From the NCBI RefSeq assembly GCF_002159975.1, contig NZ_NFJR01000001.1, positions 496,001 through 560,000 on the forward strand: a DNA stretch of 64,000 bases, given 5' to 3'. Of this stretch, positions 1 to 64,000 are shown piece after piece (position 1 is the first letter of the stretch; each line of letters opens with the position of its first letter). The stretch comes from Barnesiella sp. An22 (GTDB lineage Bacteria; Bacteroidota; Bacteroidia; Bacteroidales; Barnesiellaceae). The translations under genes and the position numbers were made by a program. The notes under the pieces are model-generated. The model saw nothing but the letters and a program-made list of their open reading frames with translations. It did no database searches and had not been told where the DNA came from.

Positions 1-1933
1 ACTCGGCCAGTTCGTCGAGGGCAATCTTGCGGTCGATGGCTTGGATAATCGAGACCTTCAGTTTCGACTTGTTGGCAACGGTGCGCACGCGCAGGTCTTC
101 GGGACGCTCGATTTCGTTCTCCTCGACGTGAGCCTTGATGACCTTGATGAACTCCTCGCCGTATCGTTTGGCTTTGCCGGCACCCACACCCGGAATGTTC
201 TGCAACTCCTCGAGGGTGATGGGATAGGTCGTGGCCATGGCTTCGAGCGACGGGTCCTGGAAGATGACGTAGGGCGGCAACTCGAGCCGCTTGGCAATCT
301 TCTTGCGCAGGTCTTTGAGGATGGCGTACAGCTCGGGGTCTACCGCACAGGCGGCTCCGCCCTTCATGGGTACCTCTTCCTCCATCTCTTCGAAATCGAC
401 ATCCTTCACAATCTTGAACGATACCGGATTCTTCAGGAATGCGTGTCCGGCTTTGGTCACCTTCAACAATCCATAGTTTTCAATATCCTTACTGATATAA
501 CCGGCTATCAATGCCTGACGGATTACGGCATTCCACGTACGCTCGTCTTCGCCCTGTCCGCTACCGAAGACCTCCAGGTCTTCGTGCTGATACGAGAGCA
601 CCTGGCTGGTCTCTTTGCCCAGCAGGACATCGATAACATATTCGGTTTTAAATTTCTCTTTCAGTGCAATGATAGTTTCAAGAACCGCACAAAGTTGATC
701 TTTTGCTTCCACTTGTTTTTTAGGATTTAGGCAATTATCACAATTTCCGCAATTGTCTTCTTCATACTCCTCACCGAAGTAGTGCAGCAGAATCTTGCGG
801 CGGCAGAGCGACGACTCGGCATAGGCTGCAGTTTCCAGCAGCAACTGTTTGCCTATCTCTTGCTCGGCCAGGGGTTTACCCTGCATGAACTTCTCGAGTT
901 TCTGCAAGTCTTTGTTGATATAAAATGTTATACATTGGCCTTCACCTCCGTCACGACCGGCACGTCCCGTCTCCTGATAGTAGCCCTCGAGGCTCTTGGG
1001 TATATCGTAGTGTATGACATAGCGCACATCGGGTTTGTCGATGCCCATGCCAAAGGCTATCGTGGCGACGATAACGTCGATCTTTTCCAACAGGAATGCG
1101 TCCTGGTTTTGCGTACGGGTAGCCGAGTCCATACCGGCGTGGTAGGGCAACGCCCGTATCCCGTTCACCTGCAGTAGTTCGGCCAGCTCTTCCACCTTCT
1201 TGCGGCTCAGGCAATAGATGATGCCCGACTTCCCCTCCTGCGACTTGATATATTTGATTATATCCTTGTCGATATTCGCCGTCTTGGGGCGCACCTCGTA
1301 GTAGAGGTTGGGCCGGTTGAACGACGACTTGAAGACCGTGGCATCGAGCATGCCCAGGTTCTTCTGGATATCGTGCTGCACCTTGGGGGTGGCAGTGGCC
1401 GTGAGGGCGATAACTGGTTTTACCCCTATCTCGTTGATGATGGGTCGTATGCGGCGATACTCGGGACGGAAGTCGTGCCCCCACTCCGAGATACAGTGCG
1501 CCTCGTCGACAGCATAGAACGAGATGTTTACCTGACGCAAAAAGTCGATATTCTCTTCCTTGGTAAGCGACTCGGGTGCGACATACAGCAATTTGGTTTT
1601 TCCCGACAATATATCACTCTTGACCTGATCGATTGCCGCTTTGTTGAGCGAGGAGTTTATAAAGTGAGCCACACCGTCTTCGGCGCTGAAGTTGCGCATG
1701 GCATCGACCTGGTTTTTCATCAATGCAATCAAAGGCGAAATGACGACGGCCGTCCCGTCGAGAATCAGGGACGGTAGTTGATAACAAAGCGACTTACCTC
1801 CTCCGGTAGGCATCAATACAAAGGTGTCTTTCCCGGCGAGTAAATTTTTGATAATCGCTTCCTGATTTCCTTTGAAGGTATCGAATCCGAAATGCTTTTT
1901 CAGTTCCTCGGTCAAATTTACTTCTTTTGCCAT
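1..1933 (-). CDS. recQ: ATP-dependent DNA helicase RecQ (C-terminus cut off by window edge)
   Basis: The minus-strand frame starts with ATG at 1933 and is still open at base 1, giving 644 codons. RecQ is a 3'-5' DNA helicase acting in recombination and stalled-fork repair. Visible in order: helicase motif I MPTGGGKSLCYQLP (about residues 40-53), the DEAH box of motif II, the ALTATAT motif III, the QETGRAGRD motif VI, the four-cysteine zinc site of the RecQ-Ct region (CRRK...CGNCDNC), a winged-helix region, and an HRDC domain (LEELQNIPGVGAGKAKRYG) near the truncated end. RecQ proteins of Bacteroidales are usually somewhat longer, so only a short C-terminal part should be missing. A promoter-like element lies just upstream. 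Family assignment is secure; the missing end cannot be judged. Confidence 0.97.
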   Translation of the reverse strand, partial: MAKEVNLTEELKKHFGFDTFKGNQEAIIKNLLAGKDTFVLMPTGGGKSLCYQLPSLILDGTAVVISPLIALMKNQVDAMRNFSAEDGVAHFINSSLNKAAIDQVKSDILSGKTKLLYVAPESLTKEENIDFLRQVNISFYAVDEAHCISEWGHDFRPEYRRIRPIINEIGVKPVIALTATATPKVQHDIQKNLGMLDATVFKSSFNRPNLYYEVRPKTANIDKDIIKYIKSQEGKSGIIYCLSRKKVEELAELLQVNGIRALPYHAGMDSATRTQNQDAFLLEKIDVIVATIAFGMGIDKPDVRYVIHYDIPKSLEGYYQETGRAGRDGGEGQCITFYINKDLQKLEKFMQGKPLAEQEIGKQLLLETAAYAESSLCRRKILLHYFGEEYEEDNCGNCDNCLNPKKQVEAKDQLCAVLETIIALKEKFKTEYVIDVLLGKETSQVLSYQHEDLEVFGSGQGEDERTWNAVIRQALIAGYISKDIENYGLLKVTKAGHAFLKNPVSFKIVKDVDFEEMEEEVPMKGGAACAVDPELYAILKDLRKKIAKRLELPPYVIFQDPSLEAMATTYPITLEELQNIPGVGAGKAKRYGEEFIKVIKAHVEENEIERPEDLRVRTVANKSKLKVSIIQAIDRKIALDELAE

Positions 1934-1983
1934 ACGGTTATTCTCTTTCTCGTTATTGGTTAGCCGATCTCTTATCGGTCTAA

Positions 1984-2016
1984 CAAATTTATAAACAACT
2001 CTGCGTAATTACCAAA
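1984..2016 (-). promoter_or_regulatory. Putative recQ promoter (TTTG-N21-TAAATTTG)
   Basis: On the minus strand TTTG (2016-2013) and TAAATTTG (1991-1984) are separated by 21 bases, matching the Bacteroidetes -33/-7 consensus. The predicted start of transcription lies about 45 bases before the recQ ATG. clpX ends just upstream at 2034, so recQ may also receive read-through. Confidence 0.5.
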
Positions 2017-2033
2017 TTTTAATGCTGCTTTTT

Positions 2034-3266
2034 TTATACGGCCAATAGTTTTGCTTTCTCTAATTTTTTCTCGGCATAGCTGCGGGTGATGTTCAGCTTC
2101 TTCTTCGCCGACGAGGGGGTCTCGTACATGGCATCCATCATCACCGTCTCGACAATCGAGCGCAAGCCGCGGGCTCCCAGTTTGAACTCGATGGCCTTGT
2201 CGACCACATAGTCGAGCATGTCGTCGTCGAAGGTGAGCTTCACGCCATCCATCTCGAACAGTTTGACATACTGCTTGATAATCGAGTTTTTGGGCTCGAC
2301 CAGGATACGGCGCAGAGCGTCGCGATCGAGAGGATTCAGGTAGATGAGGATGGGCAGACGCCCGATAATCTCGGGGATGAGGCCATACGACTTGAGGTCT
2401 TGCGGGGCAATGTACTGCAACAGGTTGTCGCGGTTGATACGGTTGTTGCTGCCACCGCCGTTGAACCCTACCACGTGGGCATTGAGCCGCATGGCTATCT
2501 TGCGCTCGATACCGTCGAAGGCCCCGCCGCAGATGTAGAGGATGTTCTTGGTGTTGACCGGAATCATCTTCTGCTCGGGGTGCTTGCGCCCGCCTTGGGG
2601 CGGCACGTTCACGATAGAGCCTTCGAGCAGCTTGAGCAACCCTTGCTGCACGCCCTCGCCGCTCACGTCGCGGGTAATCGAGGGGTTGTCGCTCTTGCGG
2701 GCTATCTTGTCGATCTCGTCGATAAAGACGATACCCCGCTCGGCAGCCTCCACGTCGTAGTCGGCCACTTGAAGCAGGCGGGTGAGAATGCTCTCTATAT
2801 CTTCGCCCACGTAACCGGCCTCGGTGAGCACCGTGGCATCGACAATGGTAAAGGGCACCTTGAGCAGCCGGGCAATGGTCTTGGCCAGTAAGGTCTTGCC
2901 GGTACCCGTGGGGCCTACCATGATGATGTTCGACTTCTCTATCTCCACATCGTCGGCATCGTCGGTCGCATTCTGCATGATGCGCTTGTAGTGGTTGTAG
3001 ACCGACACGGCCAGGTAGCGCTTGGCATCGTCCTGCCCGATGACGTACTGGTCGAGAAAGCTCTTTATCTCTTCGGGCTTGGGCAACTCCTCGCGCGAAA
3101 TCGACCATTTCGAATTTTTCTTCCGCTTCTTGTGCAGATACTCTTCGGAAAGGAGGTAGGCCTGTTCGGCACACTCGTCACAGATGCAGCCGTCACGGCC
3201 GGGCATCAGCAACCGCACCTCGTTTTCACCTCGTCCGCAAAAACTACACTTCTCACCTTTCGCCAT
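2034..3266 (-). CDS. clpX: ClpX, AAA+ unfoldase subunit of ClpXP protease
   Basis: 410 residues, the normal length. ClpX recognises, unfolds and feeds substrates into the ClpP chamber. Visible: an N-terminal four-cysteine zinc-binding domain (CSFC ... CICDEC, residues 7-36), Walker [13 protein letters not shown], the pore loop GYVGED, Walker [11 protein letters not shown], the RKH loop (GRKHPEQ), sensor 2 GARGLRS near the C-terminus. Its start codon lies inside the end of clpP, a 14-base overlap in a different frame, so the two are almost certainly translated from one message and coupled. The next gene downstream on the same strand, recQ, has its own promoter-like site. Confidence 0.98.
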
Positions 3267-3948
3267 TGCTCAAATCGTTTTTCTTGGATTTAACCAATAC
3301 CTCATCGATCATGCCATACTCTTTGGCCTCGATGGCAGTCATCCAGTAGTCGCGGTCCGAGTCTTTCTCTACCCGCTCGTAGGTGTTGCCCGAGTGGTCG
3401 GCGATAATAGTATAAAGTTCTTTCTTAAGTTTCTGTATTTCGCGAGCGGTAATCTCAATATCCGAGGCCTGACCCTGGGCGCCACCCATCGGCTGGTGAA
3501 TCATCACCCGCGAGTGTTTCAGGGCAAAGCGTTTCCCCTTGGTACCGGCTACCAGCAGCACGGCACCCATCGAAGCGGCCATACCGGTGCAGATGGTCGA
3601 CACGTCGCAGCTGATGAACTGCATGGTGTCGTAGATACCCAACCCGGCATAAACCGACCCGCCCGGCGTATTGAAATAAATCGAGATGTCTTTACCGGGG
3701 TCGGCGGCATCGAGGTAGAGCAACTGCGCCTCTATGACATTCGAGGTATAATCGTCGATAGGTGTTCCCAGAAAGATCACACGATCCATCATCAAACGCG
3801 AGAACACGTCCATCTGAGTGACATTCAACTGACGCTCCTCCATAATGGTCGGAGAGAGGTAACTGCTGGTAAACTGTGCATACTGGTCCAGAGCCAGACC
3901 GTTCATGCCTAAATGCTTCACCGCATAATTTCTAAAATCGTTGGTCAT
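3253..3948 (-). CDS. clpP: ClpP, serine peptidase subunit of ClpXP
   Basis: 231 residues; ClpP forms the double-heptamer proteolytic chamber. The catalytic triad is visible as Ser126 in GMAASMGA, His151 in MIHQPMGG and, by alignment with the family, Asp200 in DRDYWMTA. The protein carries about 20 residues more at the N-terminus than enterobacterial mature ClpP, consistent with a short processed propeptide. It is the first gene of clpP-clpX and overlaps clpX by 14 bases. Two promoter-like sites and a palindrome lie in the gap upstream. Tig is encoded upstream on the same strand, the usual tig-clpP-clpX order, but a terminator separates them here. Confidence 0.98.
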
Positions 3949-4026
3949 GTTATACGTATTTAATTGTTTCTATCCCTATTTTCAATCCATGGTTGCGAAA
4001 GCCATAGCCAAAGTCAAACCGGGAAA

Positions 4027-4034
4027 CAAAGATA
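4027..4034 (-). promoter_or_regulatory. Putative clpP promoter P2, -7 element TATCTTTG
   Basis: TATCTTTG on the minus strand about 80 bases before the clpP start matches TAnnTTTG. I see no well-spaced -33 element, so this is weaker than the upstream copy at 4070-4102. Confidence 0.35.
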
Positions 4035-4069
4035 CTGTTTGACTTTGTCAAGACACATTCTATCTCATA

Positions 4070-4102
4070 CAAAGATATAAACAAAAACAGTTATGCCCCA
4101 AA
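4070..4102 (-). promoter_or_regulatory. Putative clpP promoter P1 (TTTG-N21-TATCTTTG)
   Basis: TTTG (4102-4099) and TATCTTTG (4077-4070) on the minus strand with a 21-base spacer fit the Bacteroidetes promoter. The -33 element lies inside an imperfect palindrome at 4095-4113 (GCCCCAAAT, two A, ATTTGGGC). The position suggests that a protein bound to the palindrome could compete with the polymerase. The rest of the 331-base gap between clpP and tig holds only the tig terminator and P2. Confidence 0.5.
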
Positions 4103-4211
4103 TAAATTTGGGCGAGCCTCCTGTTTTTTAGGACCTGCTTTCACAAAAAATAATATATACATCACAACCCGCCTGCCCCTCGAACCAGCAAAACTACCGG
4201 GCCGAGGTGAC

Positions 4212-4244
4212 AAAAAGCCCCGAAAACAGAGGGTTCCGGGGCTT
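4212..4244 (-). terminator. Rho-independent terminator of tig
   Basis: On the minus strand, AAGCCCCG (4244-4237) pairs with CGGGGCTT (4222-4215), followed by a run of T residues (complement of 4212-4216). It begins 36 bases after the tig stop codon, so tig and clpPX are separate transcription units despite the conserved order. Confidence 0.8.
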
Positions 4245-4279
4245 CGTGTGAATTTATATCGAATTACTATCGACTGGTC

Positions 4280-5641
4280 TTATTCTGCAGTTTCGAACAG
4301 CTTCTGGAAATTCTCCATCGATACCTCTTTGTGGTTGAGGGTTACCGATTCCTTGATAGCCGTTTGAATCTTCATCTCGGTAGCCTGGTTGATGAGACGC
4401 GAACGGGTATCCTTGTTCGAGAGCATCTCGTTGCCGTAGCGCTCGAGTACATCGTCGGGCACACCGGTCATGCCGTATTGGGCAAACTGGCTGGCGGCTA
4501 CACGTTTGGCCATAGCCTTCAGGTCGTTGTCGTCGACATGAATATCGAATTGTTTTACGATTTGCTCCTTAATCAGTTGCCACTTCAAGTCGGGTACCAT
4601 GCGCGAATAGTCGTCGTCGATGGTCTCGGCCTTGCGCTCCTTGTCGGTAGCGAGCAACCAGCGTTTGAGGAATGCGTCGGGCAATTCGAAGTCGCCTACG
4701 GCTTTTTCGATGGCAGCACGCGAATCGAGCGAGAAGCGGTAGTCGCTCTCGGGAACCAGCTGGTGGGCAATCATCTCGCGGATTTTGGCCAGGTACTCTT
4801 CCTCGGTCTTCACGGTATCCTTACCGAAGATGCTGTCGAAGAACTCCTGATTCAACTCGGCGGGTTGCAGGTGGGTAATATCTGTCACTGTCATTTCGAA
4901 GTCGGATGTCACATTGGCAGCCTTCTCCTTGTCGGTATTGAGCATCGAAGCCAGTTCGGCTACCGAAGCGTTGCAGCTCTTCGAGGGGTTGAATACCACT
5001 TTGTCGCCCTTCTTCACGCCGGCAAACTTGGCCTTCTCGTCGTCGCTCTTGAAGTAGTTGGGCGAAACGATTGTGCTCTCTACCGTGATGCCGCCTTCGA
5101 GGGGAGTGCCGTCGCTCGAGAGCTCGACCATCGAACCCTTGATGAGGTCTTTCTCGTCGGTCGACTCGTCTACCGAAACCTGTTTGCCGAAGCGGGCACG
5201 GAACGATTCGTCCTGACGTTTTACCATATCGTCGTCGACCGTAATCGTGTAGTAGGGAACCGAAATCGACTTGTCTACCTTCACATTCAGTTCGGGGGCC
5301 AGAGCCACATCAAAACGGAAGGTGAAATCGTCCTGAGCATCCAGGTCGACCGTCATGTCTTCGGCCGTCATGGGCTCGCCCAGAATGTTGAGTTTGTTAT
5401 CGCGGATATAATTGTACAAAGCCTCTGAAACCAAACGGTTGATCTCCTCTACCCGTACCGATTTGCCAAACATCTTCGTGAGGATGCTGAAGGGTACTTT
5501 CCCCTTTCTGAAACCGGGGATATTGGCTTTCTGCCCGTAGGCGCGAAGAGATTTATCAACTTTGTCCTGATAATCGGCTTTCGATATTTCAATCGAAATC
5601 ACAGCGTTCAGGTTGTCGGTGTTTTGATGTGAAACGTTCAT
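4280..5641 (-). CDS. tig: Trigger factor, ribosome-associated chaperone
   Basis: 453 residues. Trigger factor docks at the ribosomal exit tunnel and shields nascent chains. The ribosome-binding signature GFRKGKVP is at about residues 43-50; the N-terminal domain is followed by a divergent FKBP-like middle region (about 150-245) and a helical C-terminal substrate-cradling domain. The middle region is poorly conserved, as is usual in Bacteroidota, so prolyl isomerase activity cannot be assumed. It has a well-matched promoter (5722-5752) and its own terminator (4212-4244). It lies upstream of clpP-clpX, the common gene order for this chaperone/protease group. Confidence 0.96.
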   Translation of the reverse strand: MNVSHQNTDNLNAVISIEISKADYQDKVDKSLRAYGQKANIPGFRKGKVPFSILTKMFGKSVRVEEINRLVSEALYNYIRDNKLNILGEPMTAEDMTVDLDAQDDFTFRFDVALAPELNVKVDKSISVPYYTITVDDDMVKRQDESFRARFGKQVSVDESTDEKDLIKGSMVELSSDGTPLEGGITVESTIVSPNYFKSDDEKAKFAGVKKGDKVVFNPSKSCNASVAELASMLNTDKEKAANVTSDFEMTVTDITHLQPAELNQEFFDSIFGKDTVKTEEEYLAKIREMIAHQLVPESDYRFSLDSRAAIEKAVGDFELPDAFLKRWLLATDKERKAETIDDDYSRMVPDLKWQLIKEQIVKQFDIHVDDNDLKAMAKRVAASQFAQYGMTGVPDDVLERYGNEMLSNKDTRSRLINQATEMKIQTAIKESVTLNHKEVSMENFQKLFETAE

Positions 5642-5721
5642 TCTTATGAATTTTATTAAATTAGACTCTTTACTGTTTTTACTCTCTATTGCCTACAAAA
5701 AGCGTGCAAATTTTGAGAGCG

Positions 5722-5752
5722 CAAAATTAGTGCTTATCTTTCGATAATCAAA
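5722..5752 (-). promoter_or_regulatory. Putative tig promoter (TTTG-N19-TAATTTTG)
   Basis: Minus-strand TTTG (5752-5749), a 19-base spacer and TAATTTTG (5729-5722) are a full consensus match. Transcription would start roughly 75 bases before the tig ATG. A GC-rich imperfect hairpin at 5787-5830, just upstream, probably terminates the preceding gene. Confidence 0.65.
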
Positions 5753-5844
5753 TTATTATTAAATTTTTTCTTTTTTCGGAACCGACAAACGAGGGGCTCC
5801 GAGGGTGCCCCTTCCCCCCTTCCGGTCGGTCGGGGACAGAGGTT

Positions 5845-6312
5845 CTACTTGGTATCGGCCATCAGCTGGTCGAAGAAATCGTCGAGTTCCTTGTCCATCT
5901 TTTCCCAGAAATCGTCGTGCAGATAGATATTCTCGTCGTCGATGGTAATGAGGTCGGCCACCGGCTCCATGTCGGCATTGACCAGCACCACCGAGAAGGG
6001 AGAAATAACATCCAGCGAGTGAATAGCCTGGCTCACCCGCTCATCGGCCAGTACCTTTCTCAAAAAGGCTATCAAGGCTGCATCCAGCTGGTCGCCATCG
6101 TGAGCCGTGCGCCACTCGTCGAGCTCATCGATGGTCGACTGGGCCAGCACGCCGTCACCGTCGTCGAAGACGGTAAAGAGTTGTTCGTCATACTTCACCT
6201 GCACATACATGTCGGTGAGCGACAGGGCCTCTGCACGGGCCTTCTCTACCGCTGCACAAAGGGTATCGCACAGGGTCGAGAAAAGTTTTTCTTCCGAAGC
6301 GTCCATAATCAT
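5845..6312 (-). CDS. Small acidic protein of unknown function
   Basis: I do not recognise this family. The frame is open from 6381, but the first sequence that looks like protein begins at the ATG of 6312 or 6306, in MIMDASEEKLFSTL. The upstream part is low in conserved character and overlaps a promoter region, so I start at 6312 (155 residues). The protein is soluble, with no signal peptide or membrane segment, rich in Asp and Glu, with an acidic C-terminus (WEKMDKELDDFFDQL). It contains about three alpha/beta segments but no motif I can name. Neighbours are tig downstream and the aromatic operon diverging upstream; neither suggests a function. A -7 match (TACCTTTG, complement of 6415-6422) precedes it. 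Confidence 0.7.
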   Translation of the reverse strand: MIMDASEEKLFSTLCDTLCAAVEKARAEALSLTDMYVQVKYDEQLFTVFDDGDGVLAQSTIDELDEWRTAHDGDQLDAALIAFLRKVLADERVSQAIHSLDVISPFSVVLVNADMEPVADLITIDDENIYLHDDFWEKMDKELDDFFDQLMADTK

Positions 6313-6414
6313 TCTATTCGTTAAGTTGCGACAGTCGGCAACAGCCCTCCGAATCGAAGAGAAAGAGAGACTCTCCCCCACCCGATTTGGCCCTAATGCC
6401 TTCTATCTTTCACA

Positions 6415-6422
6415 CAAAGGTA
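6415..6422 (-). promoter_or_regulatory. Putative promoter -7 element for the 5845-6312 gene
   Basis: TACCTTTG on the minus strand matches TAnnTTTG, about 100 bases before the chosen start. I see no -33 element at the expected distance. Confidence 0.35.
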
Positions 6423-6561
6423 GTGAAAAAAGCAAGTATCGGCATCGACTCCATATCAAATTTTTCTTATTTCTTATATATGCCCGCACAATCATCGTGA
6501 CGGCTACGATTCGAAAAGAATAAAAAAAATATCGTTTTATTCAAAAATTTATAACGATTTG

Positions 6562-6592
6562 TTTGGAATCAAAAATGATTTCATTACATTTG
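6562..6592 (+). promoter_or_regulatory. Promoter of the aromatic amino acid operon (TTTG-N19-TACATTTG)
   Basis: TTTG (6562-6565), 19 bases, TACATTTG (6585-6592) is a full consensus match. Transcription would start near 6600, about 20 bases before the leader-peptide ATG at 6620. The stretch 6313-6561 between the divergent genes is AT-rich and otherwise holds nothing I recognise. Confidence 0.7.
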
Positions 6593-6619
6593 CAACATCA
6601 AACTCGCAACAGAGAAACG

Positions 6620-6700
6620 ATGAAGAACTTTGATTTTGCATATTACTTTTACTTTTATTTTTATTTTCGCCAAAATAAAAACGGGGTTTTATGCAATTAA
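6620..6700 (+). CDS. Phe/Tyr-rich leader peptide of the aromatic operon attenuator
   Basis: A 26-codon frame runs from ATG 6620 to TAA 6698-6700. Residues 4-16 read FDFAYYFYFYFYF: six Phe and five Tyr in 13 codons. It sits about 20 bases after a consensus promoter and just before an intrinsic terminator (6734-6767), itself followed by pheA. This is the arrangement of a ribosome-mediated attenuator: stalling at Phe or Tyr codons would decide which downstream hairpin forms. The role is inferred from layout; the peptide probably has no function of its own. The double Phe/Tyr content fits an operon that makes both amino acids. Confidence 0.85.
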   Translation: MKNFDFAYYFYFYFYFRQNKNGVLCN

Positions 6701-6744
6701 GAGAATGTAAAACAGAACAACGACACGTATAGTAAAATCCCGTT
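6680..6744 (+). promoter_or_regulatory. Antiterminator pairing of the aromatic attenuator
   Basis: Leader bases 6680-6690 (AACGGGGTTTT) can pair with 6734-6744 (AAAATCCCGTT), 11 pairs with one G-U. The latter is the 5' arm of the terminator, so the two structures exclude each other. The first strand lies inside the end of the leader frame. A ribosome stalled at the Phe/Tyr codons would leave it free; one that reaches the stop codon would cover it and let the terminator form. Confidence 0.75.
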
Positions 6745-6767
6745 CAACCACCGAACGGGATTTTTTT
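6734..6767 (+). terminator. Attenuator terminator ahead of pheA
   Basis: AAAATCCCGTTC (6734-6745) and GAACGGGATTTT (6753-6764) form a perfect 12-bp stem with a 7-base loop, followed by more T residues. It lies between the leader peptide and pheA, 12 bases before the pheA start, so it must be read through for operon expression. Confidence 0.88.
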
Positions 6768-6778
6768 ATTTTCGACCT

Positions 6779-7624
6779 ATGAAGAAGAGAGTCACCATAC
6801 AAGGCATAGCCGGCTGTTACCACGAAGCCGCCGCCCGCGCCTACTTCGGCGAGGAGGAAATCGAGACCGTCGCTTGTGCCACCTTTGCCGAGATGTTCGA
6901 CCGCATGGCACTCGACCACTCCCTGCTGGGCATCATCGCCATCGAGAATACCATCGCCGGCAGCCTGCTGCAAAACCACGAGTTGCTGCGCAAGAGCAAT
7001 CTGAACATCGTGGGGGAATACAAGTTGCGCATCTCGCACGTACTGGCCGCTCTGCCGGGCGAGACCCTCGACGACATACGCGAGGTAAACTCGCACCCCA
7101 TGGCCCTGATGCAGTGCGGCGAGTTTCTCAAGACCCACCCGCGCATGAAACTCGTCGAAAAGGACGACACGGCGGGCAGCGCCCAGGAGATAGCCCAGCA
7201 CCACCTCACGGGGCATGCCGCCATCTGCGGCCGGCTGGCGGCCCAAATCTACGGTCTGAACATCCTGGCCGAGGGCATCGAGACCAACAAGCGAAACTTC
7301 ACCCGCTTCCTGGTCGTGGCCGACCCGCTTTACAGCGACTGGCTCACCGCCGGCAAGCGCATCAACAAGGCGTCGCTCGTCTTCAGCCTGCCCCACACGC
7401 AAGGCAGCCTGTCGAAGGTGCTCACCATCCTCTCCTTCTACGACATCAACCTGTCGAAAATACAATCCATGCCCATCATCGGGCGAGAGTGGGAATACCG
7501 GTTTTACATCGACCTCACGTTCGACAACTTCACCCGCTACAAACAATCGCTCGACGCCATACGGCCGTTGACCAAGAACTTCAAAATACTCGGAGAATAT
7601 GCAGAATTTGACAAACCCCTTTGA
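6779..7624 (+). CDS. pheA: Prephenate dehydratase
   Basis: 281 residues. It converts prephenate to phenylpyruvate, the penultimate step to phenylalanine. Visible: the substrate-pocket IENTIAGSL segment (about residues 59-67), the conserved Thr-Arg-Phe of NFTRFLVV before residue 185, and a C-terminal ACT domain (about 195-275) containing SLSKVLTILSFYDINLSKIQSMP. In the enterobacterial family the ACT loop reads ESRP; here it is QSMP, so feedback by Phe may differ. There is no chorismate mutase domain; that activity is fused to the DAHP synthase two genes on. It is the first structural gene after the attenuator and overlaps the aminotransferase by 26 bases, implying coupled translation. Confidence 0.96.
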   Translation: MKKRVTIQGIAGCYHEAAARAYFGEEEIETVACATFAEMFDRMALDHSLLGIIAIENTIAGSLLQNHELLRKSNLNIVGEYKLRISHVLAALPGETLDDIREVNSHPMALMQCGEFLKTHPRMKLVEKDDTAGSAQEIAQHHLTGHAAICGRLAAQIYGLNILAEGIETNKRNFTRFLVVADPLYSDWLTAGKRINKASLVFSLPHTQGSLSKVLTILSFYDINLSKIQSMPIIGREWEYRFYIDLTFDNFTRYKQSLDAIRPLTKNFKILGEYAEFDKPL

Positions 7625-8783
7625 CATACGGCCCGCCCACCGGGTAAACCAGGTGAGCGAATACTACTTCTCGCGCAAGCTCAAAGAGATTGCCGGGCTC
7701 AATGCCCAAGGACTCGACATCATCAGCCTGGGCATCGGGGGTCCCGACCGGCCTCCCCACGCCGATACCATCGAGGCGCTCTGCTCCGAGAGCCGGCGCC
7801 CCGACACCCACAGCTACCAGCCCTACGTGGGCATTCCCGCACTGCGGCAGGCCTTTGCCGACTGGTATGCCCGCTGGTATGGCGTAGAGCTCGACCCCCA
7901 GCGCGAAATACAGCCGCTCATCGGTTCGAAAGAGGGCATCCTGCACATCAGCCTTGCCTTCCTCAACCCCGGCGACGGGGTGTTGGTACCCAATCCCGGC
8001 TACCCCACCTACAGCTCGGTGAGCCGGCTGGCCGAGGCCGAAATCTTCACCTACGACCTCGACGAGCAGAACGGGTGGCAACCCGACTTCAATCAGCTCG
8101 AGTCGCTGCCGCTCGACCGCATCAAACTCATGTGGGTCAACTACCCCAACATGCCTACCGGCGCCAACGCCTCGGTCGAGCTGTTTACCCGTCTGGTCGA
8201 GTTTGGCCGGCGTCACGGCATCGTCATCGTCAACGACAACCCCTACAGCTTCATCCTCAACGACCGGCCCCTCAGCCTGCTGTCGATACCCGGCGCCCGC
8301 GAGTGCTGCATCGAGATGAACTCGCTGAGCAAGTCGCACAACATGGCCGGCTGGCGCATCGGCATGCTGGCCTCGAACCCGCAGTTTGTCGAGTGGATAT
8401 TGCGGGTGAAGAGCAACATCGACTCGGGCATGTTCCGCCCCTTGCAGAGCGCGGCCATCAAGGCACTCTCGTGCGGTCCCGAATGGTATGCCGAGGTAAA
8501 CCGGGTCTACCGCTCGCGACGGACCGTTGCCGAGCAAATCATGCAGGCGCTCGACTGCAGCTACGACCCCTCGCAAGTGGGGCTGTTCCTGTGGGGGCGC
8601 ATCCCCGACGAGGCCCGCGACGCCGAATCGCTGGCCGACCGCGTGCTCTACGACGCCCGCGTATTCATCACCCCGGGGTTCATCTTCGGCAGCGGGGGCA
8701 ACCGCTACCTGCGCATCTCGCTCTGCGCCCCCGAAGAGCGAATGAAAGAAGCTTTACAACGTATCGAAAAAATGAAATCCTAA
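7599..8783 (+). CDS. PLP-dependent aminotransferase, probably aromatic amino acid transaminase
   Basis: 394 residues, fold type I class I/II aminotransferase. The Schiff-base lysine lies in SLSKSHNMAGWRIG; a PNMPTGA loop and the NPGYPTY segment are also typical. Family members include LL-diaminopimelate, aspartate and aromatic aminotransferases, which are hard to tell apart by sequence. Position between pheA and the DAHP synthase/chorismate mutase gene, with a 26-base overlap into pheA, argues that it transaminates phenylpyruvate and 4-hydroxyphenylpyruvate, the last step to Phe and Tyr. That substrate assignment is inference from context. Confidence 0.9.
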   Translation: MQNLTNPFDIRPAHRVNQVSEYYFSRKLKEIAGLNAQGLDIISLGIGGPDRPPHADTIEALCSESRRPDTHSYQPYVGIPALRQAFADWYARWYGVELDPQREIQPLIGSKEGILHISLAFLNPGDGVLVPNPGYPTYSSVSRLAEAEIFTYDLDEQNGWQPDFNQLESLPLDRIKLMWVNYPNMPTGANASVELFTRLVEFGRRHGIVIVNDNPYSFILNDRPLSLLSIPGARECCIEMNSLSKSHNMAGWRIGMLASNPQFVEWILRVKSNIDSGMFRPLQSAAIKALSCGPEWYAEVNRVYRSRRTVAEQIMQALDCSYDPSQVGLFLWGRIPDEARDAESLADRVLYDARVFITPGFIFGSGGNRYLRISLCAPEERMKEALQRIEKMKS

Positions 8784-8796
8784 AATACTATTTGTT

Positions 8797-9861
8797 ATGA
8801 ACGACTTACAACCGATTACACTTCCCGGGGTCGACCTCAAGCGTCCCGTCATCATAGCCGGTCCCTGCAGTGCCGAGACCGAAGAACAGGTAATGAACAC
8901 CGCCCGCCAACTGGCCGGGCAAGGCATCAAGATATTCCGCGCCGGGATATGGAAACCCCGCACCAAACCGGGAGGATTCGAAGGCGTGGGCGTAGAGGGC
9001 CTGAACTGGCTCAAACGGGTGAAAGAGGAGACCGGCATGTACACCGCCACCGAGGTGGCCACCGAGCGACACGTGTTCGAAGCCCTCAAGCACGGCATAG
9101 ACATCCTGTGGATAGGAGCCCGCACCACGGCCAACCCCTTTGCCGTACAGGAGATTGCCGACGCCCTGAAGGGGGTCGATATTCCCGTACTCATCAAGAA
9201 CCCCGTGAACCCCGACCTCGAGCTGTGGATTGGCGCCGTCGAGCGCATCTACAACGCCGGCCTGCATCGGCTGGCTGTTATACACCGCGGCTTCAGCAGC
9301 TACGACAAGCACCTCTACCGCAATCTGCCCCAGTGGCACATTCCCATCGAGTTGCGCCGCCGCCTGCCCAACCTGCCCATCTTCTGCGACCCCAGCCACA
9401 TCGGGGGCAAGCGCGAACTGGTGGCCCCGTTGTGCCAGCAGGCCATGGACCTGGGTTTCGACGGACTCATCGTCGAGTCGCACTGCGACCCCGACTGCGC
9501 CTGGAGCGACAAGAACCAGCAGGTGACCCCCGACGCCCTCCACTATATACTGAACATGCTGGTGATTCGCGAGACCACCCAAACCACCGAGAACCTCTCG
9601 GAGCTGCGCAGCCAGATAGACCAGCTCGACAACCAACTGCTCGAACTGCTGGCCAAGCGCATGCGGGTTTCGCGCGAAATCGGCCAATACAAAAAGGAGC
9701 ACAGCATGCCCGTTTTGCAGACCAGCCGCTATGACGAGATTCTGCAAAAGCGCATGGCCGAGGCCGTGGAGCTGGGCATGGGAGCCGACTTCATGAAAGA
9801 GATCATGCAGGCCATTCACGAGGAGTCGGTACACCAGCAAATGGAGATTATCAATAAATAA
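8797..9861 (+). CDS. Bifunctional DAHP synthase / type II (AroQ) chorismate mutase
   Basis: 354 residues. The N-terminal 260 residues form a KDO8P-synthase-like (type I beta) DAHP synthase: IAGPCSAET, the KPRTKPGGFEG phosphoenolpyruvate-binding segment, LWIGARTT, the KNPVNPD strand, and CDPSHIGGKR. Residues about 265-350 are a helical AroQ chorismate mutase (ELRSQIDQLDNQLLELLAKRM). The enzyme therefore covers the entry step of the shikimate pathway and the branch step chorismate to prephenate. In this fusion class the mutase domain can also act as the allosteric sensor for prephenate; whether it does here is unknown. The operon thus runs from chorismate to Phe and Tyr plus the committed entry reaction. 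Confidence 0.95.
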   Translation: MNDLQPITLPGVDLKRPVIIAGPCSAETEEQVMNTARQLAGQGIKIFRAGIWKPRTKPGGFEGVGVEGLNWLKRVKEETGMYTATEVATERHVFEALKHGIDILWIGARTTANPFAVQEIADALKGVDIPVLIKNPVNPDLELWIGAVERIYNAGLHRLAVIHRGFSSYDKHLYRNLPQWHIPIELRRRLPNLPIFCDPSHIGGKRELVAPLCQQAMDLGFDGLIVESHCDPDCAWSDKNQQVTPDALHYILNMLVIRETTQTTENLSELRSQIDQLDNQLLELLAKRMRVSREIGQYKKEHSMPVLQTSRYDEILQKRMAEAVELGMGADFMKEIMQAIHEESVHQQMEIINK

Positions 9862-9908
9862 AAGGAGATTACCACTTAGCAATAAGATTACAAGTTGTCG
9901 CATTGTCT

Positions 9909-10682
9909 ATGAAAATCGTTATTCTCGGAGCCGGCAAAATGGGGTCGTTCTTTGCCGACGTACTCAGCTTCGACCACGAAGTCGCCCTCTACGACGTCGA
10001 CCCGCAACGGCTTCGATTCGCCTTCAACACCCTGCGCATGACCCGCCCCGAAGAGATAGGCGAGTTTGCCCCCGACCTGGTCATCAACGCCGCCACGGTC
10101 AAGTACACCATCGAGGCGTTCGAGTCGGTGCTCCCCTACCTGCCGGCCCGCACCATCCTGTCCGACATCGCCTCGGTCAAGACCGGTCTGCCCGAGTTCT
10201 ACGCCCGGGCGGGACACCCGTTCGTATCGACCCACCCCATGTTCGGCCCCACCTTTGCCAACCTGAGCGACCTGAGCACGCAGCACGTCATCATCATCAC
10301 CGAGGGCGACCACCTGGGCAAAGTCTTTTTCAAGGACATCTACCAGCGGTTGCGGCTCAACATCTTCGAATATTCGTTCCGCGAGCACGACGAGACCATC
10401 GCCTACTCCCTGTCGATACCCTTCACCTCGACCCTGGTATTCGCCTCGATCATGAAGCACCAGGATGCCCCGGGTACCACCTTCAAGAAGCACATGGACA
10501 TTGCCCGCGGCCTGCTCTCGGAAGACGACTACCTGCTCACCGAGATACTCTTCAACCCCAACACCCCGCAGCAGGTGCGGCAGATACAGGAGCAACTCTC
10601 GGTCCTGCTCGACATCGTCGAACAGAAAGATACCGACCGCATGAAAGAGTACCTCACCCGGGTACGGAAAAACATCGAGTGA
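9909..10682 (+). CDS. tyrA: Prephenate dehydrogenase
   Basis: 257 residues from the ATG at 9909; a TTG two codons earlier is also possible but less likely. It oxidises prephenate to 4-hydroxyphenylpyruvate with NAD(P)+. The Rossmann motif GAGKMGSFFADVL opens the protein, an Asp at the end of beta-2 (LYDVDP) suggests NAD preference, and the conserved STHPMFGP active-site segment lies near residue 110, followed by the helical dimerisation domain. It lacks fused chorismate mutase or ACT domains, so feedback must act elsewhere. Last gene of the operon; a terminator follows at 10722. Confidence 0.93.
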   Translation: MKIVILGAGKMGSFFADVLSFDHEVALYDVDPQRLRFAFNTLRMTRPEEIGEFAPDLVINAATVKYTIEAFESVLPYLPARTILSDIASVKTGLPEFYARAGHPFVSTHPMFGPTFANLSDLSTQHVIIITEGDHLGKVFFKDIYQRLRLNIFEYSFREHDETIAYSLSIPFTSTLVFASIMKHQDAPGTTFKKHMDIARGLLSEDDYLLTEILFNPNTPQQVRQIQEQLSVLLDIVEQKDTDRMKEYLTRVRKNIE

Positions 10683-10721
10683 AGACTCCCGTCGCCGCCA
10701 CACCCGGCAACACCCCCATCG

Positions 10722-10766
10722 AGATAGCGTGCCACCCTCCCCGGCGGTACGCTATCTTTTGTTTTT
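10722..10766 (+). terminator. Terminator of the aromatic operon
   Basis: AGATAGCGT (10722-10730) pairs with ACGCTATCT (10749-10757), with further inner pairing, and is followed by a T-rich run. Confidence 0.85.
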
Positions 10767-10890
10767 CACCCTTTCGACGCCCGCTTGAGAAAAGTCATCA
10801 ATCGATTGATTATCTTATATTTATAAAATATCATCTTTTATTTACTCCGCGATTTTGGTATAATATTTTCTTTTCTTGCAAAAGAATATC

Positions 10891-10898
10891 TATATTTG
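10891..10898 (+). promoter_or_regulatory. Putative promoter -7 element (TATATTTG) for the 10953-15891 gene group
   Basis: TATATTTG matches TAnnTTTG 55 bases before the small membrane-protein gene. The -33 position is AT-rich without a clear TTTG. The rest of the 10767-10952 gap is AT-rich and shows nothing else. Confidence 0.45.
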
Positions 10899-10952
10899 TA
10901 GGTTGACTCAGGAGGTCGATACCCATACACTGAAAAAACAGGATTTTTTGAT

Positions 10953-11132
10953 ATGAGAAAATATAATGTGTTCCGCATTTCGTGTATCGCACTGCTATGG
11001 CTTTTTTGTGCCGTGACATTGATTTGGGCGAAAGGTATTGATGGGCAAGTGCTGTTTGCCATCATAGCCTCGGGAATCATCGTATTCGTGCCTCTCTACA
11101 AACAATGGAAACGAGAGAGCAACAACCAATGA
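10953..11132 (+). CDS. 59-residue predicted two-helix membrane protein
   Basis: ATG 10953 to TGA 11130-11132, 59 codons. The product starts MRKYNVFRI, has two hydrophobic stretches (about residues 9-26 and 32-48) separated by AKGIDG, and ends in a basic/polar tail (KQWKRESNNQ). Both helices and a positively charged start fit a small inner-membrane protein. It has a promoter-like element upstream and is followed after 27 bases by dxs, so it is probably the first gene of the dxs-trkA-trkH unit. I do not recognise a family. Similar small proteins are often missed by automatic annotation. Confidence 0.7.
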   Translation: MRKYNVFRISCIALLWLFCAVTLIWAKGIDGQVLFAIIASGIIVFVPLYKQWKRESNNQ

Positions 11133-11159
11133 GCCGCCAAGTCGATAAAATAGTTGAAA

Positions 11160-13055
11160 ATGGAACCCGATAACATAGAACTACTCAAACAGATAAACTT
11201 CCCTGCCGACCTGCGCAAACTGCCGGTCGAGAAACTGCCCGAGGTGTGTGCCGAGATACGCCGTTTCCTCATCGGCTCGCTGGCCCACAACCCGGGACAC
11301 TTCGGGTCGAGCATGGGGGCCGTCGAGCTGACCGTAGCCCTGCACTACGTATTCGACACCCCTTACGACCGCATCGTATGGGACGTGGGGCATCAGGCCT
11401 ACGGGCACAAGATACTGACCGGCCGCCGCGAGCGGTTCGACACCTGCCGCAAACTGAACGGGCTGAGCGGTTTCCCCAATCCGGCCGAGAGCGAATACGA
11501 CGCCTTCATCGCCGGCCATGCCTCCAACTCCATATCGGCCGCGCTGGGTATGGCCATCGCCACCCGGCTGAAACACGAGGAGAAGGAGCGCAAGGTGATT
11601 GCCGTCATCGGCGATGCCTCCATTGCCGGCGGGCTGGCCTTCGAGGGACTGAACAACGCCTCGATTAACCCCAACAACCTGCTCATCATCCTCAACGACA
11701 ACGATATGGCCATCGACCATAACGTGGGCGGATTGAACGAATATCTGGTAAACATCACCACCTCGCGGGGGTACAACCGGCTGCGTTACGACGCCTACCG
11801 CACCCTGCGGCGGTTCAACCTCATCGACGAGGAGCACCGCGGCGCGATACTGCGCTTCAACAACAGCCTGAAGGCACTGCTTACCAAGCAACAGAACATA
11901 TTCGAGGGGCTCGACATACGCTATTTCGGACCCATCGACGGCCACAACGTTATCAATATCGTCAACAAACTGAACGACATCAAGGATATGACGGGGCCTA
12001 AGATACTGCACCTGCGCACCATCAAGGGCAAGGGGTATGCTCCGGCCGAAAAAGAGCCTACCATCTGGCACGCTCCCGGCTGTTTCGACCCCGCTACGGG
12101 CCAACGCAAAAGCGAGCCCGAGGGCAACAAGCCCCCCAAGTTTCAGGACGTATTCGGCCACACGCTGGTCGAGCTGGCCGAGCAGAACGACAAGATTACC
12201 GTCATCACACCGGCCATGCCCACAGGCAGCTCGTCGTGTTTCATGATGGAGCGCTTTCCCCAGCGGTCGTTCGATGTGGGCATCTCCGAAGAGCATGCCG
12301 CCACCTTCGCCGCCGGACTGGCCAAAGAGGGGCTGCAACCCTTCTGCAGCATTTACTCCACCTTCCTGCAACGCGCTTTCGACGAGGTGATACACGACGT
12401 GGCTATACAGAAACTGCCCGTCACCTTCTGCATCGACCGGGCCGGACTGGTGGGTGAAGACGGGGTGACGCACCACGGGGTATTCGACCTGTGCTACCTG
12501 CGCTGCATCCCCAACATGACCATCGCCGCCCCCATGGACGAGCACTACCTGCGCCACCTCATGTACACGGCGCAACTGCGCAACAACGGGCCCTTTGCCA
12601 TACGCTATCCGCGCGGCAGCGGCAGCCAGGTCGACTGGCGCTGCCCCATGCACGAGCTGCCCATCGGCAAAGGTCGCCAGCTATGCGAAGGCGACGACAT
12701 AGCCGTGCTCTGCGTGGGCCCCATCGGGGTCGATGCCCTGCACGCCGTGCAACGGGCACGCGAAGCGGACGTGAAGGCAGCCCTCTACGACATGATTTTT
12801 GTCAAGCCCCTCGACGAGGAGATACTCCACGAGGTAGGCCAGAAATACAAGAGAGTCATCACCCTGGAAGACGGGAGCATCACCGGCGGATTCGGGAGTG
12901 CCGTGCTGGAATTCATGGCCGACCACGGTTACACGCCCCGCATCAAACGGATGGGCATTCCCGACCGGTTTATCGCTCAGGGCTCCGTCAAAGAGTTGCA
13001 CCAGCTGTGCGGCATCGACGAAGAGAGTATTTACGCGACCCTCATGGGTAATTGA
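11160..13055 (+). CDS. dxs: 1-deoxy-D-xylulose-5-phosphate synthase
   Basis: 631 residues from ATG 11160. It condenses pyruvate and glyceraldehyde 3-phosphate with thiamine diphosphate, the first step of the MEP isoprenoid pathway. Visible: the catalytic-His region [15 protein letters not shown], the diphosphate-binding [17 protein letters not shown]...NDND segment, and the C-terminal transketolase-like domain with [15 protein letters not shown]. The product feeds quinone side chains, a thematic link with the men genes at 26-32 kb. The trkA start follows after 26 bases, so the genes are probably cotranscribed. Confidence 0.96.
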
Positions 13056-13081
13056 ATATAAAGATACAAAGGGTATACATT

Positions 13082-14416
13082 ATGAAAATCATCATCGCCG
13101 GAGCAGGAGAGGTGGGAACCCACCTGGCCAAACTGCTCTCCCGGGAAGAACAGGACATTATCCTGATCGACAACGACGAAGAAAAGCTAAGAGAACTCGA
13201 CGCCAACTACAACCTGATGACGATTGTGGGAAACCCCACCGCCTTTATGACCCTGAAACAGGCCAAGGTGCACCAGGCCGACCTGTTTATCGCCGTCATG
13301 CCGTTCGAGACCCGCAACATCATGGCTTGCACCATGGCCTCGAAACTGGGAGCCAAGAAGACGCTGGCCCGGGTCGACAACTACGAATATCTGCTGCCCG
13401 AGAACAAAGCCTTCTTCGACAGCCTGGGGGTAAACGAACTCATCTATCCCGAAAAGCTGGCGGCCGAGGAGGTAATCACCGCCCTGCGACACACCTGGAC
13501 CCGCAACTGGTTCGAGCTGTGCAACGGCGAGCTCATCGTCTTGAGCGTGAAGTTGCACGACAACGCCAAGATTCTGAACAAGAAACTCTACGAAGTCACC
13601 ACAGCCGACAGCCAGTTTCACATTGCGGCCATCAAGCGCATACACGAAACCATTATCCCACGTGGTAACGACGAGATAAAGGTGGGCGACATCGCCTACT
13701 TCACCACCACGCCCAACCACATCGGGGAGATACGACAGCTCGCAGGCGAAAGCGAAGCCGAAATCCACAAAATCATGATTATGGGCGGCAGTCGCATTGC
13801 CATACGCATCTCGAGCTATGCCCCCGACGACATGGACATCAAGCTCATCGAATGCGACCGCCAGAAGAGCTACAAACTGGCCGAGCGCATGCACGATGTC
13901 ATCATCATCCAGGGCGACGGCCGCAACGTGGACCTGCTCAAAGAGGAGGGCATACGCGATATGGATGCCTTCATTGCCCTCACCGACAGCTCCGAGACCA
14001 ACATTCTGGCCTGCCTCACCGCCAAAGAGCTGGGAGTGCAGAAGACAATCGCCGAGGTCGAGAACCTGCAATTCATCTCGACGGCCGAGCGGCTGAACAT
14101 CGGCAACATCATCAACAAGAAGCTGCTGGCGGCCAGCCGCATCTTCCAGTTGCTGCTCGACGAAGACTCGTCGAACGCCAAATGTCTGGCCCTGTCGGAT
14201 GCCGAAGTGATGGAGCTCGTCGCCAAAGAGAACTCCAAGATTACCAAAGCGCCGGTCAAAGACCTGAAACTACCGTCGGACCTGACCATCGGTGGTCTGG
14301 TGCGCAACGGTCACGGTATGGTGGTGACCGGTAACACCTGGATACAGCCCAACGACCACGTCGTCATCTTCTGTCTCGACACGGCCCTGCACAAAATAGA
14401 CAAGCTGTTTAATTAA
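13082..14416 (+). CDS. trkA: TrkA, NAD-binding regulatory subunit of the Trk K+ uptake system
   Basis: 444 residues from the ATG at 13082; the frame is open further upstream, but MKIIIAGAGEVG is the natural start. It has two RCK_N/RCK_C units: the first Rossmann repeat begins GAGEVGTHLAK, the second at about residue 232 with IMGGSRIAIRIS. Conserved acidic strand ends (LIDNDEEKL, LIECDRQKS) fit NAD(H) binding. TrkA rings sit on the cytoplasmic face of TrkH and gate it in response to nucleotides. trkH follows after 11 bases. Confidence 0.95.
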   Translation: MKIIIAGAGEVGTHLAKLLSREEQDIILIDNDEEKLRELDANYNLMTIVGNPTAFMTLKQAKVHQADLFIAVMPFETRNIMACTMASKLGAKKTLARVDNYEYLLPENKAFFDSLGVNELIYPEKLAAEEVITALRHTWTRNWFELCNGELIVLSVKLHDNAKILNKKLYEVTTADSQFHIAAIKRIHETIIPRGNDEIKVGDIAYFTTTPNHIGEIRQLAGESEAEIHKIMIMGGSRIAIRISSYAPDDMDIKLIECDRQKSYKLAERMHDVIIIQGDGRNVDLLKEEGIRDMDAFIALTDSSETNILACLTAKELGVQKTIAEVENLQFISTAERLNIGNIINKKLLAASRIFQLLLDEDSSNAKCLALSDAEVMELVAKENSKITKAPVKDLKLPSDLTIGGLVRNGHGMVVTGNTWIQPNDHVVIFCLDTALHKIDKLFN

Positions 14417-14427
14417 CGAGAGAGACT

Positions 14428-15891
14428 ATGGCCAAAATCAATGTTCGTGTCATACTGAAATTTATCGGGATGCTGCTCTGTCTGGAGGCCATCCTCATGC
14501 TCGCGCCCTATATCGTTGCCCTCATCTATGGCGAAGGCGACGCCATGGCCTTCCTGTTGTCGATAGGGATAACGGCCATCACGGGAGGTGCGCTGTTCTA
14601 CTTCTTCCGGAATGCCCGCAACGAGGTGGGCAAACGCGAAAGTTACCTGATTGTCACCTCCATCTGGCTCTTCTTCACCCTCTTCGGCATGTTGCCCTTC
14701 TGCTTTATGCCCAACTCTCTGAGTGTAGCCGATGCCTTTTTCGAAACCGTTTCGGGGCTGACGACAACCGGAGCCTCGATTATTCCCAACGTCGAAGCCC
14801 TGCCCCACGGCATTCTGTTCTGGCGCAGCTTCACCCATCTTATCGGCGGTATGGGTATCATCCTCTTGACCGTCGCCATACTGCCCATGCTCAACCACCA
14901 GGGCGGTCTGATTCTGTTCAACTCGGAGGTGACCGGCATTTCACACGAGAAACTGAAACCGAAGATTGGCGAGACCTCCAAGAAGCTGTGGTACGTATAC
15001 ATATCGCTCACCGCCATCCTGTGCCTGTTGCTGTGCGTAGGTCCCATGAAGCCGTTCGACGCCATCTGCCACGCCTTCAGCACCATGGCCACGGGTGGAT
15101 TCTCGACCAAGCAGGCCAGCCTCAACCACTGGCACTCGGCCTATATCGACTATGTCATCACGATATTTACCTTTGTGGCCGGTATCAACTTCGCCCTGGT
15201 ATACCGGGCCGTCACCGGCGACGTGAAGCGACTCTTCTCCAACGAAGAGACCAAATGGTATACCGTTATCGTCGTGGGAGCTACGGTCGTAGTGGTAGCC
15301 GGACTCTATGTGACGGGACAAAACAGTTCGTTCGAAGAGACCGTGCGGGTATCGCTGGCCCAGGTAGTCACCGTCATCACCAGCACGGGATACACCGTGG
15401 GCGATTACGTAGCCTGGGGACCCTTCTTCACTACCATATTCCTGCTGCTCATGTTCTTCGGTGCTTGTGCAGGCTCGACCTGCGGCGGTGCCAAGATAGA
15501 CCGTCTGGTAGTGCTGGCCAAGAATACCCGCAACGAGTTCTACCGGGTTATCCACCCCAACGCCATTCTGCCCGTGCGGGTCAACGGCAAAGCCATTTCG
15601 CACGAGGTGGTCTCCAAGATTCTGGCCTTCATCCTGGTCTATGTGATGGTACTCATTGCCGGCTCTATCGTGCTGACGGCACTGGGGCTCTCGATCGAAG
15701 AGGCCTTCGGGTCTACCCTCTCGTGTCTGAGCAACATCGGGCCGGGAGCCGGAGCCACGGGACCGGTCGGGAACTATGCCTTTATCCCCGACATAGGCAA
15801 ATGGACCCTCTCTTTCATCATGCTCATCGGGCGTCTCGAGCTGTTCACCGTGCTCATCCTCTTTACCTCCTATTTCTGGAAAAACTCGTAG
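14428..15891 (+). CDS. trkH: TrkH-type potassium uptake membrane subunit
   Basis: 487 residues, multi-pass membrane protein of the Trk/Ktr superfamily. Four selectivity-filter-like segments are recognisable, among them TVSGLTTTGAS, SFSTMATGGFST-like HAFSTMATGGF, TSTGYTVGDY and CLSNIGPGAG. The last three-quarters show the repeated M1-P-M2 organisation. It forms the K+ pore with TrkA encoded just upstream. After the stop codon there is no clear terminator before the 83-bp repeat array at 15998. Confidence 0.95.
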   Translation: MAKINVRVILKFIGMLLCLEAILMLAPYIVALIYGEGDAMAFLLSIGITAITGGALFYFFRNARNEVGKRESYLIVTSIWLFFTLFGMLPFCFMPNSLSVADAFFETVSGLTTTGASIIPNVEALPHGILFWRSFTHLIGGMGIILLTVAILPMLNHQGGLILFNSEVTGISHEKLKPKIGETSKKLWYVYISLTAILCLLLCVGPMKPFDAICHAFSTMATGGFSTKQASLNHWHSAYIDYVITIFTFVAGINFALVYRAVTGDVKRLFSNEETKWYTVIVVGATVVVVAGLYVTGQNSSFEETVRVSLAQVVTVITSTGYTVGDYVAWGPFFTTIFLLLMFFGACAGSTCGGAKIDRLVVLAKNTRNEFYRVIHPNAILPVRVNGKAISHEVVSKILAFILVYVMVLIAGSIVLTALGLSIEEAFGSTLSCLSNIGPGAGATGPVGNYAFIPDIGKWTLSFIMLIGRLELFTVLILFTSYFWKNS

Positions 15892-15977
15892 GACCGGCAC
15901 ACTCTCGTCAGCTCCACCAAGAGGGGATTCCGTGTAAAAATATCGGCTCATGCTCTGTTTTTACATACGACTTTGCC

Positions 15978-15985
15978 TATCTTTG
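15978..15985 (+). promoter_or_regulatory. Promoter-like -7 element (TATCTTTG) preceding the repeat array
   Basis: TATCTTTG followed by CTAC and then AGGAGGCGG resembles the end of a repeat unit in diverged form. It may be the ancestral promoter from which the array was amplified. Confidence 0.4.
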
Positions 15986-15997
15986 CTACACGAATAC

Positions 15998-16324
15998 AGG
16001 AGGCGGTTCAGCACAGCCAAACTTGAAAACTTCATTTTCGTTTGTCTCTGCCTTCGCCTTTCACTACCTTTGTAGAAGATAGGAGGCGGTTCAGCACAGC
16101 CAAACTTGAAAACTTCATTTTCGTTTGTCTCTGCCTTCGCCTTTCACTACCTTTGTAGAAGATAGGAGGCGGTTCAGCATAGCCAAACTTGAAAATTTCA
16201 TTTTCGTTTGTCTCTGCTTTCACCTTTCACTACCTTTGTAGAAGATAGGAGGCGGTTCAGCATAGCCAAACTTGAAAATTTCATTTTCGTTTGTCTCTGC
16301 TTTCACCTTTCACTACCTTTGTAA
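15998..16324 (+). repeat. Four tandem 83-bp repeats, each with a promoter, upstream of ftsK
   Basis: Units begin with AGGAGGCGGTTCAGC at 15998, 16081, 16164 and 16247, exactly 83 bases apart; the last is cut by about 6 bases. Each holds TTTG-N20-TACCTTTG, with -7 elements at 16065, 16148, 16231 and 16314. Units 1 and 2 share CAGCACAGCC and AAAACTTC; units 3 and 4 share CAGCATAGCC and AAAATTTC, so the array grew by duplication of two variants. The last unit's promoter would start transcription about 30 bases before the ftsK ATG. The stretch 15892-15997 holds only the diverged promoter-like element. Confidence 0.93.
16041..16321 (+). promoter_or_regulatory. Array of four promoters driving ftsK-lolA-trxB
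   Basis: Promoter pairs at 16041/16065, 16124/16148, 16207/16231 and 16290/16314 all read TTTG-N20-TACCTTTG on the plus strand. The match to the Bacteroidetes consensus is full in every unit, so all four are predicted to be active. Confidence 0.65.
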
Positions 16325-16359
16325 CAATTTGTTTCAATCATATATCAGCTATTCCCAAT

Positions 16360-18927
16360 ATGCCCAAGAACCAAGAAGAAAACCCAATAAAACCGACACA
16401 ACCCGAAGAGAGTGCACCTCAAGAGACTCCTCAGGAAGCACCACAAGAAGAGAAGAAACCTCACAAGGGATTGTTCAAGAACGAGCGTGTCAACTTCATC
16501 ATCGGGGTGATTCTCATCATCTTCTCGATTTACCTGACCATATCGTTTATTTCGTTTCTGTTCACCGGTAGTGTAGACCAGAGCAAAATCGAAAATCTCT
16601 CGATTGGAGAACTCTCGTCGGTAAGCAACGACATACAAAACTGGACCGGAGCATTCGGAGCCTACCTCTCCAACCTCATGATTAACCGCTGGATGGGCAT
16701 CTCGGCCTTCATCGTAGCGCTGTGGCTCTATGTGGTAGGGCGCCGCTTCATTCGGGTATCGCACACCCGCATGATACGGTTCACCATCACGTGCGCCCTC
16801 TCCATCATCGTCCTGTCGCTCTTCTTCGGCTTTATCTTTCTGCACAGCTACCAGGGCACCTTCCTCTACCTGGGCGGATACCACGGCTACTACGCCACCC
16901 AATGGCTCAACGCCTGGATAGGTCCCTGGGGTACCGCGCTCTTTATTGCGGCGCTCGCCATCATCTTGCTGGTACACCTCAGCTACAAGACCATCGACTA
17001 CATACGTCGCGCCTCATCGGTCAACCTTACCGGCCGGGCCATCCAGTCGATTCGGAAGAAAGCCGACCAGTGGGCCAACAGCGGAGACCACGACAAACCC
17101 GAAAAAGAGGATGACGAAAAAGAGATAACCGTAACCCCGGAGGATACCGTACCCGAAACTGCTCAAACGGAACCAACGCCCGATGAAATGTCCCAAACGG
17201 ACATCAAACCAGAGGATACTCTTGCGGCCTCCGAAATGGACGACATCACGGCCGGATACCCCGACGATCTGGTAGAGCCACTCCCCTCGCCCGACGAACT
17301 GGAAGAGCCTGCACCCCACGACCACGAGGAGACCAAGCGCCTCACCATCGACACCGGCGACCCCTCGTTTGTCATCGAAACGGCCGAGACCGACGAGATG
17401 ACCACCCAGGCTCCGCCCCTCGAGGACTACGACCCCACCAAAGACCTCTCGCATTACAAGCGCCCCACCTTCGACCTGCTCGACAAGCGCGAGAGCAGCG
17501 AGGTTGAGATAAACATGGAGGAGCAGGCGGCCAACAAGAAGCTCATCACCGAGACGCTGAAAAACTACAACATCGGCATCAGTTCCATCACCGCCACCGT
17601 GGGCCCCACCGTCACCCTCTACGAAATCAAGCCCGAGGCCGGCGTGCGCATTGCCCGCATCAAGAATCTCGAAAACGATATTGCCCTCAGCCTCTCGGCA
17701 CTGGGTATCCGCATCATCGCCCCCATTCCCGGCAAGGGTACCGTGGGTATCGAGGTGCCCAACAAGGAGCCCAAGATGGTATCGATGTACTCGGTACTTG
17801 CCTCGCGCAAGTTCCAGGAGTGCAAATACGACCTGCCGCTGGCTCTGGGGAAAAGCATCACCAACGAGGTGTTCATTGCCGACCTCTGCAAGATGCCCCA
17901 CATCCTGGTAGCCGGTGCGACAGGACAAGGTAAATCGGTAGGCCTCAACGCCATCATCACCTCGCTGCTCTACAAGAAACACCCGGCCCAACTCAAATTC
18001 GTACTGGTCGACCCCAAGATGGTCGAGTTCAGCATCTATTCGGTCATCGAGAAACACTTCATGGCCAAACTGCCCGATGCCGAGAAGGCGGTCATCACCG
18101 ACAGCGACAAGGTCATCGCCACCCTCAACTCGCTCTGCATCGAAATGGACAACCGGTATGCCCTGTTGGCCAAGGCCAACGTGCGAACCATCAAGGAGTA
18201 TAACGACGAGTTTATCCACCGCCGGCTCAACCCCAACAACGGACACAAGTTCATGCCCTATATCGTGGTGGTCATCGACGAGTTTGCCGACCTCATCATG
18301 ATGGCCGGACGCGACGTCGAGATGCCTATCGCCCGTATCGCCCAGAAGGCCCGGGCCGTGGGTATACACATGGTCATCGCCACCCAGCGGCCCTCGACAA
18401 CCGTCATCACGGGTAATATCAAGGCCAACTTCCCGGCCCGTATCGCCTTCCGCGTGATGCAGATGGTCGACTCGCGCACCATCCTCGACGCTCCGGGTGC
18501 CAATCAGCTTATCGGCCGGGGCGACATGCTCTTCACCGAAGGCGGCGAACTGAAGCGTATCCAATGCGCCTTCATCGACACCCCCGAGGTGAAACGTATC
18601 TGCGAATACATCAGCCATCAACAGGGATACCCCGAAGCCTACGAACTGCCCGAATACAAAAACGAAAACAGCGACTCGGGCAGCGGGGCCGACATGAGCA
18701 ACCGCGACCCCCTCTTCGAAGAGGCCGCCAAGATGATTGTCGTATCGGGACAAGCCTCTACCTCGTCGCTGCAACGGCGATACTCCATCGGCTACAACCG
18801 GGCCGGCCGACTGATGGACCAACTCGAAGCCGCCGGTATCGTGGGCCCGAGCGAAGGCGGCAAACCCCGTCAGGTGTTAATCTCGGACATCATGGCTCTT
18901 GAAAACAAATTAGACCTAATGAAATGA
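16360..18927 (+). CDS. ftsK: FtsK/SpoIIIE DNA translocase
   Basis: 855 residues from the ATG at 16360; an earlier in-frame start would lie inside the repeat array. FtsK is the septal motor that clears and resolves chromosomes at division. Visible: an acidic, proline-rich N-terminal tail, four hydrophobic segments between about residues 45 and 215, a long Glu/Asp/Pro/Thr-rich linker (about 245-365), an alpha domain, Walker A GATGQGKSVG (about 517-526), Walker B VVVIDEFADL (about 635-644), and a C-terminal winged-helix gamma domain (about 786-855, YSIGYNRAGRLMDQLE). The stop overlaps the lolA start by four bases (ATGA). Confidence 0.96.
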   Translation: MPKNQEENPIKPTQPEESAPQETPQEAPQEEKKPHKGLFKNERVNFIIGVILIIFSIYLTISFISFLFTGSVDQSKIENLSIGELSSVSNDIQNWTGAFGAYLSNLMINRWMGISAFIVALWLYVVGRRFIRVSHTRMIRFTITCALSIIVLSLFFGFIFLHSYQGTFLYLGGYHGYYATQWLNAWIGPWGTALFIAALAIILLVHLSYKTIDYIRRASSVNLTGRAIQSIRKKADQWANSGDHDKPEKEDDEKEITVTPEDTVPETAQTEPTPDEMSQTDIKPEDTLAASEMDDITAGYPDDLVEPLPSPDELEEPAPHDHEETKRLTIDTGDPSFVIETAETDEMTTQAPPLEDYDPTKDLSHYKRPTFDLLDKRESSEVEINMEEQAANKKLITETLKNYNIGISSITATVGPTVTLYEIKPEAGVRIARIKNLENDIALSLSALGIRIIAPIPGKGTVGIEVPNKEPKMVSMYSVLASRKFQECKYDLPLALGKSITNEVFIADLCKMPHILVAGATGQGKSVGLNAIITSLLYKKHPAQLKFVLVDPKMVEFSIYSVIEKHFMAKLPDAEKAVITDSDKVIATLNSLCIEMDNRYALLAKANVRTIKEYNDEFIHRRLNPNNGHKFMPYIVVVIDEFADLIMMAGRDVEMPIARIAQKARAVGIHMVIATQRPSTTVITGNIKANFPARIAFRVMQMVDSRTILDAPGANQLIGRGDMLFTEGGELKRIQCAFIDTPEVKRICEYISHQQGYPEAYELPEYKNENSDSGSGADMSNRDPLFEEAAKMIVVSGQASTSSLQRRYSIGYNRAGRLMDQLEAAGIVGPSEGGKPRQVLISDIMALENKLDLMK

Positions 18928-19562
18928 AACTAAGTCGCATCCTTCTTTTCTGCGCTACTCTGCTCCTGGCCAATGCCCAGGTGGCACAGGCTCAAAACGG
19001 CACCGCCGCACTCGACCGGGTGGTCGAAAAAATACGCCGCTCGGGCGACCTGTCGGCTGCGTTTACCCTCACCGTATACAACGCCCTGAACGAACCGGTC
19101 GACAAACAGTCGGGCACCATAAAACTGTCGGGCGACAAGTTCTACTGGACAACCCCCGCCATGACCGTCTGGTACAACGGCCAACTGCAATGGGCCTATG
19201 TAAAAGCCTCCGAAGAGGTGAACCTTACCGAACCCACCCCGGCCGAAATTGCCTCGATCAACCCCTACACGCTCATCACCACCTACAAGCAGAATTTCAA
19301 CGTCAAGGCCTTGAAGGCCAAGAACAGCCAGCAACGGGTGGCCGAGCTTACCCCCAAGAAGAAGGGAACCCAGATAGACCGGGTGGTACTCACCGTAAAC
19401 GCATCGAACTGGATGCCCCAGTCGTTCCAGATCTATTACAGCGACCGCACGCACAGCACCATCGCCCTGTCGCGACTGGTCACCGGGCAGAACTTTTCCG
19501 ATGCCACCTTTGTTTTCGACAAGAAACAATACCCCAAGGCCGAAGTCATCGATTTACGCTAA
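18924..19562 (+). CDS. lolA: LolA-like periplasmic lipoprotein carrier
   Basis: 212 residues. LolA shuttles lipoproteins across the periplasm. A Sec signal peptide is clear (MKLSRILLFCATLLLANAQ, cleavage near AQAQ), followed by an antiparallel beta-sheet protein with the features of the LolA/LolB fold: KQSGTIKLSGDKFYW, then KVTLTVNAS-like strands. It starts within the ftsK stop (ATGA), indicating translational coupling. The ftsK-lolA pairing is conserved in several bacterial groups, which supports the assignment. trxB follows after 23 bases. Confidence 0.88.
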   Translation: MKLSRILLFCATLLLANAQVAQAQNGTAALDRVVEKIRRSGDLSAAFTLTVYNALNEPVDKQSGTIKLSGDKFYWTTPAMTVWYNGQLQWAYVKASEEVNLTEPTPAEIASINPYTLITTYKQNFNVKALKAKNSQQRVAELTPKKKGTQIDRVVLTVNASNWMPQSFQIYYSDRTHSTIALSRLVTGQNFSDATFVFDKKQYPKAEVIDLR

Positions 19563-19585
19563 TCACTTAAAAACGAAATAAAACT

Positions 19586-20533
19586 ATGGAACAGAACGAA
19601 CGAATCCGTTGCCTCATCATCGGGTCGGGACCGGCCGGTTATACCGCCGCCATATATGCCTCGCGGGCCAATCTGGCACCCGTCCTCTACGAGGGCATGC
19701 AACCCGGTGGACAACTCACGACCACCAGCGAAATAGAGAACTTTCCCGGTTACCCCGAAGGTATATCGGGATTCGACATGATGGAAGACCTGAAAAAACA
19801 GGCTGCCCGATTCGGTACCGACATTCGCCGCGGTATCGCTACCGCCGCCGACTTTTCGACCCGCCCCTACCGCATCACCATCGAGGGCGAGAAGGTGGTC
19901 GAGGCCGATGCCGTAATCATCTCGACCGGCGCCTCGGCCAAGTACCTGGGCCTCCCCGACGAGGCCAAATATGCCGGCATGGGCGTATCGGCCTGTGCTA
20001 CCTGCGACGGATTTTTCTACCGTAAGAAAATCGTGGCCGTCGTAGGCGGCGGCGATACCGCCTGCGAAGAGGCCGAATACCTGTCGCACCTCGCCTCGAA
20101 GGTCTATCTGATTGTGCGCAAGAACTACCTGCGTGCCTCCAATATCATGCAACAGCGGGTAATCGAAAACCCCAACATCGAAATCCTGTTCGAGACCCAG
20201 GCCGAAGGATTGTTCGGCGAGAACGGTGTAGAGGGCGTGCATCTGGTCAAAGGGAAAGATACCGACCACGAAGAGCGATACGACCTGGCTATCGACGGGT
20301 TCTTCCTGGCCATCGGGCACAAACCCAACACCGATATATTCAAAGGTGCCATCGAACTCGACGAAAACGGCTATATCGTTACCAAGCCCTTCACGACCGA
20401 GACCAATCTGCCCGGTGTATTTGCCGCTGGCGACGTAGCCGACCCCCGTTATCGTCAGGCTATCACTGCCGCCGCCTCGGGTTGCAAAGCCGCCATCGAT
20501 GCCGAGCGATACCTCATCAATAACAAATTGTAA
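19586..20533 (+). CDS. trxB: Thioredoxin-disulfide reductase
   Basis: 315 residues, the usual size. An NADPH-dependent flavoenzyme that keeps thioredoxin reduced. Visible: the FAD-binding GSGPAGYTAAIYASRA (residues 13-28), the redox-active pair Cys137-Ala-Thr-Cys140 followed by DGFFYRKK, the NADPH-binding GGGDTACEEAEYL, and the C-terminal GVFAAGDVAD FAD motif. The active site reads CATC, the common trxB form. Probably the last gene of ftsK-lolA-trxB; a terminator lies 24 bases after the stop. Confidence 0.96.
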   Translation: MEQNERIRCLIIGSGPAGYTAAIYASRANLAPVLYEGMQPGGQLTTTSEIENFPGYPEGISGFDMMEDLKKQAARFGTDIRRGIATAADFSTRPYRITIEGEKVVEADAVIISTGASAKYLGLPDEAKYAGMGVSACATCDGFFYRKKIVAVVGGGDTACEEAEYLSHLASKVYLIVRKNYLRASNIMQQRVIENPNIEILFETQAEGLFGENGVEGVHLVKGKDTDHEERYDLAIDGFFLAIGHKPNTDIFKGAIELDENGYIVTKPFTTETNLPGVFAAGDVADPRYRQAITAAASGCKAAIDAERYLINNKL

Positions 20534-20556
20534 CAAGATTTGCCTGAGCGGCTCAA

Positions 20557-20592
20557 AAGGAGGGAGAATTTATTCTCCTTCCTTATTTTTTT
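20557..20592 (+). terminator. Terminator after trxB
   Basis: AAGGAGGGAGAAT (20557-20569) pairs with ATTCTCCTTCCTT (20572-20584), 13 pairs with one G-U and a TT loop, then a T-run. Strong intrinsic terminator. Confidence 0.88.
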
Positions 20593-20665
20593 TATTCTAA
20601 AGCTCTATTTCTTATAAAATTAGATATTTTTCCTCTTTTAAGAAACGATATATCAATTTTTTAGT

Positions 20666-20673
20666 TACTTTTG
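20666..20673 (+). promoter_or_regulatory. Putative promoter -7 element (TACTTTTG) of the Crp/Fnr gene
   Basis: TACTTTTG matches TAnnTTTG 27 bases before the start codon; the -33 region has only T-runs. Confidence 0.45.
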
Positions 20674-20699
20674 TGCTGTAAAACATAGTTATAAGGCAA

Positions 20700-21401
20700 A
20701 TGGTCAAGAAAAGCACACTGGAGTCTATACTACAAGAAGAGATGTCCGACTTTTGGGCGTTGCTCGAAAGTGAGGAAAAACGCATTATTGCCGAAAATTT
20801 CAAGATTCAGAATTTCAAAAAAAACGAAATCATATACAGCGAAGGCGAAACTCCCTCGCAACTCATGTGCTTATTGAAGGGAAAAGTAAAAATCTATAAG
20901 GACGGCGTGGGAGGCCGCAGCCAGATTATCCGGTTGATTCGTCCGGTTCAGTACTTCGGCTACCGGGCCTACTTCTCCCGCGAAGCCTACGTGACCGCCG
21001 CTGCCGCCATCGAAAGTTCTACCATCGGTTCTCTGCCCATGCCCCTGGTCGAGAAATATATCCGCCAGAACAACGGGCTGGCCTGGTTCTTCATCAAGGA
21101 ACTCTCCAACGATCTGGGCATATCGGACGCCCGCACGGTGAATCTCACCCAGAAGCATATTCGGGGCCGGCTGGCCGAATCGCTGCTAGTACTCAAAGAG
21201 AACTACGGTGTCGAGGAAGACGGGCTCACCCTCAACATCTACATGGCCCGTGAAGACCTGGCCAACCTCTCGAACATGACCACCTCGAATGCCATCCGCA
21301 CCTTGTCGAGTTTCACCAACGAAAAAATCATCACGGTCGACGGCCGCCGCATCCAGATTATCGACGAAGAGCGGTTACGCAAAATCAGCAAATTCGGATA
21401 A
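20700..21401 (+). CDS. Crp/Fnr family transcriptional regulator
   Basis: 233 residues. An N-terminal cyclic-nucleotide-binding-like beta barrel (about residues 20-120) is followed by the dimerisation helix and a Crp-type winged helix (about 150-225), with the recognition helix in REDLANLSNMTTSNAIRTLSSF. The phosphate-binding cassette arginine/serine pattern of true cAMP sensors is not evident, and there are no Fnr-type clustered cysteines, so the ligand is unknown. It is a single-gene unit between trxB and the convergent GH3 pair. Crp-like regulators of this kind in Bacteroidales often respond to redox or carbon state; that is background only, not seen here. Confidence 0.9.
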   Translation: MVKKSTLESILQEEMSDFWALLESEEKRIIAENFKIQNFKKNEIIYSEGETPSQLMCLLKGKVKIYKDGVGGRSQIIRLIRPVQYFGYRAYFSREAYVTAAAAIESSTIGSLPMPLVEKYIRQNNGLAWFFIKELSNDLGISDARTVNLTQKHIRGRLAESLLVLKENYGVEEDGLTLNIYMAREDLANLSNMTTSNAIRTLSSFTNEKIITVDGRRIQIIDEERLRKISKFG

Positions 21402-21435
21402 ACACCACGACAATATCTTACCCTTATCATACAGA

Positions 21436-21470
21436 AGAAGCTGTCACCCCTGGACGGGACGACAGCTTCT
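21436..21470. terminator. Bidirectional terminator between the Crp/Fnr gene and the GH3 gene
   Basis: AGAAGCTGTC (21436-21445) and GACAGCTTCT (21461-21470) form a 10-bp stem with a 15-base loop, lying between convergent genes. T-rich sequence follows on the plus strand; on the minus strand the tail is weaker. Confidence 0.75.
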
Positions 21471-21510
21471 TTCGTTATATCCACTCCGTATTGCGATACG
21501 GTACGGGAGA

Positions 21511-23742
21511 CTATTTCAATTCAAATCCGGCACGCGAACGAATATCCTCGGCCGAAGCCCCGATGAGCACCTCGAAGCGTCCCGGCTCGGCTACCCACGC
21601 ATGTTTCGCATCGTCGAAATACGAGAGACTCGTACGGTCGAGCACGAACTCTACCTCGCGGCTCTCGCCCGGTTGAAGCATCACCTTGCGGAATCCCTTC
21701 AGCTCCTTGATCGGACGGGGCAGCGACGACTTCAGATCCGACACGTAGAGTTGTACCACCTCGGCTCCGGCACGGCTACCCGTGTTCTTCACCGATACAC
21801 GCACCCGCAGGCTGTCGGCCGCCGTCATCTGCTTGCGGTCGAGCTCCGCCTTGCCATACTCGAAGGTGGTATAGCTCAACCCGTGGCCGAAACAGAAGAG
21901 CGGACGATGGCTTTTCTTCTGCTTGTCGCTCCAGCGATAGCCCACGAAAATATCGTCCTTGTATATCTCACGATGGTCGACTCCGGGGTAAACCAACGAG
22001 TCGTTCAGGGCATGCGCGTGATAATCTTCGAGGCGGGCACACATCGTGAAGGGCAGTTTGCCCGACGGATTCACATCGCCCACCAACACGGCGGCCAGAG
22101 CATGGCCGGCCTCGCTGCCGCAATACCAACCCTCGACAATGGCACCTACCCGGTCGGCCCAGGGCATGGCCACACTGTTGCCCGAGACGAGCACCACGAC
22201 GGTGCGGGGATTGACCTCGGCCAAAGCCTCGATTACCCGGTCCTGATTGTAGGGCAAACCATAGTCATAACGGTCGCCTCCCTCGCAATCCTGGTGACTG
22301 TTCTTATTGAGGCCACCCACAAAAATCACGTAGTCGGACTCACGGGCCAAAGCCACAGCCTCGGCCAGCAGTTCGTCGGCCGAGCGCGATTCCGACAGGT
22401 CTACCTTCGAAACCACACCATTATAGGAACCGTCGGTATTGCCTACATAACCACGGGCATATACCACCTCGGCGGCACTGCCCACTCTTGCCCGCAGGCC
22501 GTCCAGAGGCGAAACCTCGTACTGTGCCTTCAACGACGAGCTGCCGCCGCCCACGGTCATCATCTTGATGGCGTTCTCGCCTACGACCAATATCTTGCGG
22601 GTCTTCTCCAACTGGATAGGCAACGTATTGTCGCGGTTCTGCAACAGCACGATTCCCTCCTCGGCTATCTGCCGGGCAGCCTCGCCATGAGCTGGATCCT
22701 CGAACGAACCATAGGGACGGTTGGGATTCATCGTCGTGCGGAACATCATTCGCAGAATATTACGCACCTTACCGTCGACCACCGACTCGGGTATCACCCC
22801 GGCCTTTATCTGCTCGAGGAAAGGCCGTGCCAGGAAGTAGTGGTTATAAGCATCGCTCGCACTCACCGACAAGCCGTCGGTACCGGTACCGAACTCCATG
22901 TCGAGACCGTTATAGGCAGCCTCCCGGGTATTGTGAACGCCACCCCAGTCGGAGACAACGACGCCGTCGAAGCCCCATTCGCCCCGCAAAATATCATTAA
23001 GCAGATATTGGTTGTGACAGCAATGCTGCCCCTTGTAGCAATTATAAGAACCCATGATGGCCCATGCCTTGCCTCGCTGTACCGCCGCCTTGAAAGCCGG
23101 CAGATAGATTTCGTAGAGGGCCCGGTCGCTCACCTCGACATCGACAGTATAGCGGTCTTCCTCCTGGTTGTTCAGGGCAAAGTGTTTCACACAGGCGGCT
23201 ACTCCGCACGACTGTACTCCCTGGATGTAGGGAACCACCATCTCGGAAGCCAGGTAAGGGTCTTCGCCCATATACTCGAAGTTGCGCCCGTTCAACGGCG
23301 TGCGGTAGATATTCACGCCGGGACCCAACAGTACATTCTTGTTCCGGTACCGGGCCTCCTCGCCTATGGCCCGACCATAACGCAGAGACATGTCGGGGTT
23401 CCACGTAGCGGCCAGACAGGTCAAGGCCGGGAAGGCCATGCACGAGTCGTTGGTCCAGCCGGCCTGGTCCCATTCATCCCAAGCCACTTCGGGACGTATG
23501 CCATGAGGACCGTCGGTCATCCAGTTCTCGGGCAGACCCAAACGGGGGACTCCCGCCGAACTGAACTTCGATTGAGCGTGACACAAGGCCACTTTCTCTT
23601 CGAGGGTCATTCGCGAAAGGGCATCTTCTACTCGATCTTCGATGGGTTTCGAATCATCGAGATAAACAGGTGTTTGGGCCATGGCCGCCTGCAAAGGGAA
23701 TAACAGCGCGGCAGCCCACAGGGGTTTTAGAAAAGATCTCAT
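21511..23742 (-). CDS. GH3 family beta-glycosidase, paralogue A (exported)
   Basis: 743 residues from ATG 23742. The signal peptide MRSFLKPLWAAALLF...AMA is cleaved before QTPVYL. The GH3 N-terminal barrel holds the nucleophile Asp265 in VVVSDWGGVHNT and the KHFALNN and GPGVNIYRTPLNGRNFEYMGEDP substrate-site segments; the C-terminal alpha/beta sandwich and a fibronectin-like domain (from about residue 640) complete the usual beta-glucosidase/beta-xylosidase layout. Specificity cannot be told from sequence. It is the downstream partner of paralogue B, 51 bases apart, so they are likely one transcript. Large parts are almost identical to B, others differ sharply (see findings). Confidence 0.93.
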   Translation of the reverse strand: MRSFLKPLWAAALLFPLQAAMAQTPVYLDDSKPIEDRVEDALSRMTLEEKVALCHAQSKFSSAGVPRLGLPENWMTDGPHGIRPEVAWDEWDQAGWTNDSCMAFPALTCLAATWNPDMSLRYGRAIGEEARYRNKNVLLGPGVNIYRTPLNGRNFEYMGEDPYLASEMVVPYIQGVQSCGVAACVKHFALNNQEEDRYTVDVEVSDRALYEIYLPAFKAAVQRGKAWAIMGSYNCYKGQHCCHNQYLLNDILRGEWGFDGVVVSDWGGVHNTREAAYNGLDMEFGTGTDGLSVSASDAYNHYFLARPFLEQIKAGVIPESVVDGKVRNILRMMFRTTMNPNRPYGSFEDPAHGEAARQIAEEGIVLLQNRDNTLPIQLEKTRKILVVGENAIKMMTVGGGSSSLKAQYEVSPLDGLRARVGSAAEVVYARGYVGNTDGSYNGVVSKVDLSESRSADELLAEAVALARESDYVIFVGGLNKNSHQDCEGGDRYDYGLPYNQDRVIEALAEVNPRTVVVLVSGNSVAMPWADRVGAIVEGWYCGSEAGHALAAVLVGDVNPSGKLPFTMCARLEDYHAHALNDSLVYPGVDHREIYKDDIFVGYRWSDKQKKSHRPLFCFGHGLSYTTFEYGKAELDRKQMTAADSLRVRVSVKNTGSRAGAEVVQLYVSDLKSSLPRPIKELKGFRKVMLQPGESREVEFVLDRTSLSYFDDAKHAWVAEPGRFEVLIGASAEDIRSRAGFELK

Positions 23743-23793
23743 GATAATTATTTTGAAGGTTAATAACAAAAAGTCATATTCTTGTCGCAGAGA

Positions 23794-26022
23794 CTATGGT
23801 TTCAATTCAAATCCGGCACGCGAACGAATATCCTCGGCCGAGGCGCCGATAAGCACCTCGAAGTGTCCCGGCTCGGCTACCCACGCATGTTTCGCATCGT
23901 CGAAATACGAGAGACTCGTACGGTCGAGCACGAACTCTACCTCGCGACTCTCGCCCGGTTGCAGCATCACTTTACTGAATCCCTTCAGCTCCTTGATCGG
24001 ACGGGGAAGCGACGACTTCAGGTCCGACACGTAGAGCTGAACCACCTCGGCTCCGGCACGGCTGCCCGTGTTCTTCACCGATACACGCACCCGCAGGCTG
24101 TCGGCCGCCGTCATCTGCTTGCGGTCGAGCACCGCCTTGCCATACTCGAATGTGGTATAGCTCAATCCGTGGCCAAAACAGAAGAGCGGACGGCGCTCTT
24201 TCTTCTGCTTGTCGCTCCAGCGATAGCCCACGAAAATATCGTCCTTGTACACCTCGCGATGATTGACACCCGGATAGACCAGCGAGTCGTGCAAGGCATG
24301 GGCGTGATAATCTTCGAGACGGGCACACATCGTGAAGGGCAGTTTGCCCGACGGATTCACATCGCCCACCAACACGGCGGCCAGAGCATGGCCGGCCTCG
24401 CTGCCGCAATACCAACCCTCGACAATAGCACCTACCCGGTCGGCCCAGGGCATGGCCACACTGTTGCCCGAGACGAGCACCACCACGGTGCGGGGATTGA
24501 CCTCGGCCAAAGCCTCGATTACCCGGTCCTGGTCGTAGGGCAGGCTGTAGCTCTTTCGGTCGCCTCCCTCGCAATCCTGATACCCGTTCTTATTGAGGCC
24601 ACCCACAAAAATCACGTAGTCGGACTCACGGGCCAAAGCCACCGCCTCGGCCAGCAGTTCGTCGGCTGAGCGGTCGGTCTGCAACGAAGGGATGGTATAC
24701 ATGACACTCTTCGGCGGGTCGGGACTGGCATAGCCCCGGGCATACGTCACCTCGGCCGCATCGCCTATCCGGGCTCGCAACCCCTCCAACGGCGACACTT
24801 CGTACCAGGCTTTCAGCGACGAGCTGCCGCCGCCCACGGTCATCATCTTGATGGCATTCTCGCCCACCACCAATATCTTGCGGATCTTCTCCAGCTGGAT
24901 AGGCAACACGTTGTCGCGATTCTGCAACAACACGATTCCCTCCTCGGCTATCTGCCGGGCAACCTCGCCATGAGCCCGATTCTTGAACGAGCCGTAGGGA
25001 CGGTTTCGGTTCATCGTCGTACGGAACATCAACCGCAGGATATTACGAACCTTCCCGTCAACCACCGACTCGGGGATGCTCCCCGACTTCAACAACTCAA
25101 GGAACCGACGAGACAGGTAGTAGTCGTCGTAGGCATTGTCGACACTGAACTCCATACCGTCGGTGAGAGAACCAAATTCCAAATCGAGTCCGTTATAGGC
25201 CGCCTCGAGGGTATTGTGCACGGCACCCCAATCGGAGATGACCACCCCGTCGAAGCCCCATTCGCCCCGCAAAATATCGTTGAGCAGACGTTGGTTGTGG
25301 CAGCAGTGCTGACCCTGGTAGCGATTGAACGACCCCATGAGCGACCACACCTTCCCCCGCTGCACGGCGGCCTGAAACGCCGGCAGATAGATTTCGTAGA
25401 GAGCCCGGTCGCTCACCTCCACATCGACATAGTGCCGGTCTTTCTCCTGATTGTTGAGCGCAAAGTGTTTCACGCAGGCGGCCACACCGCACGACTGCAC
25501 CCCCTGGATATAGGGGACTGCCAGCTCGGAGGCCAGGTAAGGGTCTTCGCCCATATATTCGAAGTTGCGCCCGTTCAACGGCGTGCGGTAGATATTTACG
25601 CCGGGGCCCAACAGCACGTTCTTGTTCCGGTAACGCGCCTCCTCGCCCAAAGCCCGGCCATAGCGCAGAGCCATATCGGGGTTCCACGTAGCGGCCAGAC
25701 AGGTCAAGGCCGGGAAGGCCATGCACGAGTCGTTGGTCCAACCGGCCGGACTCCATTCATCCCACAAAAGTTCGGAACGAATACCGTGCGGACCGTCGGT
25801 CATCCAGTTTTCGGGCAGGCCCAAACGGGGAACTCCCGGTGAACTAAATTTCGATTGAGCATGACACAAGGCCACCTTCTCTTCGAGAGTCATACGCGAA
25901 AGGGCATCTTCTACGCGATCTTCAACAGGCTTTGTATCATCAAGGTAAACAGGGGGTTGGGCTACGGTTACAGCCGCGACCCATAGGAGCGTAACTCCTA
26001 ATACATGTCGCATGTTCTTCAT
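23794..26022 (-). CDS. GH3 family beta-glycosidase, paralogue B (exported)
   Basis: 742 residues from ATG 26022 (MKNMRHVLGVTLLW); ATG 26013 is the alternative. A frame open to 26160 is not protein-like. Signal peptide, GH3 barrel with VVISDWGAVHNT nucleophile motif, alpha/beta sandwich and fibronectin-like C-terminus match paralogue A. The two differ mainly in a barrel loop (FGSLTDGMEFSVDNAYDD versus FGTGTDGLSVSASDAYNH) and in a loop after GYA/GYV in the sandwich domain (ASPDPPKSVMYTIPSLQ versus VGNTDGSYNGVVSKVDL). A TATATTTG -7 element (complement of 26051-26058) precedes it. The 180 bases up to menE hold nothing else I recognise. Confidence 0.93.
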   Translation of the reverse strand: MKNMRHVLGVTLLWVAAVTVAQPPVYLDDTKPVEDRVEDALSRMTLEEKVALCHAQSKFSSPGVPRLGLPENWMTDGPHGIRSELLWDEWSPAGWTNDSCMAFPALTCLAATWNPDMALRYGRALGEEARYRNKNVLLGPGVNIYRTPLNGRNFEYMGEDPYLASELAVPYIQGVQSCGVAACVKHFALNNQEKDRHYVDVEVSDRALYEIYLPAFQAAVQRGKVWSLMGSFNRYQGQHCCHNQRLLNDILRGEWGFDGVVISDWGAVHNTLEAAYNGLDLEFGSLTDGMEFSVDNAYDDYYLSRRFLELLKSGSIPESVVDGKVRNILRLMFRTTMNRNRPYGSFKNRAHGEVARQIAEEGIVLLQNRDNVLPIQLEKIRKILVVGENAIKMMTVGGGSSSLKAWYEVSPLEGLRARIGDAAEVTYARGYASPDPPKSVMYTIPSLQTDRSADELLAEAVALARESDYVIFVGGLNKNGYQDCEGGDRKSYSLPYDQDRVIEALAEVNPRTVVVLVSGNSVAMPWADRVGAIVEGWYCGSEAGHALAAVLVGDVNPSGKLPFTMCARLEDYHAHALHDSLVYPGVNHREVYKDDIFVGYRWSDKQKKERRPLFCFGHGLSYTTFEYGKAVLDRKQMTAADSLRVRVSVKNTGSRAGAEVVQLYVSDLKSSLPRPIKELKGFSKVMLQPGESREVEFVLDRTSLSYFDDAKHAWVAEPGHFEVLIGASAEDIRSRAGFELKP

Positions 26023-26050
26023 GTTTAAAATAGCAAATGTGACTGAATAA

Positions 26051-26058
26051 CAAATATA
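26051..26058 (-). promoter_or_regulatory. Putative promoter -7 element (TATATTTG) of the GH3 pair
   Basis: Minus-strand TATATTTG 29 bases before the start of paralogue B; no clear -33 element. Confidence 0.4.
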
Positions 26059-26201
26059 ATCGGGAATAAAGGTAGATATAAAATCTATTCCCGGCAACAG
26101 AACATGCTCAAATAACACTTTAAAACATTCCCTCCATCTCCATATATAGAAGGATAACAATCCGCCTCACGACGGAAACGGCTTTGCCAACCGACAGGGA
26201 A

Positions 26202-27221
26202 TCACGGCAAACGTCGGATTACCTTACCCGACGAGGTCTCGGCAAAAGCGGGCAGATAGACCACCCGGCGCGGCATCTCGTACCGGTCGACCGCCTCGCG
26301 GATACGGGCCAGCAAGGCGGCTTCGTCGGCAGGCGACAACGGGTCGCCCTCGATGGCCAGGGCCACGCACTGCCCCCACTTCTCGTCGGGAGCGGCGGCT
26401 ATGAAGAAGCGGCGGGTCAAGAGCCCGGCTATCTTCTGCTCGACCCGCTCGGGAAATATCTTTACCCCCCCGCTGTTAATCACATGGTCGTAACGACCTG
26501 TCCAGCGGAAGGTGCGCTCATCGACAAGCTCCACCACATCGTTGGTCACAAACTGCTTGTGTGTAAAATGGGGAGTATGGATAACCAGGCAGTCGCGGGA
26601 ATCGACCGCAAAGGTGATGCTACCCAAAGCCCGGTAGAGCATGGTGGCATCGCCAATGCGACGCAGGGCCACGTGCGACACCGTTTCGGTCATGCCATAG
26701 GTGGCGTAAGCCCGAACCGGCAACCGGGTCAACCGGGCTTCGCATTCTGGCGACAGAGGTGCTCCGCCGATAATCAAGGCTCCTACCCGAGCCAGGCGGG
26801 CACGCTGGGCATCGTCACTTAACGACTCAACCACCTGCGCCGGAACCATCGCCGCAAAGTCGACCGGCTCGTCGACCGTCGCCAAGGGTCGGCTCGACGG
26901 CGGTACCACCAGCAGGTCGGCCCCCGAGAGCAGGGTGCGCACAATCATCATCTTCCCGGCAATGTAGTCGGGCGAGAGACAAAGCAGCATGGTCGTGTCC
27001 GCGGTGATGCCGAAGAAGTCGACCGTCAGCCGGGCCGACTCCTCCATATCCCGTTTCGAGAGCTTCAGCGGTTTGGGGGCTCCCGTCGAGCCCGAGGTGT
27101 GGCCCCACACGAAATCGGCCGGCGAAAACCATTCGTCAAGAAAGTCGGCCACCTGCGGGGTGGCTGCGGCCAGCACCTCGTCGCGGGTGCGGCACAGGCG
27201 ATGATTGAGGGTTATCTCCAT
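26202..27221 (-). CDS. menE: MenE, o-succinylbenzoate-CoA ligase
   Basis: 339 residues from ATG 27221 (MEITLNHR); a start at 27242 would extend the overlap with menC from 10 to 31 bases. Adenylate-forming enzyme that activates o-succinylbenzoate for ring closure in menaquinone synthesis. The AMP-binding P-loop TSGSTGAPKP is at about residue 48, followed by the YGMTETVSH segment, the GRYDHVINSGGVKIFPE hinge and a short C-terminal lid ending with SGKVIRRL, which contains the catalytic lysine. It is shorter than the 450-500 residues of many MenE proteins because the N-terminal region is reduced, as is common in Bacteroidales. Last gene of the men cluster. Confidence 0.88.
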   Translation of the reverse strand: MEITLNHRLCRTRDEVLAAATPQVADFLDEWFSPADFVWGHTSGSTGAPKPLKLSKRDMEESARLTVDFFGITADTTMLLCLSPDYIAGKMMIVRTLLSGADLLVVPPSSRPLATVDEPVDFAAMVPAQVVESLSDDAQRARLARVGALIIGGAPLSPECEARLTRLPVRAYATYGMTETVSHVALRRIGDATMLYRALGSITFAVDSRDCLVIHTPHFTHKQFVTNDVVELVDERTFRWTGRYDHVINSGGVKIFPERVEQKIAGLLTRRFFIAAAPDEKWGQCVALAIEGDPLSPADEAALLARIREAVDRYEMPRRVVYLPAFAETSSGKVIRRLP

Positions 27222-28261
27222 GACAGTTCCGAAAAATTCCACCCCCCGGCCGGGTTGTATCGCAACACCTCGCCCACCTGCTCGAGCGGCGAGGGTATAT
27301 TATTGGTATAGAGGGCACCGGTACCCAGCCCCTGCGGCATATTCACAGGCAGGGTAGCCGTAAACTGAGCGATGGCATTCAGCCCCACGTTCGACTCCAG
27401 AGCCGAGGTAATCCACCACCCGATACCCCGGGCCCGGGCGGCATCGATCCACTCTTGCGTACCCGAGAAGCCGCCGATAAGCGAGGGCTTCAGCACCACA
27501 TACTGCGGTGCTATGGCTTCCAGCAAGTCGACCTTTGCGGCCACACCGCTCACCCCGATGAGCTCCTCGTCGAGGGCCACCGGCAGAGGCGAGGCTTCGC
27601 ACAGACGGGCCATCGCCTCCCACTGTCCGGCCCGTATGGGCTGCTCGATGGAGTGCAGGTCGTAGTCCGAGAGACGTTTCAGGCACTCCAGCGCCCGGTC
27701 GGGAGCAAAGGCTCCGTTGGCATCGACCCGCAACTCGATGGTGTCGCGGCCGTATCGGCTACGGATAAAGGCGAGCAGGTCGCACTCGTCGTCGAAGTCG
27801 ATGGCGCCGATTTTCAGTTTGATGCACGAGAAGCCCGCCGCCAGCTTCTCCTCGATGCGGGCCGCCATGGTACGCTTGTCGCCCATCCATATCAGCCCGT
27901 TGATGGTGATGCCTCTCCCACCCGTCACGAAGTCGGAGGGGTATACGACCCGCCGGCCGCCGTTCTGCCAGTCGAGCAGAGCAGTCTCCACCCCGAACCG
28001 TATCGAGCTCCAGGCCGAGAGGTCGAGGCTTTCGTAGCGGTCAATCTCGCGGCACACCTGCTGCAACACGCTCTCGTATTCGGGGCGGTCGTCGACACCG
28101 AGCCCCCGGAAGAGGGCACACTCGCCCAACCCGTAGCGGTCGGGGGCGGCATCGTCCCACACCTTCACGAAGTAGGTCTCCTTCTCGGTGAGGATGCCAC
28201 GCGAGGTTCCGCTCGGCACCTTGAAATGGAGCGTATACGGGGTATAAGTGGCCTTCAGCAT
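27212..28261 (-). CDS. menC: MenC, o-succinylbenzoate synthase
   Basis: 349 residues from ATG 28261. Enolase-superfamily enzyme dehydrating SHCHC to o-succinylbenzoate. The catalytic lysine of the KxK motif lies in FSCIKLKIGAID; metal-binding acidic residues follow in LRVDANGAF, SIEQPI and ALDEELIG; the second lysine is in YVVLKPSLIGGFSG. Its start abuts the menB stop and its end overlaps menE by 10 bases, consistent with coupled translation in one operon. The family also contains N-acylamino acid racemases, but the men context decides the role. Confidence 0.93.
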   Translation of the reverse strand: MLKATYTPYTLHFKVPSGTSRGILTEKETYFVKVWDDAAPDRYGLGECALFRGLGVDDRPEYESVLQQVCREIDRYESLDLSAWSSIRFGVETALLDWQNGGRRVVYPSDFVTGGRGITINGLIWMGDKRTMAARIEEKLAAGFSCIKLKIGAIDFDDECDLLAFIRSRYGRDTIELRVDANGAFAPDRALECLKRLSDYDLHSIEQPIRAGQWEAMARLCEASPLPVALDEELIGVSGVAAKVDLLEAIAPQYVVLKPSLIGGFSGTQEWIDAARARGIGWWITSALESNVGLNAIAQFTATLPVNMPQGLGTGALYTNNIPSPLEQVGEVLRYNPAGGWNFSELSWR

Positions 28262-28262
28262 C

Positions 28263-29087
28263 TTATCCGGGGAATTTGGGGAACTTCTGGAAATCGGGGT
28301 CACGCTTCTCGAGGAAAGCATTCTTGCCCTCCTGTGCCTCCTCCATCAGGTAGTAGAGCAGCGTAGCGTCGCCGGCAAACTCCATGAGACCGCGCTGGCC
28401 GTCAAGTTCGGCATTCAGGGCCCGCTTGATCATGCGGATGGCCATGGGACTGCGTTTCAAAATGGTCTGGCACCACTCGACGGTCTCCTCCTCGAGCCGG
28501 TCGAAAGGCACCACCTTGTTCACCAGCCCCATCGCCTCGGCCTCTTGGGCCGTATACTGGCGACAGAGGAACCAGATTTCGCGCGCCTTCTTCTGCCCCA
28601 CGATGCGGGCCAGATAGGAGGAGCCGAAGCCGCCGTCGAAGCTGCCCACCTTGGGACCCGTCTGCCCGAAACGGGCATTCTCCGAAGCAATCGTCAGGTC
28701 ACACACCACATGCAGCACATGGCCACCGCCGATGGCGTAGCCGTTGACCATGGCGATAACCGGCTTGGGTATGGAGCGAATGGCCTTGTGCAGGTCGAGC
28801 ACGTTGAGGCGGGGTACACCGTTCTGGTCGATATAGCCGCCGATGCCCTTCACCTTCTGGTCGCCACCCGAGCAGAAGGCTTTGTCGCCGGCTCCGGTGA
28901 GCACCACCACGCCGATGTCGGGACGCTCGCGGCAGATGGCCATGGCGTCGAGCATCTCGTTATTGGTCTGGGGGCGGAACGCGTTGTAGACCTGCGGGCG
29001 GTTAATCGTTATCTTGGCGATACCGTCGTAGTAATCGAAGAGTATGTCCTCATACTCCTTAATGGGTTTCCAGTCAAACTTTTTCAT
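28263..29087 (-). CDS. menB: MenB, 1,4-dihydroxy-2-naphthoyl-CoA synthase
   Basis: 274 residues, crotonase superfamily. It closes the second ring of the naphthoquinone nucleus from o-succinylbenzoyl-CoA. Diagnostic segments: [16 protein letters not shown] near the N-terminus, the oxyanion-hole [15 protein letters not shown], the [20 protein letters not shown] helix, and the C-terminal [15 protein letters not shown]. It sits between menD and menC; the enzyme that makes the substrate CoA ester is menE at the end of the cluster. Confidence 0.95.
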
Positions 29088-29120
29088 ATCGTGTCGTTTT
29101 TAAGATTCTGAATTTCAACA

Positions 29121-30806
29121 TTACTGCCGGGCCCGGCGGAAGTATCCCCGTAACACCTCGGCATTGTAGAGGTGGGGCGTGTGCACCGCCAAAATGGCCG
29201 GTCGCTCGCTCTCGGCAAAGAAGCGGGGCAATACCTCGGCAGCCGATGCCTCGCTGTCGATTTCGAAGTAGCGCAGCCCGAAGAGGTCGGCATACTTCTC
29301 GACGGGAATATCGCGGTGCACCTCGAAGTAGCGCTCCAGCTCGGGCAACCCGGCCGTAGGCTTGATGAAGCGGAAGATGCCGCCCCCGCCGTTGCACATG
29401 ACAATCACCTTGAACCGGGGCGAGAGATAGGCCGACGAGAGGCCGTTGGCATCGTACGAAAAGCTCATGTCGCCGGTAATGAAGAGCGTGGTCGCATCGC
29501 CCACACACGAGGCGCCGGCCGCCGTCGAGGTAGAACCGTCGATACCGCACACCCCGCGGTTGCAGTCGCTCCGGCTCACCTGCGGAGTATTGAAGAGCTG
29601 GGCATAGCGCACCGTGGTGCCGTTGGAGAGTTGCAGGGCGGTGCCGGCCGGGATAACCGGCAGAATCAGCGAGAAGGCCTTGAGGTCGCACCAACCGATG
29701 CGGGCTATATAGTCGTCGTGCAGGCGGGTAGCCAGCTGCTCCTTGTCGTGCCACAGGGCGGCATAGGAGCTCTCGACGGGGGCTACCCGACGGGCCAAAG
29801 CCTCGAGCAGACGGGCCGGCGAGGCGTCGATGTGGCGGGTGAGCGCCTGCATGGTGTCGACCACGCGGTCGCCCTGCGAGATGCGCCAGTGGGCCTGCGG
29901 TTTATGCTGCCGCAGGAAGGCCTTGATCATGCGCGACACCAGCGAACCGCCCAGGGTGATGAGCAGGTCGGGGGCATAGTCGGGCCACTCGCTCTTGTCG
30001 ATAACCGAATAGACCCGGTCGATGGTAGAGATGAACCGCTCGCCCTGCACATTGGCGATGGACTCGGTAAGCACCACCACCTGCGGCAACTCGGCCAGTC
30101 GGGCCAGAGCCCGGCCCAACGCCTCGTCGGGCTGCATGAAGGCGGCCACGACAAGCACCTTGCGGGCCGACATGAACTCGCGGCTCAGGAGCGCGAGTGA
30201 CTCTTCGTCGGGCAGACTTGCCGGAGCCATCCGCATAACCACCCGCTCGGGACGCGGCGCGACCTCGGTCTCGCCGGTGAGCGGCTCGGTAATGGAGAGG
30301 TTGATATGCACCGGACCCTTCTCTCCCGAGAGGGCCGTGAGCAGGGCATCGTTCACACTGCGGTTGAAATACCAGCCGTCGGTCGGCAGGGTCCACTCGG
30401 CCCGCAGGTCGTACGACCGTTTCACAAAAGGAGCCAAAGCCCCGTATTGACGCAGGGTCTGCCCGTCGTCCTGGTCGATCCACTCGATGGGCCGGTCGCC
30501 CGAAATGACCACGAGCGGGATGTGCTGGTAGTAGGCCTCGGCCACGGCCGGAGCGTAGTTGAGCAGAGCCGTTCCCGAGGTACACACCAGGGCCACCGGC
30601 TCGCCGCTGCGCTGCGACATGCCCAGAGCCATGAAGGCGGCGGTACGTTCGTCGACCACCACATACGACTCGATAGCCTCGCACCGCGAGAATGCCATCA
30701 ATACAGGCGCATTTCTCGACCCGGGCGAGAGAACCGCCCGTTTCACACCCTGCTTTACCAAAATCTCGACGAGGGCATTACACCCCTGTTTGTCTGTTGT
30801 CTTCAT
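29121..30806 (-). CDS. menD: MenD, SEPHCHC synthase
   Basis: 561 residues. Thiamine diphosphate enzyme adding a succinyl semialdehyde unit from 2-oxoglutarate to isochorismate. The N-terminal GVKRAVLSPGSRNAPVLMA and CTSGTALLNYAPAVAEAYY segments are typical, and the C-terminal ThDP-binding GDMSFSYDANGL...VMCNGGGGIFRFI region matches. The gap to menF upstream is 15 bases and to menB downstream 33 bases, so the set behaves as one operon. The MenH step is not encoded here; it may be spontaneous, or a separate hydrolase may be elsewhere. Confidence 0.95.
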   Translation of the reverse strand: MKTTDKQGCNALVEILVKQGVKRAVLSPGSRNAPVLMAFSRCEAIESYVVVDERTAAFMALGMSQRSGEPVALVCTSGTALLNYAPAVAEAYYQHIPLVVISGDRPIEWIDQDDGQTLRQYGALAPFVKRSYDLRAEWTLPTDGWYFNRSVNDALLTALSGEKGPVHINLSITEPLTGETEVAPRPERVVMRMAPASLPDEESLALLSREFMSARKVLVVAAFMQPDEALGRALARLAELPQVVVLTESIANVQGERFISTIDRVYSVIDKSEWPDYAPDLLITLGGSLVSRMIKAFLRQHKPQAHWRISQGDRVVDTMQALTRHIDASPARLLEALARRVAPVESSYAALWHDKEQLATRLHDDYIARIGWCDLKAFSLILPVIPAGTALQLSNGTTVRYAQLFNTPQVSRSDCNRGVCGIDGSTSTAAGASCVGDATTLFITGDMSFSYDANGLSSAYLSPRFKVIVMCNGGGGIFRFIKPTAGLPELERYFEVHRDIPVEKYADLFGLRYFEIDSEASAAEVLPRFFAESERPAILAVHTPHLYNAEVLRGYFRRARQ

Positions 30807-30821
30807 ACGTTTCTTGTTTGA

Positions 30822-31922
30822 TTAACCGTTTATGACCGAGAGCAGCGTCTGCGCTTTGGCCTCGGTCTCGCACCATTCGCTGGCGGGCTGCGACTGGGCC
30901 GTCAGGCCGCCACCGACATACAATCTCACATACCCATCGTCCACCTCCATGCAGCGCAGATTGACAAACAGGCGCATCCCGTCTGCCTGCACCGGGCCCA
31001 GATAGCCGCCATAGTAGCGACGCCGGTGTGGTTCCACGCGATCAATCCAAACTTTCGCAGCCTCTTTGGGATACCCCCCGACGGCTGGTGTCGGGTGCAA
31101 AGCACCTAAAATATCGTTCAGCTGGCTATCGGTCAAACGACCTTCGACCGTAACCGGCGTACACAAATGTTCGACCTGGGCCGCCACCTTGGTAAAACGG
31201 GCCCCCACCACCGGGTCGAGGCCACAACGCTCGAGAGCAGCCACAATCGTATCGGCCACAATCTGCTGCTCCTCCTGCTCCTTCGTGCCCCACTCGCCCG
31301 GAGTCCCGGCCTTGCGGGTCCCGGCCAATGCCATGGTCGACAGCCTACGGACGTCGTAGTCGAGCAGCGTTTCGGGGGTGGCTCCTATCCAACGCCCCCG
31401 GCCGGGCAGATGTACCCAACTGACAAAGGCGGCCGGATATTTCGCGGCCAACCGCAGGAAAAGTTCGACATCGGAGAGCATCGGCCGCCGCAACGTCACG
31501 GTGCGCGAAAGCACCGCTTTCCGCAACTCGCCGCGGCGCATGGCCCCGATGAGGGTAAGGGCCTGCTGCTCATAGGCCGGGTAATCGCAATCGGTCACCG
31601 GCATGGGCCCCTCGTCGGCTCTAACAGAAGAGTCGGCACAACGGTTCAACGCCTCCAGGTCGATAGCCTCGGCCCGCACGGGTTTTACCGGGAAAAAGAG
31701 TGAAGGGAATGCCCCGCTGTCGAAAGGGGCAAAGAGAAACCCCTCCCGCCCCTCGCCGGGGAGGGTACAACCCGCCAAGGTCTCCAGCTCATGGGCCGGA
31801 CAGGCGCCCCAATAAAAGGCACTGTCGCCCGGCAACCTGAAGGCATAGGCGGGGAAACGGCTCTCGAGACTCCGCTCGAAAGCCTGCCTGAGACAAGATA
31901 TGGCTGTCGTATTCTCACCCAT
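30822..31922 (-). CDS. menF: MenF, isochorismate synthase
   Basis: 366 residues, a short member of the chorismate-utilising family. It isomerises chorismate to isochorismate, the entry step of menaquinone synthesis. The C-terminal catalytic domain is evident: RKAVLSRTVTLRR, WIGATPETLL, TMALAGTRKAG, the LHPTPAVGGYPKEAA active-site segment and YYGGYLGPVQADGMRLFVNLRCMEV. The N-terminal domain is reduced compared with enterobacterial MenF/EntC. Competes with the DAHP synthase/chorismate mutase product at 8797-9861 for chorismate. It starts 12 bases after the end of rimO. Confidence 0.93.
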   Translation of the reverse strand: MGENTTAISCLRQAFERSLESRFPAYAFRLPGDSAFYWGACPAHELETLAGCTLPGEGREGFLFAPFDSGAFPSLFFPVKPVRAEAIDLEALNRCADSSVRADEGPMPVTDCDYPAYEQQALTLIGAMRRGELRKAVLSRTVTLRRPMLSDVELFLRLAAKYPAAFVSWVHLPGRGRWIGATPETLLDYDVRRLSTMALAGTRKAGTPGEWGTKEQEEQQIVADTIVAALERCGLDPVVGARFTKVAAQVEHLCTPVTVEGRLTDSQLNDILGALHPTPAVGGYPKEAAKVWIDRVEPHRRRYYGGYLGPVQADGMRLFVNLRCMEVDDGYVRLYVGGGLTAQSQPASEWCETEAKAQTLLSVING

Positions 31923-31934
31923 GGCACGCGACGA

Positions 31935-33245
31935 TTATCGATCCGACGGCAGTGGCTCGGCCATGAGTTCATAGGGCATGGCATCGACAATCTTCACGCG
32001 ACAAAATTCGCCGACGGGCAAAGTGCGGGTTTTGGCAATGAGCACCTCGGGGTCTACCTCGGGCGAGTCGTATTCGGTACGCCCCACGTAGTAGTCTTCC
32101 TCCTCGCGGTCGACCATCACCTCAAGCTCCTGCCCCACCTTCGAGCGGTTGCTCTCGAGGGCAATCTCCTCTTGCAGAGCCATCAGCTCGTCGAGTCGGG
32201 CCTGCTTCACCTCCTCGGGAATCGAGTCGGGGAAGTGTTTGGCGGCATAGGTGCCCTCCTCCTCGGAGTAGGCAAAGGCCCCCATGCGCTCGAAACGGGC
32301 ATCGCGCACAAACTGCTTCAGCTCCTCGAAATCCTCGTCGGTCTCGCCGGGATAGCCCACCATGAGGGTGGTGCGTATATGGATACCGGGCACCTCGGCC
32401 CGTATGCGTTTCAACAAATCGTAGGTCTCCTGCTTGGTCACGTGGCGGCGCATATCGGTGAGGATGTGGTCGCTGATGTGCTGCAAGGCGATGTCGAGGT
32501 AGTTGCACACGTTGGCATGGCGACGCATCACCGGCAGGATGTCGTAGGGGAATTGCGAGGGATAGGCGTAGTGCAGGCGTATCCACTTCACACCCGGAAT
32601 CTGAGCCATGCGGTCGATGAGCTCGGCCAACTTCTGCTCGCCATAGAGGTCGAGCCCGTAGGACGAGAGGTCCTGTGCAATAATCTGGAACTCCTTCACG
32701 CCGCGGGCTACCAGCGAGCGCACCTCGTCGAGCAGCTCGTCCATGGGATACGAGACGAAGCGCCCCGTGATGAGCGGTATCGCGCAGTAGGAACAGAAGC
32801 GGTTGCACCCCTCGGCAATCTTCACATAGGCATAGTGCGGGGGTGTGGTAAGGATGCGTCCGAAATCCTTATCATCGTCGTCGTTGCGGGCCCCCAGGTC
32901 GGTAAGCAGATTACCCCAGTCGAACTTCCCGTAGAACTTGTCTACCTCGGGAATCTCGGTCTCGAGCTCCTCGCGATAGCGTTGCGAGAGGCAACCCATC
33001 ACGTAGAGGTGGCGTATCTTGCGGGCCTTCTTGGCCTCGACCATCTGCAGAATCATCTCGATAGACTCTTCCTTGGCGTCACCGATAAACCCGCAGGTAT
33101 TGACGACCACATACTCGCTCGAAACCTTCTCGGGGTCGTGACGCACTTTGTAACCGGCTTCGGAGAAACGATGCAACAGCCGTTCCGAATCGACCAGATT
33201 CTTGGAACAGCCCAACGTAATAATATCGACGCTATTCTTTATCAT
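31935..33245 (-). CDS. rimO: RimO, ribosomal protein S12 methylthiotransferase
   Basis: 436 residues. Radical SAM enzyme that adds a methylthio group to an Asp of ribosomal protein S12. The N-terminal UPF0004 domain carries Cys13, Cys51 and Cys85 for the auxiliary cluster; the radical SAM cluster is Cys147-x3-Cys151-x2-Cys154 in EGCNRFCSYC; a TRAM domain closes the protein. MTTase relatives such as MiaB differ in N-terminal motifs; the GCSKNLVDSE start is RimO-like. A strong terminator ends 14 bases before its start codon. rimO is followed closely by menF, so it may head the menaquinone transcript. Confidence 0.94.
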   Translation of the reverse strand: MIKNSVDIITLGCSKNLVDSERLLHRFSEAGYKVRHDPEKVSSEYVVVNTCGFIGDAKEESIEMILQMVEAKKARKIRHLYVMGCLSQRYREELETEIPEVDKFYGKFDWGNLLTDLGARNDDDDKDFGRILTTPPHYAYVKIAEGCNRFCSYCAIPLITGRFVSYPMDELLDEVRSLVARGVKEFQIIAQDLSSYGLDLYGEQKLAELIDRMAQIPGVKWIRLHYAYPSQFPYDILPVMRRHANVCNYLDIALQHISDHILTDMRRHVTKQETYDLLKRIRAEVPGIHIRTTLMVGYPGETDEDFEELKQFVRDARFERMGAFAYSEEEGTYAAKHFPDSIPEEVKQARLDELMALQEEIALESNRSKVGQELEVMVDREEEDYYVGRTEYDSPEVDPEVLIAKTRTLPVGEFCRVKIVDAMPYELMAEPLPSDR

Positions 33246-33259
33246 CTTGACACTACATG

Positions 33260-33304
33260 AAAAAAAAGACGGCTACGAGAGTCGGCACCCGACTCCCCAG
33301 CCGT
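33260..33304 (-). terminator. Terminator of ftsY, directly ahead of rimO
   Basis: On the minus strand ACGGCT (33304-33299) pairs with AGCCGT (33274-33269) and the inner GAGTCGG with CCGACTC, followed by eight T residues (complement of 33260-33267). The T-run ends only 14 bases before the rimO ATG. Confidence 0.88.
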
Positions 33305-33322
33305 AAATACATTCCTGAAAAA

Positions 33323-34276
33323 TCAATCGCCAAACAGAGAGTCGACAAACTCTTTGCGGCGGAATACCTGCAAGTCTTCCATACCCTCGCCCAGACCGAT
33401 GTACTTGACGGGGATTTTGAAGTGGTCGGAGATACCGATGACCACGCCGCCCTTGGCCGTACCGTCGAGTTTGGTAATGGCCAGCTCGTTCACCTCGGTA
33501 GCCGCCGTAAACTGCTTGGCCTGCTCAAAGGCATTCTGTCCCGTAGAACCGTCGAGCACCAGCAGCACCTCGTGCGGAGCCCCGGGCACGATCTTCTCCA
33601 TCACCTTCTTGATTTTGGTGAGCTCGTTCATCAGATTCAGCTTGTTGTGCAGACGGCCGGCGGTGTCGATTATCACCACGTCGGCGTTGTTGGCCTTGGC
33701 CGAGCTGAGGGTATCGAAAGCCACCGATGCCGGGTCGGCCCCCATCTTCTGCTTCACGACAGGCACACCTACCCGCTCGCCCCAAATCATCAGCTGCTCT
33801 ACGGCAGCGGCCCGGAAGGTATCGGCGGCACCCAGATAGACACTGTTGCCGCGCTTCTTGTACTGGTAGGCCAGTTTCCCGATGGTGGTCGTCTTGCCCA
33901 CACCGTTCACGCCTACGACCATAATCACATAGGGTTTCTTGTCGGCCGGCACGGTAAACTCGCCCGACTCTTCCACGCTGTTTTCGGTCAGCAGGGCCGT
34001 GATCTCTTCGCGAAGAATACGGTTCAACTCGTTGGTATTGATATATTTGTCGCGAGCCACCCGCTTCTCTATCCGCTCGATGATACGCAGCGTAGTCTCT
34101 ACGCCCACGTCCGAGGTAATGAGCACCTCTTCCAAGTCGTCCAGAATGGCATCGTCGACCTGAGACTTGCCGGCAACGATACGGGCCAATTTGGAGAATA
34201 CGCCCTCTTTGGTTTTGGAGAGACCTTTGTCGAGCGTCTCTTTTTTCTCTCTCGAAAAGAAATCAAAAAATCCCAT
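33323..34276 (-). CDS. ftsY: FtsY, signal recognition particle receptor
   Basis: 317 residues from ATG 34276 (MGFFDFFSREKK); the open frame upstream to 34366 is not conserved in character. FtsY docks ribosome-SRP complexes at the inner membrane. The NG domain is complete: helical N domain (about residues 10-100), G1 GVNGVGKTTTIGKLA (122-136), the DTFRAAA insertion-box region, G3 DTAGRLHNK, G4 TKLDGTAKGG. The acidic A domain of enterobacterial FtsY is missing, as in most Bacteroidota. A -7 element (complement of 34322-34329) precedes it; a terminator separates it from the ribosomal protein genes. Confidence 0.96.
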   Translation of the reverse strand: MGFFDFFSREKKETLDKGLSKTKEGVFSKLARIVAGKSQVDDAILDDLEEVLITSDVGVETTLRIIERIEKRVARDKYINTNELNRILREEITALLTENSVEESGEFTVPADKKPYVIMVVGVNGVGKTTTIGKLAYQYKKRGNSVYLGAADTFRAAAVEQLMIWGERVGVPVVKQKMGADPASVAFDTLSSAKANNADVVIIDTAGRLHNKLNLMNELTKIKKVMEKIVPGAPHEVLLVLDGSTGQNAFEQAKQFTAATEVNELAITKLDGTAKGGVVIGISDHFKIPVKYIGLGEGMEDLQVFRRKEFVDSLFGD

Positions 34277-34321
34277 ATGTGAATATTTAATGTATCCGTG
34301 CGGGTCCCGCCGCACGTTATG

Positions 34322-34329
34322 CAAAGCTA
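34322..34329 (-). promoter_or_regulatory. Putative ftsY promoter -7 element (TAGCTTTG)
   Basis: Minus-strand TAGCTTTG matches TAnnTTTG 46 bases before the ftsY start and directly follows the upstream terminator, so ftsY likely has its own start. Confidence 0.45.
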
Positions 34330-34344
34330 TAAAATTATCATGGT

Positions 34345-34382
34345 AAAAAAAAACTTCCTTACACATTTTGTATAAGAAAGTT
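34345..34382 (-). terminator. Terminator after rpmB-rpmG-DUF4295
   Basis: On the minus strand AACTTTCTTATAC (34382-34370) pairs with GTGTAAGGAAGTT (34364-34352), 13 pairs including two G-U, followed by a T-run. It starts 26 bases after the DUF4295 stop. Confidence 0.85.
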
Positions 34383-34407
34383 TTCTTTATATTGCGCTAA
34401 TTATGAC

Positions 34408-34560
34408 TTACTTACTCAGTACGTCCTTCACCGAGTCGTTGGGAACCATTTCCTCTTGGAAAGTGTAAGCTCCCGTCTTCGGCGATTTCACCATTTTAAT
34501 CACTTTCGAATAAGTACGGCCTTCGCCTTTTTGCAACGATGCAACTGTTTTCTTTGCCAT
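34408..34560 (-). CDS. DUF4295 family protein, 50 residues
   Basis: ATG 34560 to TAA 34410-34408. The product begins MAKKTVASLQKGEGRTYSKV and ends VPNDSVKDVLSK; it is short and basic. This family is, to my knowledge, restricted to Bacteroidota and is found next to rpmG and rpmB, as here (14 bases after rpmG). The conserved position and the basic composition suggest a ribosome-associated role, but no function is established that I know of. Easily missed because of its size. Confidence 0.9.
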   Translation of the reverse strand: MAKKTVASLQKGEGRTYSKVIKMVKSPKTGAYTFQEEMVPNDSVKDVLSK

Positions 34561-34574
34561 GGTTCAATCCTTCC

Positions 34575-34763
34575 TTATTTTATTTCTTTGTGTACAGTAA
34601 CTCTCTTCAGGATGGGGTTGTATTTTTTCAACTCCAAACGCTCTGTGGTATTTTTTCTGTTTTTGGTGGTAATATAACGCGATGTTCCAGGCATACCACT
34701 AGCCTTGTGCTCCGTGCACTCAAGGATTACTTGAACGCGATTACCTTTTGCTTTCTTTGCCAT
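34575..34763 (-). CDS. rpmG: Ribosomal protein bL33
   Basis: 62 residues, [20 protein letters not shown] at the start and [14 protein letters not shown] at the end, a clear bL33. It has a single cysteine (ECTEHK), so it is the zinc-free form, and would not be part of a zinc-responsive paralogue pair. Four bases separate it from rpmB. Small ribosomal operon rpmB-rpmG-DUF4295. Confidence 0.97.
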
Positions 34764-34766
34764 ATC

Positions 34767-35021
34767 TTAATACAACATTTTTACTTCAGTTAAATACCCA
34801 TTTCCGGCAGCTTGTTTGAGAGCTGCGTCTAATCCCATTTTATTGATTGTACGAAGACCGGCAGCCGACAGTGTAAGCGTAATCCAGCAATCCTGTTCTA
34901 CCCAATAAAATTTCTTCGTAAAGAGGTTGACACTGAATCTTCTTTTCGTTCTTCTTTTCGAGTGCGAAACGTTGTTGCCAACCATTGCTTTTTTCCCTGT
35001 AATTTGACAAATCTTTGACAT
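34767..35021 (-). CDS. rpmB: Ribosomal protein bL28
   Basis: 84 residues, starting [21 protein letters not shown] and carrying the [14 protein letters not shown] and [13 protein letters not shown] segments of bL28. First gene of rpmB-rpmG-DUF4295. The 121-base gap to cinA upstream is AT-rich, with an imperfect promoter-like TTACTTTG on the minus strand near 35076-35083. Confidence 0.97.
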
Positions 35022-35142
35022 CGCTATCTATAATTTTATTTGTTTTTTCTTACTGCTTTCGCAAACAGAGTGCAAAGTAAAGCATTTTAAGAATAGCTTC
35101 CAAATTTTTAGCCGATTAAAATGGAAACTTTTTCTCTCCGAC

Positions 35143-36384
35143 CTACTCGGTCATCAGCTGCACCAGCATGAGCAGAGCCGCCTGAGTGGCCCGTGCAATC
35201 ACCTGTTCGCGGTCTCCCTCGAAGCGGAAACAGTCTACTTTGTCGCGGTTGCCATAGCGTGCGGCTATCCACACGGTGCCCACCGGTTTCTCGGGGGTAC
35301 CTCCACCGGGGCCGGCTATGCCCGAGGTGGCTACCGCACAGTCGGTCGCGAACAAGCGTTGCACACCGGCGGTCATCTGCAACACGGTTTCGCGGCTCAC
35401 CGCCCCGCACTGTTCGAGTGTCTGGGGCGAGACGTGCAGCACATGCTCCTTCACCTCGTTGGCGTAGGCCACCACACTGCCCTTGAAATAGACCGAGCTG
35501 CCGGCCACCCGCGTAATCTCGTGGGCTATGTTGCCGCCCGTGCAACTCTCGGCCGTGGCCAGGGTTTCGCCCCGGCGGGCCAACAGCAGCCCCAGCGCTC
35601 CGGCCAGCGTGGCATCGCTGTCACAAAAGAGGTGCGGTCCCAGCAGGTCCTTCAACTTGTCGAACTGCCCGTCGATCAGGGGTTGCAACTGCGCCTCGTC
35701 GTCGCCGCGAGCCGTCAGCCGCAGGCGTATGACACCCGGTGTAGGCAAATAGGCCAGCTTGATGCAGGCGGGCAGTTGTGCCTCAAACCCGGTGAGCGAC
35801 TCGGAGAGGCGCGACTCGGTGAAATCCTTCACCAGACAGGTGCGGTGCAGGATGGCCGAATGGTCGCCGAAGTGGCGACGCAGCCGGTCGATGACCGAGG
35901 CCTGCATCACCGTCTTCATCTCGATGGGGACACCCGGCATCGAAACCAGCACCTTGCCCTCCCGCTCGAACCACATGACGGGCGCCGTGCCCACGGGGTT
36001 CTCGATGACGGTGCAGACGTCGGGTACATAGGCCTGGTCGTGCGTCGAGGTGTTCATCTGCAGGTGACGGCGGCGGAAAATCTCCTCGACGTGGGCACAA
36101 ACGGTCTCGTCGAAAATCATCTTGCCTCCGAAGTAGCGGCAGAGGGTCTGCTTGGTAATATCGTCTTTCGTGGGGCCCAGACCACCGGTCATCAGCACCA
36201 CGTCGACCCGGCCGAACGAGCTGTCGAGCGCGTCGGTAATCTCGCGCTCCCGGTCCCTCACGGTCGTGATTTCGGTGACCTCCCAGCCTATATGGTTCAA
36301 CTCACGGGCTATCCACCCCGAGTTGGTATCGGTGACCTGCCCGATGAGCAGCTCGTCGCCGATGACAATAATCTCGACATTCAT
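35143..36384 (-). CDS. cinA: CinA family protein, nicotinamide mononucleotide deamidase
   Basis: 413 residues from ATG 36384 (MNVEIIVIGDELLIGQVTDTN); the open frame upstream runs into tsaD and is not real. The N-terminal molybdopterin-binding-like (COG1058) domain has GGLGPTKDDITK; the C-terminal CinA domain (about residues 255-413) has TAESCTGGNIAHEIT and TSGIAGPGGGTPEKPVGTVWIA, the site of NMN deamidase activity in characterised relatives. It therefore probably recycles NMN to nicotinate mononucleotide, linking with nadE at 42-44 kb. The stop of tsaD lies 11 bases upstream, so the pair is likely cotranscribed. Confidence 0.92.
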   Translation of the reverse strand: MNVEIIVIGDELLIGQVTDTNSGWIARELNHIGWEVTEITTVRDREREITDALDSSFGRVDVVLMTGGLGPTKDDITKQTLCRYFGGKMIFDETVCAHVEEIFRRRHLQMNTSTHDQAYVPDVCTVIENPVGTAPVMWFEREGKVLVSMPGVPIEMKTVMQASVIDRLRRHFGDHSAILHRTCLVKDFTESRLSESLTGFEAQLPACIKLAYLPTPGVIRLRLTARGDDEAQLQPLIDGQFDKLKDLLGPHLFCDSDATLAGALGLLLARRGETLATAESCTGGNIAHEITRVAGSSVYFKGSVVAYANEVKEHVLHVSPQTLEQCGAVSRETVLQMTAGVQRLFATDCAVATSGIAGPGGGTPEKPVGTVWIAARYGNRDKVDCFRFEGDREQVIARATQAALLMLVQLMTE

Positions 36385-36395
36385 CCGTTTTGCAT

Positions 36396-37415
36396 TTATA
36401 ACTCGACCCGGGCAAAGGGTGCCTTCTCGACGCTGCAAAACTCTTTGTCCAGATACTTGTAATATCCTGTAATAGCCACCATGGCGGCATTGTCGGTCGT
36501 GAAGGAGAAGGGAGGCAGATAGACCGTCCATCCATAGCGGCGGGCATACTCCTCAAAGGCACCGCGCACCGCCGAGTTGGCCGACACGCCGCCGGCCACG
36601 GCCACATGCTTGATGCCCGTCTGTTTCACGGCCTTGTAGAGCTTGTCCATGAGTATGTCGACAATGGTCGCCTGCAACGAGGCACACAAGTCGCACTGGT
36701 TCTTGGCAATGAAATCGGGGTCCTCCTTCACGCGGTCTCTCAGCAGATAGAGGAACGAGGTCTTCAACCCGCTGAAACTGTAGTCGAGCCCGGGGATATG
36801 CGGCTTGTTCAAGGCAAATGCCTTGGGATTTCCCTCCTTGGCCAAGCGGTCGACAACCGGTCCGCCGGGATAGGGCAACCCCATCACCTTGGCGCATTTG
36901 TCGAAGGCTTCGCCGGCCGCATCGTCGATAGTCTGCCCGATAACCGACATCTTGTTATAGGCCTCTACCTTTATAATCTGCGAATTTCCACCCGAGACGA
37001 GCAGACACAGAAAGGGGAACGGAGGCCGCGTATCGTCGTCGGGCGAGCGTTTGATGAAGTGAGCCATCACGTGGGCCTGCAGGTGATTGACATCGACCAG
37101 CGGAATGTTGAGCGCCGTGGTGAATCCCTTGGCAAACGAGGTACCCACCAGCAACGAACCCATCAGACCGGGCCCGCGCGTAAAGGCTACCGCATTCAAC
37201 TCTTCGGGTTTGACCCCGGCCCGCTTCAGGGCCTCGGAAACCACGGGGATGATATTTTGCTGATGAGCTCGCGAAGCCAGCTCGGGCACCACCCCGCCGT
37301 AGGCTTCGTGTACCGCCTGGCTGGCGATTACATTCGACAGCATCACTTCGTCGCGGATGACCGCAGCCGAGGTATCGTCGCACGACGACTCTATGCCTAA
37401 GATTGTTACACTCAT
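36396..37415 (-). CDS. tsaD: TsaD, tRNA t6A-modification threonylcarbamoyltransferase subunit
   Basis: 339 residues from ATG 37415 (MSVTILGIESSCDDTSAAV). It transfers the threonylcarbamoyl group to A37 of ANN-decoding tRNAs, with TsaB and TsaE. The ASKHA-type GIESSCDDTS start, the metal-ligand histidines His111 and His115 (NHLQAH), CLLVSGGNSQI, and VAGGVSANSAVR are all present. The first gene of tsaD-cinA; a TACTTTTG -7 element (complement of 37459-37466) precedes it. It diverges from the tamB-like gene. Confidence 0.96.
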   Translation of the reverse strand: MSVTILGIESSCDDTSAAVIRDEVMLSNVIASQAVHEAYGGVVPELASRAHQQNIIPVVSEALKRAGVKPEELNAVAFTRGPGLMGSLLVGTSFAKGFTTALNIPLVDVNHLQAHVMAHFIKRSPDDDTRPPFPFLCLLVSGGNSQIIKVEAYNKMSVIGQTIDDAAGEAFDKCAKVMGLPYPGGPVVDRLAKEGNPKAFALNKPHIPGLDYSFSGLKTSFLYLLRDRVKEDPDFIAKNQCDLCASLQATIVDILMDKLYKAVKQTGIKHVAVAGGVSANSAVRGAFEEYARRYGWTVYLPPFSFTTDNAAMVAITGYYKYLDKEFCSVEKAPFARVEL

Positions 37416-37458
37416 ATCGTATCGTTTAACTGTGTTATCGTTCCTCTTTCGAGGTTTG

Positions 37459-37466
37459 CAAAAGTA
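37459..37466 (-). promoter_or_regulatory. Putative tsaD promoter -7 element (TACTTTTG)
   Basis: Minus-strand TACTTTTG matches TAnnTTTG 44 bases before the tsaD start; a -33 element at normal spacing is not evident. Confidence 0.4.
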
Positions 37467-37564
37467 CATATTTATAGCCAAAAAGCGTTCGCCTTTACAT
37501 TTTTTTTCATAACCACCGCCGAAAGAAAAGAGCCGATTCTATCGAAACTTTCAAAAGGATACAC

Positions 37565-37572
37565 TATTTTTG
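37565..37572 (+). promoter_or_regulatory. Putative promoter -7 element (TATTTTTG) of the tamB-like gene
   Basis: TATTTTTG ends 13 bases before the ATG at 37586. If used, the message would have a very short 5' leader. No -33 match. Confidence 0.35.
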
Positions 37573-37585
37573 TATCGTTTTAAAT

Positions 37586-40500
37586 ATGAGGAAATTCTAT
37601 TCGGCATTTCGGCTATTTGTCCATATCGTTATCATTTCTGTCATAGCGATATACACGCTCTCCTATATCCTGCTGTCGGTCCCCGGCATCCAGGACCGGG
37701 CGCGTCGTATAGGTATCGAAGAGTTGTCGGCCCTGCTGGGCACCCGGGTAGAGATTGACCGCATACAGTTCTCGCCCTTCAACAAGCTCGAACTCTTCGG
37801 GGTATACCTGCCCGACCAGCAGGGCGATACGCTCGTTTATGCCAACAAGCTCTCGGCAGGCATCGCCCTCGGCGACCTCGTATTCAACAAAGAACTTATT
37901 TTCACCAACATCCAGCTGTTCGGACTCGATGCCCGCATCTCGCAGGCCCGCCCCGATACGGTCACCAACCTGCAGTTTGTCATCGACGCCTTCAAAAGCA
38001 AATCGGACAAGCCCAAGGAGAAAATCAAGTTCAAAATAAACAACGCCATCATCCGCCGGGGCAAGATACGCTACGACCTGCTGTCGGCCCCACCGGCCGA
38101 GCCGGGACGGTTCGACCCGAACCACATCGGGGTGAAAAACCTCTTGTCGAAACTCTCGATCAAGTCGCTCACCAACGACTCGGTGAATGTCTCGATCAAG
38201 CGGCTCTCGTTCGACGAGCGGTCGGGCTTTTCGCTCAACCGCCTGCAATTCAAGCTCGAGGGTAACCGCCGGCAAGCTACGCTGAGCGATTTCAAGGTGC
38301 AGCTTCCCAGCAGCCACATCGAGATAAAACCCATAGTGGCCACCCTGCCCGACACGCTGTCGACCCGGAAGATTCTCGACGAGACCCGACTCTCGCTGCA
38401 GATACCCCAGGCCCGCATCGCCCTCGGCGACCTGGCCCCGTTCGCACCCCTGCTCGACGAGATAGAGACCTCGGTCGACCTGTCGCTCCACCTGTCGGGT
38501 ACCCCCAACGACTTCTACGTGCACGCCTTCGATTTCGACTTTGGCCACGGCAGCATCACCGCCCACAGCCAGATTGCCGTCAAGCAGATAGCCGATGCCC
38601 GGCAGCGCAGCATCGTGTGCGACCCCATCACGCTACATGCCTCGGCCGAGGGGCTGGCCGATATTCTCCAGAAAATCCCCTCACTTACCGACCAGCAACG
38701 CCACACCATAGCCCGCCTGGGTAACGTGCACTTCAGCGGCGACATCGCCAACCGGGGCCGTGACCTGACGGCCTGCGGTACCCTCACGACCGACCTGGGC
38801 ACCATCCACTCCGACCTCTCGGCCAAGCAAAACGGCCAGGCCGGAACGATGCACTATGCCGGCCTCGTCGAGTCGCAGAAGTTCAACCTCAACGGACTGT
38901 TTGCCGAGGGGAACCCCTATGGCGAGATTGTCTTCAAGGTCGAGCTCGACAGCCGAAAGACTCGCCACCAGGCCCCCACCGGCAAAGTAGTGGGAACGGT
39001 CAACTACTTCGAATATAAGGGCTACCCCTACGAAAACATCGCCCTCAACGGTGAGTTCGGCGACAACCGCTACAACGGAGTTGCCCGCATCGACGACACT
39101 AACGGCCACGTCGAGGTCAAAGGTCTGGCCGTGCTGAAACAGCAGGAGTCGGAGTTCGACCTCACCCTCCAGGCCCGCGACATACACGTAGCCGAATTGC
39201 GGTTGATGCCCAGCTTCGAAGGGTCCAAACTGGGATTCAACGTCACCGCCCAATTTACCGGCAACAGCCTCGACAACGCCGAGGGAGCAGTCACAATCGA
39301 CAGCCTCACCTTCACTACACCCAACGACCGCTTCACCCTCAACCGCTTCAGCCTCGAGGCACACAACCGCCACACACCACAGAGCATCGCCATTACCTCG
39401 GACTACCTGAACGGCTGGATCGAGGGGCAATACCGCTTCTCTACCCTGAAGGAGTCGTTGCAGAGACTCGTCGCCCAGACACTCCCCTCGCTGACGCCCC
39501 AACCCGAAGAGCCGAAACCGCACTCCCGTCGCAAAAACACGAAAAAGAAGAAAGCCGAAGAGCCGGCTCCGCTCAACAACTTCAAGTTCCGATTCACCAT
39601 CGAGCCCACCCTGCACATGTCGCAGATATTCGCACTGCCCGTCACCTTCACCGACCGGGCCACCCTCGAGGGCGAGCTGAACAGCTCTCGGAATACGGCT
39701 ACTGTCACAGGACAGATTCCACACCTGTGGTACAAGAAGCAGCACATCGAAGATGCCTACATCTCGGCCCGTAAAGATACCGCCGACATGTATCTCTCCG
39801 TCGAGACCAGCACCTACAACAAGAAGCAGGTGCGCACCATCTGGAGCCTGCGCAGCAAGGCTCACCACGACAACCTCGACGTGGTGCTCAACTGGAACAA
39901 CGACACCCAGTCGACCTTCTACGGCGAACTGAACACCTCGACCGCCTTCTCGCGCACCGCCGACGAGGGGGCGCTGCTGATGCACACCCACATCAACCCC
40001 TCGACGCTCATCTTCAACGATACCATCTGGCAGATGAAACCGGCCGACCTCACCGTAGCCGACAAGCGGGTCGAGGTGCACAATTTCGAAATTTCGCATG
40101 CCCCCCAATACATTCTCATCGACGGGGTGGCCTCGGACCAGGAGAACGACCTGTTGAACATACAGCTCAACGACGTAGACCTCGACTACATATTCGGCAC
40201 GCTCAACATCAAGCACGTGTCGTTCGGAGGCAACGCCACCGGCAATCTGGTAGCCTCGCACCTCTTCACACCGGCGCCCCGGCTCAGCACCGAGCAGTTT
40301 GACGTCAGGAATTTTGCCTACAACGGAGCCGTGTTCGGCGACCTGCACCTCTTCAGCATGTGGGACAACGACAACCAGGGCATCCTGATGAAAGGGTTTG
40401 TCGAGAACCCGGAGGAGAAACAGACCTATATCGACGGCTACATCTTCCCCACGCGCGACTCGCTCGCCCTCTCGTTCGACCCCGACCGGCTCAACATCGC

Positions 40501-42268
40501 CTTTCTGCAACCTTTCGTCGAAACGGTGATGACCGACGTTTCGGGTGTAGCCAGCGGGCACATCGACTTCTACGGCCACTTCAAGGCGCTGAACGTGACG
40601 GGCGACGCCTATGTCGAAAACTTCAACTTCGGCATCGGCTACCTCAACACCCGCTACACACTCACCGACAGCATTCACTTCTCGCCCACCCGCATCTGGT
40701 TCGACAATGTCACCGTCTATGACAAGCTGCGACACACGGCCAAGGGGTCGGGCTGGCTCTCGCACCACAATTTCAAAGACCTCGCCTACGACATCGCCAT
40801 CACCGATGCCCGCGACTTCCTGTCCTACGACATGACCGAACGACAAAGCCCCACCTACTACGGTACCATCTACGGCACGGGATCGGCCCTCATCAAGGGC
40901 GAACCGGGCTACAACCGCATCGACGTGAACATGGCTACCGGCGACCAGTCGAACTTCACCTTCGTCTTGTCGGGCTCCGAAGCGGCCGGCGAATACGACT
41001 TCATCACCTTCACCAACTCGGCTCGCTCGATGGCCGAGGCCGATGAGAGCCAGGTCGACAGCACGGCTATCCTCAACAATGCCCGCATGATGGAGAGCAA
41101 CCAGGCACAAGAGAACAGCATCCTGGCCCTCAACCTGCAAATCGAAGCGACCAACCAGGCCAAAATGAATCTGGTGATGGACAAATCGACCGGCGACATG
41201 ATCAAGGCGACCGGCCGGGGCAGTATCTTACTGGAATACAATTCGGTAAACGACGACTTCAAGCTCTACGGCTCTTATGTACTCGAGAAGGGTAGCTACA
41301 ACTTCAGCCTGCAGGACATCATCACCCGCGACTTCTCCATCAAGGAGGGGAGCCGCGTATCCTTCCACGGCGACCCCATGGCGACCAACCTCGACATATC
41401 GGCCATCTATTCGCTCACGGCCAACCTGCTCGACCTCGACGAGAACTTCGCCAACGACAAGGAGCTGACCCGAACCACCGTACCGGTGCAGACGATACTG
41501 AATGTATCGGGCGACGTGCGGCGTCCCGACCTCAGCTTCGACATCGCCTTCCCCACCCTCACGCAGGATATGGACCGCCGGGTGCGCAGCATCATCAGCA
41601 CCAACGACATGATGAACCGCCAGATTATCTACCTGCTGGCCCTGAACCGGTTCTATACCCCCGACTTCATGAACATGGGGCAGAGCCGGAACAACGAGCT
41701 GGTGTCGGTAGCCTCGTCGACCCTCTCGTCGCAACTGGGCAACATCCTGGGACAGTTGAGCGACAACTGGAACATCTCGCCAAACTTCCGCAGCGAAAAG
41801 GGCGACTTCTCCGACATGGAGGTAGACCTGGCCCTCTCGAGCCAACTGCTCAACAACCGGTTGATTTTCAACGGAAACTTCGGTTACCGCGACAACACGA
41901 TGAACAACAATACCTTCATCGGCGACTTCGACCTGGAGTATCTGCTCAACAAGAGCGGCACCATACGGCTCAAGGCCTACAACCACTACAACGACCAGAA
42001 CTACTACATCAAGTCGGCCCTCACCACCCAGGGCGTGGGCATCATGCTGCGTCACGACTTCAGCCTCTGGAGCGACCTCTTCAAGCGGAGCCCCCGGCCC
42101 GAGGCGGCTGTCGACTCTGTCCGCACCACCCCGCCGAGCACTCAGCCCGAAACTCCGGCCGATTCGACTCGTACCGTCCGACCCGAGACACCGACCCTGC
42201 CGGCCGACTCTACCCGGGTTGTCTCACGACAACCGGCCCTCAAACCCGACGAGCCGAAAGAGAAATAG
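37586..42268 (+). CDS. tamB: TamB-like translocation/assembly module (AsmA-like, DUF490)
   Basis: 1560 residues. An N-terminal signal-anchor (VHIVIISVIAIYTLSYILLSV, about 12-32) is followed by a very long beta-rich region typical of the AsmA/TamB bridge proteins that span the periplasm as a lipid-conducting groove. The C-terminal DUF490 region (about 1200-1500) has FSLQDIITRDFSIKEGSRVSFHGDP, LNVSGDVRRPDLSFDI and NEFVSVASSTLSSQLG-like segments. After about residue 1505 a Pro/Ser/Thr-rich tail with repeated PADSTR units follows, unusual for the family and perhaps periplasmic or cytosolic spacer. A BamA-like TamA partner is not in the window. Single gene, convergent with nadE. Confidence 0.9.
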   Translation: MRKFYSAFRLFVHIVIISVIAIYTLSYILLSVPGIQDRARRIGIEELSALLGTRVEIDRIQFSPFNKLELFGVYLPDQQGDTLVYANKLSAGIALGDLVFNKELIFTNIQLFGLDARISQARPDTVTNLQFVIDAFKSKSDKPKEKIKFKINNAIIRRGKIRYDLLSAPPAEPGRFDPNHIGVKNLLSKLSIKSLTNDSVNVSIKRLSFDERSGFSLNRLQFKLEGNRRQATLSDFKVQLPSSHIEIKPIVATLPDTLSTRKILDETRLSLQIPQARIALGDLAPFAPLLDEIETSVDLSLHLSGTPNDFYVHAFDFDFGHGSITAHSQIAVKQIADARQRSIVCDPITLHASAEGLADILQKIPSLTDQQRHTIARLGNVHFSGDIANRGRDLTACGTLTTDLGTIHSDLSAKQNGQAGTMHYAGLVESQKFNLNGLFAEGNPYGEIVFKVELDSRKTRHQAPTGKVVGTVNYFEYKGYPYENIALNGEFGDNRYNGVARIDDTNGHVEVKGLAVLKQQESEFDLTLQARDIHVAELRLMPSFEGSKLGFNVTAQFTGNSLDNAEGAVTIDSLTFTTPNDRFTLNRFSLEAHNRHTPQSIAITSDYLNGWIEGQYRFSTLKESLQRLVAQTLPSLTPQPEEPKPHSRRKNTKKKKAEEPAPLNNFKFRFTIEPTLHMSQIFALPVTFTDRATLEGELNSSRNTATVTGQIPHLWYKKQHIEDAYISARKDTADMYLSVETSTYNKKQVRTIWSLRSKAHHDNLDVVLNWNNDTQSTFYGELNTSTAFSRTADEGALLMHTHINPSTLIFNDTIWQMKPADLTVADKRVEVHNFEISHAPQYILIDGVASDQENDLLNIQLNDVDLDYIFGTLNIKHVSFGGNATGNLVASHLFTPAPRLSTEQFDVRNFAYNGAVFGDLHLFSMWDNDNQGILMKGFVENPEEKQTYIDGYIFPTRDSLALSFDPDRLNIAFLQPFVETVMTDVSGVASGHIDFYGHFKALNVTGDAYVENFNFGIGYLNTRYTLTDSIHFSPTRIWFDNVTVYDKLRHTAKGSGWLSHHNFKDLAYDIAITDARDFLSYDMTERQSPTYYGTIYGTGSALIKGEPGYNRIDVNMATGDQSNFTFVLSGSEAAGEYDFITFTNSARSMAEADESQVDSTAILNNARMMESNQAQENSILALNLQIEATNQAKMNLVMDKSTGDMIKATGRGSILLEYNSVNDDFKLYGSYVLEKGSYNFSLQDIITRDFSIKEGSRVSFHGDPMATNLDISAIYSLTANLLDLDENFANDKELTRTTVPVQTILNVSGDVRRPDLSFDIAFPTLTQDMDRRVRSIISTNDMMNRQIIYLLALNRFYTPDFMNMGQSRNNELVSVASSTLSSQLGNILGQLSDNWNISPNFRSEKGDFSDMEVDLALSSQLLNNRLIFNGNFGYRDNTMNNNTFIGDFDLEYLLNKSGTIRLKAYNHYNDQNYYIKSALTTQGVGIMLRHDFSLWSDLFKRSPRPEAAVDSVRTTPPSTQPETPADSTRTVRPETPTLPADSTRVVSRQPALKPDEPKEK

Positions 42269-42321
42269 CTCTACTCCTCTCCCGGCTCGCCCGTTATCTT
42301 ATTATATATATTGTACAGGAA

Positions 42322-44250
42322 TTACAGCTCGTCGCACTCGCGCAGCCACATCGCGCTCGACGCGTCGCTGGGCATGCGCCAGTCGCCCCGCGGCGACAGG
42401 CTCACCGACCCCACCTTGGGCCCGTCGGGCAGGCAGGAGCGTTTGAACTGCTGGTTGAAGAAGCGACGACAAAAGACCTTCAGCCACTTCTTGATTGTCG
42501 CGTCGTCGAACTCGCCATCGAAGGCATACCGGGCCAGACAGTAGAGCTTGGCCGGCGAGAATCCATAGCGCAGCATGTTGAAGAGGAAGAAGTCGTGCAG
42601 GTCGTAGGGACCCACCAAGTCCTCGGTCTTCTGCTTGATTTCGCCGTTTTCGTCGGCCGGAATCAACTCGGGACTGATAGGCGTGTTCACAATATCGAGC
42701 AGCGTATCGCGGGCCTCGCCCGTCAATTCGTTCTCGGCCACCCAGTGCACCAGATACTTGACCAGTGTCTTGGGAATGCTGGTCGACACGCCATACATCG
42801 ACATGTGGTCGCCGTTGTAGGTGGCCCAACCGAGAGCCAGCTCCGACAGGTCGCCGGTACCTATCACGAGACCTCCCGTCTGGTTGGCAATATCCATCAA
42901 TATCTGGGTGCGCTCGCGCGCCTGAGAGTTTTCGTAAGTGACATCCTGCACCGTCGCATCGTGCCCGATGTCGCGGAAGTGCAGCTCGCACGCCTCGCGA
43001 ATCGAGATTTCGCGAATCGTAATCCCCAGGGCCTGCATCAGCGCTACGGCATTGCGATAGGTGCGGCCCGTCGTGCCGAAGCCCGGCATGGTCACCCCGA
43101 TGATTTTTTGCCGGGGCTCGCCCAGCCGGTCGAGCGCTTTCACGGCCACCAGCAAGGCCAACGTCGAATCGAGTCCGCCCGAGATACCTATCACCGCACT
43201 CTGTGCCCGCGTGTGAATGAGCCGCTTGGCCAGACCTGCAGCTTGAATGGAGAGAATCTCCTCGCAACGGTCGTGCAGCGTGGCCGAGTCGGAGGGGACA
43301 AAGGGACGCGGCGACACCCGTCGGGTCAACCGCAACGGCACATCGGCCAATGCGAAGGGGATGCGACGCACGGGACGCTCCATCGACTCCGTGCCCTGGG
43401 CAAACGAGGTCTTGACCCTACGCTCGGTGCGCAGCCGCTCCACGTCGATTTCGCTCACCGCCAGACGGGGCGACTGTACAAAACGCTCGGTCTGCGCCAA
43501 TATCGAGCCGTTCTCCAGCACGATGCCGTTGCCGGCAAAGACCAGATCGGTAGACGACTCGCCAAACCCGGCCGAGGCATAAACATATCCCGCCAGACAG
43601 CGGGCCGACTGCTGCTGCAACAGCGAGAGCAGATAGTGGTGCTTCCCGATGAGTTCGTTGGTAGCCGACAGATTGAGAATAATATCGGCCCCCTGCCGGG
43701 CCAGATGCGAGCTGGGCGGAATAGGCACCCACAGGTCTTCGCACAACTCGATACCCACCACGGCACCCGCACTCTCGAAGAGCAGGTCGACCCCGAAGGG
43801 TACCCGGCTGCCACACAGCTCCACAGTCTCGCCCGTGACCGTCAGGCCCGAAGCGAACCAACGCTCCTCGTAAAACTCCTTATAGTTGGGCAGATAGCTT
43901 TTGGGAACCACTCCCAGGATGCGCCCCTGCTGAAAGGCCACGGCGCAGTTGTACAGGCTGTTGCCCCACGCCACCGGCATGCCTACCACACACAGCAACG
44001 AGGTACGGGCGGTCGCCTCGAGCAACCCGGCCAGGGCTCGCTGTGCCTGCTCGAGCAGCAGGGTGTGGCCGAAGAGGTCGGCACAGGTATAGGCCGTCAC
44101 CGACAGCTCGGGAAAAACGACAATCTGCACCCCCAGCCCCTCGGCCTCGGCTATCTGTTTTTCTATCTCCTTGACATTATGCGGGCAATCGGCCACCTCC
44201 ACTCCGGGCACAGCCGCCGCCACTTTTACGAATCCGAAATTTTGTCCCAT
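42322..44250 (-). CDS. nadE: Glutamine-dependent NAD+ synthetase
   Basis: 642 residues from ATG 44250. It amidates nicotinate adenine dinucleotide using glutamine. The N-terminal nitrilase-like glutaminase domain shows the Glu48-Lys124-Cys170 triad in [20 protein letters not shown] and [11 protein letters not shown]. The C-terminal synthetase domain begins near residue 310 with the PP-loop [15 protein letters not shown] and holds [12 protein letters not shown]. Length and layout match the two-domain bacterial class. No obvious operon partner; neighbours are convergent tamB-like and the CocE-type hydrolase upstream, separated by a terminator. Confidence 0.96.
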
Positions 44251-44423
44251 ATCTTCACGGTTAATATCGACAAATGTAAACAAATTAACCGGGATTCAAA
44301 ACTCCCGGCCCGCATATTCCGCCATCCTTTTTTTACAACTCGCCCCGGTCGACAAAAAAAAGGGAAACATCCCATGCAACTGAGACATTCCCCCTTTTCG
44401 ATGATATGAGAAAGTTTTTCGAA

Positions 44424-44488
44424 AAAGCGCCGGCGGTGCGGATGCAGCCCGCGAAACAGGCTGCCATCCCGATGGCAAAGCACCGCCG
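44424..44488 (-). terminator. Terminator of the CocE/NonD hydrolase gene
   Basis: On the minus strand CGGCGGTGC (44488-44480) pairs with GCACCGCCG (44439-44431); inside, GGATGGCAGCC pairs with GGCTGCATCC with one bulge, then GCGCTTTTTC follows. A long imperfect hairpin starting 11 bases after the stop codon. Confidence 0.75.
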
Positions 44489-44498
44489 TCACGCTTGG

Positions 44499-46406
44499 TT
44501 ACTTCATGGTATTATCCGGTATCACGGGTACATAGAGGTAGCTATCGTACTCGCCACCGGTGTAAATGCGATGACGCCCGGCATTGTGCGTGGCCGGCGA
44601 AACAACCACCTCGGCCGGGTCGGCACACTGGGTGGCGTTGCCCCCGACGGTCATCATCTCGACCGGCTGCCCCGGCATATAGGTGAACCCGTCGCGCGGA
44701 ACCGAAATCGAAGCCGAGCCGAAGGGAATAGCCGCATTGGCCGGCTGATAGGCCCCCACGGTGAGTTGCAGTATTTCGCCCTCGTCGAAGTAGAGCCCCA
44801 TGGGCCATATCTCAATCTCGACGGGAACAATCTCGCCCGGTTTCAGTTTCTGTTCGGTGGTAAAGGTGTAATAAGGTTCGGCCTCGGTCGAGCGAGCCTC
44901 GTCCAACTGGCGCATCGACACCCGCATCAAGCCCGTGGCGGCAATGAGGTTGCCCGTGCGGTCGGGGAGCGGCTGGCCGTCGCGCGAGAGTTTCTCTACC
45001 CGCACGGCCAGGTCCATGTCGTCGTGGTCGGGGGCCGATACCCACAGGTGCAGCTTCATGTAGCCGGTAATCTCGGTAGGCCGCTCCATGCGATAGCGGT
45101 AGGTCACCTCGTGGCGGGCACTGTCCGACTGATATTCACTCACGGCCTGGTCGGCAGGCAACGAGGTGAGCAGGGCACTGTCGGCAGCCGACAGATAGAG
45201 TTTGTGGTACTGGGTACGGGCCAGCGGGAAATCCTCCTCGGCACGGCCCACGATGTCGGTACCCCCGGGATTCAACACCGACAGGCGTACCCGCGGTGTC
45301 TGCTCCCAACCGTTGTCGATACCCTTCAGGTAGTGGTCGAAGAAGCGGCGCAGATCCTCCACATTCTCGGGCGTGTAATAGTCGAACCACTCGCTGGTGT
45401 TGTGCACCCGCAGCCACTTCTCTTTCGAAGCCATGCGGCGGAACCCGGCAAAGGAGCCGTGTGTGTGCACCGAGTTGGTATAGCTGGCCACGACATAGGC
45501 CGGAATCTCGATATTCTCGACCCGGGCCGCCTTGTCTTCCCAATAGTCGCACATGAAGGGGCGCTCGACAATCATGCGGGGCTGGTCCTCGAGCATGCCG
45601 TGGGCCGAGGCAAAGGTCTCGGCAATCATCTCGGGAAACTCGGGAGCCGGTATGCCACCCCGCGTACCCGACTCGCGGTAGTGGTCGCAGAATCCCTCCC
45701 AGGGAGCGATGGCAGCCAGATGCTCGGGACGCTCGGCTGCAATGAACCATTGCGATACGGTGAGCCACGAGTTACCCGTCATGCCCACCTTGCCGTTGCT
45801 CCACTTTTGCGAAGCTATCCAGTCAATCACATCGCACCCGTCAAGAGCATCCTCGTGCCCCCAGTAGAGCAGATTGCCCTCCGACATGTAGGCACCCCGT
45901 TTGTCGGGGTTGACAATGGCATAGCCATGAGCCACCCAATAGGCCGGGTCGGGACCTTCGAACTTCTCCAACCCCGAGGTGGCCGACAAGGGCACCCCCG
46001 AACGCATGGGCACATCGTCGAGCATCTGCCCACCTATCTCCTTGCCATAGGGACTCCACGCCAACAGGGCGGGGCAAGCCTCGTCGCCCACGGGGCGGAA
46101 CACATCGGCATAGATGGTCACGCCGTCGCGCAGCCGGATGGGCACATCGCGCTCGAGCAAAATATCGCACGGCAGCGGCATGGCACCTTCGCGGCGCACA
46201 CTGCCGGCCTTCAAAATCAGAGTATCGGGATTGAACCCCGGATAGCGCACCCGCGGTGCATCTACCGGTAAAGCCTTGCGAAGAGGAACTTTCATCTCTC
46301 GCCCCTGGGCATCGTGCAGCGTAACCTCCTGACGGGCCGGCACACCGCACTGCGTGCAAAGGGCCATCAGCGCCAAAGCGCCTGTATACATCCATTGCCT
46401 GGTCAT
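44499..46406 (-). CDS. CocE/NonD (S15-like) alpha/beta hydrolase, exported
   Basis: 635 residues from ATG 46406 (MTRQWMYTGALAL). A hydrophobic signal peptide is present; Cys17 and Cys20 follow it but neither fits a lipobox, so I call it secreted rather than a lipoprotein. The hydrolase domain holds the nucleophile Ser213 in GMTGNSWLTVSQW and the IRLRDGVTIYADVFRP start typical of the CocE/X-Pro dipeptidyl-peptidase family, followed by the jelly-roll C-terminal domain. Family members are acyl hydrolases or peptidases; the substrate here is unknown. The gene diverges from an AraC-type regulator, which may control it. Confidence 0.88.
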   Translation of the reverse strand: MTRQWMYTGALALMALCTQCGVPARQEVTLHDAQGREMKVPLRKALPVDAPRVRYPGFNPDTLILKAGSVRREGAMPLPCDILLERDVPIRLRDGVTIYADVFRPVGDEACPALLAWSPYGKEIGGQMLDDVPMRSGVPLSATSGLEKFEGPDPAYWVAHGYAIVNPDKRGAYMSEGNLLYWGHEDALDGCDVIDWIASQKWSNGKVGMTGNSWLTVSQWFIAAERPEHLAAIAPWEGFCDHYRESGTRGGIPAPEFPEMIAETFASAHGMLEDQPRMIVERPFMCDYWEDKAARVENIEIPAYVVASYTNSVHTHGSFAGFRRMASKEKWLRVHNTSEWFDYYTPENVEDLRRFFDHYLKGIDNGWEQTPRVRLSVLNPGGTDIVGRAEEDFPLARTQYHKLYLSAADSALLTSLPADQAVSEYQSDSARHEVTYRYRMERPTEITGYMKLHLWVSAPDHDDMDLAVRVEKLSRDGQPLPDRTGNLIAATGLMRVSMRQLDEARSTEAEPYYTFTTEQKLKPGEIVPVEIEIWPMGLYFDEGEILQLTVGAYQPANAAIPFGSASISVPRDGFTYMPGQPVEMMTVGGNATQCADPAEVVVSPATHNAGRHRIYTGGEYDSYLYVPVIPDNTMK

Positions 46407-46501
46407 ATCGTAATCCTTTTTATCGGTTAAACATTTCGCTCTTTTGTGAGGCAAATTTCGTCAATCTTTCTCGGTTGCCATTGTTAAATCAAGAGCCGAA
46501 A

Positions 46502-46532
46502 TTGGTTAAATACTGAACATTTCCTATCTTTA
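46502..46532 (+). promoter_or_regulatory. Putative promoter of the AraC-type gene (TTG-N20-TATCTTTA)
   Basis: TTG (46502-46504), 20 bases, TATCTTTA (46525-46532) is a one-mismatch match to the consensus, 28 bases before the ATG. The 153-base divergent region should also hold the hydrolase promoter, but I see only a weak GAAATTTG on the minus strand. Confidence 0.45.
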
Positions 46533-46559
46533 GCCGCATCAATCTTACCACCCTGAGCC

Positions 46560-47450
46560 ATGACCGAAAAAATCATACGACTGAGCGAACTTACAGAATA
46601 CCACCAGGTAAAAGAGGTATACGAAAACAGCCTGGCCTGCTTCGAGATGAACAGCCATTTGGTAAACATCGACACCATACCGCCGGTATTTGCCGACATC
46701 TTTTCGGTAGTGTTGATTCGGCAGGGGTCGGCCACCTTCTCGCTGAACTATCGCGACTACACCGTGGGCAAGGACGACATGCTGCTCTTCTGGCCCAGCC
46801 TGCTGGTATCGCTCACCCGGCAGAGCCCCGACTTCGTGGCCCTGCATCTGCTGTGCGAGCGCACCCTCTTCGAACGGCAACTGACTACCGACCCGGCCTA
46901 CCAGCAATACTCGCTCTTCTTTTTCCAAGCTCAGTCGCCCATCCTTCACCTGCCCGACCATCTGGCTCAAAATCTGGCCGACGACCTGCGGCAGCTCGCC
47001 CGCCACATCGTTACACCGGGGCCCTACCAGGGTAACAGGCTGCAACACCTGCTGCACGTCGTGATGCTGCAAGTGCTCGAGCGGATTGCCCATCGGACCG
47101 ATGCGGCTACTCCACTCTCCCACCCCGAGCGGCTGTTCCAGCAATTCATCACGCTGCTCACCCGCCACTACAAGCGCGAGCACACCATCGACTTTTACGC
47201 CCGCAGCCTCTCCATATCGCCCTCTTACCTCTCGCGCATCATTCGCCAGACCACCCACAAGACGGCCGGCTACTTTATCAACGGGCTGCTCTATGCTGAG
47301 GCGTGCCGCCTGCTGCGACACACCGACCGCACCATACAAGCCATTGCCGATGAACTGAATTTTTCGGACCAATCGGCCTTCGGCAAGTTCTTTAAGACCA
47401 ATGCCGGACTGTCGCCTCTGCGATACCGAAACCGAAGCGTAAAATCATAG
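46560..47450 (+). CDS. AraC family transcriptional regulator
   Basis: 296 residues. The C-terminal third (about 195-290) is a double helix-turn-helix of the AraC type: TIDFYARSLSISPSYLSRIIRQTTHKTA and the second, more conserved unit TIQAIADELNFSDQSAFGKFFKTNAGLSPLRYR. The N-terminal half is a beta-rich effector domain (cupin-like) without a motif I can name. It is transcribed away from the CocE/NonD hydrolase gene, the classical position for a regulator of its neighbour. The next gene downstream, a secreted 760-residue protein, is 381 bases away and may be independent. Confidence 0.9.
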   Translation: MTEKIIRLSELTEYHQVKEVYENSLACFEMNSHLVNIDTIPPVFADIFSVVLIRQGSATFSLNYRDYTVGKDDMLLFWPSLLVSLTRQSPDFVALHLLCERTLFERQLTTDPAYQQYSLFFFQAQSPILHLPDHLAQNLADDLRQLARHIVTPGPYQGNRLQHLLHVVMLQVLERIAHRTDAATPLSHPERLFQQFITLLTRHYKREHTIDFYARSLSISPSYLSRIIRQTTHKTAGYFINGLLYAEACRLLRHTDRTIQAIADELNFSDQSAFGKFFKTNAGLSPLRYRNRSVKS

Positions 47451-47831
47451 GCACAAACAACAATCTATTTTACAGAAACTTAACAAAGCATGTCACAGCG
47501 GAAGCCCCTTCTGAAAATCTTTTTCACATTGCTAAAAATAGGTTAAACCAGACCGTTAAAAAACAATAAAAAGAATATATGCTTTTATGTTTTTCGTAAA
47601 AGTGTATTCTATATTTATCCCCCCAAGAGAAAAGATATATAGAATAGTTAATCGTATAACCCGCTTTTTATGCAAAAAATCTACTCGACACAAGGGGATA
47701 TGTATTCCGTAAAAAACAACGGTTTCACCTCAACACATACCATCCGATAAAAATCATCCATATTCTAATTTCTAACCGTATGGAGGGGCCTTGACGTCGG
47801 GCTCTTCCCTACCTTTAACTCACTTTTTTAT
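47451..47831. other. 381-base AT-rich intergenic region
   Basis: It separates the AraC gene from the large secreted protein. I see a TACCTTTA sequence at 47810-47817 preceded by TTG at 47791, with only a 16-base spacer, which may be the promoter of the secreted protein. No RNA gene, repeat or convincing frame is visible in the rest. Confidence 0.4.
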
Positions 47832-50114
47832 ATGAAAAAATTACTATTACTCCTTTCCCTGTGGCTGCTGGCTACCAGCGCTTTTGCAGCCGACGAGATG
47901 TTATCCAACCCGGGATTCGAAGACTCCTCTTCCGACTTCCTCTTTGGAACCACCTTCGACGAATGGAGTGCCACAGGAATTACCCTGGATGTCGAAACCA
48001 CCGACAAGGTCGAGGGTGAACAGGCACTGAAAGTCACCAAAGCCACGCGAGACGAAAGCTATTTGAGCCAAGAGATTGCCGGCAACTTCGAGGCTGGAGC
48101 AACCTACCGCCTGCGTATCAAATACAAAGTGCTGACCTCGCAAAGCGGCAGCGACGTTAAGCTGAACTGCTATTGGGAGTCCCCGCGCGACGGTGAGCTC
48201 GATCACGACAGCGACAAGCTGAAAACCGACTTCTTCACCGCCGATACCTGGACCGAAAAGACGGTCGAAACAACCTTCCCCGAAGGGGCTACCCGCTTTT
48301 ACTTCAACGTAATGGTGGCCAAGAATGCCTCGGTACTGTTCGACGACTTCAGCTTCCAGAAGACCGAAGGCAGCACCCCCGTCCCCACCGAACCTACCCT
48401 GACGGTATCGCCCACCACCTTTACCGAGCTGTCGACCCAACTCAACAAGTCGATCGACTATCCCACCGTCACCATTACCCAGGCCAACCTCGACAAGCCG
48501 GTGACCATCTCCTTCACGGGTAAGGATGCCAAATACTTCAGCGCCTCGGTACAATCGATTACCGAGCCCTCAAAAGCCGTAGTCTTTACCTACAACCCCA
48601 CCGTTATCGGCCGCCACACGGCCACGGTCACCATCGAGAGCGCCGGTCACTACGAGCTCACGCAGACCTTCCAACTGAAGGGCTATTGCATCGACCCCAA
48701 CAATCCGCCCTCGATTTCGCTCGACCCCGCCACCATCCCGGCCTTCACCGCCAAGGTCGACGAGAAGAGCACCGTAACGGCTACCCTCAAGAGCCAGAAC
48801 TGCATCGACTATGTGCGTGCCTCGATCGAACACATCGAAGGGGCTGCCTTCAGCATATCGAGCACCCTCTTTGTCAAGAACATTCCCAACACCGTAGTCT
48901 TTACCTTCGCCCCCAAACAGGCCGGTAAGTTCCACTCGAAGATTCACTTTACCACCCTCGAAGGTAAAGAGCTTGTTGTCGACCTCAACGGTACGGCTAC
49001 CGCAGGCGACACACCGGTCGAAGAGCCTCTCGTAAAGAATTTCAACTGGAACATGAGCAACCCGCGCGAACAACTGTTCGAAACCTTCGACAACGCCGTC
49101 AAGAACGAAAACCTGAAACTCGAAGGGTGGCAGAATGTAACCCGCAAAGGGAACCGCCCCTGGTGGGGATACGAACTCGACGGCGAGAAGATGGCCAAGG
49201 CCTCGGGCTACGTATATCAGGAACAAAGCGACGACCAGGTAGAGATGTGGATTGTAACCCCGCCGCTGAGCTACAAGACGGCCGGGAAGACCTTTACCTT
49301 CCGCGTCATGGGCGAAAACATCTTTGAGAACTGCCCCACCAAACTCGAGCTCTACTACATCGACACGATACCCAACACGCCCGTATTCTTCCAACCGCTG
49401 GAGGTAGGCATACCCGCATCGCCCGACCAAAACGGCGAATGGAACGAGCTCCATGTCAATCTGGAGGGACAGAACATCAGCGACGTCTTCTTCATGGCCT
49501 TCAAATATACCGGCCGCTGGGGCAATGAAAACGCCGTGACCTACTACATCGACGATATTGGCTGGGGCCGTACCGACCTGCCCGAGATGACCAGCGACTC
49601 GACCCACGTGTCGATGATAGCGGCTCAGGGCAAAGACCAGGTGAGCGGGAAAATCACCGTCTCCACCAAGAATCTGACCGAGCCCATCAAGCTGTCGCTC
49701 GGCGGAGCCAACCCGAGCAAATTCAAGCTCTCGACCCAATCGCTCCCCACTACGGGCGGCTCGTTCACCGTATCGTTCAACAGCAACAATCTGGGCGTGC
49801 ACGAAGCCTATGTGAAGCTCGCCTCGCGTGGTGCAGCCGACAAGTATATCCCCCTGTCGGTTCTCGTCAAGTCGGCCTCGGGTATCGACGATACCCACAG
49901 CCAGCCCGTCACCATCGCCCAGACGGGACAACGCCTCCACATCCAGGCCGAAGGGCTGCAACACGCGGCTCTCTATTCGATTGCGGGTGTACTGACAGGC
50001 CAATTTGCGGCCGAAGGCGAAACGATACAGACCCCCGAATTGCCCCGGGGTGTCTATATCCTCCAGGTAACGACAACAGCCGGTAAAACGACCCACAAGA
50101 TTGTACTCCGCTAA
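47832..50114 (+). CDS. Large secreted multidomain protein with sorting-type C-terminal domain
   Basis: 760 residues; exact function unknown. A Sec signal peptide (MKKLLLLLSLWLLATSAFA) precedes ADEMLSNPGFED, the start of a carbohydrate-binding-like jelly roll (about residues 20-178). Two Ig-like beta modules follow (about 190-290 and 295-395), then a second jelly roll of the choice-of-anchor type (about 405-585, ending VTYYIDDIGWGR), another Ig-like module, and a C-terminal domain of about 75 residues (LYSIAGVLTGQF...LPRGVYILQV...KIVLR) of the type IX secretion A-sorting kind. No catalytic motif is seen; it looks like a surface adhesin or binding protein. Whether a type IX system exists in this organism is not shown by the window. 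Confidence 0.75.
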   Translation: MKKLLLLLSLWLLATSAFAADEMLSNPGFEDSSSDFLFGTTFDEWSATGITLDVETTDKVEGEQALKVTKATRDESYLSQEIAGNFEAGATYRLRIKYKVLTSQSGSDVKLNCYWESPRDGELDHDSDKLKTDFFTADTWTEKTVETTFPEGATRFYFNVMVAKNASVLFDDFSFQKTEGSTPVPTEPTLTVSPTTFTELSTQLNKSIDYPTVTITQANLDKPVTISFTGKDAKYFSASVQSITEPSKAVVFTYNPTVIGRHTATVTIESAGHYELTQTFQLKGYCIDPNNPPSISLDPATIPAFTAKVDEKSTVTATLKSQNCIDYVRASIEHIEGAAFSISSTLFVKNIPNTVVFTFAPKQAGKFHSKIHFTTLEGKELVVDLNGTATAGDTPVEEPLVKNFNWNMSNPREQLFETFDNAVKNENLKLEGWQNVTRKGNRPWWGYELDGEKMAKASGYVYQEQSDDQVEMWIVTPPLSYKTAGKTFTFRVMGENIFENCPTKLELYYIDTIPNTPVFFQPLEVGIPASPDQNGEWNELHVNLEGQNISDVFFMAFKYTGRWGNENAVTYYIDDIGWGRTDLPEMTSDSTHVSMIAAQGKDQVSGKITVSTKNLTEPIKLSLGGANPSKFKLSTQSLPTTGGSFTVSFNSNNLGVHEAYVKLASRGAADKYIPLSVLVKSASGIDDTHSQPVTIAQTGQRLHIQAEGLQHAALYSIAGVLTGQFAAEGETIQTPELPRGVYILQVTTTAGKTTHKIVLR

Positions 50115-50177
50115 AGTGTAAAAGGAGATACTGCGGCTCCCCCCAAGGAGCCCGGTATCGCTCCCGATAACCCTATC

Positions 50178-50220
50178 CGGCCCCGGCGCGCGACCAGTTC
50201 CACGCCGGGGCCGCTCTTTT
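50178..50220 (+). terminator. Terminator of the secreted protein gene
   Basis: CGGCCCCGGCG (50178-50188) and CGCCGGGGCCG (50203-50213) form an 11-bp GC-rich stem followed by CTCTTTT. The remaining stretch to the tRNA promoter, 50221-50383, is low-complexity A/T-rich and holds nothing else I recognise. Confidence 0.85.
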
Positions 50221-50383
50221 AAAAGGGCTCGACGAGCATCACAACCATCCCTACCCTCCCCGCAGGTACCCCCGCAAAAAGTTTTTCAAAAAAAACAGCC
50301 AGGCCAACAAACAGGTAACTATTTGTTTCCTTGAAAGATAAAACGGCACTCGATTTTTTTTGAAAAAATTCTTGCCCGATATG

Positions 50384-50414
50384 TTGTGTAGAAAGAAAAA
50401 ATGCCCTATCTTTG
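50384..50414 (+). promoter_or_regulatory. tRNA promoter (TTG-N20-TATCTTTG)
   Basis: TTG (50384-50386), 20 bases, TATCTTTG (50407-50414) is a good consensus match; transcription would start near 50422, about 11 bases before tRNA-Asp. Confidence 0.65.
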
Positions 50415-50432
50415 CCGTCGCAAAACCAAAAT

Positions 50433-50509
50433 GGTGCGGTAGTTCAGCTGGTTAGAATACATGCCTGTCACGCATGGGGTCGCGGGTTCGAGTCCCGTCC
50501 GCACCGCCA
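50433..50509 (+). tRNA. tRNA-Asp (anticodon GTC)
   Basis: The acceptor stem GGTGCGG/CCGCACC is perfect, the anticodon stem CATGC/GCATG encloses loop CTGTCAC with GTC, the T-loop is TTCGAGT, and the CCA end is encoded. All arms pair normally. Confidence 0.97.
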
Positions 50510-50546
50510 GTAAAGCGAGGATGACTCCTTTACGAAAACAGAACAT

Positions 50547-50624
50547 GGTGCCTGTAGCTCAGTTGGTTAGAGCATCGGATTGTGGTTCCGAGGGTCGTGG
50601 GTTCGAGTCCCATCTAGCACCCCA
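50547..50624 (+). tRNA. tRNA-His (anticodon GTG), acceptor stem with two mismatches
   Basis: The anticodon stem TCGGA/TCCGA encloses TTGTGGT with GTG; the extra G at -1, discriminator C73 and encoded CCA are the tRNA-His identity elements. D and T arms pair normally. In the acceptor stem GTGCCTG faces CTAGCAC, so positions 5-68 (C-A) and 6-67 (T-T) do not pair. The rest of the molecule looks functional. Confidence 0.93.
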
Positions 50625-50625
50625 C

Positions 50626-50664
50626 AAAAGGAGCGAGAACTTTTTGTTCTCGCTCCTTTTGTTT
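50626..50664 (+). terminator. Terminator of the tRNA operon
   Basis: AAAAGGAGCGAGAAC (50626-50640) and GTTCTCGCTCCTTTT (50646-50660) form a perfect 15-bp stem with a TTTTT loop, followed by G and four T. Confidence 0.92.
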
Positions 50665-50888
50665 TACCCACTCCTTTGTAAAACCGGGGCAGTAGAGGGA
50701 TAAGGGGGATCAACGTGGATCAACGTAAAAACCTGAGGGATTCATAAGATTAAGCATAAATTTTAGGAGCAGTAGAAAATCGGTGGGGATAACCACACAG
50801 TTTAACGATTCTGAAAAAAAGGACTTTTGGAGAATAGGCGTAAAAAAACGTGGGATTCGCAAAGTCAGAACGCAGCAGGGATTAACAC
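50665..50888. other. Intergenic stretch without recognisable features
   Basis: Between the tRNA terminator and the lipoprotein-operon terminator. A 65-codon minus-strand frame at 50710-50907 overlaps that terminator and has no protein-like features; I do not call it. Confidence 0.4.
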
Positions 50889-50928
50889 CAAAACAGGCCG
50901 CCCTCAAAAATTCTGAGAACGGCCTGTT
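50889..50928 (-). terminator. Terminator of the B12-riboswitch lipoprotein operon
   Basis: On the minus strand AACAGGCCG (50928-50920) pairs with CGGCCTGTT (50900-50892), with an inner CTCA/TGAG pairing, followed by TTTT. It lies 52 bases after the last lipoprotein stop codon. Confidence 0.75.
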
Positions 50929-50979
50929 TACAGACTCTACAATTAGATAAACCTTATCTCTTTATCTCGGACAGATGGC

Positions 50980-52254
50980 TCAATAGAACTTCGACATCGG
51001 ATAGATGTTCACCGGATAACTGCCCTTGTTTTCGAGATTCATCACCAGCTTCGGCTCATCGCCGCTGCAATCGTAGACGAGGATATTCCCGTCGGAAATC
51101 CGGGCCTCGTTCAGGTCGTTCGATACCGATACATAGAGCAGATTCTTGTTCGGGTCGGCTACAACGTTGCAGGTCAGATACTCGGCTTGCGGAGCATCGT
51201 TTTTCACCTGGATATACTCCTCGATTTTCCACGTCTTGAGCGAGATGCGGCTCACCGTCAAGGTGCCGGCGGCAAAGTAGAGGTAGTCGCCGGCCAGCGT
51301 CACGCCCGACGAGTTCATAAACTCGGCCGAGATGTCGGCACTGATGGGTTTCTCGAGTATGACGCTCATGGTCTCGGTGTCGACAAAGGTGAGATAACTT
51401 TTCAGGCTGCCCGAGCGACCGCAGGTAGCCACCACGATTTCGTGGTCGCCCGTGCGACAGATACCGCTGATAAATTCGCCCGAAAGGTCGAGCGAACGGG
51501 TCAACTTGTTGCTGTCTTTCGTGAACTCGAAGAGCTGGGTATTGGTCCAGAATCCCCCGCCGGAACAATAGAGGTGATCGCCGATGACGGTCATGCCGCG
51601 TGTGCCCACAACGGTCTCGATTGTATTCCCCTGGTTGCCGAAGTGGTATCCACCCTCCACGAGAGTCAACTCGCCGGTCTCGGTATCGAGGCGGAACATG
51701 CCCTGTCCGTCGGCCAGAAAGAGGTTATGCTCGTCGATAACGGCCAGATTCTCGAGCGGCGTGACCAGCGGCAACGAGTCGACCACCTCGAGCGAGCCCT
51801 CGGGTTTATGAAACTTCAGGTCCTTGAAATGGAATACCTTATCGCGGCGGAAGGTCTCGGCATCGACAATGACGATAGTCCCGTCGCCCGGCTCGCTGTT
51901 TCCCAAATCGGGCACCTCGGTATTGTTGCTCATGATGTAAATCTTGTTTCCATAGAGGTAGAGATCTTGCGACGTATTGCCGCAGGCCGAACCGTTGACG
52001 GTACGGTAGACATTCTGCTCGACCTGCCCCTCGGGCGAAATCCAGGTGACCGAGCCGTTCTCCAGACGCGGGGCTCCCTGGTTGAGAATCAACACTCCGT
52101 CGGGCGAAGCATATCCGCCGAGAGCCGTGGGCGGATTAGTGCCGCCACCGCCCGTATTACCACCGTTACCTACAAGTTCGGGGTCGGACGAGCAACCGCC
52201 CGCCGCAACCATGGCCCCCGTCAGCACGAGGGCTGCAATCCATCTGTTATTCAT
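50980..52254 (-). CDS. DUF5074-like beta-propeller lipoprotein, BtuG-type candidate (second gene)
   Basis: 424 residues from ATG 52254 (MNNRWIAALVLTG); ATG 52266 is the alternative. The lipobox AAGGC with lipidated Cys21 is followed by SSDPEL and a Gly-rich spacer (NGGNTGGGG), the kind of flexible linker found in surface-exposed Bacteroidota lipoproteins. The rest is a YncE-like seven-bladed-propeller type sequence with repeated blade strands such as NKIYIMSNN, DGTIVIVDAETF, DHLYCSGGG. BtuG proteins of Bacteroides, which bind cobalamin at the cell surface, have this fold. The cobalamin riboswitch upstream supports that role; direct ligand evidence is lacking. It is a paralogue of the preceding gene (EGQVEQNVYRTVNGS versus EGYVVADAYKTVNGT). 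Confidence 0.85.
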   Translation of the reverse strand: MNNRWIAALVLTGAMVAAGGCSSDPELVGNGGNTGGGGTNPPTALGGYASPDGVLILNQGAPRLENGSVTWISPEGQVEQNVYRTVNGSACGNTSQDLYLYGNKIYIMSNNTEVPDLGNSEPGDGTIVIVDAETFRRDKVFHFKDLKFHKPEGSLEVVDSLPLVTPLENLAVIDEHNLFLADGQGMFRLDTETGELTLVEGGYHFGNQGNTIETVVGTRGMTVIGDHLYCSGGGFWTNTQLFEFTKDSNKLTRSLDLSGEFISGICRTGDHEIVVATCGRSGSLKSYLTFVDTETMSVILEKPISADISAEFMNSSGVTLAGDYLYFAAGTLTVSRISLKTWKIEEYIQVKNDAPQAEYLTCNVVADPNKNLLYVSVSNDLNEARISDGNILVYDCSGDEPKLVMNLENKGSYPVNIYPMSKFY

Positions 52255-52278
52255 TGCGCAAAACATATTTCTTACAGA

Positions 52279-53736
52279 TTACTGACGACCGGCCGGGAAA
52301 TAGAAGCCGGCGGGGAAGTGGGTATAGTTTTCGTATTTGACGGCCGGAGCCTCGGTGCTGGTGGCAAAGTCGAATCCCCAGATCTGGTTCTGCCCAAAGA
52401 GGGCATACGACTTGAGGGTATTGATGTAGACACGTCCCGACTTGGGGTGCACGCCCAGTCCGTTGTAACGGATGCCGGCGTTCTTGTCCAGAGCAGAGAG
52501 GTCGACCATCCATTGCTCGGCCTCGAGACCCGAGTCGGCCTTGAGATCTTCGCTCTCGTCGAAAGGCAGACAGTAGACCGTCACCCCATCGGCATAGTAG
52601 AGGTTGTTGCCATAGGCGGCGAAGGCCTCGCCCGACGAACCCACGGCCGGTTCAACGCCTATGCGGCGCTGAATCATCGAGCGGTCCGACAGGTTGAACT
52701 TGCCGATGGCAATCTGTCCCGAGCCTACGGTCGTCGAGGTAGAGGTCATCACCCACATCCGGCCGTCGTCGGCGCCCTGAATGCCCAGCACACGGTTGAT
52801 CATGCAGGGGATGCTGTACGGGAACGAAATCGACGTCACGGCATCGCTCTCGGTCGAGAGCTCGAGAATCTTGCTCAAATAGCCCGACTTGAAGGTGTAG
52901 GCCTTGCCTCCCATCGTCACGAAGCGGCTCTTCGGCGCACCGTCCGAACCGGTCACGAAGGTCAGCGACTTGGCCGTGGGGTCGAAACGGTAGATACCGG
53001 CGTTGTCGCGGATATAGAGATGCTGCTCGTCGAGCACGGCGATATGCGTGGGCCAGTCGAGTCCCTGCAGGTCGTCGGTCGTGTAGGCGGCCGTACGCTT
53101 CAAGGTGTGAGCATCGGCCACCACCAGCATGCCGTCGTTTTCGAACACCGTGCCGTTGGGGTTCTTGTTGCCGTTCTGCGAGATGATATAGACCTTGCCG
53201 TTACAGAATGCCATGTCTTGTGCCACGTTGCCCAGCTCGGTACCGTTGACTGTCTTGTAGGCATCGGCCACCACATACCCCTCGGGCGAAATCCAGGTGA
53301 GCGAGCCGTTCTCGGTAGTCATGTTCCCCTCGTTGAGCACAAAGACCCCGGCCGGGTCGTCAAAGGCATTCAGACAATACAGCTCCACCTTTTGCGAAAG
53401 GTTCTTCCCGCCTGCGCCCGCTACCGTGACGGTGAGCGTAGCTTTTGTTTCGGCATCGGCCGTGGCCGAGATTTCGATTTTCCGGGCATCCTGGTCGACC
53501 GTTGCACTCCACCCGGCGGGCAGCGATTCGGTCTTGACCGACTGCACATGCTCTGCCGCATAGGCAATCTCTACTTGGGTATCGGGAACCACAAACACCG
53601 GCACATCGGTTGCAACAGCCGTTGTCCACTCAAACTTCGGGTCGGGCATCGGTTCTTCACTCTCTTTCGAGCAACTGCCCATAATCAGAGCTACCGCTAC
53701 CAGCAGCACGCCCCACATCTTTCTTACTTTCATCAT
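52279..53736 (-). CDS. DUF5074-like beta-propeller lipoprotein, BtuG-type candidate (first gene)
   Basis: 485 residues from the ATG at 53736 (MMKVRKMWGVLLVAVALIMGSC). Lipobox IMGSC. An Ig-like domain of about 95 residues (PVFVVPDTQVEIAYAAEHV onwards) precedes the beta-propeller, which has blade strands such as NGKVYIISQNG, DGMLVVADAHTL, EQHLYIRDNAG and NNLYYADGVTVYCL. It is the first gene after the cobalamin riboswitch and is followed after 24 bases by its paralogue. The frame stays open to 53955, but that part is 5' leader, not signal-peptide-like. Surface cobalamin capture is inferred from fold and regulation. No TonB-dependent receptor (BtuB) gene is adjacent. Confidence 0.87.
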   Translation of the reverse strand: MMKVRKMWGVLLVAVALIMGSCSKESEEPMPDPKFEWTTAVATDVPVFVVPDTQVEIAYAAEHVQSVKTESLPAGWSATVDQDARKIEISATADAETKATLTVTVAGAGGKNLSQKVELYCLNAFDDPAGVFVLNEGNMTTENGSLTWISPEGYVVADAYKTVNGTELGNVAQDMAFCNGKVYIISQNGNKNPNGTVFENDGMLVVADAHTLKRTAAYTTDDLQGLDWPTHIAVLDEQHLYIRDNAGIYRFDPTAKSLTFVTGSDGAPKSRFVTMGGKAYTFKSGYLSKILELSTESDAVTSISFPYSIPCMINRVLGIQGADDGRMWVMTSTSTTVGSGQIAIGKFNLSDRSMIQRRIGVEPAVGSSGEAFAAYGNNLYYADGVTVYCLPFDESEDLKADSGLEAEQWMVDLSALDKNAGIRYNGLGVHPKSGRVYINTLKSYALFGQNQIWGFDFATSTEAPAVKYENYTHFPAGFYFPAGRQ

Positions 53737-54006
53737 TCTACTTTTGGATAAAAATCTATTATTTAACAGGTTATTGAAAATTTGCAAAACAAGGTCCCGG
53801 GCCGGAGAAGAGACGGCAAGCCCGGCCGTTGCCATATTGTCAAGACGGCAACGCGTCGTGCCTGCCTGTTCCCGGGCAGATGCCCCAACAGGTTTACACA
53901 GCACCCCGACACGGGTTATGAATGGCTCGAAAAGCCTGAAAAAAGTATATAGCATTTACGTCGTACATTTAACCGTCCTGTCCACGGGCTCGATTAAAAA
54001 CAAAAA
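53737..54006 (-). promoter_or_regulatory. Long leader between riboswitch aptamer and first lipoprotein gene
   Basis: About 270 bases of untranslated leader. On the minus strand it contains a GTTGCC/GGCAAC hairpin and a GGCCGG/CCGGCC hairpin close to the gene. The expression platform probably lies here or in the T-run next to the aptamer. No convincing small frame is present. Confidence 0.4.
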
Positions 54007-54176
54007 CTGACGGCAGGTCTTCTGACTGACTCCCCACTCGAGGCCTTCCCGATATTGCAATCAGTGGCGTATAGAATTCGAGCGGTTGGCGGAGCTTCAC
54101 AGCAGCGGGACTGTCCGGGATTTTCACCCGATTCCCTTTTAATCCTCGAGGCCCGGCGGACCTTTTGGAACCAATC
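54007..54176 (-). ncRNA. Cobalamin riboswitch
   Basis: Reading the minus strand from 54176: GGGAATCGGGTGAAAATCCC, then ACAGTCCCGCTGCTGTGA, CGCCACTG, GGGAAGG and the B12-box-like GTCAGAAGACCTGCC (54026-54012). These are the conserved blocks, in order and at normal spacing, of the AdoCbl-type aptamer. A TTTTTGTTTTT run follows the aptamer at once (minus strand, about 54005-53995). It lies upstream of the two beta-propeller lipoproteins, with a 260-base stretch between aptamer and first start codon. Confidence 0.95.
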
Positions 54177-54181
54177 GGCTG

Positions 54182-54189
54182 CAAAATTA
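54182..54189 (-). promoter_or_regulatory. Putative promoter -7 element (TAATTTTG) of the riboswitch transcript
   Basis: Minus-strand TAATTTTG matches TAnnTTTG, and transcription would start near 54175, exactly at the first conserved part of the aptamer. No clear -33 element. Confidence 0.5.
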
Positions 54190-54300
54190 GTATTTTTTTC
54201 TGGAGAAAGATAACTTTTTGCTTCCTACTTCAAACAGATTGTATATGGTGCAGCTTATAGTCTTTATCCTCAGCGGTCTTGACAACACACTCCCCCCCAC

Positions 54301-54349
54301 AAAAAAAGCATGAGCGCATATAGCCGAGATGCGGCTGTATGCGCTCATG
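54301..54349 (-). terminator. Terminator of the GH32 gene and the fructan locus
   Basis: On the minus strand CATGAGCGCATA (54349-54338) pairs with TATGCGCTCATG (54320-54309), with an inner AGCCG/CGGCT pairing, followed by a T-run. It lies about 68 bases after the GH32 stop codon. Confidence 0.88.
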
Positions 54350-54416
54350 AGTTTCTCTGAAGAAGTTTTGCCGGTTCTCTCCTACACCGGCTCCATTTTT
54401 TTCTATACTGCCAAAC

Positions 54417-56792
54417 TTATCTTACCAGAACCTTCTGGCCGCCGATAATGTAGAAACCGTTCGGCAGATTCTCGGCAGCAACCTCCCGAGGTACGTTGGC
54501 CCGCACCTTCATGCCTTGCAAATTGAAGACATCGACACGGGCACTTCCCGAATCCACACGGTCGGAGACCACAGACTCGATGCCCGAACTCGCCGATTGC
54601 CCCTCGAGTATCCAGGCATTCAGCTCCTTTACCCGGGTCGTGGCCGAGGCAAAGGCTTCGATGCCGTTGGCATCGGCTCCGGTGGGGAAGACACGGATGG
54701 AGGTAGCCCACTTGTCGTTCACGAAGATGTCGAGGATGGAGTGGTCGATAAAGATATTTATCTTCAGCTCACTCCCCACGGCCGGACGCTCGGGCAAGAT
54801 GCAACGATAGACACCGTCGTATACGCCGGCGTCGTTGGTCAACCGAGGCAGGGCGCTGAAGTCGGCCACGAGTTCACCCGTTGCCGGAGTGTACGAAACA
54901 ACGGCCTCGGCACTGCCGCTCTTGAAGATGTGGAAACCGAAGTCGGAGGCACCCACCTCGAATGTGCCGCATATCTCGACCGAGCGTCCGCTCACAGGCG
55001 AGAGGTCGAGAGTACCGTTCAGGTCGAACCCCGTGCGGGTAAAGGTGGTCGTGGTGCGTAACCCGGTCAACCCCTCATAAGGTTTCTGCGACAGCGAGCC
55101 GTCCTCAGCAATAGACCACTCGCGAGGCAACGAATAGCAGTGAGCCCAACCCAGGTTCCAGTTGGAGACCGACGACAACTTGTCGGGGACAATGCCCAGG
55201 GCAATCACCTTGTCGTTGTGCCGATAGATGGTGGGCGACAAGAGACCGAAGCCGTCGCGGGAGTTCAGCTCGACCAGACGCGGTTGCGAAGAATCGGCAT
55301 CGGGCACAAACTTTCCATCGGCGGCAATCGAGCCCGTCCAGTACAGGGTGTGAACACCTTGCGATGTGTTGAGCGGCGTGACGGTGAACAGCCATCGGCC
55401 GTCGGGCATCGGGGTGATGTTGGGCATCTCCCAGAAGGTACCGGCTTCGGCAGCCGACGAGCCCGTGAAGAAGAGGTCGCCGTCGTTGCTCCACATGCCG
55501 GTGAGCGGGTTGTAGCGATGCAGAGTGGTTGTGCCTACCCCATTCTTCGAAGAGCCCACAATGATGTAGGCGTTGTCGCCGTTGCGGAAGAAATAGGGGT
55601 CGCGGAAATCGTCGGAGAGTCCGCTGGGGCGACCACCGATAATGGGGTTGCCGGGCAACTTGCTCCACTCGTTCAGGTTGTCGGCGACAGGCGTGGCCTG
55701 CGCAATCGTGGCCTTGGCATAGTCTACGGCCGTATAGAGGATGTTGGGCTCTCCGCCCGTCACCTCATCGTCGGCAAAGAGACAGCCGCTCCAGCAGCCC
55801 TTGATGTCGTAGGCGTCGCCGGGAGCCAGGGCAATCTTCTCCTCCCGCCAGTCGTAGAGGTTTTCGCTCGAGATATGTCCCCAATGCAAGCGGGCCATGT
55901 AGGGGCCGTCGGCATTCTTCTGGAAGAAGAGGTGGTAGCGGCCGTCGGCATAATACATGCCGTGGCATTCGTTGGTCCACCCGGCGGCAGGCATACCGTG
56001 GAAACGCGGACGCAGCAAATCGTCGGCAAAGCGCGAGGCCGGTATATCGAGGTCGGGCTCATGCTCGGGTTGCCAGGTCTGTATCTCGTCCAGCGACTTG
56101 GCCTCGTTCCAAATCGAAATATCGTCAATCAGTCCGTTGAACGACATCAGCTCGAAGGGGCCCGACAGGCGGGACTCGGAGCCCTGCCCCATGTAAAACG
56201 AACCGGCGGCAAACGAGACAGAACCGTTGGCCCGGCTCGAGCCTACCTCCACCCCGTTGTTGTAGAGCTTGATCGACCGGTTGTCGCAGTCGATTACGGC
56301 CACCAGGTTGTTCCAGCTATACGTGGGGAGCGGCGTGCTCGCCTCGATACTTACCGGCCAACCGCCGATGTAGGTCTCGAAACTGTACTTGCCGTTAAAG
56401 CCGAGGTAGAAACCGAAGCCCGTCTTGCTGTCCCGGTCGAGACAGGTGACGATGGGGGTCTTCTCCGACGTATCGGTATCGATTTGGATAATGGGATAGC
56501 ACGGGAGGGCCACCCATACCGAGACGGTCATTTGCGTGGCATCGGCAGCCAGGATATTGTCCAGACGGGCATCTACCCGCGAGGTATAGCCGTCGAACCT
56601 TAAGGCGGCACCTACGGCTCCGTCGACATTCTCGGGGGCGAAATTTCCCTCGACCGTAAAGCGGTCGCCACTGATACGCTCCTCGATCTGCCCGGAATCG
56701 ACATTCATAGGAAAATGGGCAACCAGTTCGGCATTTAACGACAACGCCGACGCCATGGCGGCAATAACTGAAAATGATTTAATCCGATTCAT
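54417..56792 (-). CDS. GH32 family protein with LamG-like N-terminus and altered nucleophile motif
   Basis: 791 residues. Signal peptide to about residue 21, a LamG/concanavalin-like domain (about 25-240, with FNGLIDDISIW), a five-bladed GH32 propeller from RFADDLLRPRFHG (about 254) to about 560, a beta-sandwich (about 570-715), and a short C-terminal sorting-like domain ending LPNGFYIIGGQKVLVR. The usual WMNDPNG is WTNECHG at 272-278, so Glu275 replaces the nucleophile Asp. The FRDP (396-399) and WEMP (acid/base Glu455) motifs are intact. It lies downstream of SusC/D and a DUF4960 protein, indicating fructan degradation; the unusual nucleophile makes activity uncertain. Confidence 0.88.
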   Translation of the reverse strand: MNRIKSFSVIAAMASALSLNAELVAHFPMNVDSGQIEERISGDRFTVEGNFAPENVDGAVGAALRFDGYTSRVDARLDNILAADATQMTVSVWVALPCYPIIQIDTDTSEKTPIVTCLDRDSKTGFGFYLGFNGKYSFETYIGGWPVSIEASTPLPTYSWNNLVAVIDCDNRSIKLYNNGVEVGSSRANGSVSFAAGSFYMGQGSESRLSGPFELMSFNGLIDDISIWNEAKSLDEIQTWQPEHEPDLDIPASRFADDLLRPRFHGMPAAGWTNECHGMYYADGRYHLFFQKNADGPYMARLHWGHISSENLYDWREEKIALAPGDAYDIKGCWSGCLFADDEVTGGEPNILYTAVDYAKATIAQATPVADNLNEWSKLPGNPIIGGRPSGLSDDFRDPYFFRNGDNAYIIVGSSKNGVGTTTLHRYNPLTGMWSNDGDLFFTGSSAAEAGTFWEMPNITPMPDGRWLFTVTPLNTSQGVHTLYWTGSIAADGKFVPDADSSQPRLVELNSRDGFGLLSPTIYRHNDKVIALGIVPDKLSSVSNWNLGWAHCYSLPREWSIAEDGSLSQKPYEGLTGLRTTTTFTRTGFDLNGTLDLSPVSGRSVEICGTFEVGASDFGFHIFKSGSAEAVVSYTPATGELVADFSALPRLTNDAGVYDGVYRCILPERPAVGSELKINIFIDHSILDIFVNDKWATSIRVFPTGADANGIEAFASATTRVKELNAWILEGQSASSGIESVVSDRVDSGSARVDVFNLQGMKVRANVPREVAAENLPNGFYIIGGQKVLVR

Positions 56793-56826
56793 TGATACAA
56801 ATTCTTTTGAGGTTTGGCTGGATACG

Positions 56827-56870
56827 ACACAGATGACGCACCTCGACAGAGAGGGTTACGCCATCTGTGT
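56827..56870 (-). other. Intercistronic stem-loop between DUF4960 and GH32 genes
   Basis: ACACAGATG (56827-56835) and CATCTGTGT (56862-56870) form a 9-bp stem inside the 89-base gap. On the minus strand no T-run follows, so it is not a standard terminator; it may stabilise or process the upstream mRNA. Confidence 0.5.
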
Positions 56871-56881
56871 TTCAATAAGTT

Positions 56882-58348
56882 TTATTTCAGATAATCGAGA
56901 ATGTTCATAGTCAACTGCTCGATGTTGTGCTGATAGGGATTGGTACCCGAGTTCTGGTTCCACTCATAGGCGGCAAAGCCGTTGGCGATGCAACGTCCGT
57001 GCTCGGCATTGGCATAGAACTCGACCAGACCGGCCACGCAGTGGTCGCGCACATGGCCCCAGGTGGCCAGCACGAGGGCGTTGGTAGTCACCTCGAAGTT
57101 GCGAATCACGTCGGGATAGTTGCCTTTCCCGTAGATGTTGCAATCCCACAAGCAGTTGTGGTCTTCGCGTTGACCGGGACCGATGAGCGGCAGGCTGTTG
57201 TAGCCGTAGTTGTTGGGGTCTTCCATCGTGAGGCCCTCGTATACGGGGTGCGAGGTGCGGTCGTAGAATCCCTGGTCGCTGCCGTTGCGGAAGTCCCAGC
57301 CCAGGTAGGGATTGATGGTCCATACGTCGGTACCTGTCCCGCCTTCGCCGTTACCGTAGGTCGTGGGAGGCATGGTCGACGGCACGAAGCCGAGGGGTAC
57401 GGTGAGCTGCGTAGCCATGTTCGAGAGGTAGAGGCTGCCGCCGTTGGCCGAGTATTGGCGCAGAGCGGCGATGGTCTCGTCGGAGGTTATCTCGGCCGGC
57501 AGGTTCTCCCACCCGAGAGGCAACCCCACGCGGTCTATCTCGATCCAGAGCACGGGATAGATGTCGGCATCCAGGTCGGCAAGCTGCGAGGGTTGGATGA
57601 GCTCGGCATTCTCCTGCTCCATGAACCAGGCGGCCGCAGCCCGCTCGTCGTCATCGGGGAGCTGCTGGATGGTGGCGGCAGTCATCAGGTAACCCATCTT
57701 GGGGGTGATATAGGGAACCGTCACCTGTACCGAAGTACCCTTCGACGTATAATACTCGTCATATACCAGGGCCACGGTGTAGGTCAACTCCTGGTCCATC
57801 GGCTGGCCCTTCATTTCGCACGAGGTAGCCGACGCCTCCAGCACGACGGCGGCATCGGCCTCGTCGGCTCTGAAGACCTTGACGGCCGTAATGCCCTCTT
57901 CGTCGGGCAGGGTCCAGTTGAGTGTAACGGTACGGCCGCTCACCGAAGCCTCGAGGTCGGTCACATTGGCCAGCTCGATATAGGGAATCGTAGCCGTCAC
58001 CGAGACACCCTCGGATACATAGCCTCCGTTATAGAGGACTTTCACCGTGTAGAGATACTCCTCTTCCATAGGCTGCCCCTCCACCGAATAGGAGGTTACG
58101 CTCCCCTCGAGGCGTGTGGGGTTCGACGAGTTGCCGTTGGTAATCAGCAATACCCCCTCTACCCCATCGGCTGCGGGCAGACTCCACGAAAGATTGACCA
58201 CATAGCCGTCGATGTCGGCTCTCAGGTTACTCACCTTTTGCAAATCCGGAATTTCGGTATAACCGGTCGGTTCAAATTCCGAGCATGCACCAAACATACC
58301 GCACAGCGTGGCAAGCAGTATGAAAATGCCATAAGATATTTTTTTCAT
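56882..58348 (-). CDS. DUF4960 surface glycan-binding lipoprotein (SusE-position)
   Basis: 488 residues. A lipoprotein signal peptide (ILLATLCGMFGAC, lipid Cys21) is followed by two fibronectin-like domains (about 36-118 and 125-212; each with the VNLSWSLPAADGVEG / VTLNWTLPDEEGITA pattern) and a DUF4960-type domain to the end. Proteins with this domain occur in fructan loci of Bacteroides next to SusD and GH32 genes, as surface binding proteins. The position here, between susD and a GH32 gene, is the same. The acidic residue pattern fits outer-surface display. The ligand is presumed to be a fructan, from context only. Confidence 0.85.
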   Translation of the reverse strand: MKKISYGIFILLATLCGMFGACSEFEPTGYTEIPDLQKVSNLRADIDGYVVNLSWSLPAADGVEGVLLITNGNSSNPTRLEGSVTSYSVEGQPMEEEYLYTVKVLYNGGYVSEGVSVTATIPYIELANVTDLEASVSGRTVTLNWTLPDEEGITAVKVFRADEADAAVVLEASATSCEMKGQPMDQELTYTVALVYDEYYTSKGTSVQVTVPYITPKMGYLMTAATIQQLPDDDERAAAAWFMEQENAELIQPSQLADLDADIYPVLWIEIDRVGLPLGWENLPAEITSDETIAALRQYSANGGSLYLSNMATQLTVPLGFVPSTMPPTTYGNGEGGTGTDVWTINPYLGWDFRNGSDQGFYDRTSHPVYEGLTMEDPNNYGYNSLPLIGPGQREDHNCLWDCNIYGKGNYPDVIRNFEVTTNALVLATWGHVRDHCVAGLVEFYANAEHGRCIANGFAAYEWNQNSGTNPYQHNIEQLTMNILDYLK

Positions 58349-58369
58349 CGTACTTTCTGATTTAATGTG

Positions 58370-60046
58370 TTATTTATACAAGTCTCCTGCATTGTCTACC
58401 TGGTTGACAGGAATCGGGAAATAGATTTCGTCGCTCGAGAGGTTGGCTCCCTGGTAGTAGGTCCGGATTTTCCCTTCGGTTTCGTAGTAGTTGTTTACCG
58501 TTTCGACTACCGTACCCCAGCGCACGAGGTCGAACCAGCGCAGACCCTCCATGGCCAACTCGAGGCGGCGCTCCATGCGCACAGCCTTGCGGGCATAGTC
58601 CTGATTCCAGCCCGTAGCCGGATATTCGCTCACCTTGTAACTGGCCACCATGGGGTTGCAGTCGATGGGTTCGTACGAAGCGTCGACTGAGCGGGCGGCC
58701 TTGCGGCGCACGTCGTTGATGAGGGTGCGAGCCTCCTCGAGATCCTTGTTCTGCTCGATCAGGGCCTCGGCCTTCATCAGCAGCACGTCGGCGTAGCGGA
58801 TGAGCAGACCGTTGAGCGACGAGGCCCCCCAGGGCACGATACCGGGTTTGACATAGGGCGACTCGGGTGCCGGATAGGGCTTTTTGCCCGAATACTGCCC
58901 GTAGAGCTCGAGGTTGCGGCACCACTTCTCGTTATACTGGTGCGAACGCCACGGCATCCCGATACGGCCTACCGTAAAGTCGAGACGGGGGTCGATGTTG
59001 CCTTCGAAATCGGCACGGTCTACATTCTGGTCGTCGGGAGCACCATCGAGATAAGGCAGACCGTTTTCGTCGGTACGGAAGGCGTTGACCAGATCTTGCG
59101 AAGCCAGATAGAAGTCGTCGCCGTTGCCATAGAGGTTGCCTTCGGACCAGGTACAGTTCAGACAGTTGTTGTAGTTATACTGGTCGGGCGAGTTGGCCGA
59201 CGAGAACTGGATGGCCAGTATCGACTCGTACTGGTTGTTGTACTCGGGTTTCGACATGTCGAGGAAGTTGGGATAGAGCTCGTACTGATGGCTGTCGATT
59301 ACGTAGCCGGCATAGGTCTCGGCTTCGGCCCAATCGGAGGTGAAGAGGTCGACACGAGCCAGCAGGGCAGCAGCCACATAGCGGTTGAAGCGGCCCACCT
59401 CGGCCTGCGTTGGGGGCAGTATCTCGTAGCTGTCGCGCAAATCCTGTTTGATAAACTCGGCAATCTGCTCGCGCGAATACTGGTCGGCCCGGCATTCGCT
59501 GGGGTTCACGACGGTTTCGTCGAAGTAAGGGAACTTTTCAAAGATGCGCAGCATATCGAAGTAGAAGTATGCCCGCAACGTCTTCATCTCGGCCACATAC
59601 GAGTTTTTCTCCTGGTCGGAAATCGAGGTAGAAGCCTGGATGCCGCGGATGGCGGTGTTGCACCGGCTGATCGAATAGTAGTTGTTGCGCCATTTGAAGG
59701 TAACCACATCGTTGTCGCTCTGCACATTGCCAATCTCGAGCTGGTGGATGTAACCCTCCATGGTCACACCGTCGCCCCCCTTGAGGGCGTCGTCGGACCG
59801 CACGTCGAATACCCAGTTGTTGATAGGGCCGGCAAACGACTCGTTATTGCCGAAATAGTGGTTGAGCAGCGACGCATAGGCCGAGGTCATCAGGTCGAGA
59901 GCCTCCTCGTCGCCAATCTGTTCGTCGGTAAACGTACCTTGCGGTTTGGTGTCGAGCATATCCTCGCATGAATTCATGGTCATGCCCATTGAAAGGATAG
60001 CTGCAACCCATATTGCTTTTTTTGCTATGTTTTGTATCATGTTCAT
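58370..60046 (-). CDS. susD: SusD/RagB family nutrient-binding lipoprotein
   Basis: 558 residues. Lipobox MNSC (Cys27), then EDMLDTKPQGTFTDEQ, the typical SusD start, followed by tetratricopeptide-like helices and the ligand-binding lid (NNYYSISRCNTAIRGI, ARVDLFTSDWAEAETYA). Near the C-terminus SLNGLLIRYADVLLMKAEALIEQNKDLEEARTLINDVR matches the RagB/SusD C-terminal family. It forms the lid on the SusC transporter encoded 18 bases upstream. The specificity is inferred as fructan from the GH32 and DUF4960 neighbours. Confidence 0.95.
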   Translation of the reverse strand: MNMIQNIAKKAIWVAAILSMGMTMNSCEDMLDTKPQGTFTDEQIGDEEALDLMTSAYASLLNHYFGNNESFAGPINNWVFDVRSDDALKGGDGVTMEGYIHQLEIGNVQSDNDVVTFKWRNNYYSISRCNTAIRGIQASTSISDQEKNSYVAEMKTLRAYFYFDMLRIFEKFPYFDETVVNPSECRADQYSREQIAEFIKQDLRDSYEILPPTQAEVGRFNRYVAAALLARVDLFTSDWAEAETYAGYVIDSHQYELYPNFLDMSKPEYNNQYESILAIQFSSANSPDQYNYNNCLNCTWSEGNLYGNGDDFYLASQDLVNAFRTDENGLPYLDGAPDDQNVDRADFEGNIDPRLDFTVGRIGMPWRSHQYNEKWCRNLELYGQYSGKKPYPAPESPYVKPGIVPWGASSLNGLLIRYADVLLMKAEALIEQNKDLEEARTLINDVRRKAARSVDASYEPIDCNPMVASYKVSEYPATGWNQDYARKAVRMERRLELAMEGLRWFDLVRWGTVVETVNNYYETEGKIRTYYQGANLSSDEIYFPIPVNQVDNAGDLYK

Positions 60047-60064
60047 GGTTCGTCGTTTTGAATG

Positions 60065-63000
60065 TTAGAACTGGAAATTCACGCCCACCGTAAAGGTGCG
60101 GGGACGGGGATATGCACCATTGTCGATGCGTGCACCATACTCACCGGGAAGGATTTCGGGGTCGAGACCCGTATAGGAGGTGAGGGTAAAGACATTCTCT
60201 ACCTGCCCGTATACCTCGAGGTTCGAAGCACCTATCTTCTTGATGAGATTCTTGGGCAGTGCGTAAGAGAGTTTCAGGTATTTCATCTTCATGTAGGAAC
60301 CGTTCTCCACGTAGTACGACGAGAAGCGGCTCTCGTTGTTGTCGTCGGTCAGCGACAGGGCCGGAATATCGGTATCGGTATTGGTCGGGGTCCAGGCATT
60401 CAAGATCTCTACCCCGCGGTTGGTCGAGAGGTTGCCGTAGTTCATCGAGAGCAACTGACGCTTCATGTGGTTCTGGATGTCGAATCCGAAATCGCCGGCA
60501 AAGAACATGTCGAGCGAGAAGTCCTTGTAGCGGAAGGTCAGGTTCAAGCCCATCGACAAGTCGGGGTTCGGGTCGCCGATGATGCAACGGTCGTTGTCGT
60601 CGATTACCCCGTTGCCGTCGAGGTCACGATAGATGAGTCGGCCGGGAGCGGCACCGGTCTGGGTAGCGTGGTTGGCCACCTCGACCTCGTTCTGGAAGAT
60701 ACCGTCGCACACATAGCCGTAGTAGACACCCATGGGCTGACCCGGGATGAGCCGTTGGTCACCGCCGATGAAGTTTTGCCGCGAGTTGAGCTCGAGCAGT
60801 TTGTTCTTGTATTGGGCTACGTTGATTGAACCGTTCCACGAGAAGTCGCCATACGAGGGACTGTTGTAGCTGAGGGCGATTTCCCAACCTTTGTTCTCCA
60901 TCGAACCGGTGTTCAGCCACATGGCCGCATTCTCGCCGGCCACGTCGAGGGCGGGCGGTATCGTCAGCATGTCTTTGGTCTTCTTGATGTAGTAGTCGGC
61001 ACTCAGACCCAGGGCTCCGCTGAAGAACTGGAAGTCGGCACCGATGTTGTGCTGATAGGTAGTCTCCCACTTCAGCTCGGGATTACCGGTGCTCGAGAGG
61101 GTGATGCCCGACGTGGTAGACGAATTGGTTCCGCTGATGTCGTAGGCACCGTTGCCCGTATTGAAGATGTAGGTCGAGTAAGCCGGGTAGAGCGAGGGGA
61201 TATTGGCGTTACCGTTCTGTCCCCAGGAGTAGCGGACCTTCAGGTCGCTGAGCACGTTGTTCTGGGAGAAGAACTCCTCCTGCGTGGGTCGCCAGGCCAG
61301 TGAGAAAGCCGGGAAGATGCCGGCGCGATAGCCTTTGGCAAAGCGCGAGTTTTCGTCACGACGGATGGTGAACGATGCCAGATAGCGGTCGGCATAGTTG
61401 TAGTCGACTTTACCGAAGAGCGAAAATACCGACCATTGCGTCTTGCCGCCGCCGTTGCTGCGGGTACCCGTACCGGCGCCTATCTGCATGTAGTCGGGGT
61501 CTTCAAAGGCATACCCTTCGCGCGAAGCCGACAGGTCGCGGAACGTATAGCTGATGGCCTCGGTTCCGAGCAGCACGGTCAGGTGGTGCTTGTCGGCAAA
61601 GGTCTTGTTGTAGTTGGCGGTATTGGTCCAGGTCCAGGTATCGCCCTGACCGTATACACTCGACACGCTGTTTACATCGCCGGGGTTCACCGTACGGCCG
61701 AGCGTGTGGTTGAAGTATTGGCTGTGCTCGATACCGATATTGGTCTTGAGCGAGAGGCCCTCGATGGGTTTCAACTCGAGGTAGGCATTACCCAGGATAC
61801 GCCACGACGAGTAGTCGTTGTCCTTGGCATTCTCGATGAGCTGCACGGGGTTGGTCAGGTCCGAAGCAATCAGCTCCAGAGGACGGGCCCACGAACCGTC
61901 AAGACCGCGCACGGGCAGTGCCGGGTGCTGGCTCATGGCCGTGAACGGCACACCCCGGTCGCCGGCAACATCGACACCCCGGTTTTTCCAGTGGGCCAGC
62001 ATGAGGTTCTCGCCCACCGAGATATACTTGTTGAAGTCGTATCGCGAGTTGATACGGGCCGAGTAGCGCTCGTAGAAGGTCTCCCGGATGTTACCGTCCT
62101 GGTTGATGTAGTTGAGCGAAAGCATCACCGAACTCTTGTCGGTATTGTTCGAGATAGAGGCGGTGAGGTTGTTGGTCCAGGCCGTGCGGTATACCTGGTC
62201 CTGCCAGTCGGTATTGGTGGTAGGATAGTTGGTATTGCCGGCCACGTAGGGTTGCAGCACCGGAGTCTCGCCGTTGCCATAGAGCACATGCGAGGGGGCG
62301 ATGTTCGAGTTTTTCGAAGCAGCCCAGTAGGCTATGCCCCATTGGTTGGCATCGAGCATTTCGTAGCGGTTGGCAATCGTCTGGATGTTGGTCGAGTAGT
62401 TTACGTTGACCGTCATGCGGTCGCCCTTGCCCTGCTTGGTGGTGATGACTACCACGCCGTTGGCGGCACGCGAACCGTAGATCGAGGCCGATGCAGCATC
62501 CTTCAGCACCTGCATGGACTCGATGTCGCTCGGGTTGATGCAGTTGATGTTGTCGGTAGGCACACCGTCGATGATGTAGAGGGGGTCGTTGCTCGAGTTG
62601 GCCGTAGACATACCCCGGACACGAATCGTACCGGTACCGCCGGGAGCGGCATCGGGCACTACGTTCACACCCGGCAACCGGCCGGCCATGGAGCTCATGA
62701 TGTTACCGGAGTTCTCGCTCAACGGCTCCTTCATGTCCATGACCGAGACCGCCCCGGTAAGGTCGGCTTTACGAACGATTTGATAGCCCACGACCACCAC
62801 GTCGTCGAGCACTTCGGAATTTTCGCCCAGATGGATGGTCATCTCCGGCGTGGCTTTGGCCTCGGTCGGATTGAATCCAATGTACGAAAACTTCAAGGTT
62901 GCACCTTCAGGGACGGAGATGGTAAAGTTCCCGTCAATGTCGGTAGAGGCTCCGGTTTGGGTCGACTCACAAAGCACGGAGGCTCCAATGAGAGGCTCTC

Positions 63001-63103
63001 CGCCGGACTTTGAAAGGACCTTCCCATGCACAGTGATATTCTGTGCCTGCGCCATGATTGCCATAATAAACAGCAATGTTGCACTGAGAATTGTTCTTTT
63101 CAT
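60065..63103 (-). CDS. susC: SusC/RagA family TonB-linked outer-membrane transporter
   Basis: 1012 residues. Signal peptide to about AMAQAQ, a carboxypeptidase-like regulatory domain (NITVHGKVLSKSGGEPLIGA, about 22-95), a plug domain (GAVSVMDMKEPLSENSGNIMSSMAGRLPGV ... PLYIIDGVP ... VLKDAASASIYGSRAANGV) and a 22-strand-type barrel ending TVGVNFQF, with the terminal aromatic residue of outer-membrane proteins. Forms the import channel with SusD. First gene of a susC-susD-DUF4960-GH32 series. A TATTTTTG -7 element lies 31 bases upstream, after the terminator of the regulator gene. Confidence 0.97.
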   Translation of the reverse strand: MKRTILSATLLFIMAIMAQAQNITVHGKVLSKSGGEPLIGASVLCESTQTGASTDIDGNFTISVPEGATLKFSYIGFNPTEAKATPEMTIHLGENSEVLDDVVVVGYQIVRKADLTGAVSVMDMKEPLSENSGNIMSSMAGRLPGVNVVPDAAPGGTGTIRVRGMSTANSSNDPLYIIDGVPTDNINCINPSDIESMQVLKDAASASIYGSRAANGVVVITTKQGKGDRMTVNVNYSTNIQTIANRYEMLDANQWGIAYWAASKNSNIAPSHVLYGNGETPVLQPYVAGNTNYPTTNTDWQDQVYRTAWTNNLTASISNNTDKSSVMLSLNYINQDGNIRETFYERYSARINSRYDFNKYISVGENLMLAHWKNRGVDVAGDRGVPFTAMSQHPALPVRGLDGSWARPLELIASDLTNPVQLIENAKDNDYSSWRILGNAYLELKPIEGLSLKTNIGIEHSQYFNHTLGRTVNPGDVNSVSSVYGQGDTWTWTNTANYNKTFADKHHLTVLLGTEAISYTFRDLSASREGYAFEDPDYMQIGAGTGTRSNGGGKTQWSVFSLFGKVDYNYADRYLASFTIRRDENSRFAKGYRAGIFPAFSLAWRPTQEEFFSQNNVLSDLKVRYSWGQNGNANIPSLYPAYSTYIFNTGNGAYDISGTNSSTTSGITLSSTGNPELKWETTYQHNIGADFQFFSGALGLSADYYIKKTKDMLTIPPALDVAGENAAMWLNTGSMENKGWEIALSYNSPSYGDFSWNGSINVAQYKNKLLELNSRQNFIGGDQRLIPGQPMGVYYGYVCDGIFQNEVEVANHATQTGAAPGRLIYRDLDGNGVIDDNDRCIIGDPNPDLSMGLNLTFRYKDFSLDMFFAGDFGFDIQNHMKRQLLSMNYGNLSTNRGVEILNAWTPTNTDTDIPALSLTDDNNESRFSSYYVENGSYMKMKYLKLSYALPKNLIKKIGASNLEVYGQVENVFTLTSYTGLDPEILPGEYGARIDNGAYPRPRTFTVGVNFQF

Positions 63104-63133
63104 ATTTATTTATTTTTATAAGAATTTCTACCG

Positions 63134-63141
63134 CAAAAATA
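63134..63141 (-). promoter_or_regulatory. Putative susC promoter -7 element (TATTTTTG)
   Basis: Minus-strand TATTTTTG 31 bases before the susC start. The usual -33 element is not seen, as expected for a promoter that needs an activator such as the neighbouring HTCS. Confidence 0.45.
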
Positions 63142-63250
63142 GGTTACAAAAGCCCCCTGCCGTTATAAAAAATGTTGTACAAGTTATCAAAATTTAAGCG
63201 ATGCACGTTTTTTGATAGAAAATGCCCCAATTTTAATAGTCGACCAAACG

Positions 63251-63287
63251 ACAAAAAAACGCACCTCTACGGTTGTATAGAGGTGCG
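63251..63287 (-). terminator. Terminator of the hybrid two-component regulator gene
   Basis: On the minus strand CGCACCTCTA (63287-63278) pairs with TAGAGGTGCG (63269-63260), a perfect 10-bp stem with an 8-base loop, followed by seven T residues. It separates the regulator from susC. Confidence 0.92.
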
Positions 63288-63327
63288 CCACAACAGGATT
63301 AGTCGCAATGCCTATTGTTGTGCTCGA

Positions 63328-64000
63328 TTATTTCGTCAGCTTGTTTCGAACCTCGGTAGGGGTCTCGCCATAGGTATCGCGATAGCATTTTGTAAAATAG
63401 GCCGGGGTAGAAAAACCTATTTCGTAGGCAATCTCGCTTACCGTTTTGTCGGTCGTGGTCAAGAGCTCGCGGCCCCGTTGCAAACGCAACCGACGTATCA
63501 GCTCAACCGGAGCGTAGTTGGTGAGCGACTTGATTTTGCGATAGAACTGAGAGCGTTCAAGCCCCATCCTGGAAGCTATCGTATCGACATTCAAGCTGGC
63601 ATTGCCCATCTCTTCCTGGAATATATCCAGGAAACGGTTGTAAAATTCATTGTCGATATCGCCCGCAGGTGTGCTTTTGGCCGGCAAGGGTTTCCCCTCC
63701 TCCTTTCGATTGCCTTTCAGGACAGACGACGAGAGCCACAGCTCCTTTATCCGCTTACGATTGGCTATGAGACTGGCACATCGGGCTTTCAATACGGTAC
63801 TGTTGAACGGCTTTGAAAGATAGCCGTCGGCTCCGCTGTCATATCCCTGAGCCCGCTGCTCGTCCATGGAGCAGGCAGTCAGCATCAAGACCGGTATATG
63901 CGATGTCGAAATCTCGTTTTTGATGCGCCGGCAACATTCCAATCCGTCCATTACGGGCATCATCACATCGCAGATAACGAGATCGGGCACATACTTGACA
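63328..64000 (-). CDS. Hybrid two-component system regulator (HTCS), C-terminal part
   Basis: The gene enters from the right edge, so only the last about 224 residues are visible. They hold the end of a receiver domain with the phospho-acceptor Asp in VICDVMMPVMDGL and the conserved Lys in GYLSKPFN, a linker, and an AraC-type double helix-turn-helix (about the last 100 residues: LNVDTIASRMGLERSQFYRKI and TVSEIAYEIGFSTPAYFTKCYRDTYGETP). HTCS proteins carry periplasmic sensor, kinase, receiver and AraC domains in one chain. Its position next to susC indicates that it activates this locus; the sensor domain that would show the inducing sugar lies outside the window. Confidence 0.93.
   Translation of the reverse strand, partial: VKYVPDLVICDVMMPVMDGLECCRRIKNEISTSHIPVLMLTACSMDEQRAQGYDSGADGYLSKPFNSTVLKARCASLIANRKRIKELWLSSSVLKGNRKEEGKPLPAKSTPAGDIDNEFYNRFLDIFQEEMGNASLNVDTIASRMGLERSQFYRKIKSLTNYAPVELIRRLRLQRGRELLTTTDKTVSEIAYEIGFSTPAYFTKCYRDTYGETPTEVRNKLTK

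Follow-up and report, generated by a model that had tools for sequence, protein, structure and literature searches.

In Barnesiella sp. An22, transcription of the pheA operon is very probably governed by ribosome-mediated attenuation in response to the charging of tRNA-Phe and tRNA-Tyr. In the window, which is the whole 64,000-nucleotide stretch of DNA analysed here, a promoter, a leader open reading frame (ORF), an antiterminator and an intrinsic terminator lie in this order before pheA, and pheA and the genes for an aminotransferase, DAHP synthase–chorismate mutase (DAHPS/CM) and TyrA are almost contiguous 3' of the leader region (Table 1). The pheA protein of the window is 85–93% identical to those of eight genomes of the same genus. 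The attenuator interpretation was put forward in a preliminary description of this DNA and is supported by the present analysis. Direct reading of the sequence confirms the order of elements given there, the leader of 26 codons with 11 Phe or Tyr codons in a stretch of 13, the antiterminator of 11 bp (one of the pairs is G–U, and the pairing can extend to 13) and the perfect 12-bp terminator, which is followed by a U-rich tract. A third alternative stem, stem 1:2, was absent from the preliminary description and completes the classical design of 1:2, 2:3 and 3:4 pairings. The locus has an ORF rich in end-product codons, an intrinsic terminator, a competing antiterminator and a 1:2 stem, as attenuators of the trp/his/phe type do, the 1:2 stem being recognised by its predicted fold and by a swap test and being weak on an alignment.

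Table 1. Features of the pheA 5' region and of the regulated operon (positions in the window).
Feature	Position	Strand	Details
Bacteroidetes-type promoter	6562–6592	+	-33 TTTG 6562–6565; 19-nt spacer; -7 TACATTTG 6585–6592; perfect -33/-7 pair
Leader ORF	6620–6700	+	ATG 6620; stop 6698–6700; 26 codons; MKNFDFAYYFYFYFYFRQNKNGVLCN; orthologous leaders in relatives
Control codons 4–16	6629–6667	+	6 Phe and 5 Tyr (11/13 codons)
Stem 1:2 (protector)	6636–6696	+	Predicted fold; 6636–6642/6690–6696, 6645–6649/6683–6687, 6653–6661/6672–6680
Antiterminator 5' arm (segment 2)	6680–6690	+	Within leader ORF; begins 12 nt past last control codon (strict pairing)
Segment 3, shared arm	6734–6745	+	Pairs with 6680–6690 (antiterminator) or 6753–6764 (terminator)
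Segment 4 and U-rich tail	6753–6771	+	Intrinsic terminator 3' arm; stem part 6753–6764
pheA, prephenate dehydratase	6779–7624	+	PF00800, 4e-54; first gene of regulated operon
Class I/II aminotransferase	7599–8783	+	PF00155, 4.8e-57; overlaps 3' end of pheA
DAHPS/CM fusion	8797–9861	+	PF00793 and PF01817
tyrA, prephenate dehydrogenase	9903–10682	+	PF02153, 1.7e-8; best NCBIfam PRK08655

In the proposed mechanism, RNA polymerase would start near position 6600, the position of the promoter placing the expected start at about 6597–6601, and a ribosome would translate the leader. When either Phe-tRNA or Tyr-tRNA runs short, the ribosome would stall on codons 4–16 and disrupt stem 1:2, leaving segment 2 free to pair with segment 3 (6734–6744), and with the terminator blocked in this way the pheA–aminotransferase–DAHPS/CM–tyrA operon would be transcribed; a shortage of either amino acid is expected to induce it. 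When both tRNAs are plentiful, the ribosome would reach the stop codon at 6698 and cover segment 2, segment 3 would pair with segment 4, and transcription would end at about 6765–6771. With no ribosome on the RNA, stem 1:2 would form first.

Of 115 relatives, 96 have the -7 box TANNTTTG 5' of the leader, where 10 are expected, and 43 have a complete strict promoter (0.45 expected). A first scan for sigma-70 promoters was discarded as uninformative here because the phylum uses another promoter consensus. The terminator has a stability of -15.7 kcal/mol, which none of 2000 dinucleotide shuffles reached (shuffle mean, -5.0), and the antiterminator pairing one of -16.5 kcal/mol, reached by 5 of 2000 shuffles. 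In a simple scan, the 6734–6764 stem is the sole terminator candidate on the plus strand within 5600–10995. The stem ends 14 nt before the pheA ATG at 6779, which corrects the 12 bases of the preliminary description. With this short spacing the hairpin could also affect initiation, as would be needed if the leader and its hairpins acted at the level of translation by hiding or exposing the pheA start, with transcription not being ended. However, the 3:4 pairing is a strong stem resembling an intrinsic terminator, with a U tract and with the start codon outside it, and among relatives the terminator lies anywhere from about 12 nt to more than 120 nt from pheA, so that control at the level of translation is very improbable.

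The choice between the two pairings was modelled with base pairing forbidden under the ribosome footprint and RNA made up to 6748, as equilibrium snapshots. In a scan of ribosome positions in the window, the probability of the antiterminator is 0.92–0.97 with the A site at codons 3–16; it falls to 0.47 at codon 17 and is 0 at all positions from codon 18 to the stop codon. The modelled switch point is the last Phe codon (codon 16), and footprints of 11–17 nt shift it by about one codon, around codons 16–17. In snapshots without a ribosome, stem 1:2 dominates until segment 3 has been synthesised; the predicted core of this stem pairs GCAUA of codons 7–8 with UAUGC past the arm and is accompanied by inner stems. 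At equilibrium, the terminator is favoured in the full-length RNA at every ribosome position, and the antiterminator is favoured in RNA made to 6744–6756 even without a ribosome, so that the predicted outcome rests on the order and timing of folding. Snapshots taken before the terminator 3' arm exists were therefore used instead of full-length folding, in which the terminator always wins. Among 127 leader–terminator units, the predicted preference for the antiterminator is higher with a stalled ribosome than with one at the stop codon in 100 and reversed in 8; for 27 of the 127, the model gives no clear switch in the expected direction. These units were collected after a first terminator finder, which demanded near-perfect stems and missed many relatives, had been replaced. 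In most of them the antiterminator arm starts 6–13 nt past the last control codon (median 10), and the stop codon lies mostly 6–9 or 30–33 nt past that codon. Since the footprint of a bacterial ribosome extends about 12 nt past the codon that it reads (PMC4833913), a ribosome stalled on the control codons would leave the arm just free, and one at either class of stop codon would cover it.

The preliminary description proposed a comparison of pheA upstream regions in related genomes for conserved Phe/Tyr frames and covarying stems, and the homologues have both. A Phe/Tyr-rich leader is detected at 156 of 170 Bacteroidales pheA loci, each with at least 200 nt of upstream sequence and with some genomes counted twice because two collections overlap; no such leader is detected at the other 14. 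About 35 of 50 pheA loci drawn from the whole class Bacteroidia have the leader; in one or more lineages whose pheA lacks it, the leader heads the longer operon instead, before DAHP synthase. In a set of 79 non-redundant leaders, Phe and Tyr make up 91% of the last six control codons in frame compared with 35% and 26% in the other frames, part of this excess arising by construction since the leaders were picked for Phe/Tyr density, and third-position differences among the 79 leaders are mainly C/T. In Barnesiella, near-identical leader RNA is read to a tail of ...RQNKNGVLCN in some species and of ...GPK or ...EPK in others, each followed by the stop, the RNA being conserved and the peptide tail not. 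In some metagenome-assembled genomes, the translated pheA match contains an in-frame TAG, or both TAG and TAA (L291, L292 and L299). In G600, one of these genomes, the leader was not detected at the pheA locus (L318).

The segments also match each other within loci. When terminators are permuted among 86 non-redundant units, the energy of the 2:3 pairing rises from -18.1 kcal/mol with the unit's own terminator to -12.6 kcal/mol, and in the swap test of stem 1:2 it rises from -12.1 to -8.3 kcal/mol, none of 2000 permutations being as good in either case; sequence relatedness inflates the permutation tests and also the shuffle tests, and so reliance is placed on the combined evidence. On a MAFFT alignment of 28 sequences, covariation of the 2:3 and 3:4 pairings exceeds that of shuffles and slid controls. 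Covariation of stem 1:2 is weak on the MAFFT alignment, partly because the 5' part of several leaders is misplaced there, and the swap test is better evidence for this stem than the alignment. Competition of antiterminator and terminator for one arm, as claimed in the preliminary description, is thus backed by predicted pairing, by the ribosome scan and by covariation. The N-terminal half of the leader is similar among relatives, as it would be if the frame encoded a working small protein and the hairpin were an ordinary leaky terminator with no ribosome-controlled switch. However, the C-terminus is not conserved as a peptide, as the Barnesiella tails illustrate, the position of the arm relative to the control codons is almost constant while that of the stop codon shifts, the segments of one locus pair with each other and not with those of other loci, and the codon content of the leader tracks the downstream genes, as described below. 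A small protein beside a leaky terminator therefore has very little chance of being the right explanation.

For the comparison of leader codons with operon content, operons were classed by profile searches as linked (pheA with tyrA and/or DAHPS) or stand-alone (pheA alone or with unrelated genes). The control run contains Tyr in all 136 linked operons, with more than one Tyr codon in 135 of them, and among the 7 stand-alone pheA genes it has no Tyr codon in 5 and one in 2. At most one Tyr codon is therefore found in 7/7 stand-alone and 1/136 linked operons (Fisher 4e-11, ancestry ignored), and the Tyr fraction differs as well (Mann–Whitney 4e-6, ancestry ignored), the stand-alone loci coming by genome labels from four families and so representing a small real sample of independent events. 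At two loci (L365 and L388), DAHPS and tyrA follow pheA in the same orientation beyond a gap of about 490–580 nt; both loci were moved from stand-alone to linked after the result had been seen, and the Fisher value is 1.4e-9 without the move. At L271, L366 and L369, a Phe-only or nearly Phe-only pheA leader occurs and pheA is followed by ilvD-like and ilvB-like genes, with a small ilvH-like gene in addition, rather than by aromatic genes.

A covariance model built from pheA loci only finds further leaders before the aminotransferase, DAHPS or tyrA gene where these head their own unit. In three split lineages the missing genes lie elsewhere in the genome, each unit with its own Tyr-containing leader, namely MIKNISVFAYFYYYFYFSKK before aminotransferase–DAHPS–tyrA in G036 and its relative G763, MNNTFGYYAFYYYFFYNN before tyrA–DAHPS in G026 and MAPVHTYYAWSFFFFYFQNKRGHAV before tyrA in G046. 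The codon–operon correspondence and the leaders of the split units, both read from sequence, support the view that the Phe and Tyr codons would act as sensors and that both inputs would matter in the operon of the window. The split-operon comparison is a natural experiment and suggests that selection fits the leader codons to the genes they control. Several other matches of the covariance model were dismissed as ordinary terminators without a Phe/Tyr leader (L263–L266, L268, L311 and L312), as was a second match (G000 C12, E 0.006) from the same genome as the window, which looks like an ordinary terminator and has no such leader; no leader was found at L253. A further alternative is a direct ligand or protein switch, with Phe, Tyr or some other molecule bound by the leader RNA and the Phe/Tyr codons being a by-product of a U-rich stem. 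It draws on the ability of the U-rich run to pair with an A-rich stretch (6653–6661 with 6672–6680) and can practically be dismissed, because the Phe/Tyr signal is frame-specific and its third-position changes are mainly synonymous, the locus matches neither an Rfam riboswitch nor a T-box, and Tyr codons vanish from the leader once tyrA is no longer in the operon, a loss that a U-rich stem would not demand.

No Rfam family fits the Phe/Tyr leader element: Phe_leader (RF01859) scores 17.2 bits against a gathering threshold of 55, and Thr_leader is a weak match of 25.5 bits, below its cut-off of 55. No T-box or riboswitch is found near the locus at gathering threshold, the matches in the window being limited to a distant cobalamin riboswitch (53995–54190, minus strand, 95.6 bits) and two tRNA genes (50433–50506 and 50548–50621). 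Like enterobacterial pheL (RF01859), the element precedes a prephenate dehydratase gene and consists of a short Phe-rich leader ORF with an antiterminator and a terminator that exclude each other. Unlike pheL, it interleaves Phe and Tyr codons, precedes an operon that makes both amino acids and belongs to another lineage. Attenuators with leaders for several amino acids are known from thr (Thr/Ile) and ilvGMEDA (Ile/Val/Leu), which likewise sense more than one end product with one leader, but for other amino acids and in another lineage. In the same phylum, the transcriptome of Flavobacterium psychrophilum has structured 5' elements before the same genes, pheA and hisG, with 'strong clues' for leader-peptide attenuation, but the work concerns flavobacteria only, and its main text describes neither a leader sequence nor codon logic nor alternative structures (PMC9723704). 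A map of B. thetaiotaomicron mentions short ORFs reminiscent of leader peptides, a Phe/Tyr leader not appearing in its text (PMC7366714), and a survey of 2010 knew of no case outside Proteobacteria, Actinobacteria and its own one in Firmicutes (PMC2965389). The proposed mechanism, which is well supported, is the classical one of trp, his and phe attenuation; the family is absent from Rfam, and the flavobacterial element, a hint of it, is its precedent. A comparative study of 2010 by Lopatovskaya and colleagues, cited in PMC4833913, may include Bacteroidetes. The codon–operon correspondence and the tandem units may be the parts that a specialist does not expect.

In roughly twenty genomes from many families, two Phe/Tyr attenuators follow one another ahead of pheA, mostly with a separate antiterminator and terminator for each (L040, L073, L087, L280, L317, L319, L334, L355, L362, L365, L377, L381, L386 and L389, and further L024, L150, L151 and L156). 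In a few exceptions one terminator is weak or was not found (L315 and L338). Tandem attenuators are also described for Salmonella mgtCBR, where a single leader contains two short ORFs together with attenuation structures (PMC3641672). That operon serves Mg2+ transport and virulence and not amino-acid biosynthesis, and in the Bacteroidales tandems both leaders are Phe/Tyr-rich.

On balance, leader attenuation is more likely than not to be the class-wide default for the amino-acid operons of Bacteroidia (Phe/Tyr, His, Ile/Leu/Val and Trp), with leaders re-coded when operons split, to Phe-only before a lone pheA and to Tyr-containing before tyrA units, and with repeated duplication giving Phe/Tyr attenuators in series, by which the dynamic range would be multiplied. 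Attenuation requires coupling of ribosome and polymerase, and a class-wide default, if true, would imply functional transcription–translation coupling throughout the phylum. Bacteroidia are not known to rely on Shine–Dalgarno sites. The leader offers a simple reporter for ribosome–RNA polymerase coupling in Bacteroidota, and the family suggests how Bacteroidia may time the synthesis of aromatic amino acids. A conserved family of this kind in a dominant gut lineage would also explain many 'hypothetical' genes of 15–30 amino acids to annotators.

Two other leaders in the genome of the window, the His leader MLFLSLHHHHHLHIPRRGVR before hisG (G000 C34, L195) and the Ile/Leu/Val leader MILHVISLSIIISELIVVSR before ilvD (G000 C45, L183), both come with a terminator and with a strong antiterminator that competes with it. 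A trpE gene is not detectable in the Barnesiella genomes, and Trp leaders are present in other Bacteroidales. In one of these genomes (L176), tandem Trp-rich leaders, MNTNRLNNYWWWQFTYSF... and MNNSNLHIWWWHNSGIKP, are found before trpE.
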